A DNA stretch of 35,482 bases from a virus. The stretch is taken from positions 1 through 35,482 of the IMG/VR virus record IMGVR_UViG_3300023181_000023; one strand, 5' to 3'. How positions within the stretch are numbered: the first letter of the stretch is position 1; every line of letters starts with the position of its first letter. Of the stretch, positions 1 to 35,482 are shown piece by piece. A program made the position numbers and the translations under genes. The notes under the pieces are model-generated. The model ran no database searches, was not told the origin of the DNA, and saw only the letters and a program-made list of their open reading frames with translations.

Positions 1-49
1 CCGAGTATTGAAGATATTGCTGCTAATGTTGTTTCCGAAAATAGAGATT
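1..49. repeat. Left copy of 49-bp terminal direct repeat
   Basis: These 49 bases are repeated exactly at 35434-35482. One reading frame continues across the join, so the repeat is best explained as the overlap of a circular assembly rather than a biological terminal repeat. The physical ends of the packaged DNA cannot be deduced from it. Confidence 0.95.
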
Positions 50-135
50 GGGTTATATCGGTATTGTTTGAATTTGATTTGTTTGGTGGAGAATTACATC
101 GCACAAAAGAACAGCTTCAAGGAGAACAACAGTAA
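1..135 (+). CDS. 3' part of hypothetical gene crossing the circular join
   Basis: This is the last 44 codons plus TAA of a gene that starts at 35209. The frame at base 1 is the same as at 35434, giving one protein of 119 residues when the circle is closed. The C-terminal part is acidic and hydrophobic (WVISVLFEFDLFGG) and ends in a charged tail. The stop overlaps the next start (TAATG), showing translational coupling. No family is recognised. Confidence 0.85.
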   Translation, partial: PSIEDIAANVVSENRDWVISVLFEFDLFGGELHRTKEQLQGEQQ

Positions 136-365
136 TGACTAACCAAAGCAAGGATGAAGATTTAAAGAGGCAAGTGCATCAGCTGATAGTAAAAGGTAAT
201 TTAGGCGGTACTATCGGTGAATTACGTGATGATTTATTGAAGCTTATTCGCAACTATGGCTATTCAGAGCGTTTGGAAGAGTTAGACAGGCAAAGCCCAA
301 TGTTTTCAATATACAACCGAGAACGCAAAGCAGAACTTAAAGCAGCTATAGAGGAGATTAACTAG
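135..365 (+). CDS. Small charged hypothetical protein (76 aa)
   Basis: The ATG overlaps the preceding stop (TAATG). GGAG and GAAC-rich sequence lies just upstream. The protein is highly charged and probably helical throughout, with no membrane segment or cysteines. It belongs to the tightly packed early operon and is followed with no gap by the gene at 366. The function is unknown. Confidence 0.7.
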   Translation: MTNQSKDEDLKRQVHQLIVKGNLGGTIGELRDDLLKLIRNYGYSERLEELDRQSPMFSIYNRERKAELKAAIEEIN

Positions 366-710
366 ATGGGTCTTGCAAAAGTGGTTGTGTCAGGTCGTAT
401 GACGAAAAACCAGTACTATGCAGTTCATAACTGGATGAGATACAATTTTACAAAACCAAAATTATGTGCGATTTGTAACAACGAAAAACAACTTGACTGG
501 TCTAACATTTCTGGAAATTATATCAGAGACATTTCTGACTGGCGAGCTTTGTGTAGAAAGTGCCATAAAAGAATAGACACTATTGGCAATACGACTCATT
601 GTAGAAAAGAACATGAAATGACACCTGAAAACACCTACACGTATTCAGATGGCAGAGTTGAATGCAGGATTTGTCGTAAAAACAATCGTAAGAATAAGAA
701 AGTAGAATAA
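366..710 (+). CDS. HNH-like zinc-binding protein (114 aa)
   Basis: The N-terminal half has the pattern of short phage HNH proteins: a CxxC pair (LCAICNN, about residues 36-42), then a stretch with DWSNISGNY and LCRKCHKRID (about 80-90). This would be a two-strand, one-helix nuclease fold around a zinc. A second zinc-binding unit follows (HCRKEHEM ... CRICRKN, about 95-110), a pattern common in HNH/AP2-type proteins. The first catalytic His of a classical HNH is not obvious, since the position reads as Asp-Trp, so the protein may bind DNA without cutting it. The start directly abuts the preceding stop. Confidence 0.65.
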   Translation: MGLAKVVVSGRMTKNQYYAVHNWMRYNFTKPKLCAICNNEKQLDWSNISGNYIRDISDWRALCRKCHKRIDTIGNTTHCRKEHEMTPENTYTYSDGRVECRICRKNNRKNKKVE

Positions 711-712
711 AT

Positions 713-1003
713 ATGAATCTTAACCCTATAATGCCAGAGCAAGAGAGACTACGAGCTGAGATAAACCGTATTCATCAGCGTCCTGCTATGCGACCTTATA
801 AAGATATTGTAGATGACCTTATGCAGCTTATCGAAACCCATACAGCTCAGGCGGTAAGGGAAGCAAGGATTGATGAGCTAAAGCATTTACGAAACCCTGA
901 TGTGGATAGTGACATACATTATGTTGATGACAAAGGAAGAACTTATAGCATTTTGAATAGGTTAAATGAGCTTACCCAAGAGAGGAGCGAACACCATGAG
1001 TAA
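713..1003 (+). CDS. Hypothetical protein (96 aa), helical
   Basis: The ATG lies two bases after the preceding stop, with AGAATAA-rich sequence upstream and only a weak ribosome site, which suggests coupling. The protein is polar, with a predicted long helix (about 20-60) and no cysteines or membrane segment. Its end overlaps the next gene by 8 bases. No family is recognised. Confidence 0.65.
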   Translation: MNLNPIMPEQERLRAEINRIHQRPAMRPYKDIVDDLMQLIETHTAQAVREARIDELKHLRNPDVDSDIHYVDDKGRTYSILNRLNELTQERSEHHE

Positions 1004-1502
1004 CCCATGTGAATTAACTCAAAACAAGGTAGTTACATATAAAGATTTTGATGGTTCAGATGTATGTACCGATTGCGGTTACTTGGTTTCTAGCCATAAC
1101 CTCACACAACCCACACCTAAAAAGACTTGCCTTAATATCGACTGTCCTGAACGAACAGGTGGCGAATGTAATGCTCCAGTGTTTCATAGCAATGTATATC
1201 CACCTAGTAAAGAAGATGATGAGCTAGATACCCTATTAGACAATCACGCTGCATTGTATGCGGAAACAACTATGCAGTTCATCACTGGTGAAATTACAGA
1301 AGACGAGCGTGATAAAGAATGGCATCATTCAGACCTCAAAACAAAACATTCTCTACTAAAACTCAAACTCCAGTGGCAGCTGGATGCTCTAGAGGCAGTA
1401 AAAAAATCAGGCAAGCAATGGGTAGAATTAAACGAAGGTACTAAGCACGAACTTTACAAACGTATCACTGAACTAAAAAAGCTCAAGAAAGGTAACCGGT
1501 AG
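996..1502 (+). CDS. Zinc-finger hypothetical protein (168 aa)
   Basis: I start at ATG 996, which has a GAGGAG-like site eight bases upstream. A longer start at 966 would overlap the previous gene by more. The N-terminal third has cysteine pairs that could bind zinc: VCTDCGYL with a nearby His (about 23-35) and CLNIDCPERTGGEC (about 46-59). The rest is a long charged helix rich in Lys and Glu. The layout of metal-binding head and helical tail is seen in many small phage proteins of unknown role. Confidence 0.65.
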   Translation: MSNPCELTQNKVVTYKDFDGSDVCTDCGYLVSSHNLTQPTPKKTCLNIDCPERTGGECNAPVFHSNVYPPSKEDDELDTLLDNHAALYAETTMQFITGEITEDERDKEWHHSDLKTKHSLLKLKLQWQLDALEAVKKSGKQWVELNEGTKHELYKRITELKKLKKGNR

Positions 1503-1503
1503 T

Positions 1504-1608
1504 ATGACAACTATCGAATATAACCTTGAAATGGTTCGTATCTACTCTGAAATAAAGAACCAGCAGCTTCAAGCTATTAACACTAATAAAACTGAGGAGG
1601 GCAAATAA
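1504..1608 (+). CDS. Short hypothetical ORF (34 aa)
   Basis: The ATG follows the previous stop by one base, and TAA is followed by the next ATG after one base. It encodes 34 mostly polar residues beginning MTTIEYNLEMVRIYSEIK. The evidence for expression is its exact fit between two genes and the strong GAGGAGGGC site inside its 3' end, which serves the next gene. It may be only a spacer. Confidence 0.45.
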   Translation: MTTIEYNLEMVRIYSEIKNQQLQAINTNKTEEGK

Positions 1609-1609
1609 C

Positions 1610-1777
1610 ATGAGTAATGCACCATCAGCAGAAAAGTTTATGGCTATAGCTGAGAAAAGCTTACCTTTATATGAACTTCCGAGACTAAAAACTTTAATTG
1701 AAGATTATCTAGACGAGATTGGATTTTATACAACCGAATTAGACTCTATTAACACTAATGAAAAGAAGGAGTGGTAG
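1610..1777 (+). CDS. Hypothetical protein (55 aa)
   Basis: The ATG has a strong ribosome site (GAGGAGG) eight bases upstream. The 55-residue acidic protein has a hydrophobic helical middle (LPLYELPRLKTLIEDYLDEIGF). Its TAG overlaps the GTG start of the following gene. Function unknown. Confidence 0.55.
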   Translation: MSNAPSAEKFMAIAEKSLPLYELPRLKTLIEDYLDEIGFYTTELDSINTNEKKEW

Positions 1778-1914
1778 TGAGTAGTTATATTCTTGGCTTG
1801 TTATTAATAGCAATTTACGCAATAGATGGTGCAAATAGGCATGAAATATTCATTGCAGCAGTCATTATGGTTGCCGCTGGTGATATTAGACGGCAGATTA
1901 AGGAGAAGGCATGA
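1777..1914 (+). CDS. Small membrane protein (45 aa), GTG start
   Basis: The GTG overlaps the previous stop (TAGTG) and AAGAAGGAG lies just upstream. There are two hydrophobic stretches, residues 4-17 and 23-34, separated by a short polar turn, then a basic tail (RRQIKEK), so a small hairpin membrane protein is likely. The stop overlaps the next ATG (ATGA). Confidence 0.55.
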   Translation: MSSYILGLLLIAIYAIDGANRHEIFIAAVIMVAAGDIRRQIKEKA

Positions 1915-2384
1915 CTTCATTTAAACAGAGTGCAGAAGAAAAGAAGTGCTACCGCTGTAATATAGTTCGTCCAATTGATGAGTTTCCTAAATCTGCTATT
2001 CACACTTCTGGTATTGATAATATGTGTAACGAATGTAACCGTGCTAGAACAAGAGATTATTATGAGAGAAACAAGGAAATGATACGTGAAAAGTCAGAAG
2101 TGTATCGTAAGGCTAACTGGGATAATCTTAAGTCAAAGATGTACGCATACAGGAACAAGAACCCTGAAAAGCAAAAAGCTCGGCAAGCAGTAAATAATGC
2201 TATTGCAGCCGGAAAATTTACAAAAGAACCTTGTGAAATATGCGGAAATACTAAAGTACAGTTTCATCACTCAAAAGGCTACGAAAAAGAAAACTGGTTC
2301 ATAGGAGTTTGGTTATGTACAAAGCATCATGCCGAACATCATAAACAACTAAGAGAATTAGCAAGGAGTAACCCTCATGTCTAG
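1911..2384 (+). CDS. HNH-family zinc-finger protein (157 aa)
   Basis: The N-terminus has a paired-cysteine unit (CYRCN at 13-17 and MCNEC at about 39-43), widespread in phage proteins with an HNH-type C-terminus. After a long basic helix, the C-terminus has CEICG followed by VQFHHSKGY and LCTKHHAEHH (about 110-145), the layout of a Cys2His2 HNH/treble-clef site. The start overlaps the previous stop (ATGA) and has AAGGAGAAGG upstream. It is a probable DNA-binding or nicking protein, but I cannot tell whether it is an active or free-standing homing nuclease. Confidence 0.7.
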   Translation: MTSFKQSAEEKKCYRCNIVRPIDEFPKSAIHTSGIDNMCNECNRARTRDYYERNKEMIREKSEVYRKANWDNLKSKMYAYRNKNPEKQKARQAVNNAIAAGKFTKEPCEICGNTKVQFHHSKGYEKENWFIGVWLCTKHHAEHHKQLRELARSNPHV

Positions 2385-2709
2385 TAGTAACCTAGAAGAA
2401 CTAATCGAAGAGCGTATTAAAATTGCTTCTACACAAACTACGTCTAAAGACCGTGTTGTTCATATTGCTTGGTTAGCTGACGGTAAAGATATATGGAACA
2501 AATCTAACGGAAAGCGTGGTCATTCACCAGCAGAAGCAAGGCGTTATATTATTTCATCCGTATCCCGGTTGATTGCAGAAGCAGAAACTAAAGCCCGAAT
2601 AGATGAACACCACAAACTTGATGCCGCACTCAATTTAAACATGGATATTGCGGAATGGAGCTTGCATCGTGAATCTGAACTTACCTCACTGCTAAAGGAG
2701 AAACAATGA
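2377..2709 (+). CDS. Hypothetical helical protein (110 aa)
   Basis: The ATG lies inside the end of the preceding gene, 8-base overlap, after a GCAAGGAG site. The protein is mostly helical with several Arg/Glu-rich stretches. A short stretch WLADGKDIWNKSNGKRGHSP could be a loop. No family is recognised. The stop overlaps the next ATG. Confidence 0.6.
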   Translation: MSSSNLEELIEERIKIASTQTTSKDRVVHIAWLADGKDIWNKSNGKRGHSPAEARRYIISSVSRLIAEAETKARIDEHHKLDAALNLNMDIAEWSLHRESELTSLLKEKQ

Positions 2710-2903
2710 AACTATTTGTCGTTGGAGAAGAATCTTCAGACCCAAAAAAATGGTCGATATGGTCTGAATATGCCTTAGTAATTGCAGAATCGGCTAATGA
2801 GGCTGAAAAAATGGTTAAAGGTTCGCCTGCTACTGAAATACCAATAGAAAAACCCGTGATATTAGTACAGATGACAGAACCAAATTGGGGAGAAGATCTA
2901 TGA
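2706..2903 (+). CDS. Small conserved-looking phage protein (65 aa)
   Basis: It begins with a beta-strand (MKLFVVGEES) and has a pattern (WSEYALVIAESANEAEKMV) that I associate with short phage proteins in which an aromatic strand is followed by a helix. There is a good AAAGGAGAAAC site, and both ends overlap neighbouring genes by ATGA. The role is unknown. Confidence 0.6.
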   Translation: MKLFVVGEESSDPKKWSIWSEYALVIAESANEAEKMVKGSPATEIPIEKPVILVQMTEPNWGEDL

Positions 2904-3043
2904 TTAACCCTCGGGCAGCAAGAATATTTTTTGGACTATCTATTATTGGTTCTAGTTTAGTCGGTGGAGCTTTGATAGTTGGCTTAATAATAGGCTTTCC
3001 TGTATTTATTTGGGGGCTTTTAACTAAAAAGGAAGGTAAGTGA
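2900..3043 (+). CDS. Small membrane protein (47 aa)
   Basis: The ATG overlaps the previous stop (ATGA), with GGGGAGAAG upstream. One long or two short hydrophobic segments cover residues 9-42 (glycine- and isoleucine-rich), followed by a basic tail (LTKKEGK). This fits a two-pass or re-entrant membrane peptide. The stop is next to the following ATG. Confidence 0.6.
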   Translation: MINPRAARIFFGLSIIGSSLVGGALIVGLIIGFPVFIWGLLTKKEGK

Positions 3044-3321
3044 TGACCCTACCCCACCAAGATAATGAACTACGGAAGAAGCTAGAGCTTGCAGTACGCG
3101 GCAATGTAGATTTAGCTATATCAATAGACTTCACATTACCCCAACACGAAGAGCAAGTAAGCGATACTATTGACGCTATCCTCGACATAATCATTAGTGA
3201 GTTACCAAAAGAAAAAGATGCATATCGTGACGGTAGCAACTTAACTTATGAGATATTTGGATATAATTCAGCAATATCAGAAATCACCGCAATTTTAACC
3301 GCAGCAAAGGAAGCTAAATGA
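3043..3321 (+). CDS. Hypothetical acidic protein (92 aa)
   Basis: I prefer ATG 3043, seven bases after GGAAGG, over the in-frame GTG at 3040. The protein is acidic and helical, with a hydrophobic helix DTIDAILDIIISEL (about 40-54). Its TGA overlaps the next start. No family is recognised. Confidence 0.6.
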   Translation: MTLPHQDNELRKKLELAVRGNVDLAISIDFTLPQHEEQVSDTIDAILDIIISELPKEKDAYRDGSNLTYEIFGYNSAISEITAILTAAKEAK

Positions 3322-3377
3322 AACTAGAACTCACAGAAGACGAATTGATTTACTTAACTGATAAGATTGGATGGTAG
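3318..3377 (+). CDS. Very short ORF (19 aa)
   Basis: The ATG overlaps the preceding stop (ATGA), with AAAGGAAG ahead of it. It encodes a 19-residue acidic peptide, MKLELTEDELIYLTDKIGW, that looks like an isolated amphipathic helix. It may be expressed or serve only as a coupling relay to the next ORF. Confidence 0.4.
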   Translation: MKLELTEDELIYLTDKIGW

Positions 3378-3378
3378 C

Positions 3379-3441
3379 ATGACTATATTTATAATCATTG
3401 TGATTATCGTTGTATTGATAATTGTAGGTAAGGCATTATAG
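3379..3441 (+). CDS. Single-span membrane micropeptide (20 aa)
   Basis: The 20-residue ORF is almost entirely Ile/Val/Leu (MTIFIIIVIIVVLIIVGKAL), an uninterrupted membrane span ending in Lys. No strong ribosome site is visible, and translation may be coupled to the stop at 3377. It is the last ORF of the early operon, ahead of the promoter at 3445. Confidence 0.45.
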   Translation: MTIFIIIVIIVVLIIVGKAL

Positions 3442-3444
3442 CTA

Positions 3445-3473
3445 TTGACTTATTGCATCGCTTGTGCTAAAAT
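3445..3473 (+). promoter_or_regulatory. Promoter with shared 14-bp operator, ahead of the late region
   Basis: The -35 TTGACT (3445-3450) and -10 TAAAAT (3468-3473) are separated by exactly 17 bp. The operator ATCGCTTGTGCTAA (3457-3470) fills most of the spacer and overlaps the -10. The same 14-mer, in either orientation, occurs in the promoters at 29205, 32511 and 33610. Confidence 0.85.
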
Positions 3474-3479
3474 ATAGTA

Positions 3480-3579
3480 AGTTAAGCCATTAGATTACGT
3501 AACCGAACGCTCATAAACGTAAAGGGAAACGACACTCATTCGGAACTTACAAGATACACCTCGAAAGGGGTGTTTTTTT
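3480..3579 (+). ncRNA. Short structured terminated RNA before the late genes
   Basis: The predicted transcript from the 3445 promoter ends about 100 nt later at a strong terminator, with no ORF inside. GTAAGTT (3477-3483) pairs with AACTTAC (3544-3550), although the expected start may remove the first few bases of that stem. Inside it, CCGAA (from about 3503) pairs with TTCGG (about 3539-3543). It resembles in layout the lambda pR'-6S RNA-tR' arrangement, in which a late promoter makes a short RNA unless antitermination occurs. It could also act in trans. Confidence 0.65.
3556..3579 (+). terminator. Intrinsic terminator of the short RNA
   Basis: ACACCTC and GGGGTGT form a 7-bp stem with one G-U pair around a GAAA tetraloop, followed by seven T. 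It would stop transcription 43 bases before the small-terminase start. Confidence 0.9.
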
Positions 3580-3621
3580 GCACTATACAAATGAAAGTAT
3601 TAGTAGTAAGCTATAAGCACT

Positions 3622-4113
3622 ATGACAGAGCAGAACAACGATTCTACAACTCAGTCTACCTCTAAGCATCCTGGTGGACGACCACCGCTGTATACCAATG
3701 CAGAGGACTTAAGCTACATCATTGACGAATACTTTGACTATTGTGACAACCGCATACAGCAAATCTATAGTGCTAAAGCAGATGGAGTTATAGAGGTTAT
3801 GAACCCAGCTCCTTACACTATGGCTGGCCTTGCACTGAGGTTAGGAATGGACCGTAGAAGTCTTCTTAACTATTCCAAGAAAGACGAGTTTTTTCTCACT
3901 ATAAAAGCAGCAAGGGATAGAGTTGAGGCTGATGTAGAGGAACGAATGAACGACAAGCAGACATTTACACCTGGTTTAATCTTTAATGCTAAGAATAACT
4001 TCGGATGGATTGATAAAACAGAACAAGACGTAACATCAAACGGTAATACTTTAGCCCCAGTACTCGTACAATTCGTAGGTGATGATGACCCAACAGACAA
4101 TACAAATACCTAA
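3622..4113 (+). CDS. terS: Terminase small subunit
   Basis: The small terminase binds phage DNA and loads the large subunit for packaging. The protein has the family layout: a polar N-terminus with HPGGRPPLY (about 16-24), a helix with DEYFDYC, then a helix-turn-helix region (MAGLALRLGMDRRSLLNYSKK, about 67-88), and a C-terminal oligomerisation part with FNAKNNFGWIDKTE. At 163 residues it is normal in length. The start has no clear Shine-Dalgarno site. It overlaps the large subunit gene by about 30 bases and is the first late gene after the terminator at 3579. Confidence 0.85.
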   Translation: MTEQNNDSTTQSTSKHPGGRPPLYTNAEDLSYIIDEYFDYCDNRIQQIYSAKADGVIEVMNPAPYTMAGLALRLGMDRRSLLNYSKKDEFFLTIKAARDRVEADVEERMNDKQTFTPGLIFNAKNNFGWIDKTEQDVTSNGNTLAPVLVQFVGDDDPTDNTNT

Positions 4114-5311
4114 AGAGTATAAACGGTTATTCGATGATGATTGGCGTGAAGCTGCTATATACGGCGGGCGTGGTTCACTTAAGTCTCATACAGTAGCTCG
4201 CTTTTTACTCATTATGGCTCGTAGTAAGACTGTACGCGTTGGTTGTTTTCGTGAGTTTCAAAACAGTATTGGCGATTCATCACATCAATTATTAGCCGAT
4301 TTAATTGCTAAGTATGAGTTAACTGATTTTAAAGTGACAGACAAAGCAATAGTAAATACCATTACTGGTTCAGATTTCTTGTTCAAAGGGCTTCACCATA
4401 ACGAACAGAGTGTTAAGTCTATTGAGGGTATGGATTATGCTTGGGTTGAAGAAGCACAGACCGTGACGAGTAGTTCAATTGATGTCCTTGTCCCTACAGT
4501 GCGTAAGCCAGGCAGTAAGATCATCTATACCTACAACCGTTTAGATGAAGAAGACCCTATACATAAGCGTTTAGTCATCGAGGGAAGGCCTAATACTCTC
4601 GTATTACACATTAACTATGATGTAGCTATGAAACATGGTTGGTTTCCTGATGTTCTTAGGGTTGAAATGGAAGACGATAAAGAAAACAGGCCAGCACTCT
4701 ATAAACACAAGTGGCTTGGTGAACCTAACTCACAAGAGGGACGTATTTATAACGACTGGATACAGATTGACGAAATACCTCCTATGGCAAAGCTCGTCCG
4801 CTATGGTCTAGACTTCGGGTATTCGATTGACCCAACTGTAATTGTGGCAATCTATCAGTACAATGGTGCGTTTATAGTTGACGAAATAGCCTATCAAAAA
4901 GGGCTAAGTAACAAGAGTATTGCTGATATTTTAAATACTAAAGAGAAGGCCCTGGTAATTGCCGATAGTGCGGAACCTAAAAGTATTGATGAAATATACA
5001 GTTATGGTGTGAACATCCAGGGTGTAGTTAAAGGTAAAGATTCAGTAAGCCAAGGTATACAGTATGTGATAGACCAGAAGATAAGTGTTACTGCTCGTAG
5101 TGTAAAGACCTGGGCGGGGTACTTGGGTTACAAATGGGCGGTAACTCGTGAAGGAAAGACGCTCAACGTTCCAGACGATGCGGTACATGAATGGAGTAAC
5201 CCAATGGACGCTATTCGTTACGGGTTTGAATCACTCCGACCAGCAAGTGGGACGCCTCGTATTAAGACTGCCGGTTGGGTTGCCCGTGCTAGAAGTAACA
5301 AACCACTATAA
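4082..5311 (+). CDS. terL: Terminase large subunit
   Basis: This is the ATP-driven packaging motor and nuclease. The ATPase half has a Walker A variant GGRGSLKS (about 28-35) and a Walker B-like region MDYAWVEEAQ (about 117-126), followed by a coupling-motif candidate IIYTYNR. The nuclease half has the RNase H-like metal residues in YGLDFGYSIDP (about 241-251), VIADSAEP and, near the C-terminus, a DAIRYGFE segment. The sequence is closest to the Terminase_3/PBSX-like type. ATG at 4082 or 4085 and GTG at 4079 are all possible starts; 4082 gives 409 residues. No inteins or frame breaks are seen. Confidence 0.93.
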   Translation: MMTQQTIQIPKEYKRLFDDDWREAAIYGGRGSLKSHTVARFLLIMARSKTVRVGCFREFQNSIGDSSHQLLADLIAKYELTDFKVTDKAIVNTITGSDFLFKGLHHNEQSVKSIEGMDYAWVEEAQTVTSSSIDVLVPTVRKPGSKIIYTYNRLDEEDPIHKRLVIEGRPNTLVLHINYDVAMKHGWFPDVLRVEMEDDKENRPALYKHKWLGEPNSQEGRIYNDWIQIDEIPPMAKLVRYGLDFGYSIDPTVIVAIYQYNGAFIVDEIAYQKGLSNKSIADILNTKEKALVIADSAEPKSIDEIYSYGVNIQGVVKGKDSVSQGIQYVIDQKISVTARSVKTWAGYLGYKWAVTREGKTLNVPDDAVHEWSNPMDAIRYGFESLRPASGTPRIKTAGWVARARSNKPL

Positions 5312-5318
5312 ATTACTA

Positions 5319-5347
5319 TTGCAATACTATATAAACTAAAGCATTAT
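5319..5347 (+). promoter_or_regulatory. Possible weak promoter before portal gene
   Basis: TTGCAA (5319-5324), a 17-bp AT-rich spacer, then CATTAT (5342-5347) lie in the 54-base gap after the large terminase. The match to consensus is modest and no shared leader motif follows. It could raise portal expression, or the gap may simply be AT-rich. Confidence 0.3.
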
Positions 5348-5365
5348 AGAGCTACAAGGAGTTTA

Positions 5366-7093
5366 ATGCCTAAATCTAAGAAAATAACAACACAAAACGT
5401 CAAACTAGATTCAACTATGAAGCGTTTTAACGATTCTTGGAATTATGCTAAGGATTCATGGCACTATCGTTGGGAACGAGATTGGAAGCTGTATAACAAC
5501 CAACGCGTCCAACAAGCGTACGAAGGGCTCACTAATACCTTCGTCCCGATGACCTTCTCAACTGTGGAAACTATTGTGGCAGCTCTCTCTAACTCTCGCC
5601 CTCGCTTTGACTGGGTGCCAAATGACCCTATGCAACAGAAAGAAACAGATGCACTAAACTCACTGCTCGATGACTTCTGGGAAGCTGACCGTTGGGACGA
5701 GAAACTCGAGAGCGCTGAACGTCAGAACGTTTGTCTTGGTACAGCACCGTTATTCTTCTACTGGGATATTGACCGTCCACGGATGATTCACTTCTCTATT
5801 CGTGATGCTATTATTGATCCTACTGCCACCTCACCTGAGAACTTAGGCTATGCAGGACGCCGATACCTCACCTCACTCGATGAGCTAAAAGAATACGAAG
5901 TGGTTGATACTGAAGAAGGCTCTAAGACATATGGCGAGATGGTTCCACGCTTTAAGCTTCCTTCTAAAGAAGAGGTTACTGCCTTTAAACACGATGATAC
6001 CGACCAAGACATCAAGAATATGTTCCTCGGTTCTACGATGCCAGAGGCTTCTGAGCACCAAGTCGAGTGTATTGAGATATGGGACTACGACACTGTTACA
6101 ACTATCCTTAACCGTAAATTTGTCATTGAAGAGATTGAAAACCCGTACAAGGCTCAAGCTAAGGCTCGGGGTGATAAGAACCCTAAGGGTATTCTTCCGT
6201 TTGTCTTCCTTCGTAACTACACCGATGTATCATTGTTCTACGGTAAGAGTGACATTGAACCTATTGCCAGCTTGCAAGAGCGTTTGAACGACATGGACAA
6301 CCAAGAAGGTGACTATATCATCAAACAGCTCGCTCCTCAGCGTTGGCTTGACCCAGTGAATGAAGACTGGCTCGACCTCATTAACAACGACCCTGATACT
6401 GTGTATCCATTTAAAGAAAATACAATGGGCTACTACTCACCACCTATATTGCCGGCTAACTCATTCAACGAGCGTATGAATATCAAGAATGAAATCCGTG
6501 AAACGACTGCCATTGACCAGATTGCTAAGGGTGCAGCAAACGTGAAAAACACGACTGCTACTGAAGTGAACGCTCAACTTAACCAAGCCTCGCAGCGTAT
6601 TGAGATTAAAGCTCGCAACTTAGAGCGAGGTGCATTCTTTTACATGGGTCAACTGCTCTTCCGTATGATTCAACTAAATATAACGGAACCAATGGTTGTT
6701 CGTTCAACAGGACAAGATAGCACAACCCCAACTAAGTTTAAAATGTCGAATGGCGAAACGCTTAACCTTCCTCCTAATACTGCAGTGTTTGACCCTGATG
6801 AATACACGGGTGACTGGATACCAAGTGTTACTCTTGAGATTGATAGCGAAAATAAGAAAGCTACCTCAAAGCGGGATAACCTGCAGGAATACCAGATACT
6901 TATTCAAGACCCAACTAACAACTTAGAAGAAATTAAAAAGATTTACTTACCTAAGATTTCTAGCCTAACCGCTGAAGAGGTGGAACGCATCATCACTCCT
7001 GTAGAAGGTGCTGTAGACCCTATGGCAGCTCTAGCGGGAGAAGCTCCTACCGACCCTCTCGCCGCGCCACTACCAACAGGAGCACCAGTCTAA
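5366..7093 (+). CDS. Portal protein
   Basis: The portal forms the twelve-subunit ring at the packaging vertex. At 575 residues it is in the range of podovirus and siphovirus portals. Position directly after the terminase, the aromatic N-terminal part (WNYAKDSWHYRWERDWKLYNNQ, beginning near residue 26 and shown here only in part), FVPMTFSTVETIVAAL, and the central GKSDIEPIASLQERLNDMDN region are typical of portal wing and clip domains. The C-terminus is proline/alanine-rich and probably flexible. A good CAAGGAG site precedes the ATG. The last base is shared with the next start. Confidence 0.9.
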   Translation: MPKSKKITTQNVKLDSTMKRFNDSWNYAKDSWHYRWERDWKLYNNQRVQQAYEGLTNTFVPMTFSTVETIVAALSNSRPRFDWVPNDPMQQKETDALNSLLDDFWEADRWDEKLESAERQNVCLGTAPLFFYWDIDRPRMIHFSIRDAIIDPTATSPENLGYAGRRYLTSLDELKEYEVVDTEEGSKTYGEMVPRFKLPSKEEVTAFKHDDTDQDIKNMFLGSTMPEASEHQVECIEIWDYDTVTTILNRKFVIEEIENPYKAQAKARGDKNPKGILPFVFLRNYTDVSLFYGKSDIEPIASLQERLNDMDNQEGDYIIKQLAPQRWLDPVNEDWLDLINNDPDTVYPFKENTMGYYSPPILPANSFNERMNIKNEIRETTAIDQIAKGAANVKNTTATEVNAQLNQASQRIEIKARNLERGAFFYMGQLLFRMIQLNITEPMVVRSTGQDSTTPTKFKMSNGETLNLPPNTAVFDPDEYTGDWIPSVTLEIDSENKKATSKRDNLQEYQILIQDPTNNLEEIKKIYLPKISSLTAEEVERIITPVEGAVDPMAALAGEAPTDPLAAPLPTGAPV

Positions 7094-7374
7094 TGGCTGA
7101 TTCATATGGTATTGCGCACGAAGCTGTAACCTTTGCTCGTTCAGAGTTTGGCAAACACTACATTGCACGTCTAGAGCATATTCGTGATGATTACCAGAAA
7201 CGTGCTGGTAGTGTTGATGTTACCGAAAGCCAGAGCAGGGCCTTGTCCTTAAAAGCGAGTGCGTACGATGATGAGATTGGCTACTTCAAGACTGCTTTAG
7301 AAATTACGACTAACCCAACGATTATGAAACGACTGACAGATAAGCTAAAGAAGAAAGGAGATACATCGGTTTAA
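7093..7374 (+). CDS. Hypothetical head-module protein (93 aa)
   Basis: The ATG overlaps the portal stop (TAATG), so it is translationally coupled to portal. The protein is helical and basic at the C-terminus (LTDKLKKKGDTSV). Its position between portal and scaffold suggests a head-assembly or minor head role, but no family is recognised. Confidence 0.65.
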   Translation: MADSYGIAHEAVTFARSEFGKHYIARLEHIRDDYQKRAGSVDVTESQSRALSLKASAYDDEIGYFKTALEITTNPTIMKRLTDKLKKKGDTSV

Positions 7375-7384
7375 GCGTTGCTAT

Positions 7385-7468
7385 CGGAGTGCGAGGGATG
7401 TTTTTAATAACTATTCACCCGTCCAAAGTGATTTCTTTCGCACTTCGTTAGCACCCCTTAAAAGGTGC
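7385..7468 (+). promoter_or_regulatory. Structured leader upstream of the scaffold-capsid genes
   Basis: In the 116-base gap before the scaffold gene, CGGAGTGCGA (7385-7394) pairs with TCGCACTTCG (7438-7447) to form a 10-bp stem with one G-U pair and a 43-base loop. A second hairpin follows: GCACC (7451-7455) with GGTGC (7464-7468). Neither is followed by a T-run, so they do not look like terminators. The large loop contains CCCGTCC (7418-7424), the exact complement of the late-leader motif GGACGGG. Confidence 0.6.
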
Positions 7469-7490
7469 AGCAAACAATAAAGGAGCAATT

Positions 7491-8252
7491 ATGAACGAAG
7501 ATGAAACTACAACCGTAGTAGACACTTCTGCAGATGATACAGCCGTACTTGATACACAAGCTGTTGAGCAGGATGTTGAACAGGCAGTCGAAACCGAGAC
7601 AGAACAGACTGACACTTCTAATGATGAGCCTGACCTTTCAGATACCTCAGCAGAAGAAGACCTAAGCGAATGGGCAAGCAAGAAGGGTATTGACTTGAGC
7701 ACACCAGAGGGACAAGCGAAAGCTTTGAAATCTATGCGCGAATCAGAGAAAGCCTTTCATGCAAAAGCACAACAAGCAAGTGAGTTAGAGAAAAACTTAA
7801 CACAATCGACAATTGACCCAGATGCAACAAAGGCAGAGCAAGCACTTGCTATAGCGAACCAGTTGCAAAATGAGAAGATTATTCGTGAGTGGAAAGAAAC
7901 TAACAATGTTACCTCAGATGAAGACGTAGCCATGGGTGAATATGCAAAAGCTAATCCTCGTGCCGCTAAGCTCTTGATGGCGGGTGAACTAACGCTTGAT
8001 GAATTTCGTGCTATTGCAGTCCCAGCGCAAAAGATAGACCGTGAGGCTATCCGAAAAGAAGGTGGTCAAGAAGCCCTCCAAACGCTTGCAAATAAACAAC
8101 GTGCTACAGCGGTAAAAGGTAGTGCAAGTAGTGCTGGTAATTCTACAAGTATCTCTAAAGAAAACGTAGAACAATGGTACTCGAACCTTGGCCCAGAAGG
8201 GCGTAAGAACCCAGCTAACCAAGCGACACTTGAACGAATCCTAGCCTCGTAG
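7491..8252 (+). CDS. Capsid assembly scaffold protein
   Basis: It lies immediately upstream of the major capsid gene. The first 60 residues are strongly acidic and Thr/Asp/Glu-rich, the middle is helical (about 60-190), and the C-terminus is basic and low in complexity before a short helix. This is the standard make-up of phage scaffolds, which bind the coat protein through a basic C-terminal end. AAAGGAGC precedes the ATG. The 253-residue length is usual. Confidence 0.8.
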   Translation: MNEDETTTVVDTSADDTAVLDTQAVEQDVEQAVETETEQTDTSNDEPDLSDTSAEEDLSEWASKKGIDLSTPEGQAKALKSMRESEKAFHAKAQQASELEKNLTQSTIDPDATKAEQALAIANQLQNEKIIREWKETNNVTSDEDVAMGEYAKANPRAAKLLMAGELTLDEFRAIAVPAQKIDREAIRKEGGQEALQTLANKQRATAVKGSASSAGNSTSISKENVEQWYSNLGPEGRKNPANQATLERILAS

Positions 8253-8277
8253 CCAATTAATTTTTGGAGTTACAATT

Positions 8278-9129
8278 ATGCCACTAGGAACTGCTAACCA
8301 GACAGTCACAACCACAACTCAATTTGCACCAAACGTATGGGCAAATGATGTTATGGACATTTTGAAATCTAACCTAATCTTGGTAGACCGTGTACGCCAC
8401 TTCGATACAGAAGTTGCAAGCTACGGTAAATCAGTTGTTGTACCATTCGTACAGCTTGCTGTTGCCAATGATAAGCTAGCGAACACTCAAGTTACATTGA
8501 ACGGTCAAACTGCTACATCTGTAAGCATCTTGATTAACAAACACAAGGAAAGCTCATACCTTATTGAAGACATCGCGAAGATTCAAGCGAAAGCTGACCT
8601 CCGTAGTGAATTTACTAAGGCTGCAGCTTACGCTATTGCAGAAGCAATTGATACAGACATCCTAACAGAACTTAAGGCTGGTTCTACTAACACACCAGTT
8701 GGTACATTCGGTACACCTCTTGTTGATGCTGTTATCCTTGCTGCTAAGGTTGCTCTTGATAAGGCTAAAGCCCCTTCAACTGATCGTACTCTAGCCCTTG
8801 GTCCAACACAAAACGGTCAAATGCTTGCAATCGACAAGTACGTTCGTTACGACGCTCTAGGTACAGGCCAAGCTATCGTTAACGGTAAGACTGGTACAAT
8901 CTACGGCTTCGACGTCGTTATGAGCCAGAACTTCCCTAGCGTTGCTGGTACACCAGTACAAGAAACAGGTGTTGCCTTCCACAAGGATGCCCTTGGTATC
9001 GCATTGCAAGAAGCACCACGTACACAAGCTCAATACAAGCAAGAATACCTCGGTTGGTTGCTTACAGTTGACACAGTATACGGTGTTCTTACACTTCGAC
9101 CAACATTCTCAGTATTAGTCCGTTCATAA
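8278..9129 (+). CDS. Major capsid protein
   Basis: At 283 residues, with GC-richer, highly biased codon use, it stands out as the most highly expressed gene. Features of P22-type HK97-fold coat proteins are visible: an N-terminal VWANDVMDILKSNL helix, an alternating strand region (SYGKSVVVPFVQLAVAND), a helix with AAAYAIAEAIDTDIL, and late strands with TIYGFDVVMSQNFP and GVLTLRPTFSVLVR. It is followed directly by an intrinsic terminator. A GGAG site is present. Confidence 0.88.
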   Translation: MPLGTANQTVTTTTQFAPNVWANDVMDILKSNLILVDRVRHFDTEVASYGKSVVVPFVQLAVANDKLANTQVTLNGQTATSVSILINKHKESSYLIEDIAKIQAKADLRSEFTKAAAYAIAEAIDTDILTELKAGSTNTPVGTFGTPLVDAVILAAKVALDKAKAPSTDRTLALGPTQNGQMLAIDKYVRYDALGTGQAIVNGKTGTIYGFDVVMSQNFPSVAGTPVQETGVAFHKDALGIALQEAPRTQAQYKQEYLGWLLTVDTVYGVLTLRPTFSVLVRS

Positions 9130-9151
9130 CAGACTTAATAGAGAATCATTT

Positions 9152-9178
9152 AACCGCCCTAGGAATGGGGCGGTTTTT
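9152..9178 (+). terminator. Terminator after the major capsid gene
   Basis: AACCGCCC (9152-9159) and GGGCGGTT (9168-9175) form an 8-bp stem with an 8-base loop, followed by a T-run. It separates high-level capsid transcription from the tail genes. Confidence 0.92.
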
Positions 9179-9181
9179 GTG

Positions 9182-9210
9182 TTACATTAGCACTACCATA
9201 TTGGACAAAT
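9182..9210 (+). promoter_or_regulatory. Possible weak promoter with partial operator
   Basis: TTACAT, a 17-bp spacer beginning TAGCAC, then ACAAAT. The first 12 bases resemble the 29205 promoter (TTGCATTAGCAC), but the right half of the operator is not conserved and the -10 is poor. It may be a decayed or weak member of the operator family. Confidence 0.3.
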
Positions 9211-9223
9211 CTAAGGAGAACAC

Positions 9224-9490
9224 ATGAGCGAAGTATTTGAATCACCAACCGGAGAACTAGAAACAACAAGTAACGACCCTAAGCTAAAGTATGTCATTAC
9301 TCAAATTAACGAGATGGGCTCTATTATTCGCCGCAACGAGGTAGATATTTTTATTAACCAAGATATTAAATGGCTTCCCTACGAGCAAGAAGGTGTTGAT
9401 ACTCAATTAAAGACACTTGAAAAAGAAAACGAGAAGCTTCACAAGGCTGTTGCTTCCCTCAAAAAGCTTAAAGCTCAACTAGAAGCGTAG
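9224..9490 (+). CDS. Coiled-coil hypothetical protein (88 aa)
   Basis: AAGGAG lies seven bases upstream of the ATG. The C-terminal half (about 55-88) has heptad-like spacing of Leu in a Lys/Glu-rich helix, so it is likely to oligomerise. It could be a minor head or head-completion protein given its position after the capsid gene, but the family is not recognised. Confidence 0.65.
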   Translation: MSEVFESPTGELETTSNDPKLKYVITQINEMGSIIRRNEVDIFINQDIKWLPYEQEGVDTQLKTLEKENEKLHKAVASLKKLKAQLEA

Positions 9491-9511
9491 TATAATAAAA
9501 TAACGGACGGA
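9491..9511 (+). promoter_or_regulatory. Late-leader promoter 1
   Basis: TATAAT (9491-9496) is followed eight bases later by GGACGGA (9505-9511), then a purine-rich Shine-Dalgarno and the start at 9527. It is one of five sites sharing a -10 and this leader motif. No good -35 is visible. Confidence 0.55.
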
Positions 9512-9526
9512 TTAAGAGGAGGATTT

Positions 9527-9823
9527 ATGGCTGACAAGAAAACCAACGAAAAAGTAAAAATTAACGGTGCAAAGACTGAGAAACACGTCGAACACGAAAA
9601 GAACGGTGTGCCTCAGCTTGAAACTGTTGAACCTACTGACAACTCACAATCAGAACGAAAAGAAGTGAGTGCCGATGCACCTGTGACTAACCCTGAAAGC
9701 GGTGACTTCACACCAAAAGATTTCCAAGTAGCTGACAATGAAGGCAAAACACCTGAAGCACAGCAAAAAGAAACACAAGACGGCTTAATGGAGCAACTTA
9801 ACCGTACTCACGACGACAAATAA
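9527..9823 (+). CDS. Disordered hypothetical protein (98 aa)
   Basis: The protein is Lys/Glu/Thr-rich without hydrophobic core segments, so probably largely disordered. GAGGAGG gives a strong ribosome site. It is coupled to the glycosyltransferase gene (TAATG). It may be a minor virion or chaperone-like protein; no family is seen. Confidence 0.6.
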   Translation: MADKKTNEKVKINGAKTEKHVEHEKNGVPQLETVEPTDNSQSERKEVSADAPVTNPESGDFTPKDFQVADNEGKTPEAQQKETQDGLMEQLNRTHDDK

Positions 9824-10422
9824 TGAATATAGCTGTTATGATGCCATCACGTGGCCTTATATTCAGCGAAACCATTGAGGAGGTGCTACGAGAAGTGGCA
9901 CCTTTCTCTTTTGAGTTTTTCTTTGCCCATTCTCGGCCTATACCAGAGGCTTTTAATGAACCGATGGATAAAATACTTAAAAGTTCGTTTGATTATGTAT
10001 GGATTGTTGAAGAAGACATGGTACTGCCTAAAGGTATATTACAAGAGTTATTAGACCTTCAATCACCTATTGCCACAATGGACTACCCGGCAGTAGAAGG
10101 TGTCATGTGTGTACAGAGAGACAATAACAGTGACGTTCTCTATACGGGTACAGGGTGCTTGTTGATAGAGAGGGGCATATTAGAACTAGTTGATAAACCA
10201 GTCTTTAGCACTGATGACATCTACACTCCAAAAGGTGAATACATTGGCAAACGTGACCCGAGAGAACCTATTTACGGTCAACACGATATTCATTTCTTCA
10301 TGCAGATACGGAAGCTCGGCATACCAATCAAGGTGACAAGAAGCATTGGTCATCAACGTAAGATAGTTGAGTATGGACAAAAAGAAGTTAATGATGGCTT
10401 TCATAAAATAAAACTGATATGA
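9823..10422 (+). CDS. GT-A-type glycosyltransferase-like protein
   Basis: The sequence begins with a Rossmann-like strand and loop (MNIAVMMPSRG) and has FDYVWIVEEDMVLPKGILQ (about 56-74), where EDM takes the place of the DxD metal site of family-2 transferases. A later acidic segment YGQHDIHFFMQIRKLGIPI (about 151-169) matches the usual acceptor/catalytic region. It would transfer a sugar from a nucleotide donor. Lying inside the structural block, it may decorate virion proteins or change the host surface. The 199-residue length is short but complete for a minimal GT-A fold. Confidence 0.72.
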   Translation: MNIAVMMPSRGLIFSETIEEVLREVAPFSFEFFFAHSRPIPEAFNEPMDKILKSSFDYVWIVEEDMVLPKGILQELLDLQSPIATMDYPAVEGVMCVQRDNNSDVLYTGTGCLLIERGILELVDKPVFSTDDIYTPKGEYIGKRDPREPIYGQHDIHFFMQIRKLGIPIKVTRSIGHQRKIVEYGQKEVNDGFHKIKLI

Positions 10423-10439
10423 TAATGGTAACGGACGGG
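10415..10439 (+). promoter_or_regulatory. Late-leader promoter 2
   Basis: An extended -10, TGA-TATGAT (10415-10423), overlaps the end of the preceding gene. GGACGGG (10433-10439) follows, with the GTG start at 10453. The -35 is weak. Confidence 0.55.
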
Positions 10440-10452
10440 CTACGGAGCTTAA

Positions 10453-11151
10453 GTGGCATACAACACACTAGAACTTATTGATTCAGTTATCGCGCAATCA
10501 AAAGATGATTCATTCTCTCGTAGTCTCGTATTAGAGTATCTTCAACGTACGCAAGATGAGGTTTTGGGTCGTAAACGCTTTAAGTTTAATGAAGACGTAT
10601 TCGAGGTTGGTTTATCAGCTGGTTCTACTTCATTTGATTACGATTGCGACCACCAAGAAATTATTCAGCTTATCCTCATAGATGAGACAACCACAACTCC
10701 AACCATCTACCAACCGAGCTACTTGTCGCCTAATGAGTTTTACGACGTTTACCCAGACCCTGAGAGTAATACAACCAACCCACCATTTAATTACACTGAC
10801 TTCAACGGCAGCATTGTCTTCCCAGCGCCACTTGATAAAGACTATACCGTTAAAATGCGTTATGTAGAGCGTCCTAAGCTTCTCTCAGACGCAACAACCT
10901 CAAAACCGCAAATACCTATTGAATTTAAGAATATCTACATTAGAGGCGGTCTAGCGGGCCTAGAACAATATCGAGAAAACTTTGATATTGCTGCTGTACA
11001 TGAACGTAAGGTTGAAGATTTAGCCGATGACATGCTCGGTCGTTATACACCACGGAAAATGGGACCAGGCAAAGCACGTACTCGTGGCTTATCTTATGGT
11101 AATACTCCTCTCTACTATGGAAATCCAGGTATAACTAATGGTACGTTCTAG
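10453..11151 (+). CDS. Head-tail adaptor (tail-tube A-like)
   Basis: GTG start with GGAG upstream. The 232-residue protein has a helical N-terminus (LELIDSVIAQSK, SLVLEYLQRTQDEVL), a beta-rich middle ending in FNGSIVFPAPLDKDYTVKMRY, and a C-terminal helix-rich part (about 155-205). This is the general plan of podoviral adaptor proteins (P22 gp4/T7 gp11-like position and length). It is followed by the large beta-rich tail protein, which supports the call. It overlaps the next gene by 14 bases. Confidence 0.65.
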   Translation: MAYNTLELIDSVIAQSKDDSFSRSLVLEYLQRTQDEVLGRKRFKFNEDVFEVGLSAGSTSFDYDCDHQEIIQLILIDETTTTPTIYQPSYLSPNEFYDVYPDPESNTTNPPFNYTDFNGSIVFPAPLDKDYTVKMRYVERPKLLSDATTSKPQIPIEFKNIYIRGGLAGLEQYRENFDIAAVHERKVEDLADDMLGRYTPRKMGPGKARTRGLSYGNTPLYYGNPGITNGTF

Positions 11152-13102
11152 TTCAGGTTATCGGACAGTAATTCCTTCTATTACTACGCAAAAGGGTCAA
11201 ACTAAAGACCTCTCTTTTAAAGACGGTCCAAACACTTATAAAGATAATGACGATTTAAAAAATACTGAGCTTTCCCAAGTGATTGATATGCGTATGGTGA
11301 AAGTAGGACGCTACAAGACCCGTAAGGGCTTAGACCGCTTCTCTACTCCAATTGGTGAGGCTGTAAACGTTCAGACTACATCCGTAACAGGTGCAGCCGA
11401 TAAAGCAGTAGGCAATTCAGTAGCAATCGGTGAAAAACTTACGGTAACTTCAACTGGCAACGTGACTAGGGCTGATATTCGCCTAAAGAATCTTCCTTCG
11501 AGCCAAGGCGTATTACTCGTTGAAGTCTACACTAACGTCGGTGGATTTCCAGGCCTGTTACTATGTCGTAGTTCTATTTCCCCGTCAGCAATTGCCAGTT
11601 CATACGCATACGTGCCAGTATATTTCGTTGACGCTCCAATTGTGACCAATGGTTCAGGGGTTATTGTGGTTGTTAAGGGACAAAATACCAATGTATCAAC
11701 GTACAGCGTCAGCTCAACGACTAGCTCATCCAACGCTATTTCTAGTATTGATAACGGTACTGTCTGGTTCCCGAATGCTTTTAGTATTAACGTCAAGCTC
11801 TACACTTCAACTGCAGGAGGTGTAAAAGGCGTATTTAAGGCATACCGCCCGAATGGACAAGTCCGCACTATCTTTGCTCACGGTAGCTCAATGTACGAAG
11901 CCAATGCTGATGGAACCACTACTCTCATTAAGTCAGGAATGAATCCAGCAGCGACAAAGTACCGCTTCTCAATGGACCAAGACGTTGTTCGCTGGGTCAA
12001 TGCCTTAGAAGCTCCTTATAAATGGGACTTCACTACTGTGACACAGATTACGGGTCTTCCTGTAATTCCAAATAACATCATGTCACACAAGGGACTTATC
12101 TTTTATACGAACGATTCAGACCCAACAGCAGCCAACTTTTCTAACTTTGGGCAGTATGATACCTTTACCTCAACCGATTTCGTATATATGCCTGGACCAA
12201 AAAGTGCGGATGGTCTTAGGGCAATGGCACCTTTAAACGGCGTTTTGTACTTCTTAGCTAAGCGCAATAAACGTCTCTTACTGGGTTCTGATACCGATAC
12301 ATTTAGTGATGATGATGCATCTAGTCAACGAGGTACATTCTCTCAAGAAAGCTTAGTATATGATGCAAACTACATTTACCACGCTGACGACGAAGGTGTA
12401 TGGCAGTTCAACGGTTCGGATGAACGCAATCTTGCTGAGAGCTTCCTACCTGATTACCTGGCTATTACGAACAAAGAATCTATTAACCTAGACATATTCA
12501 ATAACCGCCTATACATTTGGTATGCTCCAGCTGGCTCTGCTGATAATACTGAATGTTTTGTCTATAATCTTACCTTGAATCTATATGAGAGTAATGATCG
12601 TGGTGCAATTATCGGTCGTACCTTTGGACGTAACACGCAAGATGATAGCTTCATTCAAGCGAGCAACCGTGTTGGTGCGCTTTATTACGGCGAACGGTCT
12701 ACCAATGATTACAATAACTTAGGTGACCAACTTGAGGCTTCACTTTCTACTGCCTACTCTCACTTCGATACCCCAAGTCAAAGCAAACGGGTTCCAAAGC
12801 AACGCCCACAACTTCCATCGGTGTCAGGTACTTACTCAGTGCAAGCTGGTTACGATAAGGATTTTCAGGGCGACCCGACGTACCGAGATATTGATGTATC
12901 GGGAAATGGGGCACGGTATAACACAGGTAAGCTGTATAATACAGGCGTTCGCTATGCCGGTAGCCGCATGATTGCACCACGTAACTTATATATTCCTGGG
13001 ACGTTTAACCGCCTTCAACGTACGTATCGGCATATTGCTGCTCGTGAACCGTTTGAGTTTGATAGCGAAGTACTTACCGTTCAAGTACAAAGGCTTATCT
13101 AA
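11138..13102 (+). CDS. Beta-propeller tail nozzle/stabilisation protein
   Basis: The 654-residue protein is rich in beta-strands and repeats aromatic/Gly patterns in the middle: NGVLYFLAKRNKRLLLGS, YHADDEGVWQFNGSDERN, NNRLYIWYAPAG (about 365-480). These look like blades of a propeller, as in P22 gp10-type stabilisation proteins and T7 gp12-like nozzles. It follows the adaptor gene as in podoviruses. The C-terminus (FNRLQRTYRH ... VLTVQVQRL) is strand-rich. The assignment rests on layout and overall character, not on a diagnostic motif. Confidence 0.62.
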   Translation: MVRSSSGYRTVIPSITTQKGQTKDLSFKDGPNTYKDNDDLKNTELSQVIDMRMVKVGRYKTRKGLDRFSTPIGEAVNVQTTSVTGAADKAVGNSVAIGEKLTVTSTGNVTRADIRLKNLPSSQGVLLVEVYTNVGGFPGLLLCRSSISPSAIASSYAYVPVYFVDAPIVTNGSGVIVVVKGQNTNVSTYSVSSTTSSSNAISSIDNGTVWFPNAFSINVKLYTSTAGGVKGVFKAYRPNGQVRTIFAHGSSMYEANADGTTTLIKSGMNPAATKYRFSMDQDVVRWVNALEAPYKWDFTTVTQITGLPVIPNNIMSHKGLIFYTNDSDPTAANFSNFGQYDTFTSTDFVYMPGPKSADGLRAMAPLNGVLYFLAKRNKRLLLGSDTDTFSDDDASSQRGTFSQESLVYDANYIYHADDEGVWQFNGSDERNLAESFLPDYLAITNKESINLDIFNNRLYIWYAPAGSADNTECFVYNLTLNLYESNDRGAIIGRTFGRNTQDDSFIQASNRVGALYYGERSTNDYNNLGDQLEASLSTAYSHFDTPSQSKRVPKQRPQLPSVSGTYSVQAGYDKDFQGDPTYRDIDVSGNGARYNTGKLYNTGVRYAGSRMIAPRNLYIPGTFNRLQRTYRHIAAREPFEFDSEVLTVQVQRLI

Positions 13103-13452
13103 TGCCTAATCAATACACGCCTGTCACTACCTCAGACCAAAAGGCTGCATTAAACCAAATTAACAATAACTTCCGCAAGCTTGATGCTGAAGCGGTTACA
13201 AAGAAATTTGGTTCAGGAGATAATACAGTCATCATTGGTAAAATTGGTGATATGGCTGGTACTCAGTTCGGGGATACTGCGGGAAATGGTATATTTACAG
13301 GAAGGTATCAAGATAACCCTGCGAGGTTTGGTACTATTTACTATGAAAATGGTGTTCCAGTTGCACTTGATGGACAAGCCCCTGATGATGGACGTATGGG
13401 GCACTGGCAAGTGAAGAGTGGCTTTAACGTTCTTACCCAATTAGGAGATTAA
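13102..13452 (+). CDS. Small tail protein (116 aa)
   Basis: The start overlaps the preceding stop (TAATG). The N-terminus (SDQKAALNQINNNFRKLDAE, about 11-30) is a helix of the type found at the start of tail-fibre and fibre-adaptor proteins. The rest is Gly/Asp-rich beta sequence. It probably anchors fibres or belongs to the tail tip. Confidence 0.6.
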   Translation: MPNQYTPVTTSDQKAALNQINNNFRKLDAEAVTKKFGSGDNTVIIGKIGDMAGTQFGDTAGNGIFTGRYQDNPARFGTIYYENGVPVALDGQAPDDGRMGHWQVKSGFNVLTQLGD

Positions 13453-13453
13453 T

Positions 13454-14146
13454 ATGCCCGCTGATATTACCAAGGCAAACTCTTTCAGCCTGACTACGGA
13501 CTACCCATTGGATAAGATTATATATCAAACCACAGGTTCTCTTGTTGTACCAGCAAGTACCCCAACTTCGGTGGATATTCCGCATGGTTTACCTTTTACA
13601 CCGTTATCTAACCTGGTCTATTCAACTACTTCTGACTTTGCGGTTAGCTATGTATCGGGTAGTGGCCCATCCCCAACCGACCCTTCGCTTTATCAATTAG
13701 GGATTGACGTCACCTTAAGCTCAACTGGAACGAATAATTCTATCGCGGTTACAAACTTCTTCACCTATGATGTTACTATTTATTACCGATTATATTCTTT
13801 TGAACCCATCGGAAGTAGTGCAACACTACTGTTTACCAATGTTTCGTCTGATACGTTTGAATTAAACACTGATTATAATTATTCAAAGCTATATCTTGAA
13901 GGAAAAATTAACCTTGCTACGACCACAACAGTAGTACACGGCCTAGGTTATATTCCCCAGACAGAATCATGGATAGAATTTAGTACACAAACTCTTTCAC
14001 CTCAGTCCCAGTTCAACGCATTAGACACTACAGCAGGTTCAGTAGTGGGTACGATCGGTGTCGTTTTAACCAGTACGCAATTATCTCTCGTTGGTTCAAT
14101 ACCTGGAGCGTTATTTTTGCATTATAGGATTTACCTCGATGCCTAA
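13454..14146 (+). CDS. Two-domain beta-rich tail protein (230 aa)
   Basis: TTAGGAG lies just upstream. The protein contains two copies of one domain. Each begins with F-x-L-x-TDY followed by a Lys and, about 25 residues later, a His-Gly-Leu/Leu-Gly turn with Pro (copy 1 from about residue 9, copy 2 from about 133). The next gene carries a third, more divergent copy. It is likely a tail accessory or fibre-like protein. The domain name is not known to me. Confidence 0.65.
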   Translation: MPADITKANSFSLTTDYPLDKIIYQTTGSLVVPASTPTSVDIPHGLPFTPLSNLVYSTTSDFAVSYVSGSGPSPTDPSLYQLGIDVTLSSTGTNNSIAVTNFFTYDVTIYYRLYSFEPIGSSATLLFTNVSSDTFELNTDYNYSKLYLEGKINLATTTTVVHGLGYIPQTESWIEFSTQTLSPQSQFNALDTTAGSVVGTIGVVLTSTQLSLVGSIPGALFLHYRIYLDA

Positions 14147-14567
14147 ACCTAGTAATTTCATCCTGACAACCGACTATAGCACTTATAAAAACGATGCTAT
14201 AGGAAGTATAGTATTTACTATCCCTGGTTCGATTTCGATTGCTGCTAATACAAGCTACAAAGCATCGTATAATCTTGCAATCGGTACGCAAGGTGCACCT
14301 TCTCGAGCCTTCATTAATAGTAGTGCCTCACCATCTCAATGGTTTGTTGGGCCAATGCTACAAGTTGTCTGCGATGGTATTGATTCATTCTTCGGTGCTA
14401 CACCGTACTATTACTACATAACCATTCTTAGGACCGCACCGAATGTTGTAACTGTTAATGTAGAAATATCAAATTACGCTTTCGGAGCAGGTACATTAAC
14501 CACTGAAACAACGCCTCGTACAATTACAGTAAAGCTCGCAACATTTATTCCTCCATTCTCATCTTAA
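14139..14567 (+). CDS. One-domain homologue of the preceding tail protein (142 aa)
   Basis: I start at ATG 14139, which overlaps the preceding gene by 8 bases and follows AGGA. The N-terminus NFILTTDYSTYKND matches the FSLTTDYPLDKI start in the preceding protein, so this is a paralogue reduced to one domain. The remainder is Ser/Thr-rich beta sequence ending in a predicted strand (RTITVKLATFI). A longer frame upstream exists but is less likely. Confidence 0.65.
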   Translation: MPKPSNFILTTDYSTYKNDAIGSIVFTIPGSISIAANTSYKASYNLAIGTQGAPSRAFINSSASPSQWFVGPMLQVVCDGIDSFFGATPYYYYITILRTAPNVVTVNVEISNYAFGAGTLTTETTPRTITVKLATFIPPFSS

Positions 14568-14576
14568 TTAGGCTAT

Positions 14577-14623
14577 TGTTTTTATGTTTATTAACGTGCT
14601 ATATTTAAGATAACTAGGACGGG
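14577..14623 (+). promoter_or_regulatory. Late-leader promoter 3
   Basis: TTGTTT (14577-14582), a 17-bp spacer ending TGC, and TATATT (14600-14605) give a good extended -10 promoter. GGACGGG (14617-14623) follows, then the GTG start at 14642. It is the clearest of the five late-leader promoters. Confidence 0.7.
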
Positions 14624-14641
14624 TTAAGCTGAGGACATTTA

Positions 14642-15415
14642 GTGGCTCGTTCATTAGACCAAATTCTTGCAGAACTTAATCCTCAATACGCAACTAGCGA
14701 GAATATTTTAAATACTCGCTTAAATGCCATACCTGGCGAAATAGATTCAGGTATCGCTCAGACTGATGCTAAGCTCGCTCAGGCAAACTCAAACATACTT
14801 AGCTCAGCACAACGTCGTGGAACAGGTACTGCCTTTGGTGGTATCCCGCTGGGTGACCAAGCAAAATATGCAGCGACTGAATATGCGCCTGCAATTGCTA
14901 ACCTCCGTGCAACTGGAGCACAAAAAGAGCTATCACTACAAGAATCTCTTGCTGGACTTGCTCGTGAAAAGCGTGGTCAAGCTCAATCTATTTATGATAC
15001 TGGTGTGTCTCAAGACCTCGCCGAACGTGGGTTCCAAGAACAAATCCGCCAGTTCAATGAGCAACAAGCTGCGGCTAACCGTGCAGCAGCTGCTCAAGCT
15101 AAACAATATAGCTTTGCTAATGCAGCCTCTCAACAAACCGCTGCTAAAACCCCTCGCTCTGTGCAGACGAAACCAGGTAGCTTTGCTTTCTACGATGAAG
15201 CAGACAAACCCATCTCCGCAGCTCAATATGCCCTCAAGACCAATCAAAATATTGGTGATGTTCTTTATGACATGGGTCAAGCTGGTGACCAAGATGCTCA
15301 ACAAATCTACACCCTATTGCAACGAGAAGCTAAAAATAATGACGGCGGCAAGGGTTATCAAGCCGCACTTAAGCAACTTGCCGTACGTAAACCATACCTA
15401 TTAGGAGGCTTTTAA
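14642..15415 (+). CDS. Ejection/internal virion protein (257 aa)
   Basis: GTG start with GAGGA upstream. The protein is Ala/Gln-rich and helical, with a long helix around residues 70-165 (RGFQEQIRQFNEQQAAANRA), similar in character to podoviral ejection proteins that cross the periplasm or wall. It is directly coupled to the 649-residue protein downstream, which has a membrane-active segment. The function is inferred from position and composition. Confidence 0.6.
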   Translation: MARSLDQILAELNPQYATSENILNTRLNAIPGEIDSGIAQTDAKLAQANSNILSSAQRRGTGTAFGGIPLGDQAKYAATEYAPAIANLRATGAQKELSLQESLAGLAREKRGQAQSIYDTGVSQDLAERGFQEQIRQFNEQQAAANRAAAAQAKQYSFANAASQQTAAKTPRSVQTKPGSFAFYDEADKPISAAQYALKTNQNIGDVLYDMGQAGDQDAQQIYTLLQREAKNNDGGKGYQAALKQLAVRKPYLLGGF

Positions 15416-17364
15416 TGGCTATTGCAGGTTTTGAACGATCATTTGGTCAACAACGAACAAATGCCCCTGTAGCTAAAAAGGGTAACTTCTTAACGTCTCT
15501 TATTCCAACAGCCGGTGGTACTGCGGGTGCTCTCGGTGGTGCTGCTGCTGGGGCAGCTCTTGGTTCAGTCGTTCCAGTTGTTGGGACAGCTGTAGGTGGC
15601 CTTCTCGGTGCTTTACTCGGTGGGGCTGGTGGTTCAGCTATCGGTAAGGTTGGCGAGAACGTCGTTGAAGGTGAATCAGACCTTGGTAAGGGTGTCGCCG
15701 GTGAAGCGTTACTCGGCGGCCTCACTTCAACTCCACTTACAGCTGGTTTTAAGCTTGCAAAGGCGGGTGCTAAGGTCGCCACTGGTATCGGCAAGACATC
15801 TGCGAAGCAATTAACTCAAGAAGCGGGTCAACTCGCCATTCCTAAGCGTGCGAATACACTTCAAGCCTTAGCCGGGCAAGAAATAGCAGATACTGCTGCT
15901 GGAACTACTACGAGAGCTTCTGGTGGCCTAGCAAACACCTTGAGGGGTGCAGCTACTAATGCTGATACTAGAACAAGCGGGTTTGGTGTGGGTCAAAAAC
16001 TCAAGGGCAATACGATTACTCCTGAACGTTCTGCAGAGCTTTATGACTTTGCTCGTACAAATGGTATTAAACCTGGTACACCTATATCTCAAGCAAAATC
16101 TGCTCAAGACTTACTTAACAAGACAACTGCTGACCTTGATTCTACTCTTGAATCTATTAACCGTACTGTATCTAAAGATGAAATTAATGCTATCAACGCT
16201 GCAGCAGCTGCTAAAGTTGCCGAAGACGCTACGATTACTGGAACCACACGTACACTCGATAAACTTGCTGGTAAAGTTACAAACGCAAAAGACATTAAAG
16301 CTCTCGAAGCCATTCGCCGCGAGGCAGACAACATTGCTTTCAATCAGAATGGTGCTGGTAAGACTTCAGCAGCTGCTCAGGCGCGCTCTATCCGTGAATC
16401 AATTGACGATGCTATTACAGCTCTATCACCTGAATATAAAGCGACTAAGGGTGCATACGTAAATGCCAAAGATATCCTTGAATTATCCTCTAAGAACGCA
16501 AATAGCACTAAGGGCGGATTAAACATTCTTGGTAACAGTATCGGCTCACAAGTAATACCAGGGGGAATCTCTAAGGCAGCTAGTGCAATTGGCGGAGCTG
16601 GTAACACACTTGTATCTGCTGGAGCGAATACCACTGGTCAAGGTATATTCGGTGCAGCAACACGTGAAAGCCTCCTGGGTCAACGTCCTGGACTAACTGG
16701 TGATGTTCCTATTGATGAAACTTTAGTACAAGACCCTCTCGCCGCCGAACAGGTGCAACGGCCTTCTACACTCACAGGTGAAGCTATGAACAGTAATACA
16801 TTAACTCAGCCAGCTGCAAGTAATCCATTCGGAATTTCTCTTTCAGACGTAGCTGCTCAAATGACGAATGCTCTTAGCACAGGTGATACCAAGGGTTATG
16901 CAACACTTGCCGATTTGTACGATCGTATTAACGAATATGAATCTGCACAAAATACGGTTGCGAAACCTTTGAGCGCTGAAGCTTCAAAGACTGTCGCCAA
17001 TGCGACCAGTGGTCTCGAATCATTGAACGCGCTCGAGGGCATGATTAATCAAGGTGGTGTTCCAAAAGGAACTATTGTCCCTGGTCGTAGCCTTGTAGGT
17101 GGCCTTGGTGCTAACGTTCTCGGCACTTCAACATACGATACAACTGCTAGAAACATTCAAGATGTTATTACCCGTCTTCGTTCGGGTGCAGCCATCACAG
17201 ACCAAGAGGCAGCGTTCTACAATAGTCAACTTCCTCAGGCCTTCGATGACCCTGAAGCAATTGCGGCTAAGCTTGGTGTATTCCGTGACTTATTCAGCCG
17301 AGTAGCTAACCAAACAGGTTCAGCAGGAAGTGACCAACAAGCAGGGCTACTCAATTACCAATAA
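15415..17364 (+). CDS. Large ejection protein with glycine-zipper segment (649 aa)
   Basis: The start overlaps the previous stop and has AGGAGG upstream. Residues about 30-80 are Gly/Ala-rich with small-residue spacing (GALGGAAAGAALGSVVPVVG ... GGLLGALLGGAGG), a glycine-zipper membrane-inserting segment. The rest is mainly helical and Ala/Thr/Asn-rich. This is the kind of protein injected with the DNA by podoviruses to cross the envelope. No lysozyme domain is apparent in it. Confidence 0.68.
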   Translation: MAIAGFERSFGQQRTNAPVAKKGNFLTSLIPTAGGTAGALGGAAAGAALGSVVPVVGTAVGGLLGALLGGAGGSAIGKVGENVVEGESDLGKGVAGEALLGGLTSTPLTAGFKLAKAGAKVATGIGKTSAKQLTQEAGQLAIPKRANTLQALAGQEIADTAAGTTTRASGGLANTLRGAATNADTRTSGFGVGQKLKGNTITPERSAELYDFARTNGIKPGTPISQAKSAQDLLNKTTADLDSTLESINRTVSKDEINAINAAAAAKVAEDATITGTTRTLDKLAGKVTNAKDIKALEAIRREADNIAFNQNGAGKTSAAAQARSIRESIDDAITALSPEYKATKGAYVNAKDILELSSKNANSTKGGLNILGNSIGSQVIPGGISKAASAIGGAGNTLVSAGANTTGQGIFGAATRESLLGQRPGLTGDVPIDETLVQDPLAAEQVQRPSTLTGEAMNSNTLTQPAASNPFGISLSDVAAQMTNALSTGDTKGYATLADLYDRINEYESAQNTVAKPLSAEASKTVANATSGLESLNALEGMINQGGVPKGTIVPGRSLVGGLGANVLGTSTYDTTARNIQDVITRLRSGAAITDQEAAFYNSQLPQAFDDPEAIAAKLGVFRDLFSRVANQTGSAGSDQQAGLLNYQ

Positions 17365-17370
17365 CCCTAT

Positions 17371-17418
17371 TTAACAATCGTCTTTTGTCTGCTATTCTAT
17401 GAGTAGCACACGGACGGG
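17371..17418 (+). promoter_or_regulatory. Late-leader promoter 4
   Basis: TTAACA (17371-17376), a 16-bp spacer ending TGC, then TATTCT (17393-17398) form an extended -10 promoter. GGACGGG (17412-17418) follows, and the fibre gene starts at 17431. Confidence 0.65.
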
Positions 17419-17430
17419 AAAGAGAACTAA

Positions 17431-18300
17431 ATGACCTTAGTAACCGTCCCACAAGTAAATCCTAACGACGAAGTTACGGCTCTATCTGTTAATCAGGGGG
17501 CAAACGCAGTCGCCGCCGTGGTAAACGGTAATCTTGATGATTCGAACATCTCAACAGTGTCTGGTACTAAAATTACAGCAGGCTCTGCTCCTGCAACTAT
17601 CTTTAATGATTCAGCAAACGTAGAAAAGTTTCGTCAAGAAGCGGCTATTGCTTTTATTCAATCTGGTCTTATTTGGTCAGCTCTAACGGGTTTAAATGGT
17701 GCGATGACATCAGGTGTTATCTATTCAACAAATGGTACACGTATCTCTGTCGCTGCTATTGCAACTCGCGCTTTCACAGCCTCACGTGACACCTATGTGA
17801 GCGTTTCTCCTACGGGCGTCGTTGATGGATTCCAAGAAGTAACGAATAATGCTACTCCACCAACTCTTGCTGGTGGCTATCAGTTCTTATCAAAAGTAGT
17901 ATCGAGTGGTTCGGCTATTACAAGTGTTGTTGATCTGCGACAACTCGCCCCTCTTCCGTTTAATGTTTATCGTCAAGATGATGCAACCAATTTACTCCTT
18001 ACCGCTCCAAGTATCCAAGCTGGTGAAATGATTAAAGCATATGCCGCAGTAGGAACTATTACCGTCGCTATCACTTTCCCGAAACCTTTTACCAGAATCC
18101 CAATCGTCACTACTGGCTTCGCTGGTGACAATACAACTGCTACTGCCTATGGTACAGGTTCTATTAACGTTGCTAATGGTGTTGTGACTCGAGCGAATAC
18201 AATTACGACAACTGGGTTTACTCTTTCTATGACAAAGGCAGATGGTACTAACTTTGCAGGTTCTGGCTTCGGTTGGGTTACCTGGATTGCGGTAGCGTAA
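17431..18300 (+). CDS. Tail fibre with lectin-like C-terminal domain (289 aa)
   Basis: The N-terminus is Asn/Val/Ser-rich, the middle has a beta-structured fibre part, and the C-terminal 75 residues have the pattern ITFPKPFTRIPIVTTGFAGDN ... GFGWVTWIAVA, which is shared with the C-terminus of the protein at 21256. It resembles the H-type lectin and receptor-binding tip domains of phage fibres. It is likely to touch the host surface. The promoter upstream suggests separate expression from the ejection genes. Confidence 0.7.
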   Translation: MTLVTVPQVNPNDEVTALSVNQGANAVAAVVNGNLDDSNISTVSGTKITAGSAPATIFNDSANVEKFRQEAAIAFIQSGLIWSALTGLNGAMTSGVIYSTNGTRISVAAIATRAFTASRDTYVSVSPTGVVDGFQEVTNNATPPTLAGGYQFLSKVVSSGSAITSVVDLRQLAPLPFNVYRQDDATNLLLTAPSIQAGEMIKAYAAVGTITVAITFPKPFTRIPIVTTGFAGDNTTATAYGTGSINVANGVVTRANTITTTGFTLSMTKADGTNFAGSGFGWVTWIAVA

Positions 18301-18301
18301 T

Positions 18302-18664
18302 ATGAGCAGTTCTGCTGAGATCATACGAGGGGACGACCAAACAATCTCTATTCCCGTTTCGAGTCTATTTACGACTACTTTAGGTGGTTCAGCTGTACTT
18401 TACGTGGTACCTCTTACTTCAACCCCTCCGGATACGTTCACTGACTCAACTGCCCTTATAACAGCGACACTGAGTACTTTTTTAACAAACGTTACAAGCT
18501 TTGATTTTGTACTTACCTCCGCTTCAGGAGCAGCCTCTTCACTTATTCCCGTTGGTGAATATAACTGGTACGCTCGTTTCAAAGATGCAAGTAACAAAAT
18601 TACTAGTATTCAACTTAACCCTCGTACTGTGGAGGTAGTCCCGCCAAAAGGGGAGGACTGCTAA
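18302..18664 (+). CDS. Baseplate/fibre-associated beta-sandwich protein (120 aa)
   Basis: The protein begins IIRGDDQTISIPV and has a region LIPVGEYNWYARFKDASN (about 84-101), matching the small Ig-like domain found at the N-terminus of BppU-type baseplate and fibre proteins in phages of monoderm bacteria. It is directly followed by the collagen-containing fibre. The start is one base after the previous stop, without a strong ribosome site. Confidence 0.6.
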   Translation: MSSSAEIIRGDDQTISIPVSSLFTTTLGGSAVLYVVPLTSTPPDTFTDSTALITATLSTFLTNVTSFDFVLTSASGAASSLIPVGEYNWYARFKDASNKITSIQLNPRTVEVVPPKGEDC

Positions 18665-20236
18665 ATGCCAACTGCTGATTTAAATCGAAATCAAGTCATC
18701 GCTCAGGTAAAGACAACGACTCTTAAGGCGACTGTTAAAACGACACAGGTAACTGCCCGAGCCATGGCTCAAGGAGTTAAAGGTGCTGACGGAGCACCGG
18801 GAACTAACGGTACAAATGGCACGAATGGAGTTGGTGTACCTGCTGGGGGTACTGCAAACCAAGTCTTAGCGAAGATTGATGCAACTAACTACAATACCCA
18901 ATGGGTAAACCCTGCTGCAGGAAGCGGCACAGTAACGTCTGTGAATGGAACTGGTTCAAATGGTGTAACTGTTAGCGGTGGTCCAATTACTAACTCAGGA
19001 AGCCTTACAATCGGTCTGGGGGCTATTACTCCTACTTCTGTTGCTTCAGCAGGTTCAGTTACAGGTTCGAACCTGTCGGGAACCAATACGGGTGACCAAA
19101 CATCAGTTACAGGTAACGCCGGCACAGCTACTACTCTGCAAACAGGTCGGACGCTTGCTATTACGGGTGACTTAGCATACACAAGCCCGACATTTAACGG
19201 TTCAACAAACGTAACGGCCGCTGGAACACTAGCAACCGTTAACTCAAATGTGGGCACTTTTGGTTCAGCATCAAGTGTGTCTTCACAAACCGTAAATGCT
19301 AAGGGGCTGACAACAGCTGCCTCATCTATCCCTATTCAAATTGCAGAGTCTCAAGTTACCAACCTTGTTACTGATTTAGCAGCAAAACAGGGCTCTTTGA
19401 CACTCACGACTACGGGTACAAGTGGTGCAGCTACCCTGGTAGCAAACACCCTTAACATTCCACAGTATTCGGGAGGAGGCGGAGGAAGCGGTGATGTTGT
19501 AGGTCCATCGAGTGCCGTTAACAATAACATTGCTCTATATAACGGAACAACCGGTAAATTAATTAAAGCTTCATCCATTTCTATTAATGGAACTGGTGGT
19601 CAAAACATCGACGGTGTTGCTTCGATTAACTCCGTCAGTATGTCAGGTAGTTCTATTGTCGGGGTAAGCGATACGCAAACAATAACAAACAAAGATCTCA
19701 CGTCTGGTACTAATACATTCCCTACTTTTAACCAAAGTACTACTGGTTCAGCAGCAAGCTTGACGACACCTAGAACGATAGGAACTATAACTGGCGATGG
19801 TACCAGTGCAGGTAGCACCTTCAATGGTACAGCGAATAATACAAATGCCCTCACGCTCGCCACTGTGAATGCCAATGTTGGTTCATTTACTAATGCAAAC
19901 ATTACGGTAAACGCCAAAGGACTTATCACTGCTGCTTCTAACGGTGCAGGAGGCGGTGGCTCAGGTATCACTCGATCAATTACCGTTACCTCAGGAAACA
20001 TCACAGCTGGGGCTACTGCAGCAACTGACTATGTCTATATCATCTCAGCTGCTCACACGGTGACACTACCTACTGCTGTAGGAAATACCAACCTATATAC
20101 ATTGAAGAATCGACATACTGCTCCAGTTGCACTTGCCTTCACCTCAGGTCAAACAGCTGACGGCGGGGGAATTACACTTGCACCGAACGCTTCTGTCGAT
20201 TTAATTTCCGATAACACTAACTGGGTAATCACTTAG
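18665..20236 (+). CDS. Tail fibre with collagen-like repeats (523 aa)
   Basis: The N-terminal part carries a short collagen-like run (GVKGADGAPGTNGTNGTNG, about 36-54), then the phage-fibre segment GTANQVLAKIDATNYNTQW and a long Ser/Thr/Gly/Val-rich repeat region with two to three AxVNxNVGxF-type repeats (about 190-200 and 398-410). The C-terminal head is beta-rich, with AAHTVTLPTAVGNTNLYTLK. It forms a trimeric fibre. The ATG abuts the previous gene. Confidence 0.8.
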   Translation: MPTADLNRNQVIAQVKTTTLKATVKTTQVTARAMAQGVKGADGAPGTNGTNGTNGVGVPAGGTANQVLAKIDATNYNTQWVNPAAGSGTVTSVNGTGSNGVTVSGGPITNSGSLTIGLGAITPTSVASAGSVTGSNLSGTNTGDQTSVTGNAGTATTLQTGRTLAITGDLAYTSPTFNGSTNVTAAGTLATVNSNVGTFGSASSVSSQTVNAKGLTTAASSIPIQIAESQVTNLVTDLAAKQGSLTLTTTGTSGAATLVANTLNIPQYSGGGGGSGDVVGPSSAVNNNIALYNGTTGKLIKASSISINGTGGQNIDGVASINSVSMSGSSIVGVSDTQTITNKDLTSGTNTFPTFNQSTTGSAASLTTPRTIGTITGDGTSAGSTFNGTANNTNALTLATVNANVGSFTNANITVNAKGLITAASNGAGGGGSGITRSITVTSGNITAGATAATDYVYIISAAHTVTLPTAVGNTNLYTLKNRHTAPVALAFTSGQTADGGGITLAPNASVDLISDNTNWVIT

Positions 20237-20247
20237 AAAGGATAACC

Positions 20248-21246
20248 ATGGCGTATAATCAAAATAATCCAAATGGAAGTACAACAATGGCTAACAGTAG
20301 CCCAGTTGTTATCGCTTCTGACCAAACACAAATACCGGTCCAATTAAACGCAATTCAAACGACGACGACGGGTACGCTCACGACTGCTACTTCAACAGTC
20401 GTTGCTACTGACCTCATGGGCGTAGGAGCAGTTACAGTATCAATGTACGGTACGTATGCAGGTATTACTATTAACCCAGAAGTATACGATGGTGTTAACT
20501 GGATTCCTATCGTAGCTACCCAATTAAACGTTGCAAACCCAACACCTTCTACGTCGATTGCTCCAGGAAGTAACGCTACGAATGCATGGAATGTAAGCCC
20601 TTTACTTGGTGTGTCTCAATTCCGTATACGAGCTTCAACGTACACTTCAGGTACGGCAAATATACGTATTGAACCTTCTGCTCAGTTTACTCAACCGAAT
20701 GTAGTTGTCTCAAACCCAACTGCAGGTAATCTTCTTGCGACTGTATCGGGTACGGTTACCGTGGCTTCAACGACTATCACCTCAGAAGTACCAGGGGTAG
20801 GTGCAACAAACTTAGGTAAGGCAGAAGATGCAGCACACGCCTCAGGCGACACAGGAGTCCTCTCACTTGCTATTCGTAATGATAATGCAGCAACGGCTCT
20901 TACAAGTGCGAACGGAGACTATAGTGGTATTGCAGTGGATGCAGCGGGTGTAATTCTTACAAGAGAAGCTCCCGCTAATACGGCCAATAAGACTAACGTT
21001 ACTGCTGCTACGGCGTCTACTACCGTGCTTGCGGCTAACGCGGCTCGAAAGAGTGCTTTGCTTGTTAACGAATCAACTTCAGATTGTTATGTGAGCTACG
21101 GTGGTACCGCATCTGTAACGTCATATTCATTTATGCTTGCAGCAGGTAACCAAGCAACAGTATCAGGCTCAGAATTTGCCGGTGCACTGGTAGCTATTTG
21201 GAATACAGCTACTGGAACAATGCGTATAACAGAAACATTAGTTTAG
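20248..21246 (+). CDS. Fibre/receptor-region protein (332 aa)
   Basis: The start follows AAAGGATAACC. The segment SSPVVIASDQTQIPVQL (about 18-34) is widespread in environmental phage structural proteins. Beta-rich sequence follows, with a middle portion carrying GVGAVTVSMYGTYAG and a C-terminal domain of about 100 residues (NVTAATASTTVL, LVNESTSDCYVSYGG) that looks like a capsid-decoration or surface-binding beta domain. It is probably an accessory fibre or virion surface protein. Confidence 0.6.
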   Translation: MAYNQNNPNGSTTMANSSPVVIASDQTQIPVQLNAIQTTTTGTLTTATSTVVATDLMGVGAVTVSMYGTYAGITINPEVYDGVNWIPIVATQLNVANPTPSTSIAPGSNATNAWNVSPLLGVSQFRIRASTYTSGTANIRIEPSAQFTQPNVVVSNPTAGNLLATVSGTVTVASTTITSEVPGVGATNLGKAEDAAHASGDTGVLSLAIRNDNAATALTSANGDYSGIAVDAAGVILTREAPANTANKTNVTAATASTTVLAANAARKSALLVNESTSDCYVSYGGTASVTSYSFMLAAGNQATVSGSEFAGALVAIWNTATGTMRITETLV

Positions 21247-21255
21247 GAGTAAATT

Positions 21256-21975
21256 ATGGTAAATATTGCAGGAAACACCCCAGATTCAACGACGACGACA
21301 AAAGGAAAGCTTCAGCTTGCTGGTGATTTAGCCGGTACAGCTGCTTCTCCTAATGTTCGTCGTATGACTGATGCAAATGGTAATGAGTTACTACTCACTG
21401 CTACTGCTGCTTCAGCAGTGAATGAAGTGACAATCGGCAACGCAATCACCCTTTCATCACCTACAATTGCGGCTACTGGTGGAGATACAAATATTAGTCT
21501 TAACCTTGTTTCAAAGGGAGCAGGCTCAATCTTAGCGAATAATACGTTGATTGCAACTGCGAACAACTCTTTGACGTTAAGTAATAAGTCTATTGATGCA
21601 ACGACAAATACAGTAACAAATGTTTCGAACTTAAGTGTTAAACGGCAAAATGACACGACAAATACGACTGTAACCGGTGCAAAGATGGAGACTGGTTGGG
21701 GTGTGGTTACAAACAATACAGCCTCTAACAGTATTAGCGAAGCTATTACGTTTTCGGCTGCTTTTAGTACTATTCCAATCGTCACGGTAACATGTGGTGG
21801 TGACAATGCATCAAGTACAACCTATGGTTCTGGTGGAGTTAACTTAGCAGCAGGTATTGTTTCACAAGCTGTAGGTCCTTCGACGACAGGTTTCACTGTC
21901 TTGCTTGCCAAACGTGACTCGACCAACTTTGCTACAGGTTTCACTTTCTATCAATGGATAGCGATAGGAGCTTAA
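21256..21975 (+). CDS. Second lectin-tip fibre protein (239 aa)
   Basis: GGAG lies ahead of the ATG. The N-terminal 40 residues have a GKLQLAGDLAGTAASPNV pattern common in fibre modules. The C-terminal 75 residues (ITFSAAFSTIPIVTVTCGGDN ... FTFYQWIAIGA) align by eye with those of the protein at 17431, so the two share a tip domain. The middle has Asn/Thr-rich beta strands. It is likely a receptor-recognition fibre or a tip subunit. Confidence 0.68.
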   Translation: MVNIAGNTPDSTTTTKGKLQLAGDLAGTAASPNVRRMTDANGNELLLTATAASAVNEVTIGNAITLSSPTIAATGGDTNISLNLVSKGAGSILANNTLIATANNSLTLSNKSIDATTNTVTNVSNLSVKRQNDTTNTTVTGAKMETGWGVVTNNTASNSISEAITFSAAFSTIPIVTVTCGGDNASSTTYGSGGVNLAAGIVSQAVGPSTTGFTVLLAKRDSTNFATGFTFYQWIAIGA

Positions 21976-21976
21976 T

Positions 21977-22522
21977 ATGCCTGATATATCACCCACAAAT
22001 CAACCAAGTAATGCAGTAACTTTTGATAACGTTACCAATATAATGCCGATGACAAACAGCCCAAACCAAGTGCCTTCGGAAGCGCAAGTATACTTAGGAG
22101 ACCAAGCAGTGCTTGCCGTAGCAAATAGCAAAACAGCGAATCGAACATATGTTAACGGCATTGCTCAAAATGGTACTGCTCAAACTGGCGACCTTGTTGA
22201 GTGGATTGAAACATGTACAACAGCAGCGGGTTCAATCACATCGTATGTTACAACCCAAGGAGCTACCCGTACCTCAGGTGGCACAGCACTGCTCAGCAGT
22301 TTACTGCCAGATTCAATTCAGACTAACTTCATTGACAGCTCAGGAGTGTATGCTCAAGGCCTGCCAGTAGTAACAAGTAACAAAACTGTTTCTATTCCTT
22401 TCACAAAGCAAAGCTTTGCAGGAGTAACGGTCTTAAGTATTAACGTGCTTGGTTCCGCAGCAATGGCAGCAATACCCGATGGAGTAGTAGTGAAGTTGCG
22501 TCTAGTAGGAATTGCGGCCTAA
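21977..22522 (+). CDS. Hypothetical fibre-region protein (181 aa)
   Basis: The protein is Ser/Thr/Asn-rich with predicted beta structure and no membrane segment. It follows the fibre gene with a one-base gap and overlaps the next start (TAATG). No family is recognised. Its place suggests a tail fibre subunit or fibre chaperone. Confidence 0.55.
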   Translation: MPDISPTNQPSNAVTFDNVTNIMPMTNSPNQVPSEAQVYLGDQAVLAVANSKTANRTYVNGIAQNGTAQTGDLVEWIETCTTAAGSITSYVTTQGATRTSGGTALLSSLLPDSIQTNFIDSSGVYAQGLPVVTSNKTVSIPFTKQSFAGVTVLSINVLGSAAMAAIPDGVVVKLRLVGIAA

Positions 22523-22716
22523 TGGCAACCCAAAGCGAGTTTATCGTGAATAAGAAGTTCTTGCTTGTATTTGTTGCTTTACAGTTTATCATTGCTGGTA
22601 TTATTCTTTATGCACTAATCAGCCCGAAGACAGTAACAGTGCAAGTAGAGAAGCTTGAAAATAGTTTTTCAATTGAAAGACCTCTACTAAATAGCCCGCC
22701 TCGTCCTTCTGTCTAG
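22522..22716 (+). CDS. Single-pass membrane protein (64 aa)
   Basis: Residues 14-34 form one membrane span (LLVFVALQFIIAGIILYALI) followed by a 30-residue outer tail rich in Pro. A lysis or envelope role is likely. It is the first of four membrane-anchored proteins encoded ahead of the endolysin. The start overlaps the previous stop. Confidence 0.65.
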   Translation: MATQSEFIVNKKFLLVFVALQFIIAGIILYALISPKTVTVQVEKLENSFSIERPLLNSPPRPSV

Positions 22717-22736
22717 TATTCACAAACAGCTTACGT

Positions 22737-22759
22737 TATAATCACAATATAGGGACGGG
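22737..22759 (+). promoter_or_regulatory. Late-leader promoter 5
   Basis: TATAAT (22737-22742) is followed ten bases later by GGACGGG (22753-22759) and the start at 22774. No good -35 is present 16-18 bp upstream, so an activator may be needed. Confidence 0.6.
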
Positions 22760-22773
22760 CTAAGGGGAAATTC

Positions 22774-23094
22774 ATGGCATCAAATTGTGGTCCAATAACA
22801 TTTTTATCATCTACCGGAACACAGTCATTTGGTATAGGTATGATACCTACATGGTTTACAATTAAATTTAAAGGCCCAACAATAAAACCGTCAGAGGGTT
22901 ATTACTACGGTTCTAATCAATACTGTTATGCCGATGATACTGTGATACCAGTTGCCAAACTTGTCCGGGTAAAAGATACTTCAGGCACAATAGTTCTTGA
23001 GGCAACCATCACTTTCTCTTCAAATAATGCTGTCTTTAACGTCACAACTAACACATTAGGAACGCCTTCAGCGTTGATTGCTTTCGGCAATTAA
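22774..23094 (+). CDS. Beta-rich hypothetical protein (106 aa)
   Basis: The ATG is preceded by AAGGGGAAA. The 106-residue protein is beta-rich with two Cys (CGP at the N-terminus and QYCYADD in the middle) and no signal peptide. It is separated from the fibre genes by its own promoter. It may be a surface-binding or virion-tip protein; no family is recognised. Confidence 0.6.
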   Translation: MASNCGPITFLSSTGTQSFGIGMIPTWFTIKFKGPTIKPSEGYYYGSNQYCYADDTVIPVAKLVRVKDTSGTIVLEATITFSSNNAVFNVTTNTLGTPSALIAFGN

Positions 23095-23529
23095 ATGAAC
23101 AGTAAGTACATAACACTAGCTATCATATTACTAGCATTTATGAATGTGCTTACTCTTGCTTACGTTATCCAAGTAGTGAACAACACAAATTCAATATCGA
23201 ATAAACTAACAAATAACCCGCCAAAAATTGTTTATGTTCAAGCAAAAGATGGATATACACCAGTCAAGGGTGTTGATTACTTCGATGGGGCTAAAGGTAT
23301 CAATGCAATGAGTTTTAATGTCACAAATACAGTTGTTAAAGAGGTGCCTCTTATTGGTGAAAAAGGTAAAGATGGAATTGACGGTAAGGACGGCATTGAT
23401 GGGTCAAACGCTCCTTATCAGGAAATTAGAGTGAATGAGCAAAATCAAAACATTGAGAGCAAATTAAGTTCTGATGTTTTTTGGGTTACGTTAGTTACGT
23501 GCTCTGATTACAGATTGGAGTGCCCGTGA
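23095..23529 (+). CDS. Membrane-anchored protein with collagen-like run (144 aa)
   Basis: An N-terminal span (residues 6-26, ITLAIILLAFMNVLTLAYVI) is followed by a long outer part that has a short Gly-x-y run (GEKGKDGIDGKDGIDG, about 88-103), and by a Cys-containing end. A collagen-like rod tethered to a membrane is unusual for a phage lysis region. It may be a membrane-anchored trimer or an envelope modifier. The next gene's ATG overlaps its TGA. Confidence 0.65.
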   Translation: MNSKYITLAIILLAFMNVLTLAYVIQVVNNTNSISNKLTNNPPKIVYVQAKDGYTPVKGVDYFDGAKGINAMSFNVTNTVVKEVPLIGEKGKDGIDGKDGIDGSNAPYQEIRVNEQNQNIESKLSSDVFWVTLVTCSDYRLECP

Positions 23530-23912
23530 TGGCTACTCAACAAGGCGATGACATCCAAGAACTTAAGCTCGATGTAGGGCTAATTAAAGGTGATATTCGC
23601 CGTATCTATAAGGATATGTCCAGCAACCAGAAGGTTATTATTGACCGGATGGATAATTTCGCCTTTGTATCGCAAAAAGATTATGATACTGATATGACCG
23701 CCTTAAACGCAAAAATAGCATCATTGGTCACTGAGAATCAACGCCTCGCTCTTTTAGTCGATGCGGGTGGGGTAAAATCAATTAACTTTATATTTGGAAA
23801 CGTCACAAAAACAATCTTAACGGTCCTGTCGATTATTGTGGTTGGGGTGATTGCCTATGGCTTGTTTAGTACGGTTCCAGCTGTTCAATCAGCGTTAGGC
23901 AATGTCAAATGA
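23529..23912 (+). CDS. Coiled-coil protein with C-terminal membrane anchor (127 aa)
   Basis: I start at ATG 23529 (GTGATG overlap) rather than at the upstream GTG. Residues 8-75 are a charged helix with heptad-like spacing. Residues about 91-116 are one membrane span (TILTVLSIIVVGVIAYGLF). The layout is that of XhlA-like or hemolysin-XhlA-type lysis helper proteins, but the match is only in architecture. It is coupled to the next gene (ATGA). Confidence 0.6.
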   Translation: MATQQGDDIQELKLDVGLIKGDIRRIYKDMSSNQKVIIDRMDNFAFVSQKDYDTDMTALNAKIASLVTENQRLALLVDAGGVKSINFIFGNVTKTILTVLSIIVVGVIAYGLFSTVPAVQSALGNVK

Positions 23913-24628
23913 AACCTATAAACTGGCTCTTAAAACACTCTACGCTGATTATTATGATTGGCTTATTTAGCCTTATTGCAGGCACGGTCTTCTTCTACGC
24001 CTTTCCGTTTAACGTCGCCAAGCTCAACAAAATTACCATTCTGAACCAAGTCCAAGCTGGCAGTCTGATTGAATACAAGGTGAATTTCTGTCGCTACGTC
24101 GAAAAAGGGACCGAAGTGGAAGTACGTCGCTACATCATCCCGAAAGACCCTGGTCTGACGAATCCTCAAGAATTAGACAGTTCTCCCTCACTCGAAACCC
24201 TAGATAACATTACTGGCTGTCGTGACTCCGAAGTCATTAAGCTGCCTATTGACATCGCTGCTCCAGAAGGCGACTACAAACTACTAATACGGGCCAGGTA
24301 CTGTCTGACCGCTCTTGTCTTCCGGCGCTGTATCCCGGTTGAGCAGTACTCGGATTACTTTAATATCGGCAAACCCTCGATTCCTAATCGTCTGAGTATT
24401 ATTTCCGAACAGTTAAAAGACATCAACGCTTATATTTTGACGAACCCCAACTCAGAAATTAGCAACTCTTTCCCCCGTCAACCCCTGATTGAAGTCCCCC
24501 AGACCCCGCAGCAGACTGAACCAGTTAATCCACAGCCTACTACTGCCCCAACTCGGTCGCAAAGCCAACTAAACCTCAATACTGGTATACTAGATGTGCA
24601 ACTTGGTCTCCCCCGACTGAGACTATAA
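23909..24628 (+). CDS. Membrane-anchored extracytoplasmic protein (239 aa)
   Basis: Residues 10-34 form a membrane span (STLIIMIGLFSLIAGTVFFY). The outer domain has four Cys (FCRYVEK, TGCRDSE, RYCLTALVFRRCIP), which could make disulfides. The C-terminal 60 residues are Pro/Thr/Gln-rich and flexible. Codon use in this gene is more GC-rich than in its neighbours, with CCC and CTC runs, which could mean recent acquisition. It lies just before the endolysin. Confidence 0.6.
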   Translation: MKPINWLLKHSTLIIMIGLFSLIAGTVFFYAFPFNVAKLNKITILNQVQAGSLIEYKVNFCRYVEKGTEVEVRRYIIPKDPGLTNPQELDSSPSLETLDNITGCRDSEVIKLPIDIAAPEGDYKLLIRARYCLTALVFRRCIPVEQYSDYFNIGKPSIPNRLSIISEQLKDINAYILTNPNSEISNSFPRQPLIEVPQTPQQTEPVNPQPTTAPTRSQSQLNLNTGILDVQLGLPRLRL

Positions 24629-24636
24629 GGAGAAAC

Positions 24637-25335
24637 ATGGAACAGTTAATCCAACCAAACTATAATCAAACCGTTAAAGCGGGTCTCTGTCATAAGTACA
24701 GCCGACTTGTTTTCGGGATTGGTCGCCTCTATGACCCATCATGGCAAAACTGGTTAAATCTTAAATATAAGCATGAAGATAGAAACTTCCCCAATGCTTC
24801 AGTTCCGGTGTGGTTTGAATGGTGGGGGAAGCTTCCTGGTGATAAGGAAAAGAAGCTGTACGGCCACACCGCGGTACGGGATAAATCAGGGACCGTCTAT
24901 TCATCGCCACTATCGGGAGAGGGAAACGCCTGGTTCAATTCAGTCGATGACCTCATAAAAGCTTTCGGCAATGGTATGAAATATGTGGGTTGGAGTGAAG
25001 ATATTAATAATGTACGCGTCGTACAGGAGACTACTATGACCATTAAAGATAGAGAACAAGCAAAAGCATTATACACTGCGATTCTGCACCGTAACGCAGA
25101 TAAAGTATCTAACGCTGAAGCAGACGGGCTAATCGGTAAGGATATATTTGACATCATCAATAAATGGCTACCGAGTCCGGAGTGGCAGAATGTTAACGGG
25201 ATGTTGTACTCGCTGTATCCTGAAGCTCAGAAAAAGATTAAAGACCTGGAAGGTCAAGTGGGTAAGACGGTAGATTCAGAAGCAGTAAAGAAGCTACAGA
25301 AATTGAAAGAAGCTTTAATGGACGCATTGAAATAA
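24637..25335 (+). CDS. Endolysin with CHAP-like peptidase domain
   Basis: The N-terminal domain has Cys18 in GLCHKYSR and His77 in YGHTAV, followed by SGTVYSSP, the order and spacing expected of a CHAP or NlpC-type cysteine peptidase/amidase. The linker includes WSEDINNVRVV. The C-terminal part (about 130-190) has ALYTAILHRNADKVSNAEAD and WLPSPEWQN, a DUF4214-like repeat, then a coiled tail. It would cut peptide cross-links in the wall. AAGGAG is seven bases upstream. The position beside the holin supports the call. Confidence 0.75.
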   Translation: MEQLIQPNYNQTVKAGLCHKYSRLVFGIGRLYDPSWQNWLNLKYKHEDRNFPNASVPVWFEWWGKLPGDKEKKLYGHTAVRDKSGTVYSSPLSGEGNAWFNSVDDLIKAFGNGMKYVGWSEDINNVRVVQETTMTIKDREQAKALYTAILHRNADKVSNAEADGLIGKDIFDIINKWLPSPEWQNVNGMLYSLYPEAQKKIKDLEGQVGKTVDSEAVKKLQKLKEALMDALK

Positions 25336-25442
25336 TGGCTAGTTGAAGAGACACTGTCTACACGCCGTACCAAAAGAAATTAAGAACACAGACCGTTAAT
25401 TTTATTAAACAGGTTCAAGAGAACCGGAAAAGGAAAATCAAG

Positions 25443-25646
25443 ATGAACGCTAAACTATACGACACACTAAAATATATCGCACAAATCGGTCTGCCTGCTG
25501 TAATTGCCTTCTACGGCGTTGTAGCTATCGCATGGGGATTTGCATACACTGAGCAGATTCTAACGACTCTAGGTGCTTTAAACGTGCTTCTAGGGGCATT
25601 GCTTGCTAAGTCATCTGCTGACTACTACAAAGAACAGGCAAAATAA
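25443..25646 (+). CDS. Holin, r1t-like
   Basis: The protein has 67 residues and two hydrophobic spans (about 12-32 and 39-56, with GLPAVIAFYGVVAIAWGF and LTTLGALNVLLGALLA), a short charged C-terminus (SSADYYKEQAK) and the MNAKLYDTLKYIAQIGLPA start typical of the r1t holin family. It would make membrane holes for endolysin release. It is 107 bases after the endolysin stop, a gap containing two small inverted repeats, and it is the last late gene. Confidence 0.8.
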   Translation: MNAKLYDTLKYIAQIGLPAVIAFYGVVAIAWGFAYTEQILTTLGALNVLLGALLAKSSADYYKEQAK

Positions 25647-25724
25647 TGGGTACTCACATTCCAGCAGGTTCGTAGTAAAATACTAAAGCACCTGTAAAAT
25701 AAAACAGTGGCAGTATAAATAGAA

Positions 25725-25753
25725 AATATCCCCGTATCTAGCGGGGTATTTTT
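25725..25753. terminator. Bidirectional terminator after the late region
   Basis: AATA-T-CCCCG (25725-25734) pairs with CGGGG-TATT (25742-25750), with one bulged T, followed by TTT on the plus strand. On the minus strand the same stem is followed by a T-rich ATATTTTC. It lies between the ends of the converging holin and homing-endonuclease genes and can serve both. Confidence 0.85.
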
Positions 25754-25756
25754 GTG

Positions 25757-26407
25757 CTAAGTATTGCGTTTTCTTATAACATTAAATGTCGCATATTCTT
25801 TATGGTATATTTTAGCCAGTTCGTTATATCTAATAGCCGCCTCTTCAGGTGTGTCAAATAATTTACCACCTAAATGCTTTTGTCCATCTATTGTTATTTC
25901 TGCCCTAAATTTATTATGTGTTTTATACACACCCTTATATCCGTACTTGCTTTTCAAAGGTTCTCTATTTAGCAGATTGATTGTTTGGCTTACTATTCTT
26001 AGGTTATTTTTCCTATTGTTTAAAGGGTTCCTATCAATATGGTCAACAACCATTTTTCTGCCGCTAGGTTTACCTACAATAAAATGGTGAAGCCAGGCTA
26101 ACGTACTATGTTGATGGGTAACAACATACCCATAGTTATTAAGATAGAATTTATGTTCATCTGCTAAGTAAGCAAATTCCTTGTCTACGGTTGTATACCC
26201 ATCTTTGGCGTTTATTCCTAGCGGTATCAATGCCACATCACCCTTAACAATAGCTGGTCTTGGGGCTCTTGGGTCTGGCGCTTCTAAGTCTATGCCTAAT
26301 TTAAATCTCCTATAGTGAAATATACAGTATCCACGTTGCGTGGAGCGTTTACCGTTTCGTCTGATGCTACATAGCCTATAACAATCTTTAATGCTACAAT
26401 TAGTCAT
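25757..26407 (-). CDS. HNH-AP2 homing endonuclease
   Basis: The N-terminus has a possible zinc site (C4, C9, C13, C28, H31). The central HNH motif is VVDHIDRNPLNNRKNNLRIV (about 120-139) with the expected His, Asn and second Asn. The C-terminus is an AP2 DNA-binding domain (YGYKGVYKTHNKFRAEI ... AAIRYNELA, about 155-210). It is oriented against the neighbouring genes and stands alone, as mobile homing genes do. The ribosome site AGGAG is 7 bases from the ATG and can be hidden in a hairpin. No intron is seen. Confidence 0.88.
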   Translation of the reverse strand: MTNCSIKDCYRLCSIRRNGKRSTQRGYCIFHYRRFKLGIDLEAPDPRAPRPAIVKGDVALIPLGINAKDGYTTVDKEFAYLADEHKFYLNNYGYVVTHQHSTLAWLHHFIVGKPSGRKMVVDHIDRNPLNNRKNNLRIVSQTINLLNREPLKSKYGYKGVYKTHNKFRAEITIDGQKHLGGKLFDTPEEAAIRYNELAKIYHKEYATFNVIRKRNT

Positions 26408-26454
26408 ATATCTCCTGTTCTGGTTTAGTCGCTAGCGGGAGATATTTTTATCTC
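26408..26454 (-). promoter_or_regulatory. Possible ribosome-site-sequestering leader of homing endonuclease
   Basis: On the minus strand, ATATCTCC (26445-26438) can pair with GGAGATAT (26415-26408), which contains the ribosome site next to the ATG. The alternative GAGATA/TATCTC hairpin (26439-26454) uses the same upstream arm, so the two structures exclude each other. Hidden ribosome sites are known for T4-type homing endonuclease genes. Confidence 0.55.
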
Positions 26455-26462
26455 TTACAATA

Positions 26463-26505
26463 ATTATACTATATCTTAACTTTAAAGGTTATGTTATTTT
26501 ATAAA
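26463..26505. promoter_or_regulatory. Divergent promoter region
   Basis: On the plus strand, TTAACT (26476-26481), 17 bp, then TTATAA/TATAAA (26499-26505) would start a transcript at about the ATG of the 65-residue ORF. On the minus strand, TATAAT (26468-26463) would serve the homing endonuclease, without an obvious -35. Confidence 0.45.
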
Positions 26506-26509
26506 TACG

Positions 26510-26707
26510 ATGACAGAAAAATTAAAAAATTCTGATAAACTTGAGCTACTCTCCGAAGCGGTTGAAATAACATCGCTCACAAATAAAGAACGTATTGGCC
26601 TCCTAGGGGCTGTTGGGATGATGGCTAGTCTTGGTTTCTATGACGCTTCTCAAGATGAATATGAGAACCCTCCTGAGCCACTTAACGTATTCAGAAGTAT
26701 TAACTGA
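26510..26707 (+). CDS. Hypothetical protein (65 aa), probably leaderless
   Basis: No Shine-Dalgarno site is seen, and the proposed -10 ends just 5 bases before the ATG, so the mRNA may be leaderless. The protein is acidic and helical with a central hydrophobic part (LLGAVGMMASLGF, about 41-53). It is followed by a coupled gene after one base (TGAGATG). Function unknown. Confidence 0.5.
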   Translation: MTEKLKNSDKLELLSEAVEITSLTNKERIGLLGAVGMMASLGFYDASQDEYENPPEPLNVFRSIN

Positions 26708-26708
26708 G

Positions 26709-27107
26709 ATGGAAAAGAGATATCCGACCCTTCACGGCGTTGGTATCTCTCCTTTTGAAATTGGGCTACCAGAATCTCACCTAGACCTATCTAGAGAGCA
26801 AAACTGGAATAATCATCATAACGGCTGGGAGGCACGTATGTTTGGTTCTTTAGCGTTGCTACAAACCTTTAGAGATTTAGAGCGACATCAATTTCTTATG
26901 CCGATTGACCAGCATGATACATTACACCGTTTATATGGCCCTCCATCACTCCCAACTATCCAAGAAGCTATGAACGTCGTAGTAGAAGCGCACGACGCTG
27001 GAGAACGCATTAGAACGGGTTCAGCACGTAATCCTGTGTTCCGTTCATTAACGAAAGATGTTTTACGACGAGTAACTAACGATTATAACCAATTGAGGGC
27101 AGCCTAA
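26709..27107 (+). CDS. Hypothetical protein (132 aa)
   Basis: I choose ATG 26709, one base after the previous stop, instead of the longer frame that starts at 26631, because the longer start overlaps the previous gene. The protein has a His-rich segment (NWNNHHNGWEARMFG, about 38-52) and is otherwise helical. The stop overlaps the next ATG (TAATG). No family is recognised. Confidence 0.55.
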   Translation: MEKRYPTLHGVGISPFEIGLPESHLDLSREQNWNNHHNGWEARMFGSLALLQTFRDLERHQFLMPIDQHDTLHRLYGPPSLPTIQEAMNVVVEAHDAGERIRTGSARNPVFRSLTKDVLRRVTNDYNQLRAA

Positions 27108-27295
27108 TGGAAAACAATCAAACCGAGTGGTCACTAAGTAGATTAGATGAACGCGGCAAAGAGCTGACACGTGCAATACAGGGTAATTATCTTAATCCTG
27201 AACGTAAAGCCCAAGTGCAACATGAAATTAGTTTAATTGCTACAGAGCTATACTTTAGACATGAAGAAGGCTCAGTAGAGTTTGCTAGTAAATAA
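27107..27295 (+). CDS. Small hypothetical protein (62 aa)
   Basis: The start is coupled to the previous gene. The protein is polar and helical (WSLSRLDERGKELTRAIQG), without cysteines or membrane span. It ends the three-gene plus-strand cluster, just before a structured non-coding stretch. Confidence 0.55.
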   Translation: MENNQTEWSLSRLDERGKELTRAIQGNYLNPERKAQVQHEISLIATELYFRHEEGSVEFASK

Positions 27296-27297
27296 AA

Positions 27298-27530
27298 TCC
27301 TGCTGAGGGGCTGTCATTGATACTAGGGAACATCTAAGCCCCTCATGACAGGAGAACGATTAGGTGCTTCGGCTTAGTATACCTTTGCCGATATGCTTAT
27401 GGTAATGGACGTTTCTGTTGTTTGTATGTTAGAAAGTTCGCTTATAAATAGAAAAGCCTTCGCCGAAACGAAAGCTAAACTAAATCATTTATCATGGTTG
27501 AACCCAGGATGTGACTATTATACCACTAAA
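27298..27530 (+). other. Structured non-coding region
   Basis: No supported gene lies here. TCCTG-C-TGAGGGGCT (27298-27312) pairs with AGCCCCTCA-TGA-CAGGA (27337-27353), a strong 14-pair hairpin with an internal loop. CTGTCAT (27311-27317) can instead pair with ATGACAG (27345-27351), so two folds compete. Shorter inverted repeats (TCGGC/GCCGA, and TTCGGC with GCCGAA further on) lie from about 27368 to 27460. It may be a 3' leader, an sRNA or a regulator; no ORF or ribosome site is convincing. Confidence 0.55.
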
Positions 27531-27550
27531 TTAACGTAGTGGGTTCTTTT
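27523..27550 (+). terminator. Plus-strand terminator, possibly with competing fold
   Basis: CCACTA (27523-27528) pairs with TAGTGG (27537-27542), followed by GTTCTTTT. The upstream GAACCCA (27500-27506) can pair with TGGGTTC (27540-27546) and compete with the stem. It overlaps the end of the minus-strand gene at 27531. Confidence 0.5.
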
Positions 27551-27731
27551 GTGTAATGAAGTAATAAACACCAGCTAATACACCAACGCCTACACTTACG
27601 AATTTAACGAAGTCCCCAATAGGTGAAATGATAGGTACAAGGCTAATAATAAGTCCTAGTAGGAATGTTAGTCCCCAAGCTACTAATCCAATGATGATAC
27701 TGAGAATGATTCGTGCTGCTAATGATTGCAT
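27531..27731 (-). CDS. Small two-span membrane protein (66 aa)
   Basis: Residues about 6-33 are hydrophobic (AARIILSIIIGLVAWGLTFL) and a second span follows (about 41-60, FVKFVSVGVGVLAGVYYFI), with a basic end. AAGGAG is nine bases upstream of the ATG on the minus strand. It is the last gene of the minus operon. It may modify the host envelope or block superinfection, but this is inference from topology only. Confidence 0.65.
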   Translation of the reverse strand: MQSLAARIILSIIIGLVAWGLTFLLGLIISLVPIISPIGDFVKFVSVGVGVLAGVYYFITQKNPLR

Positions 27732-27758
27732 GTTTGTTGCTCCTTAGTTATGGGGTAA

Positions 27759-28358
27759 TTATATCACTAAAGATTTGCGTAGTTTGATATTTTCTCTCAA
27801 CTGGTCATCTCTTTCAGTACATGCTCTAGTGAAAAGGTGAAGATATACAGAAGCTGAATGACTATTTTTATGTAGTGAATAGCTTTTCTTAACAATTTCT
27901 CCAGTATCTAAGTTGTAAACTCCGTAATACTTTATCCCCCTTAACAGTTCCTTAGCAAGTTCAACAAGTTCTGTTGGTACAGCAAAATAAAACCTATTGG
28001 GACGAAACATATATTCCATATTGCTATAGTCTTTTACCTGCTCAACAAGATAGTGATGATGCTTTGCGATTTTAGTTCTAGAAAGTTTTGTATCTTTAGT
28101 TACAAGGTTTCTCCCAATAAAATCTAAATTATTAGAGAATACTGCGTTATTATCCAGTGCAAATGTGATAGCCTTAACTTCGCCAATCAAATCATACTTT
28201 GAACACTTAATTTCGTACTCAATAATTTCACCATTCCATTTAACTGCTATTGCATCTGCATTCCAAGTATTAACAACTTCTTCAATAACCCCAGCGTAAA
28301 CACTGTTAAACCCAAATGCTCTATCTTTAATTAATTGCTTTGCTTTTTTGCTATCCAT
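27759..28358 (-). CDS. PD-(D/E)XK nuclease-like protein (199 aa)
   Basis: After an N-terminal helix, residues 33-54 read NADAIAVKWNGEIIEYEIKCSK, in which Asp35 and the E49-I-K51 pair match the core of the PD-(D/E)XK nuclease fold: Asp on one strand and Glu-x-Lys on the next. A later conserved-looking helix with KHHHYLVEQVKDY follows. This could be a DNA or repair nuclease that processes phage DNA, but it lies in a different operon from RecT. The C-terminal third is of unknown fold. It overlaps the gene upstream by 8 bases. Confidence 0.6.
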   Translation of the reverse strand: MDSKKAKQLIKDRAFGFNSVYAGVIEEVVNTWNADAIAVKWNGEIIEYEIKCSKYDLIGEVKAITFALDNNAVFSNNLDFIGRNLVTKDTKLSRTKIAKHHHYLVEQVKDYSNMEYMFRPNRFYFAVPTELVELAKELLRGIKYYGVYNLDTGEIVKKSYSLHKNSHSASVYLHLFTRACTERDDQLRENIKLRKSLVI

Positions 28359-28641
28359 TAGATTTTTTCATTTCTTCTTTTAATAACCACCCAAATAATG
28401 AAGCTGGTTTTTTGCCTTGTTTTGCCATACTTGCCACAGCACTGTACTTTTGCTCACCGAGTGTCTTAAAAGCCTTACAGTACCATGCTGTCATATCGTT
28501 AGGTTCCATTGTGGATACTAACCCTCTACCTATTGTTAGAGCCCTTTCCTGAATATCTAAACTAGTTAACTTGTTACTAGTAACTAGTTCTTCTAGTTTC
28601 TGTTTCCTAGTAACTAGTTCTTGAGAGAGGTCATGAATCAT
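28351..28641 (-). CDS. Hypothetical protein with internal DNA repeats (96 aa)
   Basis: This is the first gene of the minus operon. The N-terminus repeats ELVT twice (ELVTRKQKLEELVTSNKL). The C-terminal half (AWYCKAFKTLGEQKYSAVASMAKQGKKP ... LFGWLL) looks like a compact helical domain, somewhat like the C-terminus of replication or DNA-binding proteins, but I do not recognise a family. Its 5' coding sequence carries six CTAGT copies. AAAGGG is ten bases upstream of the ATG. Confidence 0.55.
   Translation of the reverse strand: MIHDLSQELVTRKQKLEELVTSNKLTSLDIQERALTIGRGLVSTMEPNDMTAWYCKAFKTLGEQKYSAVASMAKQGKKPASLFGWLLKEEMKKSNG
28562..28622. repeat. CTAGT repeat cluster, possible iterons
   Basis: CTAGT occurs six times within 57 bp (28562, 28577, 28584, 28593, 28607, 28614), and a 16-bp unit, CTAGTAACTAGTTCTT, is repeated at 28577-28592 and 28607-28622. 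The centre contains the palindrome GTTACTAGTAAC. It lies inside the coding start of the 96-residue gene, like lambda's origin inside O, so it could be an origin or operator. The repeat may also reflect the repeated ELVT residues. Confidence 0.5.
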
Positions 28642-28660
28642 ACTTTAAAAACCCTTTCAA

Positions 28661-28674
28661 CGGTTAATAACCCG
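28661..28674. promoter_or_regulatory. Palindromic operator-like site upstream of the minus operon
   Basis: CGGTTAATAACCCG contains the 11-bp perfect palindrome GGTTAATAACC. It lies 20 bp upstream of the ATG at 28641 on the minus strand, so it could bind a dimeric regulator. I could not place a convincing promoter next to it. Confidence 0.4.
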
Positions 28675-28720
28675 AATTGTTGTGTTCGTTTATTGGAAAG
28701 TCGGCCGACTACATTAATTT

Positions 28721-28860
28721 ATGATAAAAAGAAACTCCCCAAAACTGGGGAGTAGCTACTACGTCACCTCTAAATATACATGAGTGTGATTAATAATGCA
28801 ATCCCTAGTCTGGTGTTTCCAGTAGCAAGGCTTACACTATTTGACGTAGTAGCTTGCTAA
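28721..28860 (-). ncRNA. Structured small RNA 1 (about 140 nt)
   Basis: The unit runs from a consensus promoter at 28867-28895 to a strong terminator. A perfect 13-bp stem (plus-strand arms AGCTACTACGTCA, 28754-28766, and TGACGTAGTAGCT, 28842-28854) closes a 75-nt loop. Inside, AGTGT pairs with ACACT and a small CTGG/CCAG hairpin sits at the tip. It has no ribosome site or ORF. The function is unknown. The long closing stem and its own promoter argue for a real gene. Confidence 0.75.
28734..28753 (-). terminator. Terminator of small RNA 1
   Basis: On the minus strand, ACTCCCC and GGGGAGT form a 7-bp stem with a 6-base loop, followed by TTTCTTTTT. It directly abuts the 13-bp closing stem of the RNA. 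Confidence 0.9.
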
Positions 28861-28866
28861 GAAATG

Positions 28867-28895
28867 ATTATAAACCGTAAACATAATAAATACAA
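28867..28895 (-). promoter_or_regulatory. Promoter of small RNA 1
   Basis: On the minus strand, TTGTAT (28895-28890), a 17-bp spacer and TATAAT (28872-28867). It lies directly downstream of the terminator of small RNA 2, so the RNA is expressed on its own. Confidence 0.82.
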
Positions 28896-28898
28896 GCC

Positions 28899-28928
28899 CA
28901 AAAAAAGAACGTCCGGGGCTGCCGGACG
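28899..28928 (-). terminator. Terminator of small RNA 2
   Basis: CGTCCGG (28910-28916) and CCGGACG (28922-28928) form a perfect 7-bp GC-rich stem with a 5-base loop. On the minus strand a TTCTTTTTTT run follows. Confidence 0.9.
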
Positions 28929-29041
28929 GACTAATGTTTGTTTAAAGTATGTACCCAGTTGTTTAAAATGAAGGTATATATGATTACTAAAGAACGAGCA
29001 ACTCGCGTGGTGTCCCTACTTCTAAAGGGGAGAGTTGTTAT
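28899..29041 (-). ncRNA. Structured small RNA 2 (about 140 nt)
   Basis: Between its promoter (29048-29076) and its terminator (28910-28928), the RNA can form a stem CAACTC/GAGTTG (arms 28999-29004 and 29032-29037), with an inner CCC/GGG pair. The 3' two thirds are less clearly structured and AT-rich. There is no ORF with a ribosome site on this strand. The fold is weaker than those of RNAs 1 and 3, so the evidence rests chiefly on promoter and terminator. Confidence 0.6.
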
Positions 29042-29047
29042 GCTTCT

Positions 29048-29076
29048 AGATTACAGCTAAGCTTAAGCTTTTACAA
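29048..29076 (-). promoter_or_regulatory. Promoter of small RNA 2
   Basis: On the minus strand, TTGTAA (29076-29071), a 17-bp spacer and TAATCT (29053-29048). It lies directly after the terminator of small RNA 3. Confidence 0.7.
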
Positions 29077-29083
29077 TAGAGAA

Positions 29084-29113
29084 ATAAAAAATAGCGCCGG
29101 TGGGGACGCTATT
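29084..29113 (-). terminator. Terminator of small RNA 3
   Basis: AATAGCG (29090-29096) pairs with CGCTATT (29107-29113), loop of ten bases. The minus-strand continuation is TTTTATTTC, giving a T-rich tail. Confidence 0.82.
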
Positions 29114-29166
29114 AGTTCGTTACGAGGCAAAGGGTTCACATCAATAAACAAGAATATCCTCGTAAC
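29084..29166 (-). ncRNA. Structured small RNA 3 (about 85 nt)
   Basis: GTTACGAGG at the 5' end pairs with CCTCGTAAC (plus-strand arms 29158-29166 and 29119-29127), a perfect 9-bp stem with a 30-nt loop, followed at once by the terminator stem. It starts from a promoter that is back-to-back with the RecT promoter. No ORF is present. The loop could hold an antisense or protein-binding site. Confidence 0.72.
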
Positions 29167-29172
29167 AGATAC

Positions 29173-29201
29173 AGTGTAACATGAAATTATCTTTACTCCA
29201 A
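29173..29201 (-). promoter_or_regulatory. Promoter of small RNA 3
   Basis: On the minus strand, TTGGAG (29201-29196), a 17-bp spacer and TACACT (29178-29173). It is back-to-back with the RecT promoter, so one regulator could affect both directions. Confidence 0.65.
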
Positions 29202-29204
29202 CTG

Positions 29205-29233
29205 TTGCATTAGCACAAGCGATAGTGTACAAT
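29205..29233 (+). promoter_or_regulatory. RecT operon promoter with shared operator
   Basis: TTGCAT (29205-29210), a 17-bp spacer and TACAAT (29228-29233). The operator TTAGCACAAGCGAT (29210-29223) starts on the last base of the -35 and runs into the spacer. The leader (AAAAGGAGCACATCAA) closely resembles those of the 32511 and 33610 promoters. Confidence 0.85.
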
Positions 29234-29261
29234 TAGGGTATAAACAAAAGGAGCACATCAA

Positions 29262-30173
29262 ATGCCAACACTTATAGAAATTAAACAAGATATAAAAGAA
29301 TCTTTGAGTGGTATTAAAGAACCATTTGTAAGTAAGTTTTTATCTTACTACGACGATTCAGCAAGGCTTGAACAGGGAAAGAATAGTAAAGGGTATGATA
29401 AACCCAAGACTGTCAGTTCACAGCCTATAGAAGTACTTTCAGGGCTTGTAAAAAAGTTCTATAACCTCGGTTTACCAATTGACGGCGTGAACGTCGTTAT
29501 TACCGGTAAGAATATGGCTATGGTTACCTACAACGGATATAAAAACAAAGTACTTGAAACCTACCCAGAAACAGAGTTTGATGTACAGCTTATCCGAGAA
29601 GGCGATACTTACAGCTTTGCGAAAGAAAGCGGTTCAGTTATTTACTCACACAATGTGGGTGACCCATTTGCAGAAAATGAACCAGCAATTAAGGGTGCGT
29701 ACTGTGTTATTAAAAACAAACGTGGTGAGTTTCTTGAGACGTTAAACCTTAACGATTATAAAGAAATGAAAAATGCTAGTAAACAATCGGCATTGTGGGA
29801 TAAATGGTCAAGTGAGTTTTGGCTTAAATCAGTTATTAAACGTGCTTGTAAGCGCCACTTCAACGATATTGTTTCTGATATTGATAAAGTTGACAATGAA
29901 GATTTTGGCTTATCTGACGAAATTGTAGACCGAAGTGGGCCAAAAGAAAAATGGCAACCCCGTTCCGATGAACCAATGAGCGATACTCAGAAGGAAATTC
30001 TTGATAATCAACTACGTCAACGAAGTATAACTACAGACGATGAAAAGAATAACTGGATGTGGGATAACTATGGTGCTGGATATGATTCACTCACCGAGGA
30101 ACAGGCTGCTGCGGTTATGAGTGATTTAGAAGCTGAATATAAAGAAGGTCGCAAAAATGAGCAAAAAGCCTAA
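29262..30173 (+). CDS. recT: RecT-family single-strand annealing protein
   Basis: RecT anneals single strands during phage recombination and replication. The N-terminal region has a typical mixed fold; the family-defining part is GAYCVIKNKRGEFLETLNL ... NASKQSALWDKWSSEFWLKSV ... RACKRHF (about 145-207), where the Trp/Lys pattern and the KSVIKR helix match RecT. The C-terminus is a polar, acidic tail, which often carries SSB- or nuclease-binding sites. The promoter at 29205 is directly upstream. It overlaps the next gene by 17 bases. Confidence 0.85.
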   Translation: MPTLIEIKQDIKESLSGIKEPFVSKFLSYYDDSARLEQGKNSKGYDKPKTVSSQPIEVLSGLVKKFYNLGLPIDGVNVVITGKNMAMVTYNGYKNKVLETYPETEFDVQLIREGDTYSFAKESGSVIYSHNVGDPFAENEPAIKGAYCVIKNKRGEFLETLNLNDYKEMKNASKQSALWDKWSSEFWLKSVIKRACKRHFNDIVSDIDKVDNEDFGLSDEIVDRSGPKEKWQPRSDEPMSDTQKEILDNQLRQRSITTDDEKNNWMWDNYGAGYDSLTEEQAAAVMSDLEAEYKEGRKNEQKA

Positions 30174-30423
30174 TTACTTTAAAGAAAATGCGCCAAAGCT
30201 TGAGGCATTGTGTGATGAATTAGGATTACTGGCTGAATTTAAAAGTGAAGACCAGTGGAGAATATACGGTGCAACTCACGTAATAGATATTTGGCCTGCC
30301 CGTATGGTATATCACAGAGTTAAGGGCGAGGATGTAAAAGCAATAGAACCTTATTATAGAGGTTTGGACTGGCAATTTAATAAGCAGCAAGTTAAGAAAC
30401 TGCTAGAAACGGGTAAATTATAA
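30157..30423 (+). CDS. Hypothetical protein (88 aa)
   Basis: The ATG lies inside the end of the RecT gene. The protein has a compact alpha/beta pattern (LLAEFKSEDQWRIYGATHVI ... DIWPARMVYHRVKG) that looks like one small globular domain. It may be a RecT partner, since it is coupled to it. No family is recognised. Confidence 0.6.
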   Translation: MSKKPNYFKENAPKLEALCDELGLLAEFKSEDQWRIYGATHVIDIWPARMVYHRVKGEDVKAIEPYYRGLDWQFNKQQVKKLLETGKL

Positions 30424-30448
30424 TGCAACAATTGCAGAATGAGGCGTA

Positions 30449-30679
30449 ATGAGTAAAGATGAAGAATTAGCACGGTTATTTCACGACACATACGAACGTT
30501 TAGCTCCGGAGTATGGTTATGAAACACGAGAAGACACCAAACAGTTTAACCCAACAAGCAAAAATGGTAAATTGATGATTGCTGTCGCCCGTGTTATACA
30601 ACATGAACATAACATCTGTACCTGCCCTTTATGTCTATACCATCGTGGGCCTGATGAATTTATGAAAGAAATCGAATAA
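30449..30679 (+). CDS. Conserved-type phage protein (76 aa)
   Basis: The sequence LARLFHDTYERLAPEYGYET has the look of a small phage protein found in many operons, with a CxC pair and CPLC near the C-terminus (NICTCPLCLYHRG, about 58-70) that may bind zinc. A GAGGCG site precedes the ATG. The stop overlaps the next start (TAATG). The function is not established. Confidence 0.65.
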   Translation: MSKDEELARLFHDTYERLAPEYGYETREDTKQFNPTSKNGKLMIAVARVIQHEHNICTCPLCLYHRGPDEFMKEIE

Positions 30680-30819
30680 TGACTAATTTTACAGGAAGAA
30701 CTAGGCCAGATTTAATTTCAATTACTTATCACACTGAGGAAAAAATAATTATCGGTTTAGATACAAATGGGCTCTTGTGGAAATACAAAAAAGATGAGAA
30801 AGTTTGGGCTAATTACTAA
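30679..30819 (+). CDS. Short hypothetical protein (46 aa)
   Basis: The ATG overlaps the previous stop, and the TAA overlaps the next ATG. It encodes a beta-rich peptide (LISITYHTEEKIIIGLDTNG ... LLWKYKKDEKVW). Its perfect fit in the coupled chain is the evidence for translation. Confidence 0.5.
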   Translation: MTNFTGRTRPDLISITYHTEEKIIIGLDTNGLLWKYKKDEKVWANY

Positions 30820-30983
30820 TGACTAAAGTATCAATACCCATAACGGTTTACCAGGAACTTTACGAAGAAGATATTACAGTTTTTGAACTTATGGCCGCAA
30901 TAGCCGGCGAAGATTTCGAAACCACAAACATAGATGGAAAAACTTATTTAAAATATAAAGTGAACGAGGAGAGCGAACAATGA
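30819..30983 (+). CDS. Short acidic hypothetical protein (54 aa)
   Basis: It starts on the previous stop (TAATG), is acidic and has a helix with VFELMAAIAGEDFE. The TGA overlaps the next ATG (ATGA), and the GAGGAGAGC near its end serves the next gene. Function unknown. Confidence 0.5.
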   Translation: MTKVSIPITVYQELYEEDITVFELMAAIAGEDFETTNIDGKTYLKYKVNEESEQ

Positions 30984-31207
30984 GCGAAGCAGGTGAAAAA
31001 CGAAAAGCTAAATACATTGCTTTCCAAATGGAAGACCGACAAATAACAGAAGAAGAAGCCCTGGAGATGTGGACTAATAAGTTTAGACTGCTAGGAAAAT
31101 CAGGCGGCCAGAACGGAAAGGGACATACCTTTGCACACGGGAAAGTATCACCTAAAGAGGCACAGGAGAGGTCAGCGGAAGTTAAACGAAGTAAGAAGGG
31201 GAAATGA
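30980..31207 (+). CDS. Basic hypothetical protein (75 aa)
   Basis: GAGGAG precedes the ATG, which overlaps the previous stop. The protein is Lys/Glu-rich with an acidic helix and a basic end (SPKEAQERSAEVKRSKKGK), and it may bind nucleic acid. It is coupled to the small membrane peptide (ATGA). Confidence 0.55.
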   Translation: MSEAGEKRKAKYIAFQMEDRQITEEEALEMWTNKFRLLGKSGGQNGKGHTFAHGKVSPKEAQERSAEVKRSKKGK

Positions 31208-31301
31208 TGAAACAAAGCGACGTTGATATTATAAAAAATAGATTATTGTTAATATTCTTTGCTCTTACGATAATTATTGGTGTTTTAATCGGAGTAAACA
31301 T

Positions 31302-31305
<4 letters not shown>
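31204..31305 (+). CDS. Single-span membrane peptide (33 aa)
   Basis: The ATG overlaps the previous stop. The peptide has a basic-polar N-terminus and one long hydrophobic segment (LLLIFFALTIIIGVLIGV, residues 14-31). There is an AAGGGG site upstream. The stop overlaps the next ATG. Confidence 0.5.
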
Positions 31306-32507
<1,202 letters not shown>

Positions 32508-32510
32508 GGG

Positions 32511-32539
32511 TTTACAATAGTTATCGCTTGTGCTAATAT
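32511..32539 (+). promoter_or_regulatory. Promoter with shared operator, upstream of tandem RNAs
   Basis: TTTACA (32511-32516), a 17-bp spacer and TAATAT (32534-32539). The operator ATCGCTTGTGCTAA is at 32523-32536, immediately 5' of and overlapping the -10. Confidence 0.85.
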
Positions 32540-32567
32540 AAATACATACCCAAAAGGTAGTACATCA

Positions 32568-32624
32568 ATGAACAAACCAGCGAATATAGGAATGATAGAC
32601 ATCCACACCATTAGTACAAGGTAA
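32568..32624 (+). CDS. Possible 18-residue leader peptide
   Basis: ATG 32568 is preceded by AAAAGGTAGTACATCA, very like the leaders of the RecT and 33669 genes. The ORF encodes MNKPANIGMIDIHTISTR and stops. AAACC (from 32574) and GGTTT (about 32631) bracket it and can pair. It may be a leader peptide that controls what follows, or a small expressed protein. Confidence 0.45.
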   Translation: MNKPANIGMIDIHTISTR

Positions 32625-32656
32625 TCGCAACGGTTTGAACAATTTAACAAATAAGA

Positions 32657-32810
32657 TTAGAGCGTAGTAGTGGGACGTATTAGTAGGATTATCTCCAATA
32701 CCGAGGTGCACCGAAGGTTCTAGTACGTACAAGGGATGAGCTGAAATACGCTACTGAAACGCAGGGATAAGTATTACGATGCCCGAAGTCCCTCCCACCA
32801 TACGCTCTAA
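32657..32810 (+). ncRNA. Tandem structured RNA, unit 1 (about 154 nt)
   Basis: TTAGAGCGTA (32657-32666) pairs with TACGCTCTAA (32801-32810). Inside comes an internal loop of GTA (5') and CA (3'), then GTGGGA pairs with TCCCAC (32670-32675, 32793-32798). A further CGTATT/AATACG stem lies inside (32676-32681 with 32745-32750). No ORF fits. Unit 2 has the same framework with a different stem sequence, which supports function at the RNA level. The role is unknown. Confidence 0.75.
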
Positions 32811-32829
32811 TTACAAACATATTAAACAG

Positions 32830-32948
32830 TTCGTCTGTAGTAGTGCCGAAGCGGTGAAGCTATGGGTTCGAGGCCAGAAGATGCTCGAGTCTAGACACAA
32901 AGGTACAAACTCATAGTGGAGCAACGGCTTTAGCACCATACAGACGAA
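32830..32948 (+). ncRNA. Tandem structured RNA, unit 2 (about 119 nt)
   Basis: TTCGTCTGTA (32830-32839) pairs with TACAGACGAA (32939-32948). The same GTA/CA internal loop follows, then GTGC/GCAC. Within, CTATGGGTT pairs with AACTCATAG, with one G-U pair. A CGAG/CTCG hairpin sits at the tip. Both units are followed by an A-rich ACAAACATA linker. The outer stem has changed on both sides relative to unit 1 while pairing is kept, so this is an RNA family. Confidence 0.75.
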
Positions 32949-32971
32949 TACAAACATAGAAAAGAGTAATC

Positions 32972-33184
32972 ATGTCAAAAGAAAAGAAACCACAAACTAT
33001 CGAATCATTAAAGTTTGCTGCTAAAGAAAACAACTATAAATGGGGACTTGTACTTACAGCATTCGTGTTTACAGTACTAGGTACTATTTTAGGACACTTC
33101 CTTAGCGTCAACATCATTAACGACGCACAAGCTAAAGTTGTTAACTCAATTGAAATTAGTGCAGAGTTAAAAGACCAGAAATAG
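32972..33184 (+). CDS. Membrane anchor protein (70 aa), possibly the N-terminus of a split gene
   Basis: Residues 25-45 form one membrane span (GLVLTAFVFTVLGTILGHFL), with a basic N-terminus and an outer tail. It ends in TAG, but the -1 frame is open from 33160 and continues into the lysozyme-like domain through an Ala/Pro/Val/Glu-rich stretch typical of linkers. It could be one membrane-tethered enzyme split by a frameshift, or two coupled genes. An AAAAGAG site precedes the ATG. Confidence 0.65.
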   Translation: MSKEKKPQTIESLKFAAKENNYKWGLVLTAFVFTVLGTILGHFLSVNIINDAQAKVVNSIEISAELKDQK

Positions 33185-33210
33185 TCGCCACGCCTATTTT
33201 AAAAGAAGAA

Positions 33211-33564
33211 GTGGCAATAGTAACAGAACCAGCACCTAAAAGTATACCTGTGACCATTTCTAAGCCCCTAGAAGGCTCATGTAAACTCGTAGATGGATAT
33301 GAATGGGACATAAAGATTGCTTACGCTATATGCATGGCAGAATCACGGGGAAATCCATTGGCGTATAATAAAGCCAATAAGAATGGTTCAAATGATGCCG
33401 GACTTATGCAAATTAACAGTATCCATGTAAATAGCGGGCTAATCAGTTCAGAAGACAGGTTTATACCCGAGAAGAACCTAGCCGCTGCGTACGCTATTTA
33501 TAAAGGTTCTGGCTTTAAAGCATGGTCAGCATATAATAATAAATCATATTTAAAGTACCTCTAA
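33211..33564 (+). CDS. Lysozyme-like (SLT-type) transglycosylase domain protein
   Basis: The core has Glu44 in MAESRGNP, then GLMQINS (about 64-70) and KAWSAYNNKSY near the end, the signature of the lytic transglycosylase/lysozyme fold. The first 20 residues are a Pro-rich linker. GTG 33211 is the first plausible start but has only a short-spaced purine run, and the frame stays open upstream to 33160. It may need a -1 frameshift from the preceding membrane protein. It would cleave the glycan chain of the wall at entry or release. Confidence 0.7.
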   Translation: MAIVTEPAPKSIPVTISKPLEGSCKLVDGYEWDIKIAYAICMAESRGNPLAYNKANKNGSNDAGLMQINSIHVNSGLISSEDRFIPEKNLAAAYAIYKGSGFKAWSAYNNKSYLKYL

Positions 33565-33578
33565 CTGGGGTGCTTTTT
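33555..33578 (+). terminator. Terminator at the end of the lysozyme-like gene
   Basis: GTACCTC (33555-33561) pairs with GGGGTGC (33567-33573), with two G-U pairs and a 5-base loop, followed by TTTTT. It overlaps the stop codon of the preceding gene. Confidence 0.75.
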
Positions 33579-33582
33579 ATAG

Positions 33583-33591
33583 TTATCCACA
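33583..33591 (+). promoter_or_regulatory. Perfect DnaA box
   Basis: TTATCCACA matches the bacterial DnaA-box consensus exactly. It is in a short AT-rich gap between a terminator and the 33610 promoter. A single copy could be chance (about 0.3 expected in this genome), but the position invites an origin or regulatory role. Confidence 0.4.
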
Positions 33592-33609
33592 TACTGTAAT
33601 ATTTAAGCA

Positions 33610-33638
33610 TTGCATTATTAGCACAAGCGATGTACAAT
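33610..33638 (+). promoter_or_regulatory. Early operon promoter with shared operator
   Basis: TTGCAT (33610-33615), a 17-bp spacer and TACAAT (33633-33638), with the operator TTAGCACAAGCGAT at 33618-33631. It drives the early operon from 33669 through the circular join to 3441. The leader resembles those of the other operator promoters. Confidence 0.85.
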
Positions 33639-33668
33639 AAGGCTATCAACTAAAAAGGATAAACATCA

Positions 33669-33869
33669 ATGACACACATCGAAGTACAATATAACGATAC
33701 GCCAGTAAAAGTAGCAGTGAAGCTTCACGCATCAGATGGCAGTGGCTACACAGTAGTAAGCGGTATGAGCGCACTAGCGAACAGGATTATCAGTAACATG
33801 ACACCAGCACAGAAAATTCAATACGACTTCTACCAAGGTCAACTAAACCGTGTACGGAAGGAATACTAA
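33669..33869 (+). CDS. Small hypothetical protein (66 aa)
   Basis: First gene of the early operon, with an AAAAAGGA site. The N-terminus is beta-rich (HIEVQYNDTPVKVAVKLHAS), the C-terminus helical. Being the first gene of a regulated operon, it may have a control or host-takeover role, but there is no recognisable domain. Confidence 0.6.
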   Translation: MTHIEVQYNDTPVKVAVKLHASDGSGYTVVSGMSALANRIISNMTPAQKIQYDFYQGQLNRVRKEY

Positions 33870-34025
33870 ATGCCTCTTATGGACTATGTGAAGCAAGAGT
33901 TACCTACACTCTATAGTGTTCTCTCGGATACTACAGAAGAACTAGAGGTAGAACAGTACCAGTGTCCTAGTTACTATGATGAAAATAATGAATTGCAAGA
34001 TTGTACTTGCGGAAAGTGTGAATAA
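33870..34025 (+). CDS. Small Cys-rich protein (51 aa), possible zinc ribbon
   Basis: The ATG directly follows the previous stop. The C-terminus contains CPSYYDENNELQDCTCGKC, four Cys that may form a zinc site. The rest is acidic. A GGAAGGAAT site is present. Confidence 0.5.
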   Translation: MPLMDYVKQELPTLYSVLSDTTEELEVEQYQCPSYYDENNELQDCTCGKCE

Positions 34026-34026
34026 T

Positions 34027-34377
34027 ATGAGCAAGCTATTAGTAATAGATGGTTGGCACAAAGGATACACGGTCAATGCTCCTATAAATCAACAACTGTA
34101 CTTACTCAAACCAAAAACTATTACTATTGATGATTGTTGCGATGGTGAGGTAGTAGGTATAGACAAAGATTTACGTAAAGAATATAAGTTAGCGTCAGTA
34201 TCTCAAGACAGTAAAGTCGCATTATATTCAATAGATGGTACACTTGAGTCAATTTTCCAACGTGATTGGATTGTACCATCTGATAAGAATTGGATTGAAC
34301 AACCATTATATATAGGCATTCACGACCCGCGAGCAGTAGTTGATTATACAAGCTTACAAGGAACTATTTATGAGTAG
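34027..34377 (+). CDS. Hypothetical protein (116 aa)
   Basis: I start at ATG 34027, one base after the previous stop, instead of the longer frame from 33976. The protein is beta-rich with a CC pair (DDCCDGEV) and a C-terminal PLYIGIHDPRAVVDY segment. The end overlaps the next gene by 8 bases. No family is recognised. Confidence 0.6.
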   Translation: MSKLLVIDGWHKGYTVNAPINQQLYLLKPKTITIDDCCDGEVVGIDKDLRKEYKLASVSQDSKVALYSIDGTLESIFQRDWIVPSDKNWIEQPLYIGIHDPRAVVDYTSLQGTIYE

Positions 34378-34621
34378 TATTTCTCAAACTGGACAAATCC
34401 TAAAGTACCTTAAAGAACACGGCTCAATGACTAACACCGATATGTGGAACAGACGAATCCAACGTGGTTCAGAGCGTATTAGGGAGCTTAAAAAGGAAGG
34501 GCATATAATTGTTACTAACCATGTTAAAGGTTCTCTCTGGGAATACGTATACATGGGTCATGTTGACGATAAGCCTAAAAACTCTTGGACAAAACATTTT
34601 AATATTGGAGGAAAGAGGTGA
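34370..34621 (+). CDS. Winged helix-turn-helix protein (83 aa)
   Basis: I start at ATG 34370, with AAGGAAC upstream, instead of the longer frame from 34340. The sequence SQTGQILKYLKEHGSMTNTD followed by SERIRELKKEGHIIV and a wing (HVKGSLWEYVYMG) matches a small winged-helix domain of the helix-turn-helix type common in phages. It is the only clear DNA-binding regulator seen, and is therefore a candidate binder of the shared 14-bp operator. The link is inference. Confidence 0.7.
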   Translation: MSSISQTGQILKYLKEHGSMTNTDMWNRRIQRGSERIRELKKEGHIIVTNHVKGSLWEYVYMGHVDDKPKNSWTKHFNIGGKR

Positions 34622-34995
34622 ACGATAACGAACTATTTGAGCTATGTAAGGAAGTGTATGAGCTATTTCCCGAATGGAAAACAGAGCAGGTAATTGAGTT
34701 TTACCATGATGTAAGTGGACACTTGCAATTGCTTGGCCCTAAGAGCTATCAAATCCAACCAGACTATAACCACTGTGTGCCTCTCTACACCTCCGACTAC
34801 CTACTAGAGAAGTTGCCAAAAGAAACACGATTCGGGACTCCGCAACTTATTTGGTATGCCGGACATTGGGAAGCGTGCTACACAGACGCGGTTGATTCAC
34901 TGTGGAATCAGGAATTGAAGAGTCACGCTGGTGACACCCCACTCAAAGCCCTTCTAAAGCTCACGCTGGCTCTCAAGAATGCGGGGGAGTTGTAA
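34618..34995 (+). CDS. Hypothetical protein (125 aa), GTG start
   Basis: The GTG overlaps the previous stop (GTGA), with GGAAAGAGG upstream. The protein is helical with several Trp and Tyr (LIWYAGHWEACYTDAVDSLW, about 77-96). It resembles small phage proteins from many operons; the function is unknown. The stop overlaps the next ATG. Confidence 0.6.
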   Translation: MNDNELFELCKEVYELFPEWKTEQVIEFYHDVSGHLQLLGPKSYQIQPDYNHCVPLYTSDYLLEKLPKETRFGTPQLIWYAGHWEACYTDAVDSLWNQELKSHAGDTPLKALLKLTLALKNAGEL

Positions 34996-35069
34996 TGGCT
35001 AAAAGCAAACTATCTAAAATAAAACTCTATCACGAATACTTAGAATCAGAACCAGGACATAAGAAATGA
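34995..35069 (+). CDS. Very short basic ORF (24 aa)
   Basis: The ATG overlaps the previous stop (TAATG) and the TGA overlaps the next start (ATGA). It encodes MAKSKLSKIKLYHEYLESEP and four more residues. The GGGGGAGTT site upstream is good. It could be a real peptide or a coupling relay. Confidence 0.4.
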   Translation: MAKSKLSKIKLYHEYLESEPGHKK

Positions 35070-35209
35070 TACCTGAACACAAATTACTCCTCCAGAAGAT
35101 GAAACGTATCGACAAGTTCTTATACAAGATGAACACAGAAATACTCTGGTATACCTACAAGAAAGCAGAATCTATATTAAACTTTAGAGCAAATAAGGAG
35201 AATGAGTAA
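35066..35209 (+). CDS. Short basic hypothetical protein (47 aa)
   Basis: The start overlaps the previous stop (ATGA), and the TAA overlaps the next ATG (TAATG). It is a Lys-rich helix with aromatic residues (YKMNTEILWYTYKKAESILN). AATAAGGAG near its end serves the next gene. Unknown function. Confidence 0.5.
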   Translation: MIPEHKLLLQKMKRIDKFLYKMNTEILWYTYKKAESILNFRANKENE

Positions 35210-35482
35210 TGTCTACCTATAAAGAAGATACAGAACTATCGAATGCTATCGTTGATATTATTTACGGTAAACCTGACAAAGAATTAATCCAACTTGTTGG
35301 TAGTGTCGAGGAATGCTACAGACTAAGGGGTGAAGTTGATAAAGTTCAACGGATGCTAGCCCTTATTAATAGAGAAACAGTAAAAGCCCAAGAAGATTTA
35401 ATCACTAGGTTAAATGATAAATACCCACACTTGCCGAGTATTGAAGATATTGCTGCTAATGTTGTTTCCGAAAATAGAGATT
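35209..35482 (+). CDS. 5' part of hypothetical gene crossing the circular join
   Basis: The ATG has AAGGAG upstream. The frame runs to the window end and, on the circle, through bases 1-135 to give 119 residues. Coiled or helical stretches (GSVEECYRLRGEVDKVQRML) occur in the middle. No family is recognised. It shows that the early operon is continuous across the join. Confidence 0.85.
   Translation, partial: MSTYKEDTELSNAIVDIIYGKPDKELIQLVGSVEECYRLRGEVDKVQRMLALINRETVKAQEDLITRLNDKYPHLPSIEDIAANVVSENRD
35434..35482. repeat. Right copy of 49-bp terminal direct repeat
   Basis: Identical to 1-49. Consistent with a circular assembly overlap; the genome is 35,433 bp when one copy is removed. Confidence 0.95.

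Follow-up and report, generated by a model that had tools for sequence, protein, structure and literature searches.

Small RNAs are known in few phages, and their genes are seldom annotated. The lambda pR'-6S RNA and the HK022 put RNAs are terminated leaders or antitermination RNAs. Phage-encoded base-pairing sRNAs include lambda PreS, VP882 VpdS and lambda OOP (reviewed in PMC12197685), and the structured phage RNAs c4, manA and wcaG were found by comparative genomics (PMC2864571). The window analysed here is the whole stretch of 35,482 nucleotides of the virus record IMGVR_UViG_3300023181_000023. Between recT and a divergent operon it appears to hold, with a probability of roughly 0.55, a cluster of three short, terminated, non-coding minus-strand RNAs that act in trans, here called RNA1, RNA2 and RNA3. 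The support found in the sequence consists of the terminators, the folds, the RNA1 promoter, a covarying RNA1 stem and synteny in a second phage.

The cluster lies in a 620-bp gap (28642-29261) flanked by a minus-strand operon and recT. The recT gene (29262-30173, plus strand) encodes a RecT-family single-strand annealing protein (PF03837, E 1.3e-10) and has a promoter, TTGCAT-17-TACAAT (29205-29233, plus strand), divergent from RNA3. A second copy of this promoter sequence, 80% identical, is found elsewhere in the window, upstream of an ORF at 33669. On the other side of the gap, 3' of RNA1, a 96-aa gene with no assigned function (28351-28641, minus strand) heads the operon. The original prediction saw no ORF in the gap, and no credible one was found there on the minus strand. 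Of the minus-strand frames of at least 20 aa, just one lies within the gap: it is a TTG frame of 53 aa and reads across terminator 3. A second TTG frame, of 31 aa, overlaps with the beginning of recT. There is no minus-strand gene upstream that the three terminators could end, recT being on the opposite strand.

Two palindromes occur in the gap. A perfect 12-bp palindrome, AGTCGGCCGACT, at 28699-28710 between terminator 1 and the minus-strand operon, is a candidate operator, and AAGCTTAAGCTT is found at about 29059-29070 between terminator 3 and RNA2. The motif TAGCACAAGCGAT is repeated at promoter-like sites (29205-29233, 33610-33638, about 3453-3478 and 32515-32544), and the related phage described below has GCACGACCGTGATATTAT at three plus-strand sites, recT included (G001 2758, 4106 and 36917). 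These motifs probably represent a phage-specific repressor operator or a promoter class.

Each of the three minus-strand units was predicted to end in an intrinsic terminator, and this was borne out. Terminator 1 (28734-28753, minus strand) has an 8-bp stem and a T-run; terminator 2 is at 28910-28928 and terminator 3 at 29090-29113 (both minus strand). By strict criteria three minus-strand terminators are present in the 620 bp, compared with a shuffle mean of 0.028, and at least three were found in none of 1000 shuffles. The whole 35-kb window has nine such sites on both strands, three of them in the gap. The T-run of all three hairpins is on the minus strand. An RNA explains this, and also the -35/-10 sequence conserved at the 5' end of RNA1; neither is explained if the hairpins are DNA-level elements, that is, origin, recombination or protein-binding sites near recT. 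Such a role is most improbable, even with a recombination gene adjoining the locus and the palindromes AGTCGGCCGACT and AAGCTTAAGCTT close by.

The closest relative found in the RecT search is IMGVR_UViG_3300030339_000122 (locus L003), with a RecT that is 88% identical. The two phages have few other genes in common: there are nine blastp pairs, among them TerL at 48%, and no portal match was found between them. Upstream of recT in the relative the three units recur in identical order and on the same strand. Each unit was aligned to its counterpart and judged against 1000 shuffles. RNA1 gave a score of 53 (shuffle mean 23) and was better than all 1000 shuffles; the conserved block of RNA2 scored 59 (mean 20) and RNA3 41 (mean 23), with 0/1000 shuffles as good in either case. 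The stretch that carries the RNA1 promoter has a marginal likeness (26/1000 shuffles as good). The spacer between RNA3 and RNA2 (175/1000) and the DNA downstream of RNA1 (730/1000) are at chance level. Since the units beat all shuffles while the spacer and the downstream stretch do not, the conserved stretches coincide with the RNA units, and on these alignments conservation is confined to them and the RNA1 promoter. The sequence of the terminator stems is largely different in the relative, yet all three can still fold: terminator 1 has another sequence with the fold kept, the stem sequence of terminator 2 is replaced with the hairpin kept, and the stem of terminator 3 still folds.

Two further observations were made in the relative. 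About 800 bp upstream of its RNA cluster (L003 1560-2340) are without a long ORF and may hold more RNAs. Direct repeats of GGGCTTCCGTG(A/G)GGG-type units are found at L003 4165-4303, in a gene downstream of recT at the contig end.

RNA1 (28734-28860, minus strand; about 125 nt, with an inferred 5' end) is a long hairpin followed by the terminator. The fold z is -6.8 for the unit with its terminator and -6.3 for the body alone, compared with a lowest value of -3.2 among 178 other 120-nt windows of the genome. The perfect 13-bp closing stem of the original prediction is exact (28854-28842 / 28766-28754), the 5' arm AGCTACTACGTCA (28842-28854, minus strand) pairing without exception with the 3' arm TGACGTAGTAGCT (28754-28766, minus strand). 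The hairpin has a 25-nt bulge on the 3' side. In the homologue of the relative (L003 2486-2355, minus strand) the closing stem is formed by GTCATCTGTCA/TGACAGATGAC. All 11 aligned pairs of the stem are standard in both phages, and five of them have changed, each with double compensation. Because these five pairs are changed on both sides with pairing kept, the covariation is direct evidence that the stem is under selection as RNA. RNA1 very probably exists as an RNA, of a kind absent from the catalogues, and as a member of the proposed cluster of small regulatory RNAs it is strongly supported.

The 3' side of RNA1 contains the sequence TTGCAT-17-TATATT (28773-28801, minus strand), which stops just 5' of the 3' arm of the closing stem; TTGCAT-16-TATAAT is found at the equivalent place in the relative. 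It may function as a promoter within RNA1, or it may be RNA that only resembles a promoter. A likeness to the phage's own promoter at 33610, with 19/29 positions alike, barely more than the genome background of 18, was rejected. In both phages the 3' strand carries, immediately ahead of the closing stem, -35-like and -10-like sequences separated by 16 or 17 nt, as it would if RNA1 were a 6S-like mimic of an open promoter that sequesters RNA polymerase. In such a mimic the apical stem would contain TTGCAT, the unpaired 3' strand of the bulge would carry TATATT/TATAAT, and the closing stem would correspond to the downstream duplex. This is unlikely, since neither the window nor the relative gave a match to the Rfam 6S model up to E 5-10, and since the bulge of the window's RNA1 is one-sided, with 0 nt on the 5' side. 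The closing stem of the 6S architecture is present, but the complete arrangement of closing stem, two-sided bubble and apical stem was not found. RNA1 is also shorter than 6S, its apex is only weakly paired in the relative, and the letters TTGCAT/TATATT may simply be a DNA promoter. It is somewhat less likely still that RNA1 mimics the open promoter with a literal -35/-10 of the phage's own promoter type and so ties up the host RNA polymerase.

The conserved block of RNA2, TCATATATAC...CTGGGTACA..CTTTAAACAAACATTA (28932-28983, minus strand), has a possible -10 at the 5' end, followed by an unpaired tail. RNA2 is unstructured before its terminator (fold energy 0) and the unit as a whole has a fold z of -2.3. 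The conservation runs from the possible minus-strand -10 to the minus-strand terminator. These boundaries are at odds with a reading of the same stretch on the plus strand, in which it would supply a short peptide encoded upstream of recT with its start codon and ribosome-binding site. Good SD-ATG pairs are present in the window (GAAGGTATATATG) and in the relative (GAAAGGTGAGTATATATG), but the conservation ends at the ATG, the peptides, of 26 and 18 aa, are dissimilar, and no consistent plus-strand promoter precedes the stretch. The peptide is therefore considered very unlikely. By its anatomy, a conserved unpaired segment with a replaceable terminator, RNA2 looks like a base-pairing regulator, and as a member of the proposed cluster it is well supported. 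An 11-nt exact complementarity to the operon start (TTTAAAGTATG, 28639-28649) has no parallel in the relative and was rejected as a target. Prediction of targets, which had been proposed as a check, was done as duplexes with phage gene starts and gave no target consistent between the two phages.

RNA3 (29084-29168, minus strand; about 85 nt, with inferred ends) has a hairpin and a terminator. The 9-bp closing stem that had been described for it is likewise exact (29166-29158 / 29127-29119). The fold z is -5.0 with the terminator and -5.5 without it, again compared with a minimum of -3.2 in the 178 other windows. The body has no significant fold in the relative (z -0.1), so the evidence for the structure of RNA3 comes mostly from the window. 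Both RNA1 and RNA3 resemble stable structured RNAs, and RNA3 is a moderately supported member of the proposed cluster.

The original prediction also gave every unit a -35/-10 pair at 17-bp spacing, placed each promoter directly after the preceding terminator, and saw in the locus an array of independently controlled sRNAs. These claims hold for RNA1. Its sigma-70-type promoter P1, TTGTAT-17-TATAAT (28867-28895, minus strand), agrees with the consensus at 9/12 positions; the counterpart in the relative, TTGTAA-17-TATAAT, is at the equivalent position and agrees at 10/12. From -35 to -10, 24 of the 29 positions are identical between the two phages, as counted on the alignment. The P2 region (TTGCTC-17-TATACC) and the P3 region have a best score of 7/12, and shuffles average about 7.5. 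The putative P3, TTGGAG-17-TACACT (29173-29201, minus strand), is thus at chance level; at the aligned position the relative shows a -10 of TATAAT but lacks a -35. The proposed P2 (29001) is about 90 bp past terminator 3. The three-unit array is supported by its conservation in the relative, but because P2 and P3 score at chance level, independent control is supported for RNA1 only. Of the features expected of a small regulatory RNA, a terminator is present in all three units, an own promoter was recognised in RNA1 only, and conservation as RNA was found in one relative.

The weak P2 and P3 are compatible with the strongest rival explanation, in which the units are aborted leaders of the minus operon, their terminators are read through under antitermination, and RNA1 is a control element. 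The operon start (28641) is 93 bp below terminator 1, no clear sigma-70 promoter could be read in the sequence between them, and in both phages the last terminator is followed at similar distance by a minus-strand ORF with an SD-like sequence. In the relative this ORF, after terminator 1, is of about 38 aa and begins MATCTACGTGG. The sequence below RNA1 is not conserved, however, as 730/1000 shuffles align as well, and the downstream ORFs (96 aa and about 38 aa) are unrelated, the 96-aa protein having no blastp match in the relative. A leader would be expected as an RNA unit ahead of a conserved downstream operon; here the downstream genes and sequence differ. Three stacked terminators with dissimilar RNAs also exceed a single leader. 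As the downstream genes are not common to both phages, the leader explanation is weakened and is regarded as possible but doubtful.

The database searches returned no family for any of the units. At the gathering score none of the 4227 families of Rfam 15 matched in the whole window or in the locus of the relative, and relaxed thresholds gave nothing credible in either. A weak match to GcvB in the relative (E 0.04) was below gathering, is absent from the window and was rejected. The gap had no blastn match in phages and plasmids. For RecT, tblastn in phages and plasmids and scans of genome contigs found none, while the core search in viral contigs gave 32 loci. The cluster is absent next to recT in all relatives with RecT at most 75% identical and with readable upstream DNA; it is therefore recent, fast-evolving or often lost. 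DNA-pattern scans with the RNA1 and RNA2 motifs returned the known relative and chance matches only. With a stem-plus-terminator descriptor applied to 122 loci, a stem of at least 11 bp was found only in the window phage and the relative.

A further phage with a RecT (G002, 9485-9520) matches the RNA1 apex over 17-18 nt; this match falls at the start of a gene, lacks a closing stem and a terminator, and was rejected. The recurring sequence, CTGGAAACACCAGACTA of the apex (L072 1501-1546, G002 9485-9524; RecT 75% identical), is due to chance or is a recombination remnant.

In the preferred explanation, three short, terminated, non-coding RNAs with predicted ends would be transcribed separately from the minus strand and would most likely act in trans during infection. 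RNA1 (about 125 nt) and RNA3 (about 85 nt) would be structured RNAs closed by a stem, and RNA2 (about 65 nt) would consist of a terminator hairpin preceded by a conserved 5' segment that is single-stranded. RNA2 may pair with mRNAs via this segment; the stable structures of RNA1 and RNA3 may serve to bind a protein or to expose a loop.

The three-unit cluster is known from two genomes only, in both from sequence alone. Judged on this basis it is real but of an ordinary sort, a set of small phage RNAs from undescribed families, clustered with unusual neatness. RNA1 is backed by comparison, since its stem covaries and its promoter is conserved, and it has two companions in fixed order. The three units can serve as exact probes in northern blots or RNA-seq, and they suggest that phages in environmental data carry RNA families so far undescribed.

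The locus shares features with each of the known systems. With the lambda pR'-6S and HK022 put RNAs it has in common a promoter, a structured RNA, a terminator and a same-strand operon in sequence; the differences are that here the RNA units and not the downstream genes are common to both phages, and that three units are consecutive. RNA1 resembles bacterial 6S RNA (RF00013) in being a stem-closed hairpin with promoter-like letters in a bulge, but it has no covariance-model match, is shorter, has a one-sided bulge and is phage-encoded. As for c4, manA and wcaG, a structured non-coding RNA was detected by comparing phage sequences, in this case without a match in the window among the 4227 Rfam 15 families at gathering score. 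No sequence relation to PreS, VpdS and OOP was found, and the units here are three in tandem. What is shared with those sRNAs is a short phage transcript (predicted here), an intrinsic terminator, an intergenic position and, in RNA2, the form of an unpaired segment joined to a terminator.
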